Made by a program: the position numbers and the translations under genes. Shown here piece after piece: positions 1 through 37,251 of a DNA stretch of 37,251 bases (positions are counted from its first letter, which is position 1; each line of letters begins with the position of its first letter). This stretch comes from a virus, in IMG/VR virus record IMGVR_UViG_3300009551_000083, positions 1-37,251 of that record; one strand, given 5' to 3'. A model generated the notes under the pieces. The model was not told the origin of the DNA, did not search any database, and saw only the letters and a list, made by a program, of their open reading frames with translations.

Positions 1-507
1 GTTGGCGTCGGCCACCCAGTAAATCCGCTGCCGGATATGCGGCGCCCCGACGCCCGCAGCGCACAGATCGGCACCCCCGACGGCATAGCCCAATGCTTCC
101 AGGTCAGTGCGTACTCCGGCGAGCCATACGCGGCCAGCCGCGCTCGCAACCTGTTCTCCAAGCACGTTTGAAGGGCGACACTCACCGATGAGGCGGGCGA
201 GCTCGGGCCACAGGTGGCGGGCGTCGGCGACTCCAAGACCCTTCCCGGCGGCGCTGAATGGCTGGCAGGGGCAAGAGCCGGTCCACACGTCGCGGTCGTC
301 GGGCCATCCGGCCAGCCGCAGCGCGAGGGGCCATCCGCCGATGCCGGCGAAAAAATGACATTGCCCAAATCGTCCAAGGTCCACGCCTCGGACATCCTGT
401 ATCGGTCGCTCATCAACTTCCCCCGCGGGCAAGTGGCCTGCCGCGATCAGGTTGCGCAGCCATTGCGCGCAGTACGCATCGTTGTCGTTGTAATAGGCAG
501 GCTTCAT
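1..507 (-). CDS. DNA (cytosine-5-)-methyltransferase, 3' end cut by window edge
   Basis: The first 169 residues of a C5 cytosine methyltransferase are visible; the rest lies left of the window. It transfers a methyl group from S-adenosylmethionine to C5 of cytosine in duplex DNA. Motif I (FFAGIGGW) is at residues 52-59, motif IV (GSCPCQPFS) carries the catalytic Cys81, an ENV-like GEQV lies at 117-120, and RQR of motif VIII at 159-161. The ATG at 505-507 overlaps the upstream stop as ATGA. The part of the protein carrying the remaining motifs and most of the target-recognition region is not visible. No partner restriction enzyme is in view, so an orphan enzyme protecting phage DNA is the likely role (inference). 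Confidence 0.93.
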   Translation of the reverse strand, partial: MKPAYYNDNDAYCAQWLRNLIAAGHLPAGEVDERPIQDVRGVDLGRFGQCHFFAGIGGWPLALRLAGWPDDRDVWTGSCPCQPFSAAGKGLGVADARHLWPELARLIGECRPSNVLGEQVASAAGRVWLAGVRTDLEALGYAVGGADLCAAGVGAPHIRQRIYWVADAN

Positions 508-731
508 GGCCGCCCCTTCCCGCGCCTGCCGCCGCCCACACTGCGCAGCCAGTGCCGGTTATGGCAGGGCTTGGGCGACGTCCCGCGGCGTTGTGCGGCA
601 GCCGCCACGTCGCCGTGCGCCCATACCACGGGCAGGCGTTCGAGTTTCAGGTGCTTGGGCAGCGGTCGCGGCTGCGCGCAGGCCAGCGTCGCCAGTTCCA
701 GCAGGCGGCCGTCCGATAGTTCGATAGGCAT
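504..731 (-). CDS. Small basic hypothetical protein upstream of the methyltransferase
   Basis: A 75-residue protein of unknown function, rich in Arg and Pro, with no recognised domain. Its start has a clear GGGAG ribosome binding site 8 bases upstream. Its TGA overlaps the methyltransferase ATG as ATGA, so the two are probably translationally coupled. That junction and the ribosome binding site are the main evidence that it is real. The ribosome binding site lies inside a hairpin (740-769), which suggests that translation of this pair is controlled. It could serve mainly as a leader cistron for the methyltransferase. Confidence 0.65.
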   Translation of the reverse strand: MPIELSDGRLLELATLACAQPRPLPKHLKLERLPVVWAHGDVAAAAQRRGTSPKPCHNRHWLRSVGGGRRGKGRP

Positions 732-739
732 TGCGGTTG

Positions 740-769
740 CTCCCTGTTACTTTTTCGTGTAAAAGGGAG
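740..769 (-). promoter_or_regulatory. Hairpin covering the ribosome binding site of the methyltransferase pair
   Basis: Read on the minus strand, the RNA can fold as CUCCCU, one mismatch, UUAC, an 8-base A-rich loop, GUAA, one mismatch, AGGGAG. The 3' arm is exactly the Shine-Dalgarno sequence of the ATG at 729-731. Folding would hide the ribosome binding site. The pairing is seen directly; regulation is inference. There is no U-tract after the stem, so it does not look like a simple terminator. Confidence 0.55.
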
Positions 770-873
770 TCGCGTAGTGGTTGGCGGCTCCCCCTTCCTA
801 CGGCTACTGCGCAGGGCTTACCCTCTGTGACCCTTCGGCGCCGCGCTCTAACCGGCCGGCGCCCTCTCTCTCT
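770..873. other. Non-coding stretch with a GC-rich inverted repeat
   Basis: There is no convincing gene on either strand between the Ig-like protein and the small gene ahead of the methyltransferase. It contains a GC-rich inverted repeat (minus strand GGCGCCG ... CGGCGCC, 7 bp) without a following T-tract. I found no good sigma70 promoter here, so the methyltransferase pair is probably reached by read-through from the upstream genes. Confidence 0.4.
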
Positions 874-1146
874 TTACTGCGTTACGTCGACCGTGATCTT
901 CAGCACGCCGGGACCGGCTTGCGTGACGGTGAACGGGCACGTCCCGACATCGCCACCGGGGTCGGTGGCTGTGAAGTTGCCGGTGCCGACATCAACGATT
1001 GTGATAAGGCCGGTTTGGTCGATCGTGGCCGATGCGGTGTTGTCCGAGGCCCATGTGAACGTGGTGGCGACGACATTGCCCGAGGTATCGACGGCGACGG
1101 CGGTAGCCTGGGCGGGTTTGCCGGTGACAAGGCTTGCGGGGTTCAT
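874..1146 (-). CDS. Ig-like (BIG2-type) domain protein
   Basis: A 90-residue protein that looks like a single bacterial Ig-like domain. It has the alternating Val/Thr strand pattern with a FTWASDNTASATID turn, followed by GLITIVDVGTGNFTAT, the usual shape of a group-2 Ig fold. Phages use such domains on virion surfaces or for attachment to carbohydrate. The ATG at 1144-1146 is preceded by AGGAG at good spacing. The frame stays open upstream to a GTG at 1260, which would add 38 residues (a charged helix then IYWLSRRRKFIAVIV), but that GTG has no ribosome binding site. Function is inferred from sequence pattern only. Confidence 0.7.
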   Translation of the reverse strand: MNPASLVTGKPAQATAVAVDTSGNVVATTFTWASDNTASATIDQTGLITIVDVGTGNFTATDPGGDVGTCPFTVTQAGPGVLKITVDVTQ

Positions 1147-1265
1147 GACTTTGCACTCCTGTTGGACGATGACGGCGATGAATTTGCGCCGCCGGGAAAG
1201 CCAATATATCAGTTCACGCAACTCGCGGATGACGTCGCGCAGTTCGTGGAAGGGGTTCACGACGG
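1147..1265. other. Gap between lipoprotein and Ig-like genes (possible N-terminal extension)
   Basis: These 119 bases are open in the frame of the Ig-like gene from a GTG at 1258-1260. They could encode a 38-residue extension with an amphipathic helix. I see no other gene, promoter or repeat here. Confidence 0.35.
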
Positions 1266-1496
1266 CTACGGCTTCACCGGCGTCGTGACCGCAGGCGCAG
1301 GTGTTGCCGGCGTAACGCCATTGGGCGCGCAGTCGATCGTACCGGCGATGTTGACATTGCCCGGCACGCCGGTGGCGGCGCTGAACGTGCCGTGGATCAC
1401 GCAATCCTTGTCCACGTTCGACAGCAAATCCTTGACGTTGGACTGCGAGCAGGCGGGAAGCAGCAGCAGGGTTGCGGCGATCAGCAGGTGTTTCAT
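1266..1496 (-). CDS. Small lipoprotein with Pro/Thr-rich C-terminus
   Basis: A 76-residue protein with a type II signal peptide: MKH, a hydrophobic core of Leu/Ala, then lipobox LPAC with Cys16 as the lipidation site. The mature part contains two further cysteines (32 and 56) and ends in a TPATPAPAVTTPVKP tail. It should be anchored in the outer membrane or periplasm. Start ATG at 1494-1496 overlaps the upstream DUF1353 stop as ATGA. A small, proline-rich lipoprotein near lysis genes is compatible with an outer-membrane spanin (Rz1 type), but there is no nested Rz partner, so this is only a possibility. Confidence 0.75.
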   Translation of the reverse strand: MKHLLIAATLLLLPACSQSNVKDLLSNVDKDCVIHGTFSAATGVPGNVNIAGTIDCAPNGVTPATPAPAVTTPVKP

Positions 1497-1945
1497 TCGG
1501 CGTCTCCATAAGGTGCGGCATAGGGGGGTAGATCGGTCAGCGGCGCAAGCCGCGTATAGCCGCTGGCCTTCAATTCGGCATTGTTGTCCCAACTCGCCTG
1601 CCCACCGACGCGCACGCCGGTATGGATCAGCGCAGCAATCGCATCGTCCACACCCAGCACGCGCATGGCTTCGAGCAGCACGGCGTCGGCAGTTTCGCGG
1701 TCGCACGGCTGCAGCCAATATAAGAGGTCGTGGATTATTGCGGCACTCCCCCACACGTTCCACGGCGGTAGTTCGTTGCGCAGGATTTTTGGCATACTGG
1801 CGAAGTCGGTAATGAATCCGGACGGCACTGTCAGTATTGCGCCGTCGTGCAGTACGTCGGATTCGTACTCGAATGGCGCATTGATCCGCCAGTTTTCCCC
1901 GTCCGCAAGCGGCGTCACGGATAACGCGGTCAGGAAGCGGCTCAA
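1493..1945 (-). CDS. DUF1353 family protein
   Basis: A 150-residue protein with the DUF1353 signature: VPSGFITDFASMPKILR in the first half, then a GSAAIIHDLLYW segment, as in many phage members. Its biochemical role is unknown. The family is often found near lysis or tail genes of phages. The start is a TTG at 1943-1945 that overlaps the upstream stop as TTGA, with GAGGG about 8 bases upstream; an in-frame ATG lies only far inside the conserved region. The length fits the family. It sits in the leftward chain of overlapping genes between two small hypothetical genes. Confidence 0.85.
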   Translation of the reverse strand: MSRFLTALSVTPLADGENWRINAPFEYESDVLHDGAILTVPSGFITDFASMPKILRNELPPWNVWGSAAIIHDLLYWLQPCDRETADAVLLEAMRVLGVDDAIAALIHTGVRVGGQASWDNNAELKASGYTRLAPLTDLPPYAAPYGDAE

Positions 1946-2151
1946 GAGATAACCCTCGGCGACACGATCGCAGACAGGAAATACAACCCATCCCTTTCCT
2001 CTGTTCGATATTCGACATCGAATCGGATAATACGGGGGTCGATACCTGCCGTGGCTAACTCTTCCAGAACGCGCTCCTTGGTGCCATGAACTTGCTTGGC
2101 CATATTCATCAACGCATCATCGAAATCGAACATATCGTGCAGGTCTTTCAC
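1942..2151 (-). CDS. Small acidic hypothetical protein
   Basis: A 69-residue protein from GTG at 2149-2151 (GTGA overlap with the upstream stop); an ATG at 2164-2166 would add five residues. I do not recognise a family. It is rich in Asp/Glu, predicted alpha/beta, with no membrane segment or signal peptide (KDLHDMFDFDDALMNMAK near the start, RIIRFDVEYRTE in the middle). A GGAGG lies directly before the GTG, very close, so the start is uncertain. The tight overlaps on both sides support it as a real gene. Confidence 0.65.
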   Translation of the reverse strand: MKDLHDMFDFDDALMNMAKQVHGTKERVLEELATAGIDPRIIRFDVEYRTEERDGLYFLSAIVSPRVIS

Positions 2152-2402
2152 TCCTCCGTCTCCCATGCCGTCAGCATTTCATCGGCCACAGCAATCGACG
2201 TCGCCGTGCGCTCGGTGTTGGCCATGACGAGGTCCTTGGCAGCCACATAGCACAGCGGCGTACACAGCCCGTGCGCTTTCGCCAGCTTCGCTGCATACCG
2301 ATGTTCCAGCGTCGCAATCTGCGCCTGCGCGTTCGGGGCGATTGGCTGCGACGCGCAGCCAGTGCAGGCGGTCAGCGTGAGGCAGATGGCGAGGATTCTC
2401 AT
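2148..2402 (-). CDS. Small lipoprotein, outer-membrane spanin candidate
   Basis: An 84-residue protein with a short signal peptide and lipobox LTAC (Cys13), with another Cys at 16. The mature part is a short helical region with HRYAAKLAKAHGLCTPLC and an acidic end. It should be an outer-membrane or periplasmic lipoprotein. The start overlaps the upstream stop as ATGA. Given its place among lysis-type membrane genes it could be the outer-membrane half of a spanin pair, with the membrane-anchored coiled-coil protein at 4275-4583 as partner. That pairing is inference; the genes are not nested as in classic Rz/Rz1. Confidence 0.7.
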   Translation of the reverse strand: MRILAICLTLTACTGCASQPIAPNAQAQIATLEHRYAAKLAKAHGLCTPLCYVAAKDLVMANTERTATSIAVADEMLTAWETEE

Positions 2403-2758
2403 TCGCCAAGTCTAGCCCATGCAGTCAGGAAACCTCTGGCGAATGCTGATTGTTCTTTTGCACGAACTGCCGATGTTTGTCCCGGTAGGAACGTTGTCTG
2501 CAACAGCAGCGCATTTTCGTCGTTATTCGTAAACAGGAAGAACATCGACTTGCCATAGCGGACAAATCGCTCTCGCCATATATGCACATAGCGCGGCGTG
2601 GCAACTTCGACTGGATCGTCTGCTAGTGCAAGCCAGTTTATTGGCTCCATTACAGCTAGCGCGACACGTTCATTGGTTTCGAGGTACGCCTGTATCTGCG
2701 GAGTCACATCCAGAACCGTGATTGGCTCCATGTCCGGCGTATACAAAACAGTTTTCAT
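2399..2758 (-). CDS. Hypothetical protein
   Basis: A 119-residue soluble protein starting at the ATG 2756-2758, which overlaps the upstream holin-like stop as ATGA. I do not recognise a family. It has an acidic N-terminal third (PDMEPITVLDVTPQIQAYLE), a central RYVHIWRERFVRYGKSMFFLF segment and a basic C-terminus (SAVRAKEQSAFARGF). No membrane helix or metal-binding motif is evident. An upstream in-frame extension to 3067 is a shadow of the neighbouring gene and was rejected. Function unknown. Confidence 0.7.
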   Translation of the reverse strand: MKTVLYTPDMEPITVLDVTPQIQAYLETNERVALAVMEPINWLALADDPVEVATPRYVHIWRERFVRYGKSMFFLFTNNDENALLLQTTFLPGQTSAVRAKEQSAFARGFLTAWARLGE

Positions 2759-3141
2759 GGCCCGTCCTTCGCATGCACCTGCGCCGTAGCGCCGGCCGGG
2801 ATATCCACCTTGACGTCGCCGGAGTTGGTTGCCGTTGTCATGCTCGCCAGCGGGGCCAATGCTGATTGCGCCTTGGCGGCGGTATCGGTGGCCTGCGCGA
2901 TGATGTCGTCCTTTTTCTTGCTGCCAGAGTTCGTGCCGAACGACCAGTCGACAACCGTCGACAGTTTGCCCGTCACGAACCCAAGGATGTAGATGACAAT
3001 GTTGAGGGTCTTGTCCGGTAGGTCGCGCGTGATGACGGCATAAGTCAAAAACCCCATCGTCCCGCACAGGAACACAACGACTCCTGCGCCGATCCAGTTC
3101 GGGAAGTTGTTACCGCTGGGCGGTGCTGGTGCGTCAGCCAT
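2755..3141 (-). CDS. Holin-like membrane protein
   Basis: A 128-residue protein with two predicted membrane helices (about residues 15-38 and 47-62), a short loop RDLPDKT, then VDWSFGTNSGSKKKDDII. The pattern of two helices followed by a (Y/F)FGxxxGSxxK-type basic segment is common in phage proteins annotated as holins or holin-like. The C-terminal half is hydrophilic and Ala/Thr-rich. It would form inner-membrane lesions that release or activate the endolysin. It lies about 2 kb from the endolysin gene, in the same leftward set. The small two-helix protein at 5675-5812 is a competing holin candidate. Confidence 0.65.
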   Translation of the reverse strand: MADAPAPPSGNNFPNWIGAGVVVFLCGTMGFLTYAVITRDLPDKTLNIVIYILGFVTGKLSTVVDWSFGTNSGSKKKDDIIAQATDTAAKAQSALAPLASMTTATNSGDVKVDIPAGATAQVHAKDGP

Positions 3142-3143
3142 TG

Positions 3144-3311
3144 TCAGATGCGTCCGAGCAGCACCAGCACCAGCACGACGACCAGAACGATGCCCAGCAC
3201 GCCGCCGCCGTTCCAGCCGGTGCCAAGGTAGGGTCCGCCGCCCAGCGGCACGACATAGCCGCCGACGAGCAGGACGACGAGGATGATGAGAAGCAGGGTT
3301 CCAAGGCTCAT
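3144..3311 (-). CDS. DUF3309 small membrane protein
   Basis: A 55-residue protein with two hydrophobic segments: MSLGTLLLIILVVLLVGG at the start and GGVLGIVLVVVLVLVLLGRI at the end, joined by a Pro/Gly-Tyr hairpin. This is the full architecture of DUF3309, common in beta- and alpha-proteobacteria and their phages, function unknown. Start ATG at 3309-3311, stop TGA at 3144-3146, two bases before the start of the holin-like gene. In a lysis region it could act as an antiholin or membrane accessory protein, but that is inference. Confidence 0.85.
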   Translation of the reverse strand: MSLGTLLLIILVVLLVGGYVVPLGGGPYLGTGWNGGGVLGIVLVVVLVLVLLGRI

Positions 3312-3315
3312 GGCG

Positions 3316-3504
3316 TTACTCCGATTCGGGTGCGTTGCAGGAATGCTCGCGTACTTGCTTCTTCAACTCGCGCAGCTCGCGCCTAAACTTGGCGAGCTTG
3401 CGATCCTTGCGCTGCCGATCGCCGCGGTCGCCGGCCACATGCCACAACAGGCCCGGCCCGACCAGTAGCGTGACGATGCCCAGCGCCAGCGCGTCGATGT
3501 CCAT
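3316..3504 (-). CDS. Small single-pass membrane protein with basic coiled tail
   Basis: A 62-residue protein: one N-terminal membrane helix (ALALGIVTLLVGPGLLWHVAG) then a strongly basic, heptad-like tail (RQRKDRKLAKFRRELRELKK) expected in the cytoplasm. No family recognised. Stop TGA lies 4 bases before the DUF3309 start. A small helix followed by a charged coiled coil is also what an inner-membrane spanin or a holin regulator looks like, so it is one of several lysis-accessory candidates. Start ATG at 3502-3504 immediately follows the stop of a tiny upstream gene. Confidence 0.7.
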   Translation of the reverse strand: MDIDALALGIVTLLVGPGLLWHVAGDRGDRQRKDRKLAKFRRELRELKKQVREHSCNAPESE

Positions 3505-3505
3505 G

Positions 3506-3586
3506 TCACAGGCCGCTCCCGTCCTTGAGGTTGCGATAGCGCGACCAGCACAGGATCAGCGACAGGATGCCGACCGACTCGATCAC
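3506..3586 (-). CDS. Tiny membrane peptide (26 residues), tentative
   Basis: A GTG-started frame encoding 26 residues with one hydrophobic segment (VGILSLILCW) and a polar end (RYRNLKDGSGL). The GTG overlaps the upstream stop as GTGA, and its own TGA is one base before the ATG of the next gene, so it fills the gap exactly. That fit is the main support. The ribosome binding site is weak. It may be a real membrane peptide or only a coupling frame. Confidence 0.4.
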   Translation of the reverse strand: MIESVGILSLILCWSRYRNLKDGSGL

Positions 3587-3759
3587 AGCTTCTTGTTCTG
3601 CGCGACGGCAGCCACCAGCATTTCCACGTCATGCACGAACTTGGCAATCAGCGCCTCGGCCGCCGCATGCTGCGCTGCGGTCATGTCCGGCGAGATGCCG
3701 ACCAGCTTGTCGATCGCGGCATGTCCGCCGTTTCCACCAATAATGATGACAGTAGAAAT
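3583..3759 (-). CDS. Small hypothetical protein, probable ATT start codon
   Basis: A 58-residue protein with a hydrophobic beginning (STVIIIGGNGGHAAIDKLVG) and an Ala-rich helix (TAAQHAAAEALIAKF). Between the upstream in-frame stop and this region there is no ATG, GTG or TTG, but an ATT at 3757-3759 sits 7 bases after a strong AAGGAG. The only standard start, an ATG for TAAQHAAAEA, lies 25 codons inside and has no ribosome binding site. I therefore choose the ATT. It ends in TGA overlapping the next GTG. Function unknown; a sequencing error in the start codon is an alternative. Confidence 0.5.
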   Translation of the reverse strand: MSTVIIIGGNGGHAAIDKLVGISPDMTAAQHAAAEALIAKFVHDVEMLVAAVAQNKKL

Positions 3760-3770
3760 GACACTTCTCC

Positions 3771-3929
3771 TTAGTAGTTGATTAGACGATCAGCTTTGTA
3801 GTGCAGGCGATGGCTGAGGTTTGTTATTCCGTCGCCAATTACGCGAAGACATGTCGCAACAGATCGGACTTTTAGCCCGATCAATGGGCCGTAGATGCCG
3901 CATGCATCGATCCACAGTTCTCGCATCAT
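3771..3929 (-). CDS. Small hypothetical protein
   Basis: A 52-residue protein starting at the first of two adjacent ATGs (3927-3929), which overlaps the upstream stop as TGATG and has AGGAG about 10 bases upstream. The frame is open 20 codons further up, but that part lies inside the upstream gene. The sequence (MMRELWIDACGIYGPLIGLK, then a basic His/Arg-containing end) has no recognised domain. The gene keeps the tight packing of this region. Confidence 0.55.
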   Translation of the reverse strand: MMRELWIDACGIYGPLIGLKVRSVATCLRVIGDGITNLSHRLHYKADRLINY

Positions 3930-4297
3930 CACCTCTTCTCCTGTTTTGATTCCAATGCTTGAATCTTCGTTGAATGAATGCCGCGCCATGCGTCTAGATC
4001 ACGCAACCGTCCGTCAATCTTTCCTTGATCCTTTTCGTACACCACCATGAACACGACGAATACCAGCATCGTCATGAAACAGGCTGTTACCGCCGCCGCT
4101 CCCCACGCACCCATCCCTTGTGTTTTGTGAATTATGGTCTGCGTATGCGGCGCCAATGAGGCCGGCGACCCGCGTTCGACCAGTTCCTTCACAGCCTTGG
4201 CCAAGTCTCCGACCTGGTCGACCATCAAATCCAGCTTGCGCACATCCTCCGAGCGCCAATCGTCCACTCCCAGATCAGGGTCCGACACGGTGGGCAT
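3929..4297 (-). CDS. Membrane protein with central transmembrane helix
   Basis: A 122-residue protein. Residues 20-45 are a charged helix (VRKLDLMVDQVGDLAKAVKEL), about 66-88 form a membrane helix (AAAVTACFMTMLVFVVFMVV), and the end is a hydrophilic helix rich in Lys/Asp/Arg. Function unknown; the topology resembles small phage membrane regulators of lysis or superinfection. It overlaps the upstream coiled-coil gene by 23 bases if it starts at the ATG 4295-4297. In-frame GTG codons just inside would reduce the overlap, so the start is uncertain. Confidence 0.65.
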   Translation of the reverse strand: MPTVSDPDLGVDDWRSEDVRKLDLMVDQVGDLAKAVKELVERGSPASLAPHTQTIIHKTQGMGAWGAAAVTACFMTMLVFVVFMVVYEKDQGKIDGRLRDLDAWRGIHSTKIQALESKQEKR

Positions 4298-4583
4298 CCA
4301 TGCGTCGCGTCAGTTCCCTCACATTGGAGGCCAGTTCCTTGATGTTGTCCGTCAGCGCAATGATCTGCGCGCCGAGCTTGCCATCCATGCCGGCAAAGCG
4401 CGCATTGAGCGCATTCTGTGCGGCCTCGATGGCTTGGATGCGCGCGTTATAGGCGTTCTCGACGCCTTGCAGGCGCGCGGCAATCTCGGCGGCCGACTCT
4501 TTCGGTCCTTTGAAAAACCACCCGACGAATGCTCCAACCACGGCAAAGGCCAGCGTCCAAACGGCATACGTCAGGTTGTCCAT
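4275..4583 (-). CDS. Inner-membrane spanin-like protein (TM plus coiled coil)
   Basis: A 102-residue protein: N-terminal membrane helix (YAVWTLAFAVVGAFVGWFF) followed by a long heptad-patterned helix (IAARLQGVENAYNARIQAIE, continuing to about residue 90). This matches the topology of an i-spanin (Rz type), which links inner and outer membrane at the last step of lysis. The ATG at 4581-4583 has AGGTGGG upstream; a GTG at 4595 is an alternative start. The inference rests on topology and location near the endolysin; sequence similarity is not claimed. The same shape also fits other membrane-tethered coiled-coil proteins. Confidence 0.6.
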   Translation of the reverse strand: MDNLTYAVWTLAFAVVGAFVGWFFKGPKESAAEIAARLQGVENAYNARIQAIEAAQNALNARFAGMDGKLGAQIIALTDNIKELASNVRELTRRMDAHRVGP

Positions 4584-4603
4584 CCAGTGTCCCACCTGTC
4601 AAG

Positions 4604-4645
4604 ATTGCTCGCCGGATGCTATACCCATGCCACCCGGCGAGCAAT
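4604..4645. repeat. 12-bp perfect inverted repeat between genes
   Basis: ATTGCTCGCCGG (4604-4615) and its exact complement CCGGCGAGCAAT (4634-4645) flank an 18-base loop, right after the stop of the gene at 4653-5144. The stem is strong, but no T-tract follows in the direction of transcription. It may be an mRNA-stabilising or processing hairpin or a weak/Rho-assisted terminator. Confidence 0.65.
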
Positions 4646-4652
4646 ATGGCGC

Positions 4653-5144
4653 TTACCGCGCGCCGACGTTCAGATTGCCCTGGAACGCCGCACAGATGGC
4701 CGCGTACTGCGATCCGACCTTGGCGATGCTGACCGTGGTCGACTGGCAGGCCGCGACGCCGGCTACCGGGTTGCCGGCGCCGTCGAGTCCGGGCGCGATC
4801 TTCATGCCCGTGATGAACTCGGCCCGCGTGTTGGCGCAGCCGCGGTTGATGGCCGCCGACTGGTCGGAGTTGAGGTCGAATGCCGCGCCGATGTCGGTGA
4901 GCTGGTACACGGCCGGCGCCGGGTCGATGCCGTTCTTCGGATTGCCGCGGAAGAATGACGTCACATACGTCTGCTGGTCGGCACCCTGCGCACCGAATGC
5001 GCGGATCACGTTGTACGCCTGCTGCTGCTCGTCGGTGACGATGGCGCCGACGTCGTCGGGTACGCCATAGAACTTCGGCGTTGCCGGCGAATACGGCGGC
5101 GGGTTCAGGTGGTAATGGCCTTTTGCTGCATGGGGATTGGTCAT
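4653..5144 (-). CDS. Hypothetical protein, 163 residues
   Basis: A well-supported gene (AGGAG upstream of the ATG at 5142-5144) whose family I do not recognise. It begins with a Pro/Tyr/His-rich stretch (HYHLNPPPYSPATPKFYGV) followed by VPDDVGAIVTDEQQQAYNVI, and ends with a Cys-containing Ala/Gly-rich region with several Cys (NRGCANTRAEF; GVAACQST; AAICAAF). No signal peptide or membrane helix. It lies between the endolysin and the membrane-protein cluster and is followed by a strong hairpin. Role unknown. Confidence 0.75.
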   Translation of the reverse strand: MTNPHAAKGHYHLNPPPYSPATPKFYGVPDDVGAIVTDEQQQAYNVIRAFGAQGADQQTYVTSFFRGNPKNGIDPAPAVYQLTDIGAAFDLNSDQSAAINRGCANTRAEFITGMKIAPGLDGAGNPVAGVAACQSTTVSIAKVGSQYAAICAAFQGNLNVGAR

Positions 5145-5184
5145 GGAACGTTCTCCTGTTGCGTGATGCCGCGGGATGCGGCGA

Positions 5185-5685
5185 TCAAGTCAAAAAACTG
5201 AACAATCGTGTAAACCAGCCGCGGGCAAATGTCGCTTGCGACGGATTGTTGTGGATGATGTCGGCGTAGTAGAGGCCGCGCGAAGTGATGATCCTGTTTG
5301 ATATCAGCCGTGACATCAACCTAGCTGGAGTCATGGCACTGATTGTATTCGGCCCGATAACCCCGTCCGCCGCCACGCCCAACGCCTGCTGCAGCCATCG
5401 GATCGCCTTGCTGCTGCCACAGTTCACGGCGCAGTCGGCGACCAGGTTCAGCGTCGCGTAGTCCGGCACTTGGTCGATCCTCGTCCCGGCCAGCATGCGG
5501 CGATAGCCGTCGTGGACCTGTTGCTGTGTCGGGTTCGGCCACGGGATGTTCCACTGCTGCGCAAACGGCTGCGTCACGCCGCCGGCCGACGTCAGGCCGC
5601 CACGATCGGCAGGGTCGTTGCTGACGCCGCCCTCGCGCTGAATGATGCCGTCGATGATTTGCGAGATTTGGGATTCAGGAAGCAT
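5185..5685 (-). CDS. Endolysin: GH108 N-acetylmuramidase with peptidoglycan-binding domain
   Basis: A 166-residue lysin that should cut the glycan strands of peptidoglycan at the end of infection. The GH108 signature is at the N-terminus (REGGVSNDPADRGGLTSAGG), with Glu18 the likely catalytic acid. The C-terminal half has a PG_binding_3-type segment (LGVAADGVIGPNTISAM) and ends in a basic, aromatic tail. Length fits the family. There is no signal peptide, so a holin is required for release. The ATG at 5683-5685 was chosen; a TTG 15 bases upstream is possible. Its first 11 bases overlap the small membrane gene upstream, suggesting coupled expression. Confidence 0.92.
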   Translation of the reverse strand: MLPESQISQIIDGIIQREGGVSNDPADRGGLTSAGGVTQPFAQQWNIPWPNPTQQQVHDGYRRMLAGTRIDQVPDYATLNLVADCAVNCGSSKAIRWLQQALGVAADGVIGPNTISAMTPARLMSRLISNRIITSRGLYYADIIHNNPSQATFARGWFTRLFSFLT

Positions 5686-5812
5686 GGCGACCCTTGTCAA
5701 TGTTGTCGGCCCACAAGCACAGGAATAATCCGAACACTACCCAAAACGACGTGTTGATCCAAACCAGTGCAACGCCGCATGCGGCCATTGCCAGTGCAAT
5801 GAAAATCTTCAT
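5675..5812 (-). CDS. Small two-helix membrane protein next to endolysin, holin candidate
   Basis: A 45-residue protein with two hydrophobic segments (MKIFIALAMAACGVALVWI and TSFWVVFGLFLCLW) and a short charged tail (DNIDKGRHAS). It starts at the ATG 5810-5812 (ATGA overlap with the RusA stop) and overlaps the endolysin start by 11 bases. Its size, double-helix topology and direct contact with the lysin gene make it a holin or pinholin candidate, or an antiholin to the protein at 2755-3141. No family assignment is possible by eye. Confidence 0.65.
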   Translation of the reverse strand: MKIFIALAMAACGVALVWINTSFWVVFGLFLCLWADNIDKGRHAS

Positions 5813-6285
5813 ATCATCGTCCCCACCTTGATCCTCGCCCCTGGCATCGGCAGTGCATCGGGATCGCCCACGTACACCTTGCGCAAGTCGCGGAAGCACA
5901 CGATGCGCGCGTCGTCGGCGATCACGCCTGCCGTGACCAAGGCATCTTCGGTCGAACGCAGCAGTTTGGACAGGTCCGGCTTGCGATCGGGCCAGCGCCG
6001 CGACTTGTGCGCGCTCGCAGGGCGCTGCAGCGTGAATACGATGCTGGCCATCAGCGGCCCGTCGAGGGGCGCGCTACGGTACGGACCTTCGATGCCGCCC
6101 ATCATCGCCAACATGCCATTGTCGGCCACATCACGACGCCACGGCTTGACCGCCTTGCTGTTTTCGACCAGCACGCCCTTGCCGCCACGCATGCCGACAA
6201 ACTTTTTGCTGCCCTGGGGCGCAGGTTCACCGTACACCGTGAATTCCACGACACGATGCTCGATGGGCTTGCGATCGCGTCTCAT
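5809..6285 (-). CDS. rusA: RusA-family crossover junction endodeoxyribonuclease
   Basis: A 158-residue Holliday-junction resolvase of the RusA family, which cuts four-way DNA junctions as a dimer with divalent metal. The beginning FTVYGEPAPQGSKKF is the typical first strand. The catalytic region is KPDLSKLLRSTEDAL...VIADDARI, with Asp104, Lys107, Asp114 and Asp124/125 as the expected acidic/basic set. Start ATG at 6283-6285 overlaps the upstream stop as ATGA; a longer frame upstream is a shadow. In phages RusA resolves recombination or replication intermediates before packaging. Here it sits just ahead of the lysis genes. Confidence 0.92.
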   Translation of the reverse strand: MRRDRKPIEHRVVEFTVYGEPAPQGSKKFVGMRGGKGVLVENSKAVKPWRRDVADNGMLAMMGGIEGPYRSAPLDGPLMASIVFTLQRPASAHKSRRWPDRKPDLSKLLRSTEDALVTAGVIADDARIVCFRDLRKVYVGDPDALPMPGARIKVGTMI

Positions 6286-6578
6286 TCGGGCAGCACTTCG
6301 CGGACGTGGATTGGATTGCAAGAAGCGTGCGGCATGAACTCGCTGGCGAACAACGTCGAACAAGTTGCCGTTGCTGGGGTTAGCCACCACTCCCGCGGCT
6401 TGTGCGGCTCTGGCGCGATGCGGTAGTCAAAGCTATCCCAGTTCCATGCGAACGCACTGGTGTTCTTGGGGTCTATGGCGTCGTCCCATTCAGCCCCGTT
6501 ATTGCAACTGAATTGAATCGCCTTGCCGTCAAGTGCGGCCTGCATAACGTACACTCGATATTTCAAATCTCTGTTCAT
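6282..6578 (-). CDS. Hypothetical phage protein with FDYRIAPEP motif
   Basis: A 98-residue protein of a type common in phages: an N-terminal RDLKYRVYVMQAALDGKAIQ strand-helix, then WNWDSFDYRIAPEPHKPREW. The motif YRI(K/A)PEP followed by a Trp-rich stretch recurs in short phage proteins of unknown function. Start ATG at 6576-6578 overlaps the upstream TAA as TAATG. No catalytic residues or membrane segments can be assigned. Confidence 0.75.
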   Translation of the reverse strand: MNRDLKYRVYVMQAALDGKAIQFSCNNGAEWDDAIDPKNTSAFAWNWDSFDYRIAPEPHKPREWWLTPATATCSTLFASEFMPHASCNPIHVREVLPE

Positions 6579-6841
6579 TACCCTCTCCAGTTCTTCGGCA
6601 ATCGTGGCAGCGGGAACACCTTGCTCCACGGTTCGCCATTGGCAATGCGCTGCGCGGCATCCTGCGGCATCGACGGCGGCAGGATCATGTCGTGGTAGTC
6701 GCCCATGGCCAGCGTCCCGCGCCAGGTGCCGCATGCGGTGCACACGCGAAAGTCGCTGTCGCCGCTGCGGCGGATCATGTGTGCAGGATGCTGGCACGAG
6801 CGCTGCGGGGCGCGGCTGGGGTAATCGGTGGCGTGGCTCAT
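6578..6841 (-). CDS. Zinc-ribbon-like hypothetical protein
   Basis: An 87-residue protein with one probable metal site: Cys16-x-His18 and Cys34-x-x-Cys37 (CQH ... VCTACGTW). The C-terminal half is Pro-rich and polar. It may bind nucleic acid or a host protein, but the function is unknown. It overlaps both neighbours (ATGA upstream, TAATG downstream) and is second in the leftward operon after the helix-turn-helix regulator. Confidence 0.7.
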   Translation of the reverse strand: MSHATDYPSRAPQRSCQHPAHMIRRSGDSDFRVCTACGTWRGTLAMGDYHDMILPPSMPQDAAQRIANGEPWSKVFPLPRLPKNWRG

Positions 6842-7053
6842 TTGCCGTTCTTCGGTCGATATGTCACGACTCGTTCGTATCCTACGGCATCCAGAATCTT
6901 CTCGCCCGGATCGCGGCGCCCGTTCAGCACGTCGCCGAGGTATTGCGGGCTGAACCCGAACGCCTTGGCGAACGCCGCCTGCGTCCAGCCTTCGCCATCA
7001 ATGGCGTTGCGCAGGTAGGACCGGAAACGGTCGGGAGTGAGAATTTGCGCCAT
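6838..7053 (-). CDS. XRE-type helix-turn-helix regulator
   Basis: A 71-residue DNA-binding protein, first gene of the leftward operon. Residues 23-48 (WTQAAFAKAFGFSPQYLGDV then LNGRRDP) are a classic lambda-repressor-like helix-turn-helix. The remaining C-terminal part is short and basic, with no peptidase or oligomerisation domain, so it is Cro-like rather than CI-like in size. AGGAAA precedes the ATG. A sigma70-like promoter and a symmetric dyad lie just upstream (7077-7116), so autoregulation is likely (inference). Confidence 0.87.
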   Translation of the reverse strand: MAQILTPDRFRSYLRNAIDGEGWTQAAFAKAFGFSPQYLGDVLNGRRDPGEKILDAVGYERVVTYRPKNGK

Positions 7054-7076
7054 CTGAAATTTCCTATGCGGATACG

Positions 7077-7116
7077 CTTGACAGCGGATTATCCATATGG
7101 CAGAGTATTTGTCAAG
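7077..7116. promoter_or_regulatory. Nested symmetric dyads, candidate operator
   Basis: Two palindromes share one centre (between 7096 and 7097): an inner CCATATGG (7093-7100) and an outer pair CTTGACA (7077-7083) / TGTCAAG (7110-7116), with 9 bases between each arm and the core. The outer right arm contains the -35 and the core touches the -10, so a dimeric or tetrameric repressor here would block the promoter. The adjacent XRE gene is the natural candidate binder. Confidence 0.6.
7088..7115 (-). promoter_or_regulatory. Sigma70-like promoter for the leftward operon
   Basis: On the minus strand: -35 TTGACA (7110-7115), 16-base spacer, -10 GATAAT (7088-7093). Transcription would start near 7081, about 28 bases before the XRE gene. 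The -35 is a perfect consensus and the -10 has one mismatch. Confidence 0.75.
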
Positions 7117-7363
7117 GCGGTGCGGCGTGGAAGGACACGCAGCGAAGTGAGAGGGTAGCTAGGGTTACTGTCGGGTTACTTACTGATACGCGAAGGCGTT
7201 TGTGGCTTAAACCTCAGTAATGCCGGAATTTCGACGGTCAGGCAGTCCGAGATACTGTAGCTGCGAGCCACGTAACGCGTTGGGCTGCGCCTCTCTGCTG
7301 AAGGCCCACGAGTCGGTATCAAGCCCGGCCACCGCCCCTTACTCAACCAGGAGTCATTGCGCC
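7117..7363. other. Divergent leader region between left and right operons
   Basis: About 250 bases without a convincing gene. It holds the GGGTTACT direct repeats (7162-7180) and a GC-rich leader with short complementary segments (for example TGGGC ... GCCCA around 7274-7305). I could not find a clear rightward sigma70 promoter, although the operon at 7364 needs one. The leader just before 7364 ends in a good AGGAG ribosome binding site. Confidence 0.4.
7153..7180. repeat. Short direct repeats in the control region
   Basis: GGGTTACT occurs twice (7162-7169, 7173-7180), 11 bases apart, that is one helical turn. A degenerate third copy GGGTAGCT lies at 7153-7160. The spacing suits a protein binding site on one face of the DNA. 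Confidence 0.4.
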
Positions 7364-7543
7364 ATGCATGGTCCGACCCTCACCCCCGCGCAGGCCGTCG
7401 CCTTCATCGTCGTGATTGCCGCGCTGTTCTGCACCATCGTGCCGAGCGTGTATGCGTACAGCGCCGCCAAGGCCGTCGTGCTGGCCGCCTGCGGCATCGC
7501 GCTGGTGCTGGCCGTGTACTTTCATCTGGAGGTGACGAAGTGA
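7364..7543 (+). CDS. Small two-helix membrane protein
   Basis: A 59-residue protein with two membrane helices (AQAVAFIVVIAALFCTIVPS and VVLAACGIALVLAVYFH), first gene of the rightward operon. ATG at 7364 is preceded by AGGAG with 10-base spacing; the longer frame from 7220 would read through the leader and is rejected. Early small membrane proteins in phages often block superinfection or disturb host envelope functions, but no family is recognised. Confidence 0.7.
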   Translation: MHGPTLTPAQAVAFIVVIAALFCTIVPSVYAYSAAKAVVLAACGIALVLAVYFHLEVTK

Positions 7544-7734
7544 GCGACGAAAAGGCTCCGCGATTCGTTCTTGATCCCATTGGGTGGATCAGTGAAGAAT
7601 CCTTGTGTCGGATGAAGTCTGGCGGCAACAAAAGCCGTAGCACTGTGCCGATCCATAAATCGCCGAGTGCCGTTTCAAAGTTTCCCGTATATGTAATTGC
7701 AAGTGTAAAAGGAGGGGAGGTTACTTATGGCTAA
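7540..7734 (+). CDS. Small hypothetical protein
   Basis: A 64-residue protein from GTG at 7540, which overlaps the upstream stop as GTGA and has GGAGG 7 bases before it. It is moderately basic and contains VLDPIGWISEES and KFPVYVIASVKGGEV segments; no family recognised. No membrane helix. It is the second gene of the rightward operon and overlaps the next gene by 8 bases. Confidence 0.65.
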   Translation: MSDEKAPRFVLDPIGWISEESLCRMKSGGNKSRSTVPIHKSPSAVSKFPVYVIASVKGGEVTYG

Positions 7735-7963
7735 TCGCCGCTCTTACAACGCCTGCCAGGCCGAATGGGAAGCGCGCAACCTGCCGCTGCTGCGGTCGCT
7801 GTACGGCAGCGATCCTGCGCCGGAAACGATCGAGGCGCTGTCGTCGTTCGCCGTGCATTGCCGGCAACTGTTCGGCGCCGTGCCGCAAAGCGATAACGAA
7901 CGCTATGCGGCGGAAGCGGCGATCGAAGCACAACAATGCGTCAAGGGACGCGGGGAGGATTGA
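7727..7963 (+). CDS. Small helical hypothetical protein
   Basis: A 78-residue, mostly helical protein (NACQAEWEARNLPLLRSLYG; ETIEALSSFAVHCRQLF). A GGAGGGGAGG run supplies the ribosome binding site. Its stop overlaps the next ATG as TGATG. No catalytic or metal motif is evident and the family is not recognised. Its position suggests an early function. Confidence 0.65.
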   Translation: MANRRSYNACQAEWEARNLPLLRSLYGSDPAPETIEALSSFAVHCRQLFGAVPQSDNERYAAEAAIEAQQCVKGRGED

Positions 7964-8424
7964 TGGGCCTTGATACTACACACGATGCATGGCATGGCTC
8001 TTACGGCGCATTCCATCGCTGGCGATCAATGATCGCTCGCATCGCGGGGCTTCCTCCGTTGGAATTGATGGAGGGGTTCTTTGCTCCGCAAGGAGTAGGT
8101 CATGGCGTTCCTACCTTTTATTTAGGCATTCATAACGATGAATTGGTCGTGTCCAGCATAAAACGAATTGAGGAATCATTGCCTATAAGATGGGACTCGC
8201 TAAAACCGTCCGCGCTCCATGAGCTTTTGTACCATTCAGACTGCGACGGAAGCATACCGCATACGCGCTGCAAGGCTATAGCCGACGCATTGGATAAACT
8301 GCTACCGCTGTTGCCTAATGATGATGCCGGTGGCCATATAGGTAACTGGAAGGATAAGACAAGTCAGTTCATCACTGGCCTACGCAAGGCAGCGAAGGCA
8401 AGACAAAATCTAGCATTTCACTAG
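7963..8424 (+). CDS. Conserved-type phage hypothetical protein with HSDCDG motif
   Basis: A 153-residue protein of a type seen in many phages but without a known function. Features: the start MGLDTTHDAWHGSYGAFHRW, an ELLYHSDCDGSIPHTRCKAI segment combining His, Asp and Cys, then a helix leading to LDKLLPLLP and a basic C-terminus. The Cys/His/Asp cluster could bind metal. ATG at 7963 overlaps the preceding stop (TGATG) with GGGAGGA just upstream. Codon use is more AT-rich than in neighbours. It is the last protein gene before the tRNA. Confidence 0.75.
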   Translation: MGLDTTHDAWHGSYGAFHRWRSMIARIAGLPPLELMEGFFAPQGVGHGVPTFYLGIHNDELVVSSIKRIEESLPIRWDSLKPSALHELLYHSDCDGSIPHTRCKAIADALDKLLPLLPNDDAGGHIGNWKDKTSQFITGLRKAAKARQNLAFH

Positions 8425-8486
8425 TCCACAACCACAGGAGGTCTATCGACATAAGCCACACATTCCCCCATGCAATGAGCTAGCGA

Positions 8487-8514
8487 GCTGCGGCGCCAGT
8501 GTCACGACCGCAGC
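8487..8514. repeat. Inverted repeat just upstream of the tRNA
   Basis: GCTGCGG (8487-8493) pairs with CCGCAGC (8508-8514) across a 14-base loop. It ends 8 bases before the tRNA 5' end. It may be a processing hairpin or part of a terminator for the preceding operon; no T-tract follows. Confidence 0.4.
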
Positions 8515-8522
8515 AAGAATTT

Positions 8523-8601
8523 CAGGGCGTAGCTCAGTCTGGTCTAGAGTCCCTGCCTTGGAAGCAGGATGTCGTAGGTTCAAATCCTACCGCCCTGACC
8601 A
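8523..8601 (+). tRNA. tRNA-Pro (anticodon UGG)
   Basis: A full cloverleaf can be drawn: acceptor stem CAGGGCG/CGCCCTG, D arm GCTC/GAGT, anticodon stem CCTGC/GCAGG with loop CTTGGAA (anticodon TGG), T stem GTAGG/CCTAC with loop TTCAAAT, discriminator A and an encoded CCA. The C1:G72 first pair is characteristic of bacterial tRNA-Pro. It would read proline codons ending in A or G and support late translation. No second tRNA is seen nearby. Confidence 0.92.
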
Positions 8602-8837
8602 TTATGGCAATAGTTATTGTGGCGACGGATAGGTCTGTCGAATCACAGTAGCAGTCGAGAATTCGACCGTTGGGTGAAACGTTGCTACACACCCGCGTGG
8701 TCCCGGCGATACGGGACACTTCATGGTCGCCGCCCTTGTGTCCCTGCGGGGCGCAGTTGAGCGACAGCCGGAGTAGCGATCCGGCCGGCGACCGCCTTGA
8801 ACCCTACGCGGTGAAAGATTCCGCATAAAGGAAAATC
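8602..8837 (+). other. Non-coding leader between the tRNA and the SSB-like gene
   Basis: There are 236 bases with no convincing gene on either strand. It contains GTCGA/TCGAC (8654-8667) and the folded element described at 8700-8793, and ends with an AAAGGA ribosome binding site for the ATG at 8838. I did not find a convincing promoter here. Confidence 0.45.
8700..8793 (+). ncRNA. Structured leader RNA, three-way-junction-like
   Basis: Seen by eye: hairpin GTCCCG/CGGGAC with a 6-base loop (8700-8717), then a closing helix GGTCGCCG (8725-8732) with CGGCGACC (8786-8793). Inside are two hairpins, CTGCG/CGCAG with a GGG loop (8744-8756) and GCCGGA/TCCGGC with a 7-base loop (8767-8785). The last hairpin abuts the closing helix, as in a coaxially stacked junction. 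It lies 45 bases before the SSB-like gene. It could be a cis-regulatory leader or a small RNA; no known class is recognised. Confidence 0.45.
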
Positions 8838-9649
8838 ATGTCACGCAGCAACCCGAACACCGGCAGCACCAATCCCTGCACCCGCTGGCACGACTGGAAA
8901 GGCGACAAGGGATTCGTCCACTACTACGACAAGGCCGCGCAGGCCAACGTCGACGTACCGCTCCCGTTCACCTTCATCCTGCTGGATGAAACGGCGACGG
9001 TGAAAGGCTGGCACGACGCCAGCGAATCCGGCATCTACGCCAACGAGGTCCGCGATACGCGCCAGGAGGTCTTTGTCGTCCGCGCCTTCAAGGGCGGGGA
9101 ACTGGCCAGCGGCCACTACGCCGCGATCCGCGACCGTGTCGGCGCGCTGGGCGGCAACTTTGTCGCCAACCTGTACATTGCTTATCGCGTCGGCGACACG
9201 TTCGAGTTGGGAAGCCTGCAGTTCAAGGGGCGGCCCTCAAGACGTGGATGGAATTCCGCAAGATGTCTCGCAAGGATGTGTTCGAGAAGGCCATCACGAT
9301 CAAGGCGGCAACGAAGGGGAAAAAGGGCAGCATCACGTACTACGTCCCAGAATTCACCCTGACGCCGCTGTCCGAAGCCAGCAACGCCAAGGCGCTGGAA
9401 CTGGACAAGGTGCTGCAGGCGCACCTGACCGCGTATTTTGCGCGCACCAAGGACCAGGCGGCTGGCATCTCGAAGGAAGACCTTGCAAAGGCCGATGCGG
9501 CATTTGCGCACGATCCGCAGCAGGTCGGAGAGGATGCGGTAGCCGAAGGCGAGGCGAAACGCCAGGTGTCACGCGCAACGCAGCAGGAAGCGCAGGGCGC
9601 CGAGGAAAAGATGTACGGCTCCGATCCCGACGACGAAATCCCCTTCTGA
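8838..9649 (+). CDS. Single-stranded DNA-binding-like protein, split by a -1 frameshift
   Basis: The N-terminal part runs from 8838 in one frame up to about 9230. The C-terminal part continues in the -1 frame to 9649. Joined at the GGGG run (9227-9230), the product is about 270 residues: a beta-rich N-domain (FILLDETATVKGWHDASESG; VFVVRAFKGG), LQFKGAALKTWMEFRK at the joint, and an acidic end SDPDDEIPF. That end is the typical SSB C-terminal tail that recruits replication partners. The unshifted first frame ends in a low-quality Arg/Ser-rich tail, which argues for one broken or programmed gene. Whether the shift is programmed, a mutation or an assembly error cannot be told here. Confidence 0.75.
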
Positions 9650-9699
9650 TCTGCGACTCAACAGGCGCAAGGACGCGCCACCCTAATGAGGATACGAAC

Positions 9700-9867
9700 A
9701 TGCCAAACGGCAATGGTAGAACATGGGAACAAACCAGCGGCGGCTGGGCGTCGCGCGAATCGACGCCGGACGAGTTGAAGAAAGACGCGCTGATGCAGAA
9801 GTGGGCACATGGCTTGATGGATTACAAGGCCGTGCTCAAGGAAATGCACAAGCAGAAGTTAGTCTGA
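9700..9867 (+). CDS. Small hypothetical protein
   Basis: A 55-residue hydrophilic protein (NGRTWEQTSGGWASRESTP, then a helical DELKKDALMQKWAHGLMDYK). GAGGA sits 8 bases before the ATG at 9700, and the stop overlaps the next ATG as TGATG. It is too short for confident family assignment. It follows the SSB-like gene and precedes a zinc-ribbon gene, so a replication-linked or regulatory role is possible but not shown. Confidence 0.65.
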   Translation: MPNGNGRTWEQTSGGWASRESTPDELKKDALMQKWAHGLMDYKAVLKEMHKQKLV

Positions 9868-10079
9868 TGCAACGCCAAGTTAAAATCGAGGGCACGCTGG
9901 CGGAATGTCCAGCGTGCAAGCGCCAACCAAAGCATTGGTTGGACATGCGCCAAGGCGGCACGCATGCGCTGGAGTGTTCCCCATGCGGCACGCGCACGCC
10001 ATTGTTTTCCACATTTCAAGAGGCGGTCGAGTATTGGGAACGACACGACCGACTGGAATACATAAGGGGTAAGGCATGA
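9867..10079 (+). CDS. Lar-like zinc-ribbon protein
   Basis: A 70-residue protein with two CxxC knuckles: CPACKRQPKHWLD and CSPCGTRTP, followed by TFQEAVEYWERHDRL. This resembles the restriction-alleviation protein Lar fold (Cys-x-x-Cys pairs and a T..EAV..W helix). Lar-type proteins modulate host type I restriction. The function is a guess from the pattern. It starts at 9867 and overlaps the next gene as ATGA. Confidence 0.65.
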   Translation: MQRQVKIEGTLAECPACKRQPKHWLDMRQGGTHALECSPCGTRTPLFSTFQEAVEYWERHDRLEYIRGKA

Positions 10080-10327
10080 ACGACGACTTTGAAGGACCGA
10101 TCGACGGCGGCATGGCATTCCCCGGCCGCATCCCGATCGGCAAGATTGACAAGACATTTGCCTACTTTGGAGGCATGTCCCTGCGCGACTACTTCGCGGC
10201 GAAGGTAATACAGGGGCATCTAGCAAACCCTTCGACAACAGAACATCCGTCATTCTCGCGCGAAGGCCTTGCTGCCGAAGCCTACTTCGTGGCCGATGCC
10301 ATGCTCGCGGCAAGGGGTAAGGTATGA
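10076..10327 (+). CDS. Conserved-type phage hypothetical protein
   Basis: An 83-residue protein with a recognisable phage pattern: TFAYFGGMSLRDYFAAKVIQ followed by a helix ending AAEAYFVADAMLAARG. Proteins of this shape (G(M/L)(S/T)LRDYFA near the centre, AYxxADAML near the end) occur in many phages and prophages and have no known function. It overlaps both neighbours by 4 bases, suggesting coupling with the nuclease downstream. Confidence 0.75.
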   Translation: MNDDFEGPIDGGMAFPGRIPIGKIDKTFAYFGGMSLRDYFAAKVIQGHLANPSTTEHPSFSREGLAAEAYFVADAMLAARGKV

Positions 10328-11145
10328 GCTTCGACGGCGAATCCGGTCACTGGTATACCCGCGACGGCGCCCCGTGCTACGAAGTGCCGGCGAAGTCGAA
10401 AGGCCCGGGCGGCATGCGTGGCGTCGACCTGCGCTGGGATCGGCACTTGAAGCTCGTTCCGAGCGTGACGACCGTCCTGAGTGTCATCGCCAAGCCCGCA
10501 TTGACGAAATGGCTTGTTGTGCAAGGCATCCTGGCGGCAATGACGGGCACTCGCCTTGACGGCGAGACGGACGAGGCGTACATCGAGCGCACATTGTCCG
10601 AAAGCCGCCAGCAGGTTGTGGACGCGGCCAATGAGGGCACCCGTATCCACGATGCAATCGAGCGCCACGTTGTCGGCAAGCCGTATCCCGAACGCTATAC
10701 ACCGCACGTTAACGCAACGCTCGCCGAGATTGCGCGACTGTTCCCCGACGTTACCGACTGGGTCAGCGAAAAATCGTTCGCGCACCCGCTGGGGTTCGGC
10801 GGCAAGACTGACCTGCACTCACCGTCGACGGGCATCGTGGTCGACTACAAAGGTCGCGACGGGGATTTTAGCGACGGCAAGAAACTGGCGTGGGAGCAGA
10901 ATGTACAGCTCGCTGCGTATCAGGTAGGTCTATGCTTGTGTGGCATCAAGGAATATCGTCGTGAATTTGGAATGGTCGAGCGCAGCCATCATGTCGAATG
11001 CGCCAACATTTTCGTCAGCCGCACACACCCCGGCATCGTCGCCTCTCACGTATGGAGCGCCGACGACATCGCTTACGGATGGCGCAAGTTTGAAGCCGCG
11101 CTGGCGTACTGGAAAGTTGAGAAACAATATGACGCCAGCTTTTAA
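10324..11145 (+). CDS. PD-(D/E)XK superfamily nuclease (RecB/Cas4-like)
   Basis: A 273-residue nuclease of the PD-(D/E)XK fold. The RecB-type motifs are visible in order: GTRIHDAIE (His109, Glu113), GFGGKTD (Asp163), VVDYKG (Asp174, Lys176) and QNVQLAAYQ (Gln195, Tyr199). These residues bind the metal and cut DNA. A single-domain phage enzyme of this kind is likely an exonuclease for recombination or for degrading host DNA. An N-terminal WYTRDGAPCYEVPAKSKG region precedes the core. It starts at ATG 10324 overlapping the upstream stop (ATGA). Confidence 0.88.
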   Translation: MSFDGESGHWYTRDGAPCYEVPAKSKGPGGMRGVDLRWDRHLKLVPSVTTVLSVIAKPALTKWLVVQGILAAMTGTRLDGETDEAYIERTLSESRQQVVDAANEGTRIHDAIERHVVGKPYPERYTPHVNATLAEIARLFPDVTDWVSEKSFAHPLGFGGKTDLHSPSTGIVVDYKGRDGDFSDGKKLAWEQNVQLAAYQVGLCLCGIKEYRREFGMVERSHHVECANIFVSRTHPGIVASHVWSADDIAYGWRKFEAALAYWKVEKQYDASF

Positions 11146-11161
11146 TTAACGGAGCATTCTG

Positions 11162-11320
11162 ATGAACGTCTGGCAATGCATCCCCTGCGGCAGCCAGTTG
11201 TGGCAGTTGTCCGGCACGCGCGCCATCTGCGCCAAGTGTGGCCGCATATCGGCGTCGATCGTGTTGAAGCTAGTGCCGGTCGAACCGACGGCGCAGACGG
11301 TTGAGGAGAACCAACAATGA
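11162..11320 (+). CDS. Small zinc-ribbon protein
   Basis: A 52-residue protein with two Cys pairs (CIPCGS at residues 6-11, CAKCGR at 23-28), a minimal four-cysteine zinc ribbon, then a hydrophobic strand and an acidic end. GGAG sits upstream of the ATG at 11162. The stop overlaps the next ATG as ATGA. Probably a nucleic-acid or protein-binding accessory factor; no family can be named. Confidence 0.7.
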   Translation: MNVWQCIPCGSQLWQLSGTRAICAKCGRISASIVLKLVPVEPTAQTVEENQQ

Positions 11321-11541
11321 AAGGCTACTGCCGCCGAGGCCACCTGATAGAAGGCGAGCGTGTGCGCAATGGCGTTCCTGGCCGGTTCTGCATCGTGTGC
11401 AAAAACCAATGGCGTCAATTGAGACGACGCCGGCCGAGCAAAATAACGGACCATCGCATCAACGAACTTGCCGGCATTTTGGCCAACCAATATTTTATAC
11501 CGCTGCCGATTAAGCTGCGGCTTAGCGAGGAATTTCGATGA
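11317..11541 (+). CDS. Small basic zinc-binding protein
   Basis: A 74-residue basic protein. Cys5 and His9 (CRRGHLIEG) and Cys25-x-x-Cys28 (FCIVCKNQW) can form a C-H-C-C zinc site, followed by an Arg-rich stretch (RQLRRRRPSK) and a helix. The pattern resembles the zinc site of phage HNH or DNA-binding accessory proteins, but no HNH residues are present. Overlaps both neighbours as ATGA. Confidence 0.7.
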   Translation: MKGYCRRGHLIEGERVRNGVPGRFCIVCKNQWRQLRRRRPSKITDHRINELAGILANQYFIPLPIKLRLSEEFR

Positions 11542-11804
11542 ACGGTTACTGGCTACTTGCTGCCATCGTTGCTACTTGCTTCGTCGTGGCGCTATTCGTG
11601 CCGCCGCGCTTGATACTGTGCATGGCGCTCGGTGCGGTCGCCGGCATACTGATACTGGCTGCCACCCGAGCTTGGCCTGCCGAGCCGTCGATATTCCTCG
11701 TCGCACTCCCCTCCTCCGGCAACGCGTCCGGCGCGTGGGTTGTCGTGCCGGGTGGGATGGCGTGGCGGACGGATCGGGTTTTTGCCAATGGAGGTGAGTG
11801 GTGA
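11538..11804 (+). CDS. Membrane protein with two N-terminal helices
   Basis: An 88-residue protein with two predicted membrane helices (YWLLAAIVATCFVVALFV; LILCMALGAVAGILILAAT) and a hydrophilic C-terminus (ALPSSGNASGAWVVVPGGMA). Function unknown; early-operon membrane proteins can act in superinfection exclusion. It starts at ATG 11538 (ATGA overlap). Its stop overlaps a GTG start as GTGA. Confidence 0.7.
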   Translation: MNGYWLLAAIVATCFVVALFVPPRLILCMALGAVAGILILAATRAWPAEPSIFLVALPSSGNASGAWVVVPGGMAWRTDRVFANGGEW

Positions 11805-12298
11805 GCGTTAGCACAAATGCAATGTTGGTCTACGGCTACGTGTGGGAAGACGAGGCCGATTTACTCAACCGAGAGGAAGAGGATGAAACCGAGTGGACGG
11901 AAGTCGTCGCGCGTCAACGCGGCATCGTTAATCCGTGGGATGCGTACCCGCCCGAGATTGAAGCGCTACCCTACGACCAGCGGCGCGAAGCCAGTGACCA
12001 ATGGTGCGACGAACATCGTGGCGCACTGAATATCTGGAATGACGCGAAGCAGGCGATAGCCGAGGAGTACGGCGTCGAGATTAGCTCACATGGTTCCGGC
12101 GAGTGGAGTTGTCCTGTAGTCAAGATTCTCGACGCAGGTTGGATAGCGCGACGTGGATACCCACAAAACTTGAGCGGCGAAGAACTCAATCGCAACCCGG
12201 AATGGGACAAGAAACTGGCTGACTTTTGTCGAGACCTAGAGATTGATTTGACGGAAGCGAAGGGACCGGGCTGGTTCCTCGCATCGTGGTGGTGCTAA
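11801..12298 (+). CDS. Acidic hypothetical protein
   Basis: A 165-residue, strongly acidic protein starting at the GTG 11801 (GTGA overlap, GGAGG upstream). It has a Glu/Asp-rich N-terminal region (EDEADLLNREEEDETEWTEV), a central WDAYPPEIEALPYDQR segment and a Trp-rich end (GPGWFLASWWC). The charge pattern is reminiscent of DNA-mimic or inhibitor proteins, but no family is recognised and this is only a thought. It lies between a membrane protein and two very small genes. Confidence 0.65.
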   Translation: MSVSTNAMLVYGYVWEDEADLLNREEEDETEWTEVVARQRGIVNPWDAYPPEIEALPYDQRREASDQWCDEHRGALNIWNDAKQAIAEEYGVEISSHGSGEWSCPVVKILDAGWIARRGYPQNLSGEELNRNPEWDKKLADFCRDLEIDLTEAKGPGWFLASWWC

Positions 12299-12319
12299 CC
12301 CCGCAACGGACTTGAGGTG

Positions 12320-12529
12320 ATGAAGGTGAGCGACGACGCAATGTGTTATGTGGCGAGCCATCCGGGTGAACCAGGATACTTTTTCGCATCCGTGATCGAC
12401 CCGAAGCGCGCCAAGGAAGACGCGAAGGAAATTGCCAAGCTGATTCGCAAGGGAGCGACGATCAGTCGCGTATCCGTCGAAGCTGCGCGCGCAGGTCTAT
12501 CCGAATACTTTGCATCGAGGAAACCATGA
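12320..12529 (+). CDS. Small helical hypothetical protein
   Basis: A 69-residue protein from ATG 12320; a GTG at 12326 with GAGG 8 bases upstream is an alternative start. The C-terminal half is a charged helix (KRAKEDAKEIAKLIRKGATI) then EAARAGLSEYFASRKP. No family is recognised. The stop overlaps the next ATG as ATGA. Confidence 0.6.
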   Translation: MKVSDDAMCYVASHPGEPGYFFASVIDPKRAKEDAKEIAKLIRKGATISRVSVEAARAGLSEYFASRKP

Positions 12530-12690
12530 CCACCCACCCCGATCCCCACGCCGATAAGGTCGCGCGACTTGAGTTGCGCCGAGTTCGCATGGGTAGCAAC
12601 ACCTTTGCGCTAGACCTGACCGATGGACGTTCCGTTGAGTTCGCCGGCAGGCCGGACACAGCAAAGGAGGGTGACACGAAAGGAGGTTGA
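12526..12690 (+). CDS. Small hypothetical protein ending in the inverted-repeat element
   Basis: A 54-residue protein (ATG overlaps the upstream stop). The core ARLELRRVRMGSNTFALDLT looks like a small beta-hairpin; the tail is Lys/Gly-rich. Its TGA (12688-12690) lies inside the left arm of the long inverted repeat at 12686-12817. Ribosomes finishing this gene would therefore disturb the RNA structure. Function unknown. Confidence 0.6.
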   Translation: MTTHPDPHADKVARLELRRVRMGSNTFALDLTDGRSVEFAGRPDTAKEGDTKGG

Positions 12691-12817
12691 TTAGGGCTGT
12701 TGCATGGATCGGCATGGCGCCATGCAATCGTCGGGTGGGTACCGGAACAATCAGCGCCGTCGCTGGCGACACTAAACACCAGGGGTTCCGGCATCCATGC
12801 AGCAGCACCTAATCAAC
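12686..12817 (+). ncRNA. Long hairpin RNA element with 24-bp terminal inverted repeats
   Basis: The left arm (12686-12709) pairs with the right arm (12793-12817) over 24 base pairs, with a single bulged base and one G-U pair. Inside are CCGGAAC (12742-12748) pairing with GTTCCGG (12785-12791), a perfect 14-bp palindrome GCATGGCGCCATGC (12712-12725), and a small hairpin CGCC/GGCG (12755-12768). The element occupies most of a 176-base gap between two genes. It has no T-tract and no recognised class. It could be a structured RNA, a processing site, or a non-autonomous mobile element. Confidence 0.6.
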
Positions 12818-12866
12818 TACCGAGCCGCAGTCTGGCGGTTCCTGTGCAACGAAGGAGGGTTGAGGG

Positions 12867-13091
12867 ATGAACGAACAGACACGTAGTTACACGTTAGGCG
12901 AAGCGCTGCCAATGGAGATGGCGCGCGTTCGGGATCAGGTCATGCCGGCCTATATCGCGATTGGCCCACCGGGCGCTTTCGCGCTGGCGATGATGCGCGC
13001 CGAACTCGACGCCGCGACCAAGGCGATCATGGAAGGCGATACGGTGGCCATGCTGCGCCACTACGAATCACTGCAAGGATATGACACATGA
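12867..13091 (+). CDS. Conserved-type phage hypothetical protein
   Basis: A 74-residue helical protein: YTLGEALPMEMARVRDQVMP, IGPPGAFALAMMRAELDAAT and a final MLRHYESLQGY. Short proteins with this exact layout (LGEALP.EMARVR ... GP.GAFA ... MLR.YE.L) are common in phages and prophages, function unknown. GGAGGG precedes the ATG at 12867. Its stop overlaps the next gene as ATGA. Confidence 0.75.
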   Translation: MNEQTRSYTLGEALPMEMARVRDQVMPAYIAIGPPGAFALAMMRAELDAATKAIMEGDTVAMLRHYESLQGYDT

Positions 13092-13687
13092 CCCCCACAT
13101 TTTCCGCAGCCGGGCATCGGGCGCTGGTGCAGTTAATTGCATCCGCTGATTGTCGAAGATTCGCCGAGAGCGAAACGGATGGAGTTAAGAACGCAGTATT
13201 TGTTACTCAGTACCACATCATTCCATCACATCAATGGGAAGCTATCACCCGCGCCGCCGAACTCGAACAATCGCAGAGCGCGCAGGGCGATTTCATCGAC
13301 ATAGTTTTCGATGGTCCGCCGGGACCGAATCCCGGCCGCTTTGTCGAAGTCGAAAACTCGAAAGGTGCGTCAATTCGTTTCGGCGAATGGGTGCATCGGG
13401 AAGACGGCCGCTGGGTGCTCAGGATTCAGAGCGCGCCGACCACAACACCTGTGCTAGATGATGACGGAAATCCGACCGGGTACTACAGAGAGCCTGACGG
13501 TTCGGTTGTCACTCTGGCCGACGAATACGATGCGGCTGACGATTGCGAAACATGCGGCGGTCGTGGCGTTGTAGGCGGCCCAACCGGACAAACGCCGGAG
13601 CAATTCGAGTATCGCACGGAGCCATGCCCGGACTGCCAGCCGACCGCAACACCTGGCGCGCAAGGCGCGGGGCAAGCGGATGGCTAG
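13088..13687 (+). CDS. Protein with DnaJ-type zinc ribbon at C-terminus
   Basis: A 199-residue protein. The N-terminal two thirds have an alpha/beta pattern (AVFVTQYHIIPSHQWEAITR; SIRFGEWVHREDGRWVLRI) with no recognised fold. The C-terminus carries CETCGGRG and CPDC, like half of the DnaJ Cys-rich zinc site. Such modules also occur in phage early proteins. Overlaps the upstream stop as ATGA. Function unknown. Confidence 0.7.
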   Translation: MTPTFSAAGHRALVQLIASADCRRFAESETDGVKNAVFVTQYHIIPSHQWEAITRAAELEQSQSAQGDFIDIVFDGPPGPNPGRFVEVENSKGASIRFGEWVHREDGRWVLRIQSAPTTTPVLDDDGNPTGYYREPDGSVVTLADEYDAADDCETCGGRGVVGGPTGQTPEQFEYRTEPCPDCQPTATPGAQGAGQADG

Positions 13688-13919
13688 TGCGGCATGCCTT
13701 CTTTGCGACCTGAACTTTGACGACGTGGGTGTTTGCTTCCAGTCCGCCTGTCCACTTTTCAATATCGAGTATTACGCCAATGAGCCAGTTTCCCGAATTG
13801 ATCGAGTTTCCCGAGCAGACCATGGTGTATGCGAAGGATCAACCGGAATACCGCCCGCTGCCAGCGCATCGCACGCTAGAAGGTCAGGTGACGTTCTGCT
13901 GGCGCCTAGGTTGGCGTGA
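13680..13919 (+). CDS. Possible Cys-rich small protein, overlapping the next gene
   Basis: A 79-residue frame whose first half is convincing (CLLCDLNFDDVGVCFQSACP, four cysteines, zinc-site-like), but whose second half is a shadow-like Ser/Arg-rich sequence overlapping the next gene by 140 bases. The true product may be real over its first part only, with a long overlap, or the stretch may be non-coding. It begins 8 bases before the upstream stop. Confidence 0.35.
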   Translation: MASAACLLCDLNFDDVGVCFQSACPLFNIEYYANEPVSRIDRVSRADHGVCEGSTGIPPAASASHARRSGDVLLAPRLA

Positions 13920-14049
13920 TCGCCTGCGCGTGCTCTGGAGTGGCTTGATATGGCATCAGGTGTTGACGTTCAACCAGCCGCTACAGCCGCAACTCCTGCT
14001 GACACAAAAACCTGACTTGGGGCAAGCGGATGGGGAGGGTGGGGCGTGA
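13780..14049 (+). CDS. Hypothetical protein with LPAH and WRLxWRxRLR motifs
   Basis: An 89-residue protein of a recurring phage type: TFCWRLGWRDRLRVLWSGLI and VLTFNQPLQPQLLLTQKP follow PLPAHRTLEGQ. The pattern (polar N-terminus with Pro, one Trp/Arg-rich helix, QPLQPQ tail) is familiar from several phages, function unknown. The helix is amphipathic, not clearly transmembrane. ATG at 13780; a poor ribosome binding site is the weak point. It ends 10 bases before the promoter at 14060. Confidence 0.65.
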   Translation: MSQFPELIEFPEQTMVYAKDQPEYRPLPAHRTLEGQVTFCWRLGWRDRLRVLWSGLIWHQVLTFNQPLQPQLLLTQKPDLGQADGEGGA

Positions 14050-14059
14050 AATGTCGCAC

Positions 14060-14088
14060 TTGACAGTGACATGTCACTGTGCTATACT
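14060..14088 (+). promoter_or_regulatory. Strong sigma70-like promoter inside the rightward operon
   Basis: The -35 TTGACA (14060-14065) and the -10 TATACT (14083-14088) are separated by exactly 17 bases. Transcription would start near 14095, 30 bases before the ATG at 14125. This is the best promoter in the window. The palindrome at 14063-14080 sits on it. Confidence 0.85.
14063..14080. promoter_or_regulatory. 18-bp perfect palindrome operator over the promoter
   Basis: ACAGTGACATGTCACTGT is its own exact reverse complement (9-bp arms, no spacer). It covers the end of the -35 and most of the spacer, so a bound dimer would exclude RNA polymerase. I see no second copy in the window by eye. 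Confidence 0.75.
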
Positions 14089-14124
14089 GGCTTCGCCAAT
14101 CGTGGCATGACCGGAGTAAATGAA

Positions 14125-14403
14125 ATGGCCGCACAGAAGAAATTGAGCAAGGTTGCCGAAGCCTACCAGCGTTGCAAGATTGCACGCGATACTTTGCATG
14201 CGCTGCCAAATTCCAAGCTGATGGAAACCGTCGAGGACAAGCAGTTTGGCATCGTCATGGAACGATGGATTCTGCTGTTCTCCAACAAGCACAAGACCGT
14301 CATGCTGTACGCGACACCGGACTGGTGGGATGTTTACTCGCCGCTGACAGACGATGCCAGCAATGATGCGACGGTCGAGGCGATCAAGGCATACGCGCAG
14401 TGA
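14125..14403 (+). CDS. Hypothetical protein driven by the palindrome-controlled promoter
   Basis: A 92-residue protein, first gene after the 14060 promoter. GGAG lies 8 bases before the ATG at 14125. The sequence (KKLSKVAEAYQRCKIARDTL; FGIVMERWILLFSNKHKTVM; YATPDWWDVYSPLTDD) is alpha/beta with many aromatics and no known motif. Being under its own strong regulated promoter is its most distinctive feature. Function unknown; an early takeover or immunity-related product is possible (inference). Confidence 0.7.
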   Translation: MAAQKKLSKVAEAYQRCKIARDTLHALPNSKLMETVEDKQFGIVMERWILLFSNKHKTVMLYATPDWWDVYSPLTDDASNDATVEAIKAYAQ

Positions 14404-14408
14404 GCGCA

Positions 14409-14552
14409 ATGTCCGTCAACGAACGGAAGGCTGCCGAGCGCGAAAGGATGCGCGCTCGTGGTTTCGTGCTGCGGCAGATTTGGGTTCATCCGAAAGACTG
14501 GCCGCGAGTGCAGACGTATCTTGAGCGCGTCATGCGCAGGCGGGACAAATGA
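14409..14552 (+). CDS. Small basic protein, antitoxin/RHH-like
   Basis: A 47-residue basic protein (ERKAAERERMRARGFVLRQI, WVHPKDWPRVQTYLERVMR). The pattern of a charged helix, a R(G)F-V-x-x-x-(I/V)WVHP strand and a second helix resembles short ribbon-helix-helix-like DNA-binding proteins and MazE-type antitoxins; this is a weak resemblance. Start at ATG 14409; a GTG at 14400 (GTGA overlap) is an alternative. The stop overlaps the next gene as ATGA. Confidence 0.6.
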   Translation: MSVNERKAAERERMRARGFVLRQIWVHPKDWPRVQTYLERVMRRRDK

Positions 14553-14863
14553 CCCCCTCGACACTACGGCATACGCTGGAACGGGCGCGGGACTTTATCG
14601 GCGAACAAAGGGTCGTGTGCGGGGATTACTTCCGCGCGCGTGGCTTGGAAGTTGAATTGCACGCGGTTATCGCCACCCTCCCGCCCGAAGGCGCAGCGGA
14701 AGACAGGCTGCCGACGTGGGCGCATGACGACGTGAAAGTACTGAAGTTTCTCAGCATCGCCATGCGTCATGTCGAAGTCGTTGGCACATTGCGCGCGCAA
14801 GATATTCGAGACGGCCTGCAAATTATGGCGTCGCGCGAACTAACGGAGAAACCCAATGGCTGA
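14549..14863 (+). CDS. Helical hypothetical protein
   Basis: A 104-residue protein, mainly helical (RHTLERARDFIGEQRVVCGD; FLSIAMRHVEVVGTLRAQDI). No family recognised. It overlaps the preceding gene by 4 bases and the following gene by 8 bases, and is in the group behind the 14060 promoter. No metal or catalytic motif is apparent. Confidence 0.65.
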   Translation: MTPSTLRHTLERARDFIGEQRVVCGDYFRARGLEVELHAVIATLPPEGAAEDRLPTWAHDDVKVLKFLSIAMRHVEVVGTLRAQDIRDGLQIMASRELTEKPNG

Positions 14864-15524
14864 CCCTACCCCGCGCCCAGCGTCGTCTAGCGAGATTGGC
14901 GAGGCATTGCTGCCGTGTCCGTTTTGCGGGACGACAGATTTGACCGTATGCACAAATGCAGTCGAGTGTGACGACTGCCACGCTCAAATAATTGACGACG
15001 AGTTAGACGAGCCGCCTATCGCAGCATGGAACACCCGCGCCGCCATCGCACAGCGCCCTGCGCCAGCAGACGGCCTCTGGCCTTTGGACAAGCGATGCGC
15101 CGATGCTCTGGCAGATGAGGTTGCCGTACTCGTCAAGCGCGGCGTGATCGACTCGCGCTCGCCGGCCGCTGATGCGCTGCTGGACTACCGCAATCCACCG
15201 TCAAGCCCGCGCGCCGATAGGCTGGCTGCGTTACTACCTCCCCCGCCCGAATGCGAGGGCGGGCAGGCGGTGGCGGATGCCAACGTGTCTGCCGTCATCC
15301 GCAAGCACGCCGAGCGTGAAGCCGCAGGACTGCGGAAGTACGGCGTATCGACGACTCGCGGCGATCTGTCGCGCGACGACTGGCTGCGCCACTTGCAAGA
15401 GGAACTGATGGACGCCGCCGTGTACATCGAAGCGGCGCTGTCGAATCCACCCACCGACCCCGTGCGCAGGGAGGCTACTTCAACGTCGCCCGCAACGCCG
15501 CCTGCGCCTGACGATGCGCCGTGA
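14856..15524 (+). CDS. Fusion: Lar-like zinc ribbon plus phage KYG/EELxDA domain
   Basis: A 222-residue two-part protein. Residues 20-62 are a Lar-type zinc ribbon (CPFCGTTDL; CDDCHAQII; IAAWNTR), the module of restriction-alleviation proteins. Residues 145-195 (HAEREAAGLRKYGVSTTRGD, WLRHLQEELMDAAVYIEAAL) match a common phage domain with an EELxDA helix, similar to MazG/dNTP-pyrophosphatase-like helical proteins. The linker is Pro/Arg-rich. The fusion suggests the two activities act on the same nucleic-acid or nucleotide target (inference). Its last 50 bases overlap the convergent gene at 15475-15732. Confidence 0.8.
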   Translation: MADPTPRPASSSEIGEALLPCPFCGTTDLTVCTNAVECDDCHAQIIDDELDEPPIAAWNTRAAIAQRPAPADGLWPLDKRCADALADEVAVLVKRGVIDSRSPAADALLDYRNPPSSPRADRLAALLPPPPECEGGQAVADANVSAVIRKHAEREAAGLRKYGVSTTRGDLSRDDWLRHLQEELMDAAVYIEAALSNPPTDPVRREATSTSPATPPAPDDAP

Positions 15525-15732
15525 TCCTGACCGTGTCGCCGTCGAACAATGCGCGCAGCATGCCCACGTCCGCGTCGCGTAACTGCGCCTTGATGGCGTC
15601 GTTGTGGTCGGTGATAGCCTGCGCGGCCGCAGCCGCCTGCGCCTCGTCCTCGGACAGCACGCCGTCGATGTCGTATTCCGTCTCGAACGTCTCGCCCGTG
15701 ACTGCGTGAACACCGTGGCCGTAGACTTTCAA
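15475..15732 (-). CDS. Small acidic, Ala-rich hypothetical protein at the end of the virion operon
   Basis: An 85-residue protein. A TTG at 15730-15732 has GAGGA 7 bases upstream and is the best start; there is no ATG in the useful part of the frame. It has a beta-type beginning (LKVYGHGVHAVTGETFETEY), a Glu/Ala helix (EDEAQAAAAAQAITDH) and RALFDGDTVRITAHRQ near the end. Likely a small virion or assembly protein, as it follows the fibre gene. Its 3' end overlaps the opposite-strand gene by 50 bases. Confidence 0.6.
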   Translation of the reverse strand: MKVYGHGVHAVTGETFETEYDIDGVLSEDEAQAAAAAQAITDHNDAIKAQLRDADVGMLRALFDGDTVRITAHRQAQAALRATLK

Positions 15733-15757
15733 CGAAGTGTCCTCATTGCGCCGGCAC

Positions 15758-16858
15758 TCATGCGTGCACGATCTTGAAGGGATAGCAGTACGAGCCGGTA
15801 TCGAGCGAACTGGCGACACTGGACGAGATGATGAACTGCGTCATGTTCGTCGTGCCGTTGTTTACAGCAAGAATACCGCTAATGCGAACATCTGGTGCCG
15901 TACTTCCTGTTTGATTTTGCATGGCAAAGCTAAGGCAGTCCACAAATCCAGTCGGATCCTTTATCACAATAGCAAAGCCTGACACTGCACATGTTGTGCC
16001 GGCGGCCATTGATGCCAGAAATGAAATGCTGCTGGATGTCGCTGCAGCCGTAGATCCGCTGCCCGCAAGTCTCTGCGACGAGTAATGTCCTGCGGTGGTG
16101 TCAGAATTGACGTAGAAGGAAATCGTTGGCGCAGAGGCCGTTGCATTCTTGAACGAGTAGATCAGCAGGTAAACGCCGTCGGTGTTGAGGTCCAATCCGG
16201 TCACGGTCAGCGTGGTGGATGCCGACCCTGCGACGACGCCGGGCAGGCCGACGAGGGCGCCGCCACCGGCCGACGGCACCAGTTTGAATGTCGCATCCTC
16301 GCACAAGAACTTGGTCGTGCCGCCTGTGACGCCGGGATCTGGAACAAGACCTTTCAGATGACTGGCACCTGATGCAAGGAAGACGTTGAGCATGGCGGTC
16401 GCTTGCGCCACGGAGCCGTCGATCGGCGCAGCAGGGCTGCCGGTATTGTTCAGCTTGATCGTGTTCGCCGCCATGTTGGCGAGCTTGGCGTTGGTCGTGC
16501 CGCCGTCTTTCTCTGAGAACGTCGTGCCGACGAGCTGCAGGGTTGAGCCGTCGGCGGAATAGGTTGTGCCGCCAGAGTTTCCTCCAAAGTTTCCTGCGCT
16601 ACCAGGAACGCCATTGTCGGTATCTTCGATAAAATCTTGTTGCGCAGAGACGATATAGTTGTTCGTCGTGTAGACGTTCGTCGTACTGCTGGGGTGAGCG
16701 TTAAAATTACCCACCCCGCCCGGCGCTCCGTCTACCGGGTCATCAATGTCCTGCAAAAATGCCGGGATAAACCCCGTACCGAAGCCGGGCGGTCCCGAAA
16801 CTGGAACTCGGTTGACTTGGTGGATCAGGCTTTTTTCGCGAACACCGAGCTTGCCCAC
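15758..16858 (-). CDS. Tail fibre / receptor-binding type protein
   Basis: A 366-residue virion protein. The central part (NMAANTIKLNNTGSPAAPID) is the short linker repeat found in phage tail fibres and spikes. Residues 1-80 are Gly/Pro/Asn-rich, and the C-terminal half is a beta-rich, Ser/Thr-rich domain (TLTVTGLDLNTDGVYLLIYS; TISFYVNSDTTAGHYSSQRL) suitable for receptor binding. The start is a GTG at 16856-16858, just past the upstream stop. The combination supports fibre or base-plate decoration, without enzyme motifs. No chaperone for it was recognised. Confidence 0.75.
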   Translation of the reverse strand: MGKLGVREKSLIHQVNRVPVSGPPGFGTGFIPAFLQDIDDPVDGAPGGVGNFNAHPSSTTNVYTTNNYIVSAQQDFIEDTDNGVPGSAGNFGGNSGGTTYSADGSTLQLVGTTFSEKDGGTTNAKLANMAANTIKLNNTGSPAAPIDGSVAQATAMLNVFLASGASHLKGLVPDPGVTGGTTKFLCEDATFKLVPSAGGGALVGLPGVVAGSASTTLTVTGLDLNTDGVYLLIYSFKNATASAPTISFYVNSDTTAGHYSSQRLAGSGSTAAATSSSISFLASMAAGTTCAVSGFAIVIKDPTGFVDCLSFAMQNQTGSTAPDVRISGILAVNNGTTNMTQFIISSSVASSLDTGSYCYPFKIVHA

Positions 16859-16860
16859 GA

Positions 16861-17211
16861 TTACACGACCGCTTGCGTGCCAGTAATAGTAATGGTCACG
16901 GATGAGCCGGCGCTGGCTAGCCCTGTCAGGAACTGCGTGCTGGTCAATTTCAAGCCGCGGCCGCTGTAATAAAAAGGAACGGTTGTGTTGGCAGGAATCG
17001 AAACACCCTTGAGCAGTTCGGTTCCGCCCGCGCTACCGCCCGTCGCGCCGAGGTAGATAGTGACTGTTATTGCCCCGCTCGTCACGTTGGCCAAATAAAT
17101 GCCGCTGATGAGGTCATATATCAGTGCGGAGCCACCGCCGCCCTGGTAGATATTGGTAACACTGCCTGCAAGATAGGCCGGGCCGTACGTTAGAACTGGT
17201 TTGTCAGCCAC
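16861..17211 (-). CDS. Small virion-type protein, Gly/Thr-rich beta fold
   Basis: A 116-residue beta-rich protein with no charge clusters (YDLISGIYLANVTSGAITVT; GTELLKGVSIPANTTVPFYY; GSSVTITITGTQAVV). It resembles the small phage structural proteins found next to tail fibre genes. GTG start at 17209-17211 with AGGAG 7 bases upstream. It is read together with the fibre gene downstream. A role as a fibre-attachment or tail decoration protein is inferred from composition and place. Confidence 0.7.
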   Translation of the reverse strand: MADKPVLTYGPAYLAGSVTNIYQGGGGSALIYDLISGIYLANVTSGAITVTIYLGATGGSAGGTELLKGVSIPANTTVPFYYSGRGLKLTSTQFLTGLASAGSSVTITITGTQAVV

Positions 17212-17220
17212 TGGGTTCTC

Positions 17221-17790
17221 CTAGCGCAAATAATACTGGGCGAGCCGGTTGGCTGCGCCGCCTTGTCCACCGATGCTCGGGTTGTACTGCCGCATCGGCT
17301 GCATCGGCATTTGCTGCGCATTGCCGGCCATCGGAGCAGGCGCGGCGCCAGCCATGCCTACCGGGGCGCCGGGCTGCATCGGCATTGCCTGAGTGGCTTG
17401 CTGGATGCCCTGCAACTGCGGCATCGGCAGCGGGCGCCCATCGGGGCCGAACTGCTGGCCGCCGATATTGGCGCCACCGCCGCCTTGCGGCTGGTACTGC
17501 ATCGGTGCGCCGCCGTAGCCGATCTGGCGTTGCAGCGCGCGGTTGGCCTGCATCTGCTGCGCCAGCGCATTGACCTGCGGGGCGATCGGGATACCGAAGC
17601 GTCTGGACATGCCGTAGTTGGCCGGCGCAAGTCCCGCGGGCACCGCGCCCGTGCTGCCGGCTCCGGGCGCCGGGGCATTGCCGACCGGGGCGCCGCCATA
17701 GCCGCCCATCGCGCCCTGCGGCGACAGCGACTGCTGTTGCTGCTGATTCTGGTAATACTGCGCCAATACCTGTTGCGGGGTCATGTACAT
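17221..17790 (-). CDS. Gln/Gly/Pro-rich low-complexity virion protein
   Basis: A 189-residue protein dominated by Gln, Gly, Pro and Met repeats (for example QYYQNQQQQQ, APVGNAPAPGAG, QQMPMQPMRQYNPSI). No fold can be predicted. It sits between the polyvalent protein and a small structural gene. Such linker-type proteins in phages often join virion parts or are internal. The ATG at 17788-17790 was chosen over a GTG two codons upstream; the AAGG ribosome binding site fits either. Confidence 0.65.
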   Translation of the reverse strand: MYMTPQQVLAQYYQNQQQQQSLSPQGAMGGYGGAPVGNAPAPGAGSTGAVPAGLAPANYGMSRRFGIPIAPQVNALAQQMQANRALQRQIGYGGAPMQYQPQGGGGANIGGQQFGPDGRPLPMPQLQGIQQATQAMPMQPGAPVGMAGAAPAPMAGNAQQMPMQPMRQYNPSIGGQGGAANRLAQYYLR

Positions 17791-17797
17791 GGTCACG

Positions 17798-20700
17798 TCA
17801 CCTTGAGTGGGGAACTTGCTCGCGCAATCCCGGAACGCCCAGCTTCACGTCCTCGGGGATATTACGCGCATTGCGGAAACCTTGGTACGGGTCGTAGGCA
17901 CGCGCCGCCTGTTGCACCGCTGCCGGCACAACATTGGACCGGATCATCTCACCCAGCAACTTGTCGTAGCCGGCGCGGTGGTCATATTTCTGCGCATTTT
18001 CGACCGTGCGCGCCTGCCGCATCGGCTGGTCAGTGTACGGAATCGACTGCAGCGCCAGTGTCGGATATACCTGCGCCAGCGACTCCAGAAAGGCCGTAAA
18101 GCCACGGCTGCCGTATTCGCGTCGATACACGCGCGCCAGTGACGCGCCCATCTCCATGAGTTCGGGGACGGGGCCGTGCATGATTTGTGTCCCGACATTC
18201 TGCCCCGCCACCATGGCCTCGCCGGGCTTGACCGGCGCGCTCTTGTCCTTCTTTTCGGCATGCGGCACGCCGCCCAGTTGTGACTGCAGGTAGCCACCCA
18301 GCGCCAGTGTCGCAATACCAATGCCCTGCTTGCGCAGGTTCTTCATGATGTAGTCTGCGGCGGCTGGTTTTCCCTCTTCCTTGAGCGTGTCGAAACGCAT
18401 GGCCTTGGCCATCGCCTTGAACGCACCGAACGGGTAACTGGTCAACAGTTCCTTGGCGATGTTGACCGGGATACCCCGCACCGGGTATTCCTCTTTCGCA
18501 AGGAATGCAGCGATCTTGCCGGGTATGCCGCCGGTCTTCTCCCATCGTGCCAGCGTCGAATTGATCGCCTGCGTCAGTGTGTTCTTGCCCTGGAATTTAG
18601 ACTCCAGCGCGTGTTCGTACGCCTGCGCCTGCACGCTCGCCATGGTTGACTCGCGTCCCATGTACTCCTCGATCGCTTCCGGCGTCATGCCCTTCTTCAG
18701 CAACTGCTCGCGTGTGTAGCGGCCAATCTGCATCTGCGCCACACGCATCTCCGGCTCGGACACGAACTCCTTCATGGCCGCATGCGTGCCGCCAATGAAA
18801 CGCGCGCCAGCATGCGCCGTTTCCATGGCCTTGTTCAATCCGCCAGGCGTGCGAATGGCGTCACCCATCCGGCCGGAGAAATCCGTGAACTCCTGCGATA
18901 CGCGCTTGTGGCCGTACAAGATGTCCCACTTGTTCTGGTTCTGCTGCAGGTCTTCCTTGGCGCGCGCGAAGGCGTCCTTCAAGCCCTTCCCGAACTCGCC
19001 CATGCCTGCCCAAAAGCCGCGACCGCCATAGCGCGGCGAATAGGCGGCGTACTTGCGCAGGCCCGGAAGTTTGGCCAGCACCGTCCCCAGCGCCTCCTCG
19101 CCGATCTGGCTGGCGTTGCGCGTAACGACAGCGCCAGCGAGCTTCTTGTATACACTGACCGACGCCAGGATGTTGAATATCTTGGCGTCGACGATCGTGC
19201 GCAGGGTCTTGCCCAGCGGCGTGTCGTTCAGGCGCTCCTGCCGTGTCGCCAGTGCGTTCAACTCGTTCTTGGCCTTGGCGATTTGCAACTGCAGATGCTG
19301 CACAGCCTCGCCGTAGACCGGCTTCTCACGCTTGTCCGGCGGCGAGAAGTCCTTGCGCTGGATGCGCGATTTGATGTCAGACAGTTGTGACTGCAACTGC
19401 TTGGCACGCGTGGCGTCGCGCTGCACCGCAGGATCGCGCAGTGCGCGCTTGAGGTCGTTGTACCGCTGCTGCAACTCGTTCTGCGTCTGCTTGCGGTATG
19501 GCGCGTTGCTGGTAATCGTATCGGCGATGTCCTGCTTGGGCACGCCACCACCGATTGCCTCATGAATCGCCGCCAGCACCTTGTCCGGGTCGGTTTCGCC
19601 GGCATCACTGCGGTTGCGTGCCATGCGGCGGATGACGGACGCCAGTTCCGGGTCTTCGACACGGGCATAGCGCGTGCCACCGGCTGCCGTCTTGCGCAAC
19701 TGCGCCGCACGCTGGGCCAGCGCACTGAATTCATCATCCAGTGTGCGGCGGTCGGCCGGCGCAATGCGTCGGCGCGCAACAGGCGGCGTCTGCTGCTCGC
19801 GCAGTTTGGCGTTGTCGGCCAGCGCGGCAGACAGTTCCGCCTCACGCGCCTGTATCGTCTTGACGTGCTGTGCAATCTGGTCGCGCAGGGCTTGCGGCAG
19901 GTCGTCGACCCCCGTGATGGCCTTGAACCGAAGCACTTGCCGTGCCATCGAAAAGTCGCGCTCGGCGAGTTTTTGGCGCATCCGGCCGGTCGCTGACCAT
20001 TCCGTGCCGATTTCCTTCGTCGCCTTATCGTTCGTGGCCAAGTCCTGCTCGATCGCCATGCGCTCCATCTGCGCATTGACCGCATCTGCCGTATTGCCGG
20101 CTTTCTGCGCCGTTTCGATGCGCTGCAACACGTCGTCGTATCGGTTGTGTAGTTCGGCGCCGTGTTGCATCAGCAGCGCCTCGTCTTCCGACGACACGGT
20201 GCGCGGGTTCTTGGCCAATTCGGCGGACAGCCGGTAGCCAACTGTCGGGTCGGCCTCTCGGCGTTGGAGGGCTGCGTTCCAGACTTCTTTTTCTTTCGGC
20301 CTCAGTTCGCTGACAACTGGTCCCAGCCCGCGTTCGGCACGCTCAGTGGCCTTTGCGGCATTCTTCGTGCCGATCGCCGTGTCGCTGGCAGTCGGCGTCT
20401 CAGGTCGTGAGACAGCCTCAGGACGCTCTGGAACGCGCTGTACGGGCACCTGGTCCACCGGCACCCGTATGCGCGGCTTCTCGGCCGGCGCCTGCCCTGC
20501 ACCCGCTGGTGCGGCGCGCGGGGCCATCTGCACGGTAGTTACCGGGTTACGCCGCGGTGCCTCGGCATAATGGCGCAGGTTTTCGATGCCGATCTGGCGG
20601 ATGGCCGCTTCGTGGGCATTGATCCAGTCCAGCGGGACGCCCATCCGGTTCAGGCCCAGCTTGAACGCATCGAGCACTTTGCGCCCGATCGGCTGCGTGT

Positions 20701-23700
20701 ACAGGTCGCCCATCGTCTGCGCCAGCACTTCCTCGCGGTAGTTGGCCTTGGGCGTCGTCTTGGGTATCGCATCGAGTGACGCCTTGACCTCCGGCGACTT
20801 GCTGGCACGCGCCTGGATCGCGCTGGCCAGCGCATTGCGCGTGGCTTCCGGCAGGATGCGGTCAAGGTTCGCGTGGACGACTTCATGGATCACCGTTTCC
20901 GGCAGTTCGGCGCGTGTCACGTTGTCGTGGATGACATTGGCGCTGGACTTGTCCGGCGGCGTAAAGCCCTTGACGCCGGCACGCTGCTGCGGCGTCAGTT
21001 CCGGCGCGTGCTGCGCAAGGTCGGCACGCGGCGTCAGCGTCAGACCATTTGCCTCCAACTTGCGCATGGCGGTGGCGCCGAACTCGCGCGTCAGGGCCTC
21101 GCGGGCTTGGTCGCGGGTCAGGTTGTCGGTCTGCGGCGCGCCTTCGCGCTGGGCGTACTTGTTGAGGATTTTGACGTCTTTGTCATTGAAGATGACGTAG
21201 TTTCGGCTGCGCTGCTGGTCAACGAACTTTTCTGCCTCCTGTTGCGTGTCGAAGTATTTTTTCTGGTTGACTTCCATCCCGAACTTTTTCGCGTTCCAGC
21301 CGGGGTTCACTTCGTACTGCGTCTTGCCGTCGACCGTGACTGGACGTACGGTAGTGGTGTCGCGGCTCGTCGCATCGAGATAGCGGATGCCACGGACACC
21401 GGCATCGTGCAGAGCTTTTGATGCCGCAACGTCGTCAGGAACGCGAATCTCAGGAAATGCGCTCGGCTTGCTCCGCAGGAAGCCAAGTCTGCGGTAAAAA
21501 TCACTGCCGGTTCCTTCTCCAGAAACTACGGCATCGCGCCCACGATTTGATGGGCCATTTTTATCCGGCAATTTGCGAATTTGCTCCACAAGAGGCTTGA
21601 TCGCCTCCTGCACATGCGGCGACTGCTCGCTCAACGGCTTGTCCCAGTCCAGATATTCGTGGTCCTCTGGGGCAAGTTCGACCTCGTAGCCGTGGCCTGC
21701 CGGACTCGGTGCCTTCTTGGCGTTCGCTACAATGTGCGCGGCCAAATCGTCGCTGATACGCTGCGGGACGCCGGTCCTGTCGCGGAAGATGACATTCTGC
21801 AACTCAGTCGCCAACTCCGGGCGCGATAGACGGCGCCCAGCGTAGGCAAGCATCTCCTCGGAGAAGTCCTTGGCCTCCTGTGGATGGGCTGCTTCAAAAT
21901 CGCTTAGAGCACTGACAGATTCCTTCCCGTAGCGACTCTCTGCCAATGTCGTCTTGTAGTGGTCGGCAATATCCTTCTTGCCCGCGAAATACAACCCATG
22001 CCCATAAGCCTGCGCCCCCTCGCCAGTGCCGATGTGCTCGCTGCTGAATTCGTCGAAGTCGTGCGGGCTGCCGTGATAGGCCGCCATCGAGTAGAGGTTC
22101 GGCTTCGCTGGCGGCTCTGGAATAGTCTCCTGCTCCGGCCGCGGACCAGCAAACAATTCTCCCTCACCAGCACGCATCGGAACTGCCGCGCGCTCACCGC
22201 CGCGAAGCTCAAGGTCTTTCGCGCGCTGCGCCGCATCGACAGCATCCTTGCTCGTAGCGCCGCCGAACAGGTCCAGATTTTCGGCGCGTTTTGCCTTGGC
22301 CTTCTCGTACAGTTCTTTCGGTGGCCCGAACAAATCCTGCTGCCGCGAATACTGGGTGGCTGCAACTCGGTTGTCTGCCTCGTGCGCAGCGCGCATCTCG
22401 TCGGCGCTGGTGTAGCCAAGTCTCTGCGCTACGGCACGATCTTCCAACTCCTGCCTCTGGCCCTCCTCGACGTGCCTGACCATTGCCTCGAAATTGTCGT
22501 CGGCCGGATGTACAACGTCCTTGCCACCAAGGGCGCGATTGAAAAGTTCGAACGCATCGTGGTTGTCAAGTTGCGCGGGGGCATCAGGCGCCTCGGGCGG
22601 CAGCCAGCCATCCTGCTGCATGGCCTCGCGCAAGTCTTCTGGCGTCATTCCGCCATCTTTTCGGAATAGCGGCTTGCCGACGATTTTCTGATTCGCCCTT
22701 TGTGCCTCTCGCGTATTCCAGTACGCCGGATCAACGCCGTATTCCGCACGAAACGCTTCGCGGTTCAGTCCGCCACCACGCGCCACCCACTCCAGCAACG
22801 ACGGATACTTGGGTCGATTGATACCGAACAACTCCGGATTCTTGCGCGGATTCGCCCGTAGCCAGTCGTCGTCAGGCTGGTCAGTAATCAGCGATTCTGC
22901 GGATGTCGCAGCAGGTAATCCTTCCTCGCCTGCCGCAACAGCATCCGCAGCGCGTGCTGTGTCCGCATCGCCAGGAACTTGCGCATCAGGTGCCACGCTC
23001 GCAGTTGCATCAGCGGTTCCTTGGTCGGCTAATACCTCGGGCGCGGCTTGGCCTTTGCCTTCTTCGCCGCCTTCTTGCACGGCAACGGCACGCGCGGCGT
23101 CAGTGGGCTGTACGTTTTGATCGACATCAGTCAGTCCTTCCGCGTTACCGGAGGTGTCCCCGGTGCTCGCGTTTTGTTGAATATCCTCGCCGCCACCTTC
23201 TCGGCCGCCTTCTTCGACAGTCCCTTGGCTCGGTACTCCTCCTTGATCCTGCGGTATTTCTCGGGCATTGGTCAGTCCTCGGGTTAGTTGTTGAACACGC
23301 GCCGCGGCAATATCGGCGTCACTCAAGCGCGGATGGCCGGCAAAGCCTCCCAGCGCGCCGCCAGTCAATCCGGCCTGCACAATGGCTTCCGGGTCAAGCG
23401 GTTGCTGCAATTCAGGATGGTCGGACAGGATCACGTTCTGCCCGGCACGGCCCGCTTCTTCGGAGGCAACGCCGACCCCGGCGCCGGCTGCCACGCGCTC
23501 AGCGGCCGTTCCGGCAGCACCCAGCGGCAACGATGCGCCGACGAGGTTGACGATGCCGGTCAGTCCCGACGCTTCCAGCGCCTTGGCAACGCCAACTTTC
23601 GGCAAGAGGTCGGCAAACGTGGTCTTGGCCGCCGAATACGATGCCGGCAGCGCCTTGACGGCTGCCACGGCAAGGTCGGCGCCCTCGAACTCAGGCACGA

Positions 23701-24400
23701 CAGCATATTGTGGCAGCGCGTAGGCGGCACCGACGCCGGATTCGATCGCACGGCTGATCGGCGTCGACGCACCACTGGCGCGATCATCGGCACGCTCCTG
23801 CGCCACCTGCTGCTCGACCTGGCCAGCCTCTTCGGCATAGGGCGATAGCGTCTGCTCCAGCGCCTGACCGCCTGCGATATTGCCGGTGCCGGCGACAACA
23901 GCCGGCGCGATATTGGCCGCGAACTTGACCAGTGATGCCTCGCCGCCAGCCAGCGCGCGAGGAATACCGCTGGCGATAGCGCGGCCCTGCGCGGCCATTG
24001 CCGGGGCAAACCCCGATGTATCCAACGGGCCGCCGCCGGTGCCAAAATCAGGCGGGACATCGCCGGTTGCCGTCGTGTCAGGCGCCGGTGAACCGGCCAG
24101 TGCTGCAGGTGGGCCTACTTCTTCCGGCGGACCCGGCAATTCGGGCGGCGCATCCAGCAAAGAATCCCACTCGGATGCCTTGGTCGTCTTGCCCTTGGGA
24201 ATTTTCGGCTGCGCGGATTGAACCTGGCTTTGCAGGTCGGCTTCAACGGTTGCCGGGTCTTCGCCGGCCGCAACACGGCGATTGGCCTCGTCTGCAAAAT
24301 CGGCCACCTGCGCATCCACGGGCGTCGAACGATCCTGCCCCACGGGCGCCACGGCCGGCGGTGTGTCAGACAGCGAATCCCAGTCAGGCGTATTGTCCAC
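17798..24400 (-). CDS. Polyvalent virion protein (ADP-ribosyltransferase-like and zincin-like domains)
   Basis: A 2,200-residue protein from a GTG start that overlaps the upstream stop region. Seen: two DWDSL-type N-terminal motifs (about residues 6 and 77); a region of DLFG motifs (about 687-750); an ART-like domain beginning AYHGSPHDFDEF and containing GHGLYFAGKKDIADHY (about 772-815) and ending near NYVIFNDKDVKILN (about 1067); a zincin-like HEVVH motif (about 1172-1176); a long coiled-coil stretch (about 1350-1750); and a C-terminal hydrophobic segment (ATLALGGYL, about 2025). The mix matches the polyvalent proteins described in phages, which are ejected into the host and modify or cut host targets. 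Exact enzymatic activity is unknown. Its place among virion genes supports injection with the DNA. Confidence 0.8.
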   Translation of the reverse strand: MDNTPDWDSLSDTPPAVAPVGQDRSTPVDAQVADFADEANRRVAAGEDPATVEADLQSQVQSAQPKIPKGKTTKASEWDSLLDAPPELPGPPEEVGPPAALAGSPAPDTTATGDVPPDFGTGGGPLDTSGFAPAMAAQGRAIASGIPRALAGGEASLVKFAANIAPAVVAGTGNIAGGQALEQTLSPYAEEAGQVEQQVAQERADDRASGASTPISRAIESGVGAAYALPQYAVVPEFEGADLAVAAVKALPASYSAAKTTFADLLPKVGVAKALEASGLTGIVNLVGASLPLGAAGTAAERVAAGAGVGVASEEAGRAGQNVILSDHPELQQPLDPEAIVQAGLTGGALGGFAGHPRLSDADIAAARVQQLTRGLTNAREIPQDQGGVPSQGTVEEGGREGGGEDIQQNASTGDTSGNAEGLTDVDQNVQPTDAARAVAVQEGGEEGKGQAAPEVLADQGTADATASVAPDAQVPGDADTARAADAVAAGEEGLPAATSAESLITDQPDDDWLRANPRKNPELFGINRPKYPSLLEWVARGGGLNREAFRAEYGVDPAYWNTREAQRANQKIVGKPLFRKDGGMTPEDLREAMQQDGWLPPEAPDAPAQLDNHDAFELFNRALGGKDVVHPADDNFEAMVRHVEEGQRQELEDRAVAQRLGYTSADEMRAAHEADNRVAATQYSRQQDLFGPPKELYEKAKAKRAENLDLFGGATSKDAVDAAQRAKDLELRGGERAAVPMRAGEGELFAGPRPEQETIPEPPAKPNLYSMAAYHGSPHDFDEFSSEHIGTGEGAQAYGHGLYFAGKKDIADHYKTTLAESRYGKESVSALSDFEAAHPQEAKDFSEEMLAYAGRRLSRPELATELQNVIFRDRTGVPQRISDDLAAHIVANAKKAPSPAGHGYEVELAPEDHEYLDWDKPLSEQSPHVQEAIKPLVEQIRKLPDKNGPSNRGRDAVVSGEGTGSDFYRRLGFLRSKPSAFPEIRVPDDVAASKALHDAGVRGIRYLDATSRDTTTVRPVTVDGKTQYEVNPGWNAKKFGMEVNQKKYFDTQQEAEKFVDQQRSRNYVIFNDKDVKILNKYAQREGAPQTDNLTRDQAREALTREFGATAMRKLEANGLTLTPRADLAQHAPELTPQQRAGVKGFTPPDKSSANVIHDNVTRAELPETVIHEVVHANLDRILPEATRNALASAIQARASKSPEVKASLDAIPKTTPKANYREEVLAQTMGDLYTQPIGRKVLDAFKLGLNRMGVPLDWINAHEAAIRQIGIENLRHYAEAPRRNPVTTVQMAPRAAPAGAGQAPAEKPRIRVPVDQVPVQRVPERPEAVSRPETPTASDTAIGTKNAAKATERAERGLGPVVSELRPKEKEVWNAALQRREADPTVGYRLSAELAKNPRTVSSEDEALLMQHGAELHNRYDDVLQRIETAQKAGNTADAVNAQMERMAIEQDLATNDKATKEIGTEWSATGRMRQKLAERDFSMARQVLRFKAITGVDDLPQALRDQIAQHVKTIQAREAELSAALADNAKLREQQTPPVARRRIAPADRRTLDDEFSALAQRAAQLRKTAAGGTRYARVEDPELASVIRRMARNRSDAGETDPDKVLAAIHEAIGGGVPKQDIADTITSNAPYRKQTQNELQQRYNDLKRALRDPAVQRDATRAKQLQSQLSDIKSRIQRKDFSPPDKREKPVYGEAVQHLQLQIAKAKNELNALATRQERLNDTPLGKTLRTIVDAKIFNILASVSVYKKLAGAVVTRNASQIGEEALGTVLAKLPGLRKYAAYSPRYGGRGFWAGMGEFGKGLKDAFARAKEDLQQNQNKWDILYGHKRVSQEFTDFSGRMGDAIRTPGGLNKAMETAHAGARFIGGTHAAMKEFVSEPEMRVAQMQIGRYTREQLLKKGMTPEAIEEYMGRESTMASVQAQAYEHALESKFQGKNTLTQAINSTLARWEKTGGIPGKIAAFLAKEEYPVRGIPVNIAKELLTSYPFGAFKAMAKAMRFDTLKEEGKPAAADYIMKNLRKQGIGIATLALGGYLQSQLGGVPHAEKKDKSAPVKPGEAMVAGQNVGTQIMHGPVPELMEMGASLARVYRREYGSRGFTAFLESLAQVYPTLALQSIPYTDQPMRQARTVENAQKYDHRAGYDKLLGEMIRSNVVPAAVQQAARAYDPYQGFRNARNIPEDVKLGVPGLREQVPHSR

Positions 24401-25550
24401 TCATCAAGCCTTGCGGTTCGCCTTCCTCATCCTCGTCGTCCGGCATCGGTTCGGCTTCCTCGTCGTCGGCGCCCACATCGGTTCCCGCCAGAAGTCCCGC
24501 GCCACCCTGCGGCGCGCCGGTATCGGTCTGGTCATCCGGCGATGCCTCGTTGTCGTCGCCACTTACGGTATCCATCGCCAGCGGCGAATCGGGCATGCCG
24601 TTGGCGTCGGCGACATACGGTACCGGCTTGCCATCCGGTCCCTTGATGAACGCATTGCCGTTGGCGTCGTACTTGATCTGGCGTCCGTCCGGCGTGTACT
24701 GCGGCTGCGCGCCGGTCGGCTGTCCACTACCGTCCGTCGTGTCGGTTGAACCCTCCGGTGCCGCGCCTTCCTCGATGGCCTTGAGCGGCACCCCAAGGTT
24801 CTTCGCGTGCTTTTTCTGCATGGCCGCCTCGTAGGCGCCGCGCTGCGATTCGATTTCGTCCTCGCCCGGCGGATTGGTGCCGTACAGCATGCCCGGTTTG
24901 TCCGGCAGGTCGATCCCGGCGTCCTTGAGCAGTTGGCGCTTGGTTGACGGGTCGGTGATCTTGTCCCAGTTGGCCATGTCCTTGCCGGTCAGTGTCTCGA
25001 CGCGGTCGATCTTGCGCGCAAGGTCCGCCGATTGCTGCTTCGCCGCGTCGCGCTCCATCTGGTCCTGATGGCGCCGGTCTTCATTCGCTGCCTGCCGCGC
25101 TGCGATGGCGCCCTGCACGTCCGGCTTGTCCGGTGCCTTGGCAATGACATTGCCTTGCGCGTCATAGCGCACCTGCCCCGGCGAAAGATTGAAGCCGGCT
25201 GCCTGCTTGGGCTGGTACGGCACGCGCCCAATTTCCTTCTGTTCGTACTGCTGCGTCGACGGGTTGTACACACTGCGGTACGTCACGCTGTACAGCTTGC
25301 CGTCGTCGCCCTGCACCCCGTCGACCTTGCTGGTGCGCTGGTTGGCTTCCAGCTTCATCTGGTTGAGAAGCGCGTTGTTCCTGGCGCGTTCGGCCGCCAC
25401 TTGCCCCATAGCGTCGTACTTGGTCTTGTACAACTGCTGCCGCGCCTCGTTCTGCGCGTTCATCATGTTGTACTTTTCCATCGTGTTCGCCCATGCGGCA
25501 AAGCCGCCCAGCAGGCCCATCTTCAGCGGATTGATGAATTTCTGCGTCAC
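24384..25550 (-). CDS. Internal-type virion protein, charged and acid-tailed
   Basis: A 388-residue hydrophilic protein. The N-terminal part has KMGLLGGFAAWANTMEKYNM, which could be a membrane-active helix. Then come a coiled-coil-like Gln/Ala/Arg region (AKQQSADLARKIDRVETLTG), a Gly/Asp/Pro loop-rich part, and a highly acidic C-terminus (EEAEPMPDDEDEEGEPQG). No enzyme motif. GTG start (25548-25550) overlaps the upstream stop as GTGA; the 3' end overlaps the polyvalent gene by 17 bases. Likely an ejected or core protein. Confidence 0.7.
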   Translation of the reverse strand: MTQKFINPLKMGLLGGFAAWANTMEKYNMMNAQNEARQQLYKTKYDAMGQVAAERARNNALLNQMKLEANQRTSKVDGVQGDDGKLYSVTYRSVYNPSTQQYEQKEIGRVPYQPKQAAGFNLSPGQVRYDAQGNVIAKAPDKPDVQGAIAARQAANEDRRHQDQMERDAAKQQSADLARKIDRVETLTGKDMANWDKITDPSTKRQLLKDAGIDLPDKPGMLYGTNPPGEDEIESQRGAYEAAMQKKHAKNLGVPLKAIEEGAAPEGSTDTTDGSGQPTGAQPQYTPDGRQIKYDANGNAFIKGPDGKPVPYVADANGMPDSPLAMDTVSGDDNEASPDDQTDTGAPQGGAGLLAGTDVGADDEEAEPMPDDEDEEGEPQGLMSGQYA

Positions 25551-26155
25551 TGCACCGCTCCCTCCGGCCCTTGGCCGCTCATCAGGCCCTGCTGTTGAAG
25601 ACCTTGCCCGACCGCAGCCGACATCGGATTAGCCGCGGCTACCGGCGTCTGCCCGGGCGGCACCGGACCTGGCGCCGACTGTGGCGGCTTGCCTTCGTCG
25701 GCCATGAACATGTGCTTGACCTTGTCGACCAGCACGCCCATGGCGTCCTCGCGCAACTTGTCGGGGTCGGTGTCCGGCACGCCGGCATGCTCGGCGATCA
25801 TGATGATGCGGTCGATCGTCTGGTATGTCGCGCCGCCCTGCGCAAAGAACACGTCGACCGGGATCATGACGCCGGCCTTCTTCGCCCCTTGGTAGATCGA
25901 CGCCAGAATCGTGAACGCGATGTTTCCGATCGTGGCGCCCAGGTTCGGCGAGTGCATCATCCAGCCTTCGATCTGGCGCAGCTTGGCCGCGCCATTCAAG
26001 CTCTTGTAAACCGCCGCCATCACCTTGGCCAGCAAATGTTCCTCGTACGGGCTGGCTGCTTCCTCGCCCGCATCGGTATCCGGCTGCGCCTCATCGGGCG
26101 GCGCGGCATTGGCCTGCGTGGCGGTCGGCGTGTTGTTCAGCAATTGTCCGGGCAT
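25547..26155 (-). CDS. Virion-type protein with hydrophobic centre
   Basis: A 202-residue protein. Residues 1-35 are Ala/Asp-rich, the middle (GWMMHSPNLGATIGNIAFTI, LASIYQGAKKAGVMIPVDVF) is amphipathic to hydrophobic, and the end is Gln/Gly/Pro-rich (VGQGLQQQGLMSGQGPEG). It may insert into membranes during ejection. It is tightly coupled with the next gene (GTGA). No known family; role inferred from its neighbours. Confidence 0.65.
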   Translation of the reverse strand: MPGQLLNNTPTATQANAAPPDEAQPDTDAGEEAASPYEEHLLAKVMAAVYKSLNGAAKLRQIEGWMMHSPNLGATIGNIAFTILASIYQGAKKAGVMIPVDVFFAQGGATYQTIDRIIMIAEHAGVPDTDPDKLREDAMGVLVDKVKHMFMADEGKPPQSAPGPVPPGQTPVAAANPMSAAVGQGLQQQGLMSGQGPEGAVQ

Positions 26156-26167
26156 GGCGGCAAATCC

Positions 26168-27217
26168 TTAGGCGTAGCTCTCGTCGTACGGCGATTCGAT
26201 GAACGGCGTCTGCTGGCTCAGTAGTCCCTGTTGCTGGTACTGGTCCTGCGGAATCTGCCCCATCGCCGCCAGCGGCATCGGCTGCGGCGGCGCGGTTCCT
26301 GGCGGGTATTGCTGCCCGTAGCCCGGCGTACCGTAGCCGGGGTAATTGGCGCTGTTTGATCCGGGCTGGTTGATCCCCGGCATGCCCGGAGCCTGCGCCT
26401 GGTTCGGCTGCAGGTGGTACGGCGTCAGCGGCGGCAACTGCGAATTGCTCGGCATCGGCGTTGTTGGTGTCAGGTTCTTGTTCTGCGCAAACCCCTGCCA
26501 CGCATTGCCGGCTCCGCCCGCGATGTTGCCCGGCGCGCGTTCGGCTTGGTACTTCATCTGCGCGTTCATCATCGCGCTTTGCTGGTAACTGTTGAGCATG
26601 CCGCCGATCAGCGACGGCACGCCCGGCGTCTTCATCGCTTTGCCCGCTATGTCCAACGACGTCTGCCATAGCGACGATGGTGCACCGGGAGCGCCAAGGT
26701 AGTTAGCACCGTTGGTAATCGCCGATCCGTAGCCGGCCTGCGCGGCTCCCGCACCTGCACCGGCTGCTGTGCCACCGGCCAAGAGGTCGCCGCCGACGGT
26801 TGCCCCGCCGATGCCCGCCGTGCCGCCCAGTACGCTGCCGCCACCGATGCCGGCGGTTCCCGCCAGTACGCTACCGCCTTCGGCTGCCGCTGTGCCGCCC
26901 AGGATGCCTGCACCCGCGGCATCGGCACCCACGCCCGCCGCCGCCGCACCTTCGGCCGTCAGCACGCCAGCGCCGCCCAAGTCGGCCGCACCAGCGCCCA
27001 ACGCCGCGGCGCCGCCTTCTGCCGCAGCTCCGGCTGCAGCGCCTTCCGCGCCAACGGCGGCGGCACCTCCTGCGGCACCCGCCGCTCCGAAGTACGCCAA
27101 CGCCGCGCCGGCCGTGAAATAGATCGCGACGGCCGCTAAAATCGGTTTCCAATACTTCTTGACGAAGCTGCCGACCGACTTGAAAACCTTGCCCACCGCT
27201 TTGGCTATGCCGCTCAC
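26168..27217 (-). CDS. Gly/Ala-rich virion protein with N-terminal membrane helix
   Basis: A 349-residue protein. Residues 8-45 are a positively charged segment plus a membrane helix (KPILAAVAIYFTAGAALAYF). Residues 45-160 are Ala/Gly repeats (for example VLAGTAGIGGGSVLGGTAGIGG spread over residues 115-145). The C-terminal part is Gln/Pro/Gly-rich. Such proteins in podovirus-like gene orders are often ejected proteins that help form a trans-envelope channel (inference). GTG start, GTGA overlap with the acetyltransferase stop. Confidence 0.7.
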   Translation of the reverse strand: MSGIAKAVGKVFKSVGSFVKKYWKPILAAVAIYFTAGAALAYFGAAGAAGGAAAVGAEGAAAGAAAEGGAAALGAGAADLGGAGVLTAEGAAAAGVGADAAGAGILGGTAAAEGGSVLAGTAGIGGGSVLGGTAGIGGATVGGDLLAGGTAAGAGAGAAQAGYGSAITNGANYLGAPGAPSSLWQTSLDIAGKAMKTPGVPSLIGGMLNSYQQSAMMNAQMKYQAERAPGNIAGGAGNAWQGFAQNKNLTPTTPMPSNSQLPPLTPYHLQPNQAQAPGMPGINQPGSNSANYPGYGTPGYGQQYPPGTAPPQPMPLAAMGQIPQDQYQQQGLLSQQTPFIESPYDESYA

Positions 27218-27648
27218 CGTTTCACCTCACGAAAATACACCCCGCCCACCTGCCGTAACCCCACGCTTTCGTAAAACGCGCCGGCCTGCGGCAGCCCGGA
27301 TGATACGCCCATCTGGATCGCGTTGACGCCGCGTGACGTGGCCCACTGCTCGAATGCCCGGTACAACTCACGCCCGTTGCGGTCTGCGATGAATGCCCAG
27401 TCGGTTGCATACTTTCCTTCCAGATACGGCCAGTCGATCAAGGCGCCGATCAGGAATCCCTGCACCTTGTTGCCGACGAAACTCGCCCACACCGCCCCAG
27501 TGTCCACCGCCATCATCGAGGCCCGCAAAAGAACGTCGCTTTTCTTCACATCCAACGGGATCGTCCCGGTCACGCTTTTCGCATGCCACCCCCGCGCGTA
27601 CTGTATCAATTTCGGCACATGTTTCGGGTCATACAGTCGCCGGATCAT
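27214..27648 (-). CDS. GNAT-family N-acetyltransferase in the virion operon
   Basis: A 144-residue GNAT fold: early beta-strands (VWASFVGNKVQGFLIGALID), an acyl-CoA-binding region (FIADRNGRELYRAFEQWATS) and a C-terminal AFYESVGLRQVGGVYFREVK strand, the usual GNAT end. It would transfer an acetyl group from acetyl-CoA to a protein, a small molecule or RNA; the substrate is unknown. It overlaps the Gln-rich virion gene upstream (ATGA) and the Gly/Ala-rich gene downstream. An enzyme inside a structural cluster may modify a virion protein. Confidence 0.8.
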   Translation of the reverse strand: MIRRLYDPKHVPKLIQYARGWHAKSVTGTIPLDVKKSDVLLRASMMAVDTGAVWASFVGNKVQGFLIGALIDWPYLEGKYATDWAFIADRNGRELYRAFEQWATSRGVNAIQMGVSSGLPQAGAFYESVGLRQVGGVYFREVKR

Positions 27649-28634
27649 GTGTTGGCAATCGGTGTCGGGCTGAAACTGCCGCTACCACTGGGCGCGCTGG
27701 ATGTCCACGCGCTCGTCCAGTAGTTCGGATTGTTCACCCACGGCGGCACGAAAGCCGGCAGCGACGCATTCTGCTGCGACATGCCGCTGTAGAACTGGTT
27801 GGCATTGGCCAGCGCCGCCTGCCGGTCCTGCGCCGTCATGTTCGGGTTCATCATGATGCTGGAAAACACCTGCCCGTAGGCATTCTGGCTCGACTGCTGC
27901 AACGTCTGCCCGAGCGCATACTGGTTCCACATCATATTTCCCTGATACTGGCCGATGTTGAGCGATTGCGTCGCCTGGAACTCGTTTTGCTGGTTGTTCA
28001 ACGTCGCGCCGAACTGCTGGTTCTGCTGCGCCAGTTGCGCGTTGAACTGCGTTCCCTGCTGCGCCATCTGCGCGTAGTTGTAGCCCAGTTGCTGCCCGGC
28101 AATCTGGTACTGCAACTGCTGGCCCTGCTTGGTTGCATCCGAGTACAGCGTGGCCGCGTCCACCGTGGCGCCGGCCTGGATGCTCGCCGCCGTCACCTGC
28201 GCGTTGGCGCCGGTGTCGATGCCGAGCTGCTGGTTGGCCGCCATCTGGTTCGCCGCCGCCGTGTTGGCGTACTCCTGCGCATTGCCCTGCGCGATCGGCA
28301 ATGCCGCACCAATCGCCGCCTGCTGCCCGGCGCCGGCCGCGATCGACGAATTGAGCAAGCCCCGCCCCGCCGCAGTCGCTGCCGCCTGCGCGCGCGCCTG
28401 CTGGATGTACGGGCTGTCGCCGGACAACAGGCCCGTCAACTGGCCGCTGACCAGTTCGTTCTGGTTCGGCGCGCCCTGATAGGCGACCTGTGTGTTGACG
28501 AGCAGGCCGCTGTTGGGATCGACGCCGTACGGGGTCGGGCTGCCGGCCGGCACGGCCGACTGCGAATTCTTCTGCTGGTAGTAGTTCTGCATTTGCTGCA
28601 GTTGCTGCTGGCCAGACATCGTTTGGGTCGCCAT
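27645..28634 (-). CDS. Gln/Ala-rich internal-type virion protein
   Basis: A 329-residue protein with very high Gln/Asn/Ala content (QQQLQQMQNYYQQKNSQ; MAQQGTQFNAQLAQQNQQF; FQATQSLNIGQYQGNM). The middle is a long helical stretch. No enzyme motif. ATG at 28632-28634 with AGGAG upstream. Such proteins are typical internal or tail-associated components of short-tailed phages. It ends in a Ser/Pro/Trp-rich segment (YWTSAWTSSAPSGSG). Confidence 0.65.
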   Translation of the reverse strand: MATQTMSGQQQLQQMQNYYQQKNSQSAVPAGSPTPYGVDPNSGLLVNTQVAYQGAPNQNELVSGQLTGLLSGDSPYIQQARAQAAATAAGRGLLNSSIAAGAGQQAAIGAALPIAQGNAQEYANTAAANQMAANQQLGIDTGANAQVTAASIQAGATVDAATLYSDATKQGQQLQYQIAGQQLGYNYAQMAQQGTQFNAQLAQQNQQFGATLNNQQNEFQATQSLNIGQYQGNMMWNQYALGQTLQQSSQNAYGQVFSSIMMNPNMTAQDRQAALANANQFYSGMSQQNASLPAFVPPWVNNPNYWTSAWTSSAPSGSGSFSPTPIANT

Positions 28635-28637
28635 CGC

Positions 28638-31600
28638 CTACTCCTGCTGCTCTTGCGCCGGCTCAATGGTATAGGAAATCGCCTGGATCGTATGCGGAAA
28701 CTGCAGGTGCGACGAAAAATCGAACCGCAGGTTGATCGCCGTGCCCTCGATCGACAGCGGCGCCGTGCCCAGCGACACAAACGCCTGCGGGATGCCGGTC
28801 GGCATGCCCGTCAATGACCCGAACTGCTCGGTGATGAGGTTCGTGCCCACCTGCTGCTGCGGCACCACGTAGTTGGCGCTGCGCGACAGGTAGAACTGCG
28901 CGAAATCCTGCGCCTGCCCGAATACGTTCACGCCGCTGAAAATCTTGTTCTGGAACGGCACCTGCGCCACGTCCGGCACTAGGGTCGCGTAGCCGGTGAT
29001 GGCGCCGCCGTTGAAGGTATTGGACCGCTCCAGTTCGTACACCCAGCCCGTGCCGTCGGCTGTCGCACCGAAAATGCGGTCGCGACCGAGGATTTCGGTG
29101 AACGCCTGCGCCACGTCCCACGTCACCGGCACGCCCAGCGGGCCGTAGTAGTTCTGTATCGTGAACTGCGGCGCCTCGTTGTCCTCCAGAAACGTCATCG
29201 ACAGCGCCGCGCCATCGGCGAAGAAGTAGCGCGCCATGTTCTTGTTGCGGATCAGCACCGAATTGATGATGCCAATGTTGGCGCCCTCGAAAAAACTCGA
29301 TAGCTGCACGCGCGGGATCAGCCATGGCGCGATCACGGCGCTGTAGTGACCCAACTCGAAATCACCGTACTTCTGCGTGGCACCGATCGCCGTGATGCCG
29401 CGGAAGTCGCAGTACATATAATTCGCCATCGGCTGTATCGTGTACTCGATGCCGCCCGAGGTCGGCGAAATCGTGGTCGTGTACAGTGACGATGTCACCT
29501 GACTGCCGGGCGGCACGTTGAAGTTGCCCTGCATCATCTGGATCGTCGACTGCGTCCACACGCACAGGCTATCGCCGTTGATCGACTTGATACCGATCAC
29601 GCGCTCGCCGAAGCCGTTCGTGCCGGCCGTGCCGTCGTACAGCGCCGGGTCGAAACTGAGCACATTGACCGCATTGCTCCACTCGATCACACCCGAGTAG
29701 TAGCCCAGGAAAATGTGCCCTTGGTGCGCCTCGACACTGCGCGGCGTCTCGAACTGCAGCGGCAGGCCCGTCAGGATGCGCGAGAAGTTACCGGGGATGA
29801 TATTGCCCGTGCTGCCGGTCTTGATGCCGTCGTAGTAGAACGCGGGACCGCCCCCGCTGACACCGTAGATCGCATCCAGTCCCGACGAGGCATAGAAATT
29901 CTTGCTGACCGACTGATACTTGCTGGCGGGGGCCATCGACCCGTCCGGCTGCGGCGCGCCGGTCAAGAGCGCGCTCCAGTCCATCACATTCATGTCAGCA
30001 GCAACGGAGGTTAGCGCCAGCAGCGTGCTGCCGTCGGCCATGCCGCCGTCGGGTGTATTGCCGTTCGCAGGCCACGTACGAATTTGCTCATCCGATCCGA
30101 TCGGGCGCGGCGGAATGCCGCCCACCGTGCCGTCGGACTGGATGAACTGGAAATACAACGTGCCGGTCGCGCTGCCCAGCGACAGATCGCCGCCCTGCTG
30201 GTAGTGCATCACGACCTGCGCACGCACCGCCGACGGGCTGGTGGCGCCGACATTCCAGAAGTACACGCCGTTGGTCTGCGGCAGGTAGGTCACGCGAATT
30301 GCCAAATAGTCAATGCCGACCTGTATCTCCTGGTTCGTCTGCGTGCCGGCCAAGCCCCAGCCAATACTGATGCCGAAGCTCGTTGCCGTGATGTCGGCCG
30401 GCGTGATGCCGGTGTAACCGAGCAGACTTGTCGGCGTATTGGATACCGTGGTCGGCGCGCCCCACAGTTTCGTCACCCACGTATATGACCCGTAAACCGA
30501 ATTGGGACCAGGTATCGGGAACGGCAGCGCGCTCGCCACCACCGCATACGGCGTGGAACTGGCCAGGTTCGGCGTCGGGCCGTTGGCGACGCCGTTGAAC
30601 TGGATCGTGGCCTCGACCGGCGCTGCCGTGAAATGCGCGGTGCGCCCGATCGCGCCGATCACCATCTGCAACTCGATGCCGATGATCGACGCATTGGCCG
30701 GCACGTCGGTCGCGGTGAACCCGAAATTCGTCAGCGCCACCGTCTGTGTTACCGGCTTCTGCGACCCGGTGTAGAAATCCCAGCCGTTGTACAGGCTGTC
30801 CGCGGGCGCCGCGATGTTGGCCACCGGGAAGCCGCCGCCGACATTCCAGCCGGCCGTGTTGGTAGCCGTGCCGGCCACCTTCCAGCCGGTCGTCACGTAC
30901 TGCGCACTGTCGCCCCCCAGCGACAACGCCACGTTCATGTCGACAAAATCGTTCGCGCCGCTCTTGTATTGCACCACCCAGCCCAAATCGCACCACTGCC
31001 AGCTTTGCGTGGGCACCGTCACGCCACGCTCGCCCAGTGCCACGTACAGGCCGGCCGCGGTCGAGGCGGCGGCGGTCGTGCTCAAGGTGACGAAGGTGAT
31101 GTCGCCCTGCGTGTTATTTTTTGCGTTGGCCGACAACAGCGTCCCGGACGGGTTGTACACCATGATGACGCCAGCCGCGTCGTTGCTGTCGGCCCATGAC
31201 CCGGACGACGTTACGAGCCGGGCCACCTGCGCCGACCATGTTGCCGCGCCGAGTGACGCCCCCTGGTAGATCGTGTCGCCCACGTTCGGCTGCGTCGAGC
31301 CGGCGTGGTACGGCACAGCGAGGTAATCGCGCGTGGCATACACGCGGTCCTTGAGCCAGAAGATGCCGTTGACATTGCCCTGCCCCGGCACCTGCTGCAC
31401 GGTTGCCGAAATCGTCGTGAAGTTGCCGGCAAGGTTGTTCAACTGCGAGTTGACCGTGCCGGTCGTGTTCGTCGTGGGCATCGCCCCGCGTGGCGTGATC
31501 GTGCCAAAGTCGTTGTAATACGGGATATTGTTCGTCGGCGGCGGCACCGACGCCAGAAACTGTTCGGCTCCCGGCGTAAAGCCGTAGATGTTGTACCCGG

Positions 31601-32552
31601 TAATGGCCGATATGCCAGAAGGCACGATCGGGATATCCCAAATCATCGCGATGCGGTAGATCGCCTCGACCGTCGTTGCGTTGGGGATCAGCGACGGCGC
31701 GCCGACCACGATCGCCGAGTTGTAGTCCACGTTGACGCTGGTGCTGCCGATAAGCCCGTATGGCGCCGGCAATATCTGGCCGATGACGCTGTTGGTGCCG
31801 TCGGTGCAACGCACCCACTGCGCCGCGGAAAACAACACGTTCGACGTCACCGTGAACCCGTACCCCAACACCTGCGGCCCCGGCGGGATGGTCAGGTTCA
31901 CCACCTGCACGGGCGCCGTGGTCGTGCTGCTGGCTGCCGTCACCGTCACCGTCGTTTCGATGGACGGGTCCGTCTCGCCGCTGGGATTGAACGCCGTGAC
32001 GCGATAGCCACGCGTACCGGAGGTGATGGTGCCGTTCGGGTCGGTAATGGCCTGCAGCAGCAGGTTGGCCGGTGCTCCGATCGTGTTGGATGGCGCGCCG
32101 CTGCCGCCGGCAAGAATGTTGTACGAATTGCTGGTCGTGTCGTCGAAAAACGCAAAGCCGCCGGTCGGCGGGTTGCTGGCGAAGTTCGACAACGAATACG
32201 GCAGCGGCGCAAACAGCGACACGTACACGATCGGGTACGTGCCCGATGTCGCGTCGATGTAAAAAACCGTGCCAAACTGGTCCGGAAAGCCGCCCACGAC
32301 AAAGTGCATGGCATCGCCGATGCTCATGCCGAACGGCGGGTTGGTCGTCTGCAGCGTGGTGAAGGCGATGATGCCGTTGCCGGTCGACGGACTCTGGCCG
32401 CCGTCGTATTTTTCGTAGCCATCCATGCGCCGAATACCGCGCTGGCGCGCGACTTCGTAGTTGCTGCCGGCAAGCAAACGCCCCGGCTGCACAGCTTGCG
32501 GCGCCGTGACCAGATCAAGGCCGCCGTCGATTACTGTTGTGGAAAATGGCAC
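28638..32552 (-). CDS. Large tail/neck structural protein (1,304 residues)
   Basis: A large beta-rich virion protein. The N-terminus TVIDGGLDLVTAPQAVQPGR, then SNYEVARQRGIRRMDGYEKY, is the recurrent start of phage tail tubular / head-tail structural proteins. Several Ile/Thr/Val-rich beta domains (YRVTAFNPSGETDPSIETTV resembles a fibronectin-type turn) follow. The C-terminal third has the GVIEWSNAVNVLSFDPALYD and FRGITAIGATQKYGDFELGH segments. A GTG start (32550-32552) follows the HNH gene by two bases. It is likely the tail-tube or nozzle protein. Exact homology is not claimed. Confidence 0.75.
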   Translation of the reverse strand: MPFSTTVIDGGLDLVTAPQAVQPGRLLAGSNYEVARQRGIRRMDGYEKYDGGQSPSTGNGIIAFTTLQTTNPPFGMSIGDAMHFVVGGFPDQFGTVFYIDATSGTYPIVYVSLFAPLPYSLSNFASNPPTGGFAFFDDTTSNSYNILAGGSGAPSNTIGAPANLLLQAITDPNGTITSGTRGYRVTAFNPSGETDPSIETTVTVTAASSTTTAPVQVVNLTIPPGPQVLGYGFTVTSNVLFSAAQWVRCTDGTNSVIGQILPAPYGLIGSTSVNVDYNSAIVVGAPSLIPNATTVEAIYRIAMIWDIPIVPSGISAITGYNIYGFTPGAEQFLASVPPPTNNIPYYNDFGTITPRGAMPTTNTTGTVNSQLNNLAGNFTTISATVQQVPGQGNVNGIFWLKDRVYATRDYLAVPYHAGSTQPNVGDTIYQGASLGAATWSAQVARLVTSSGSWADSNDAAGVIMVYNPSGTLLSANAKNNTQGDITFVTLSTTAAASTAAGLYVALGERGVTVPTQSWQWCDLGWVVQYKSGANDFVDMNVALSLGGDSAQYVTTGWKVAGTATNTAGWNVGGGFPVANIAAPADSLYNGWDFYTGSQKPVTQTVALTNFGFTATDVPANASIIGIELQMVIGAIGRTAHFTAAPVEATIQFNGVANGPTPNLASSTPYAVVASALPFPIPGPNSVYGSYTWVTKLWGAPTTVSNTPTSLLGYTGITPADITATSFGISIGWGLAGTQTNQEIQVGIDYLAIRVTYLPQTNGVYFWNVGATSPSAVRAQVVMHYQQGGDLSLGSATGTLYFQFIQSDGTVGGIPPRPIGSDEQIRTWPANGNTPDGGMADGSTLLALTSVAADMNVMDWSALLTGAPQPDGSMAPASKYQSVSKNFYASSGLDAIYGVSGGGPAFYYDGIKTGSTGNIIPGNFSRILTGLPLQFETPRSVEAHQGHIFLGYYSGVIEWSNAVNVLSFDPALYDGTAGTNGFGERVIGIKSINGDSLCVWTQSTIQMMQGNFNVPPGSQVTSSLYTTTISPTSGGIEYTIQPMANYMYCDFRGITAIGATQKYGDFELGHYSAVIAPWLIPRVQLSSFFEGANIGIINSVLIRNKNMARYFFADGAALSMTFLEDNEAPQFTIQNYYGPLGVPVTWDVAQAFTEILGRDRIFGATADGTGWVYELERSNTFNGGAITGYATLVPDVAQVPFQNKIFSGVNVFGQAQDFAQFYLSRSANYVVPQQQVGTNLITEQFGSLTGMPTGIPQAFVSLGTAPLSIEGTAINLRFDFSSHLQFPHTIQAISYTIEPAQEQQE

Positions 32553-32554
32553 TT

Positions 32555-33094
32555 CTAGCCCTTCACATCTTCAACGTGCGACCATCTTTTGTTCAACTTT
32601 ATGTCTGACACTGTGGACTGGCTTGTTCCAGTCATGGACGCAATTTCCTGCTGCTTGAAGCCCATCTTCAGAAGATTTCTTATGCCTCTAACATCATCTT
32701 CCTTTAGCACTGAACTTCCGTGTTCTTCGCCATGCAAAGCATGTGCATTCCCATGCTTCCATGCATGATGCACGTTTTCTTTTTGCGTGCAGTACTCAAG
32801 ATTTTCCACGCAGTTGTTCAGCGGATTGCTGTCGATGTGATTAATGACAAGACCTTTTGGCCTTGGTCCAACGAATGCGAGTAGAACGAGGTGAGGGACC
32901 AGTAGGTAGTTTCTTTTAGTCGCCCCTGCTGGCTTCAGGTCAACTGAAGGATAGCCCTGTGTGTTTAACGGCTGCTTGAGTACGCCAGGAAGGCCAGTCC
33001 GACGATAGTTCATAGACATAACTTCGCCGTCATTTGATACAGCGTAGTAGCCTTCAAAACCTGGGATTGGGAGCCAAACTTTTTCTCGCGACAT
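32555..33094 (-). CDS. HNH homing endonuclease (NUMOD4 + HNH + helix-turn-helix)
   Basis: A 179-residue homing endonuclease. Residues 5-50 are NUMOD4 (WLPIPGFEGYYAVSNDGEVM). Residues 64-112 are an HNH nuclease (LVPHLVLLAFVGPRP; INHIDSNPLNNCVENLEYC) with His68, His86 and Asn98 as expected key residues. The C-terminus is a helix-turn-helix (FKQQEIASMTGTSQSTVSDI). It is more AT-rich than the neighbouring virion genes, typical of recent mobile DNA. It sits between adaptor and tail genes as a free-standing element; no intron or intein is visible. A GGGA ribosome binding site precedes it. Confidence 0.92.
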   Translation of the reverse strand: MSREKVWLPIPGFEGYYAVSNDGEVMSMNYRRTGLPGVLKQPLNTQGYPSVDLKPAGATKRNYLLVPHLVLLAFVGPRPKGLVINHIDSNPLNNCVENLEYCTQKENVHHAWKHGNAHALHGEEHGSSVLKEDDVRGIRNLLKMGFKQQEIASMTGTSQSTVSDIKLNKRWSHVEDVKG

Positions 33095-33118
33095 AGCAGT
33101 TCCCTTTCATATTAAAGC

Positions 33119-34111
33119 CTAACCGTAGAGCTCCCTTAAGTATACTTCTACAGTCGGAATGTTGTCCAGATACGCCTGCGTCATGATGCGCGTGTACTCG
33201 ATGTTGGCCGCCTGGTACGTGTCCGGCTTGCGCCGCGCCAGCGCCCAGTACATGATCGCGCGCCAGCAGATCGCCTCATGGAACTGGTCCGGCAGGTACA
33301 GCGGCGTGCTGGTGTTGCTGGTCGTGTTCAACACGTCGATCGTGCTGCGGTAATCGTTGTAGAAGATGTACGGCGAATTGGTCGTGTCCGGCACCGGGTT
33401 GAATTCCAGGCTGCGGTCCGGCGTGCGCGTGTAGTACGTCGGCTTGCCGTTGGGCAGCTTGTTGCGATCCTTCCAGCCGCGCCAGTTCTGGTACTCGATG
33501 AAAAAGCAGAACGTCTGGTTCGCCACGTTCGGCGGGTTGTACGTGCCGGTGTACGTCACCGCGGCACCACTGGCGATGCTGGTTGCCGTTCCCGTCACTG
33601 TCACGTTCTCGACGGCGAACGACACGATCGAACCGTTGATCGACTGGATCGGGCCGGCGATGCTGTTGGTATTGTCGGTAATCAGGACCGGATCGAACGT
33701 GTTGTAGCCGGTGATCGAGGTCAGCGTCACATAATACGTGTCGGACTGTTGCGTCACGACGCCCGTGGTCGTGGTCGCTGCCGGCGGCGACTGGTTCTGC
33801 GCGACGAGGCCGTACTGGCTGTCGTCGATGAAGTGCATGTGGATGATTTCTTCGTAATCGGGTATCTGCGCCCGGATTTGCGCCAGCGTGTAGAAGTTCT
33901 GACCGGCGATCAGCGTCAACTGGAAGGGCTTGGTGCGAAACTTCCAGTTCTTCTGGTCCAGTTGCAGCGTCTTGTACGCCTGCTGGATGTAGTTGACGAA
34001 CTCCAGATACTGCCCGGTCGCCCCGACGATGGTCTGCGGACCTGCGAACGGCAGGTCCACGGACGTTGCGATATTGCCCTGGACGAACTGGGCCATCTCC
34101 AGCAGGTTCAC
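33119..34111 (-). CDS. Head-tail adaptor / connector protein with Ig-like insert
   Basis: A 330-residue protein. The N-terminus (LLEMAQFVQGNIATSVDLPF; YLEFVNYIQQAYKTLQLDQK; NWKFRTKPFQLTLIAGQNFY) and the C-terminal helices (LYLPDQFHEAICWRAIMYWA; YTRIMTQAYLDNIPTVEVYL) match the phage adaptor that docks on the portal. Between them, residues 110-195 are a Thr/Val/Ile beta-rich segment (YYVTLTSITGYNTFDPVLIT) that looks like an inserted Ig/beta domain. GTG start (34109-34111) overlaps the upstream stop (GTGA). The insert could decorate the neck. Confidence 0.8.
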   Translation of the reverse strand: MNLLEMAQFVQGNIATSVDLPFAGPQTIVGATGQYLEFVNYIQQAYKTLQLDQKNWKFRTKPFQLTLIAGQNFYTLAQIRAQIPDYEEIIHMHFIDDSQYGLVAQNQSPPAATTTTGVVTQQSDTYYVTLTSITGYNTFDPVLITDNTNSIAGPIQSINGSIVSFAVENVTVTGTATSIASGAAVTYTGTYNPPNVANQTFCFFIEYQNWRGWKDRNKLPNGKPTYYTRTPDRSLEFNPVPDTTNSPYIFYNDYRSTIDVLNTTSNTSTPLYLPDQFHEAICWRAIMYWALARRKPDTYQAANIEYTRIMTQAYLDNIPTVEVYLRELYG

Positions 34112-34908
34112 GGGATAGCCAACTCCTCCTCGGCTTCTTCGTAGAAGATGTCCTCGAAGCCAAGGAAGCGGATGATTTCCTGCCAGATGTCTTCGTTGGT
34201 CAAGTCCTTGAAATACGCCGGCCCGAACGAGCCTTTCAGGTCTGAATGGATCTGGATCAGCTTGTGGCGCCCGCTGGTCGACTCGCGCAGCTTGCGGAAG
34301 TAGTTCGCCTTCTTGGCTTCCATCTGCCAGTAGTCGAGGATGTCACGCGGCAGATGTTCGGTGCCGGGCGTCACGCCCATGTCGGTGAACGTGTATTTCT
34401 GCGTCTCGACGACGTAGTTTTCCGTGCCGGTGCGAATCTGCGTACCGCTCTCGCTCATCGTCATCACCGGCCGCTGCATCACGCGCGGGTTCTTGGCCGT
34501 GCGCAGGCGGTAGTAGTACGGGTACGGCATGTCGATCTGCTCATCGAACGGGAACGTCGCCGCGGCGAAGTTCCAGTACAAGAGCAGCGACTTGTGGTTT
34601 TCCTCGTCGCGCCCGCGGTGGATGATGACGCGCTGGCGCCGGCCTTCCCACTTGTCGCCGGGAGCGAGCTTGGGCCGCTGCATGCGGCGCGTCATCGGAA
34701 TCGGCGGCAGGTTCTTCTGGTCATGCTCCTGCGCGTCGGGAATCACGATCGGCGGCGCCTCGCCCAGCTTCTCCAGCAGCTTGCGCCGCATGTTGTTCAC
34801 GGCCATGTTCGGGCCGAAATTGACGCCAATGGCGTGCCCTGCCTCGCGCAACTCGGCGCTGGTCAGGCCCTCGAACTGGTTGTCGATCCACTCTTGCTTG
34901 ATGGTCAT
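34108..34908 (-). CDS. Virion-type hypothetical protein with SAP/HeH-like N-terminus
   Basis: A 266-residue protein. The first 50 residues (SAELREAGHAIGVNFG, VNNMRRKLLEKLGE) resemble a SAP/HeH DNA- or protein-binding helix pair. The middle is beta-rich with Arg-rich segments (QRVIIHRGRDEENHKSLLLY; YPYYYRLRTAKNPRVMQRPV). The end is a helix with acidic tail. Unknown role, placed between the capsid genes and the adaptor. GGAG precedes the ATG at 34906-34908; the stop overlaps the adaptor start. Confidence 0.75.
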   Translation of the reverse strand: MTIKQEWIDNQFEGLTSAELREAGHAIGVNFGPNMAVNNMRRKLLEKLGEAPPIVIPDAQEHDQKNLPPIPMTRRMQRPKLAPGDKWEGRRQRVIIHRGRDEENHKSLLLYWNFAAATFPFDEQIDMPYPYYYRLRTAKNPRVMQRPVMTMSESGTQIRTGTENYVVETQKYTFTDMGVTPGTEHLPRDILDYWQMEAKKANYFRKLRESTSGRHKLIQIHSDLKGSFGPAYFKDLTNEDIWQEIIRFLGFEDIFYEEAEEELAIP

Positions 34909-34944
34909 GTCTTATCTCCGCTTTGAGATAGCCGTAGGGAAGAA

Positions 34945-34973
34945 GGTGCCCGGCGCAACACCTGCCGGGCACC
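34945..34973 (-). terminator. Terminator-like hairpin after the decoration gene
   Basis: On the minus strand a perfect 10-bp stem GGTGCCCGGC/GCCGGGCACC with a 9-base loop is followed by TTCTTCCC. It lies between the decoration-type gene and the next virion gene. With its short T-rich tail it probably allows partial termination, so capsid genes would be transcribed more than the tail genes. Confidence 0.6.
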
Positions 34974-34995
34974 ACCGTTGTTGCACACGCTGTTG

Positions 34996-35517
34996 TCAAT
35001 CGCTCGGCAGGATGCCTTCGACCAGGAACTGCGAGATACCGTTGGTGCCGGCCGCGGTAGCCGTAACGGAGATGTAGAATAGCAACGTGTCGGATTCTCC
35101 GATCGCCTGCAGGTTCGTCGTCGCCGTCACTGCGCCACCGGCCGCCGTCTGCGCCAGAATCTGCGCATCCGTGACCGAAACCGTGCTACCACCACGGAAA
35201 AACGTGGTCGTCCACCCGGTCACGATACCGACACCCAAGGCTTGCGATGCCCAACCCAGGTTCGCCGTGATGGCTCCGGTGGAGCTTTCGTAGCCCGGAG
35301 AGGTCGCCGCAAATCGAGTCAGCTTGAACCCCTTGGGCACCGCTGGGAGCAAGCGAATCGTGTCAGCCGCCGTCAGCACCACGCCCGCCGGGATATTGAA
35401 CGTCCCCATGGTGGTAAACGGAACACCGCGCGTGATCTGGTTGGGCGCACGCGGCGTGTACAGGGTCGACCCGTTGTACGGAGTCGCGTCGTAGAAGGAA
35501 CTGTAATAGATCGTCAT
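34996..35517 (-). CDS. Head decoration-type virion protein
   Basis: A 173-residue beta-rich protein, Thr/Ala/Gly-rich, few charges (TTMGTFNIPAGVVLTAADTI; FKLTRFAATSPGYESSTGAI; LLFYISVTATAAGTNGISQF). Located directly after the major capsid gene, the usual place of a head-decoration or head-completion protein. AAGGAG lies 9 bases before the ATG. No family is claimed. It is followed by the hairpin at 34945-34973. Confidence 0.7.
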   Translation of the reverse strand: MTIYYSSFYDATPYNGSTLYTPRAPNQITRGVPFTTMGTFNIPAGVVLTAADTIRLLPAVPKGFKLTRFAATSPGYESSTGAITANLGWASQALGVGIVTGWTTTFFRGGSTVSVTDAQILAQTAAGGAVTATTNLQAIGESDTLLFYISVTATAAGTNGISQFLVEGILPSD

Positions 35518-35530
35518 GGCTGTTGGCTCC

Positions 35531-36550
35531 TTATGCCGGGTTGGCCGTGGCGCCGGTCTGGTACTGCACCAGCCAGTCGTAGGAGGTCAGCACGCACAGG
35601 TCGAACCATGCCGCCGATACGAGCACGCGCGCGTTGGTCGGGTCGGACTTGTCCGGCGTGTCGAGCACTTCGATTTCCGCATTGCCGTAGCCTTCCTCCT
35701 CCGCGCCCTCCAGCGCGATCGAGGTCAGCGCATCCTTGGCGCACAGGGCCGACTGGTACACGTCGACCTTGCTACTGGTCGAGCGCATGGCGCTGTTGGT
35801 GCCGCCCGCGCCGGCCAGGATCACGATTTCCGGCTGGCTGACGAAAATCACGTTCTGCGCGCAGCCCCACGAACCCGGCGGAAGCCCCTCGCGGGACGCC
35901 AGTTCCGGGAACGGCACGAAATCCGGGAACGCGCGGATGTCGGGGACCATGTCGGTGTGGTGGAAGAAGAAGTAGCCGGCCTCGACGGGGGTCGTGTTGA
36001 ACTTGTCAATGGCCATCTGGTCCTTCGTGAACGGCACGCCCTTGGTCTTCTGGATGCCGGCAACGCCCGTCTGGATGCGGCCGAGCGTGATCGGGCCGTT
36101 GACCGAGGTCTGGACCGAAATGGACGCCGCGTTGTAGACGATGTTGGTGCCGGAGAAGGCTGCGATGGCGCGAATCTGCTCACGGGTGCGCTTGATGAGG
36201 TCGACGAGCAGGCCGATGGAGCCTTCGACGGCATCCCACGGCGACAGTTTGTAGTCCTGCATCGAGATGGCGAAGACTTCCGAGTACCGATTCATGGTGC
36301 CCGTGAAGTTTTCGTAGGTCGGGGTACGGAATACCGGCGTGGTGCCATCCGGTTCCGGGTTGGTGTTGACGGCCGGGTTGATCCAGCGCGTCAGGATGAT
36401 CGAAGCCGAAGTACCTTCCTGCAGCTTGCGTTCGCTACAGGCGTAGCTGAAACGCTCAAATGCGGGAGCGCGGTACAGGACTTCTTTGAGGGCAAGTGCA
36501 GGTACGGCAACGCCGGACACACTGCCCGTGTTATAGCCCTTGATGGCCAT
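35531..36550 (-). CDS. Major capsid protein, N4-gp56-like
   Basis: A 339-residue capsid protein. The N-terminal arm (LALKEVLYRAPAFERFSYAC, KLQEGTSASIILTRWINPA), the domain with RYSEVFAISMQDYKLSPWDA and the helix LLVDLIKRTREQIRAIAAFS match the N4-gp56 family of HK97-fold major capsid proteins. Further on come FFFHHTDMVPDIRAFPDFVP and a Gly/Ala-rich VFVSQPEIVILAGAGG segment. AGGAG precedes the ATG at 36548-36550. The preceding gene (36588 onward) is a scaffold-like protein, as expected. Length fits a T=7-type capsid subunit. Confidence 0.82.
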   Translation of the reverse strand: MAIKGYNTGSVSGVAVPALALKEVLYRAPAFERFSYACSERKLQEGTSASIILTRWINPAVNTNPEPDGTTPVFRTPTYENFTGTMNRYSEVFAISMQDYKLSPWDAVEGSIGLLVDLIKRTREQIRAIAAFSGTNIVYNAASISVQTSVNGPITLGRIQTGVAGIQKTKGVPFTKDQMAIDKFNTTPVEAGYFFFHHTDMVPDIRAFPDFVPFPELASREGLPPGSWGCAQNVIFVSQPEIVILAGAGGTNSAMRSTSSKVDVYQSALCAKDALTSIALEGAEEEGYGNAEIEVLDTPDKSDPTNARVLVSAAWFDLCVLTSYDWLVQYQTGATANPA

Positions 36551-36587
36551 AGTGGGCGACTCCTAATTGTGGGAAAGAAGGTTGCGG

Positions 36588-37251
36588 TTATCGTCGTTGC
36601 GCCACGGCTTGCTTGGCTTTCGCCTCGCGCTGCCTGCGCAAAAACTCGGCTGCTTCGATAAGCTGCCGCTTCTTGTCCGACATAGGTTGTCCGGGCTGCC
36701 CGCGCGTGGCGGACGGGGCGGTTGTCCTACGGGATGGATCTGGGTCCGGCGTGGGAGCGGCTGGCGCCGATGCCACGGGTGAACCCGGTGTTGCACTTGC
36801 CCCCGCTTGGCCGCTTGCCTGTTCGGCAATCTGCCGCGCGATGGCGCGATCATGCTCGAAACGATTCAGCAGCGCAATAGCGTCCTGCGCGCGCTGCGAA
36901 TGAAACAACGGCCAGTACACCTGCCGCTCGTACGGGTCCATTCCGTTGGCCCACACTTCCATTTCCTGCGCCTCGGGCGTGTCGACGGTCCGGCGCACGA
37001 CTTGCGTGCCGGATTCGTCCTGCACGATACGCGCGGTTTTCTTGTGCCAATCCGGGTGCGCAGCGGAAAGCTGCATGCGCTCCTCGTTCAATCGCTCGCG
37101 TTGCTCCAGTTGCGACAGTTTTTCCTCGACCGTCTGTGCACGCTGGTTCGCCGCCGACACCTGGTTGAGCGTGGTTTCCCACATCTCGGCATCGTCGGGG
37201 AACTGCTGGCGGATCGCGTCAATGCGCTTGCGCAAGTCCTGCGTCGACGCA
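36588..37251 (-). CDS. Scaffold-type capsid assembly protein, 5' end outside window
   Basis: The frame is open to the right edge; 220 residues are visible. The sequence has coiled-coil, Glu/Arg/Gln-rich segments (AANQRAQTVEEKLSQLEQRE, HSQRAQDAIALLNRFEHDRA), a Pro/Ala-rich hinge (TPGSPVASAPAAPTPDPDPS) and a basic helical end (AAEFLRRQREAKAKQAVAQR). This is typical of phage scaffolding proteins, which guide capsid assembly and are released afterwards. It directly precedes the major capsid gene, matching the usual order. The true start lies right of 37251. Confidence 0.75.
   Translation of the reverse strand, partial: ASTQDLRKRIDAIRQQFPDDAEMWETTLNQVSAANQRAQTVEEKLSQLEQRERLNEERMQLSAAHPDWHKKTARIVQDESGTQVVRRTVDTPEAQEMEVWANGMDPYERQVYWPLFHSQRAQDAIALLNRFEHDRAIARQIAEQASGQAGASATPGSPVASAPAAPTPDPDPSRRTTAPSATRGQPGQPMSDKKRQLIEAAEFLRRQREAKAKQAVAQRR

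Follow-up and report, generated by a model that had tools for sequence, protein, structure and literature searches.

Several described systems resemble the locus reported here. RNase III substrates are double-stranded RNA stems, and a stem as long as the one described below fits among them; in the classic RNase III sites the loops are short and internal loops occur. The put sites of phage HK022 form short stem-loops. Miniature elements such as ERIC and Correia measure about 100-150 bp and are imperfect palindromes. Phage D3, whose relatives carry one of the comparators used below, is a well-studied temperate phage. According to a report on HK022 (PMC9378689), put RNA suppresses pausing and termination in early transcription.

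We analyzed a stretch of viral DNA of 37,251 nucleotides (positions 1 to 37,251 of IMG/VR record IMGVR_UViG_3300009551_000083), referred to here as the window. Between two small phage genes it contains a hairpin element of 132 bases (12686-12817). Our tentative reading, which we prefer to the alternatives while giving it somewhat less than an even chance, is that the element is an operon-internal structured RNA that would act through its double-stranded stem and be cut by RNase III.

Terminal stem and interior of the element

The left (5') arm of the terminal stem (GTTGATTAGGGCTGTTGCATGGAT, 12686-12709, + strand) and the right (3') arm (ATCCATGCAGCAGCACCTAATCAAC, 12793-12817, + strand) form the 24 terminal pairs claimed in a preliminary description of this DNA, including one bulge (A12807) and one U-G pair (T12700-G12802). 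The TGA codon at 12688-12690, which is the stop of the upstream reading frame (12526-12690), falls within the left arm, also as described there. When the whole element was folded as RNA, the minimum free energy was -62.9 kcal/mol (z-score -6.4) and none of the 200 dinucleotide shuffles folded as stably, so that its stability is beyond chance. In a scan of the 37-kb window for near-perfect stems the element was ranked first with a score of 20.5, the runner-up reaching 15.0. In 200 first-order Markov sequences of window length this score was never matched; their mean maximum was 14.8 and the largest value 19.0. Chance does not explain the terminal stem. With 24 pairs, it also lies within the length range of RNase III substrates (dsRNA of ~20 bp or more). 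The antisense strand folded equally well (-62.7 kcal/mol versus -62.9 kcal/mol for the sense strand) and folding therefore does not settle the strand of the element.

The 83-nt interior folded alone was no more stable than its shuffles (z-score +1.15). Thus, the significance lies wholly in the terminal stem, and neither the nested helix nor the palindrome inside it is independently significant. The nested 7-bp helix of the preliminary description (CCGGAAC at 12742-12748 and GTTCCGG at 12785-12791, + strand) is present in the sequence and was formed when the sub-region was folded alone, but it is absent from the minimum free energy structure of the whole element. A 9-bp alternative local hairpin (GUUGCAUGG / CCAUGCAAU, 12699-12728, + strand) competes with the left arm; its fold has -12.5 kcal/mol and a z-score of -1.2. 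This local hairpin could be the first to fold as the RNA is transcribed and thereby hold back the long stem.

The 14-bp perfect palindrome (GCATGGCGCCATGC, 12712-12725) was found as described, and four GCATGG/CCATGC half-sites are located inside the element. These repeated half-sites could in principle make the element a protein-binding site in DNA or RNA, serving as an operator or a cruciform. We regard this as very improbable, because the window shows no enrichment of the palindrome elsewhere (11 matches versus 7.6 expected, with 3 mismatches allowed) and no promoter lies nearby. An operator array was rejected for the first of these reasons.

Flanking genes, accessory cassette and searches for copies

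The upstream gene (12526-12690, + strand, 54 aa) ends inside the left arm, and the downstream gene (12867-13091, + strand, 74 aa) has a ribosome-binding site, AAGGAGG (12852-12858, + strand), that is outside the stem. No family match was obtained for either product. A small second hairpin with a 7-bp stem and a 6-nt loop (12822-12841, + strand), not followed by a T-run, is located between the element and this ribosome-binding site. The reading frames of the gap, sense and antisense, scored -0.29 to -0.73 bits/codon (about -0.37 across the gap), like out-of-frame sequence, whereas the three adjoining genes (12317-12529, 12526-12690 and 12867-13091) scored +0.05 to +0.37 bits/codon. On these scores we rejected a coding gap, in agreement with the earlier view that no gene in the gap is convincing. 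The reported absence of a T-tract after the element was also borne out, as the terminator scan has no entry there, and the pattern scan found no promoter or terminator pattern at the element. It does not qualify as an intrinsic terminator, having an interior of more than 80 nt and no T-run after the stem.

The element is contained in an accessory gene cassette (11311-15470, + strand). Two close relatives (L006 and L007) align with the window to 11310 and again from 15471, and have unrelated DNA in place of the cassette; neither has a comparable hairpin. The stretch 11149-11310 is 96-98 % identical in L006 and L007 and ends exactly at the cassette start, and the exonuclease gene adjoining it is just about 72 % identical in L007. 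The stretch 11149-11310 may be a recombination boundary. Within the cassette, a strong promoter-like sequence was observed at 14060-14088 (TTGACA-17-TATACT, a TG preceding the second hexamer; 11/12). The window also encodes a tRNA-Pro with anticodon TGG (8523-8601), detected by both ARAGORN and Rfam. An imperfect direct repeat flanks the element (12676-12690, ACGAAAGGAGGTTGA; 12849-12863, ACGAAGGAGGGTTGA).

If the element were a neutral remnant, left without function by a recent inverted duplication or at a cassette-exchange junction, its position in a replaced cassette, the flanking direct repeat and its presence in only one phage would all be accounted for. We nevertheless consider this explanation quite unlikely. 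The direct repeat consists in large part of ribosome-binding-site consensus, and the same-shaped hairpins and compensatory changes in unrelated phages (see below) indicate that such stems can be under selection.

Queries with the cassette and the flanking genes returned just the same phage or others lacking the cassette, and no homologue with the same flanks; homologues of the exonuclease were not found in genome contigs. The same phage is represented by contig IMGVR_UViG_3300025924_000008 (51,265 bases), which is identical to the window over the 6.2 kb compared and holds a single copy of the element. Beyond the compared part, terminase, portal-like and primase genes were present in the stretch read. 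Both arms in near-exact form, 70-100 bases apart, were absent from ~85,000 prokaryote genomes and were found in IMG/VR solely in the same phage; diverged copies could escape such near-exact patterns. The sole further match of a one-arm pattern (L004) was rejected as a chance match in what was taken as coding sequence. Only short chance matches were obtained by blastn in phage and plasmid collections.

These searches bear on the small mobile element that had been proposed as one possible identity and, more generally, on a DNA-level inverted repeat, be it a miniature inverted-repeat element or an insertion bounded by terminal inverted repeats. A length of 132 bp with 24-bp inverted ends is typical of these in size and form, and TA dinucleotides occupy symmetrical positions in both arms. 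However, the element is a single copy in the 51-kb contig, none further was found with the patterns used in IMG/VR and the ~85,000 genomes, or by blastn in the phage and plasmid collections, and no target-site duplication was seen beyond a possible bare TA. In addition, the pairing runs on outside the TA, so that the arms act as one unit. The DNA-level reading is disfavoured, and we think it improbable.

The preliminary description had recognised no known class, and Rfam 15 likewise gave no family at or above the gathering score in the region. The only weak match near the element (cow-rumen-1, E-value 8.5) lies outside it. A retron msr-msd was also considered, and no reverse transcriptase match was found among the neighbouring proteins scanned. 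In the literature covered, mostly outside subscription journals, no description of such an RNA class was found.

Long-stem hairpins in other phages

Long-stem hairpins were observed in phages S72, CUB19, SOVA965, Kintu, Cy-LDV1 and Dfl-JY45, and hairpins of the same build also in Marin, D14O, EV13, Cr-LKS3 and contig L036. Their folded outer stems of 20-32 bp enclose 45-99 nt, and their sequences differ. Because these comparators were partly found through a search for long hairpins, their count is no measure of frequency. IME307 was excluded from the stem and sense/antisense lists, as its row represents an upstream hairpin, and sliding z-scores based on a crude shuffle were disregarded. In many of the comparators the hairpin closely follows a terminator or is closely trailed by a T-tract, whereas the window element has neither.

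Besides the element, two stems scoring at least 18 were found in 0.6 Mb of related loci. The first is in Stenotrophomonas phage S72, adjoining an adenine methyltransferase gene. CUB19 has a relative at the corresponding place; there, SOVA965 and Kintu carry stems of unrelated sequence and the same form after a common terminator block. At the S72-type loci (L012:2154-2256, L074:3027-3123, L076:2845-2942 and L075:2881-2989) the long hairpins have sequences unrelated between phages and come after a shared terminator/promoter-like block near the methyltransferase gene. The window lacks the S72-type terminator block. The second stem is in an IMG/VR contig (L036:1352-1475, - strand; 124 nt, stem of ~30 bp), and this hairpin directly adjoins a match to Betaproteobacteria-1 RNA (RF02932) at 1229-1344. 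When lambda, T7 and P22 were used as controls, just two hairpins spanning more than 80 nt reached at least 14.5. They are lambda 44766-44884 (L108; score 16.0), which is the best large-span hairpin of that phage, lies in the late leader, just after the tR' terminator, and has no Rfam match, and P22 39544-39629 (score 15.0). The stem scan of T7 yielded nothing comparable to the element.

Cyanophage Cy-LDV1 was reached only via its homologue of window gene 12317-12529 (40-45 % identity), upstream of which it has a hairpin of 138 nt (L078:2181-2318). Dolichospermum phage Dfl-JY45 contains a relative (L080:374-523) that has the core in common with Cy-LDV1 and a different outer stem. This RNA is unannotated and has no Rfam match; it consists of a conserved core of ~95 nt, a T-arm-like hairpin and an outer stem of 25-32 bp. 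In the trimmed alignment 34 of 34 pairs were kept, with 7 changed on both sides, and when the partners were slid the both-side changes dropped to 0. This covariation between two aligned sequences is evidence of structure for the Cy-LDV1/Dfl-JY45 RNA and not for that of the window. A tRNA-like sequence below the ARAGORN threshold was also observed after the Cy-LDV1 hairpin (L078:2381-2451).

A short Cy-LDV1 match led to Pseudomonas phage Marin, and the Marin hairpin region to 59 Pseudomonas phage records. This D3-type locus is located between the orf67 and orf66 homologues in the leftward early operon, where a terminator is followed by the hairpin (Marin L082:790-923; others L090-L099). In the longer forms the basal stem (TTCGCCTGTATGCG...CGCATGCACGCGAA) is constant and the apical part is swapped for unrelated modules, most of which bring their own second paired stem. 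D3 itself has a short form of the hairpin. Among the D3 genes reported to license Gabija-mediated restriction, a host defence, is orf66 (PMC12407980); no evidence connects the hairpin with this restriction.

No sequence relationship of the element to these hairpins was detected. The covariance model built from Cy-LDV1 and Dfl-JY45 gave 7.8 bits on the element (E-value 4.1), below many chance matches. That built from S72 and CUB19 gave 6.4 bits (E-value 0.47 in 1.5 kb), from stem pairing only, and had no match in the 51-kb contig. Comparison of the element with the Marin, CUB19, Kintu and SOVA965 records yielded only chance words of 13-15 bases, and a joint alignment of the hairpin cores revealed no common pattern. 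A motif GCTGT(T)GC...GCAGC common to the stems of the window, S72, Cy-LDV1 and Dfl-JY45 looked suggestive but was rejected as post hoc and unsupported by the covariance models. The likeness of the element to the comparators is therefore one of architecture, for which common descent and convergence on form are equally possible.

The main rival of the operon-internal RNA reading is that the element is a phage RNA working in trans, for instance by inhibiting a host nuclease or defence system or by serving as its decoy. Its stem would protect or present an exchangeable interior, and its operon position would serve expression only. The comparators retain the stem while the enclosed core is swapped at one locus, T-arm-like hairpins occur in several cores (Marin, D14O and Cy-LDV1), and the element sits in an accessory cassette. 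On the other hand, the interior of the window element lacks a T-arm and shows no special structure, and the element has no promoter or terminator of its own. We therefore consider a trans-acting RNA unlikely, though worth keeping in view.

Proposed role and comparison with known systems

Among the identities first proposed, a regulatory RNA or RNase III substrate is best supported, since the gap is non-coding, the stem is beyond chance and same-shaped hairpins are kept in the early operons of other phages under changing sequence; the small mobile element found no support. Several points count against the operon-internal RNA reading: no homologue of the element that could show covariation was found, two comparator covariance models fail on it, its two strands fold equally well, and it lacks the adjacent terminator or T-tract of many comparators. 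In the preferred reading, the element would be a non-coding structured domain inside a polycistronic early/accessory transcript, and it is most likely kept for its shape rather than its sequence. The working part would be the near-uninterrupted stem of 24 bp or slightly more, without any particular sequence. The protein recognising this dsRNA would most likely be host RNase III, since the stem spans about two helical turns. RNase III would cut the transcript between genes 12526-12690 and 12867-13091, and the cut would separate the stability and expression of the two genes; a compact RNA of ~130 nt may be freed in the process. A ribosome that terminates at the TGA (12688-12690) would melt the stem at its base, so that translation of the upstream gene could delay folding or cutting.

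The element alone is one more unexplained hairpin; of greater interest is what the comparisons turned up. The trail led to several phage groups, including D3 relatives, in which a long stem has a fixed place and its sequence is replaced. If these are one phenomenon, they represent a phage RNA class that is invisible to sequence searches and Rfam, and that is directly testable in D3-type phages of Pseudomonas. The element could be one member of such a class, widespread and so far undescribed, although we find this rather doubtful. In it, the long near-perfect stem would persist while sequence and core turn over rapidly in the manner of an arms race, e.g. with the RNAs serving as decoys, some of them mimicking tRNA arms, against nucleases or defence systems of the host.

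Like the RNase III hairpins of the T7 early region and lambda, the element lies between genes of what would be an early polycistronic transcript and has a stem of about two turns. It differs from the classic RNase III sites in its interior of about 75-85 nt, and its cutting is presumed. With HK022 put it would have in common that both are phage RNA hairpins in early transcripts. It resembles ERIC and Correia in size and imperfect palindromic form but, unlike them, is unrepeated and without a convincing target-site duplication. The Cy-LDV1/Dfl-JY45 RNA is similar in size, stem length and sense strand, and differs in its conserved core with a T-arm-like hairpin. At the D3-type locus, unlike at the element, the basal stem is conserved and a terminator immediately precedes the hairpin, and the two have no sequence in common. 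However, both are early-operon hairpins in which a long, near-perfect stem encloses a long interior, and at the D3-type locus this interior differs between phages by exchange.
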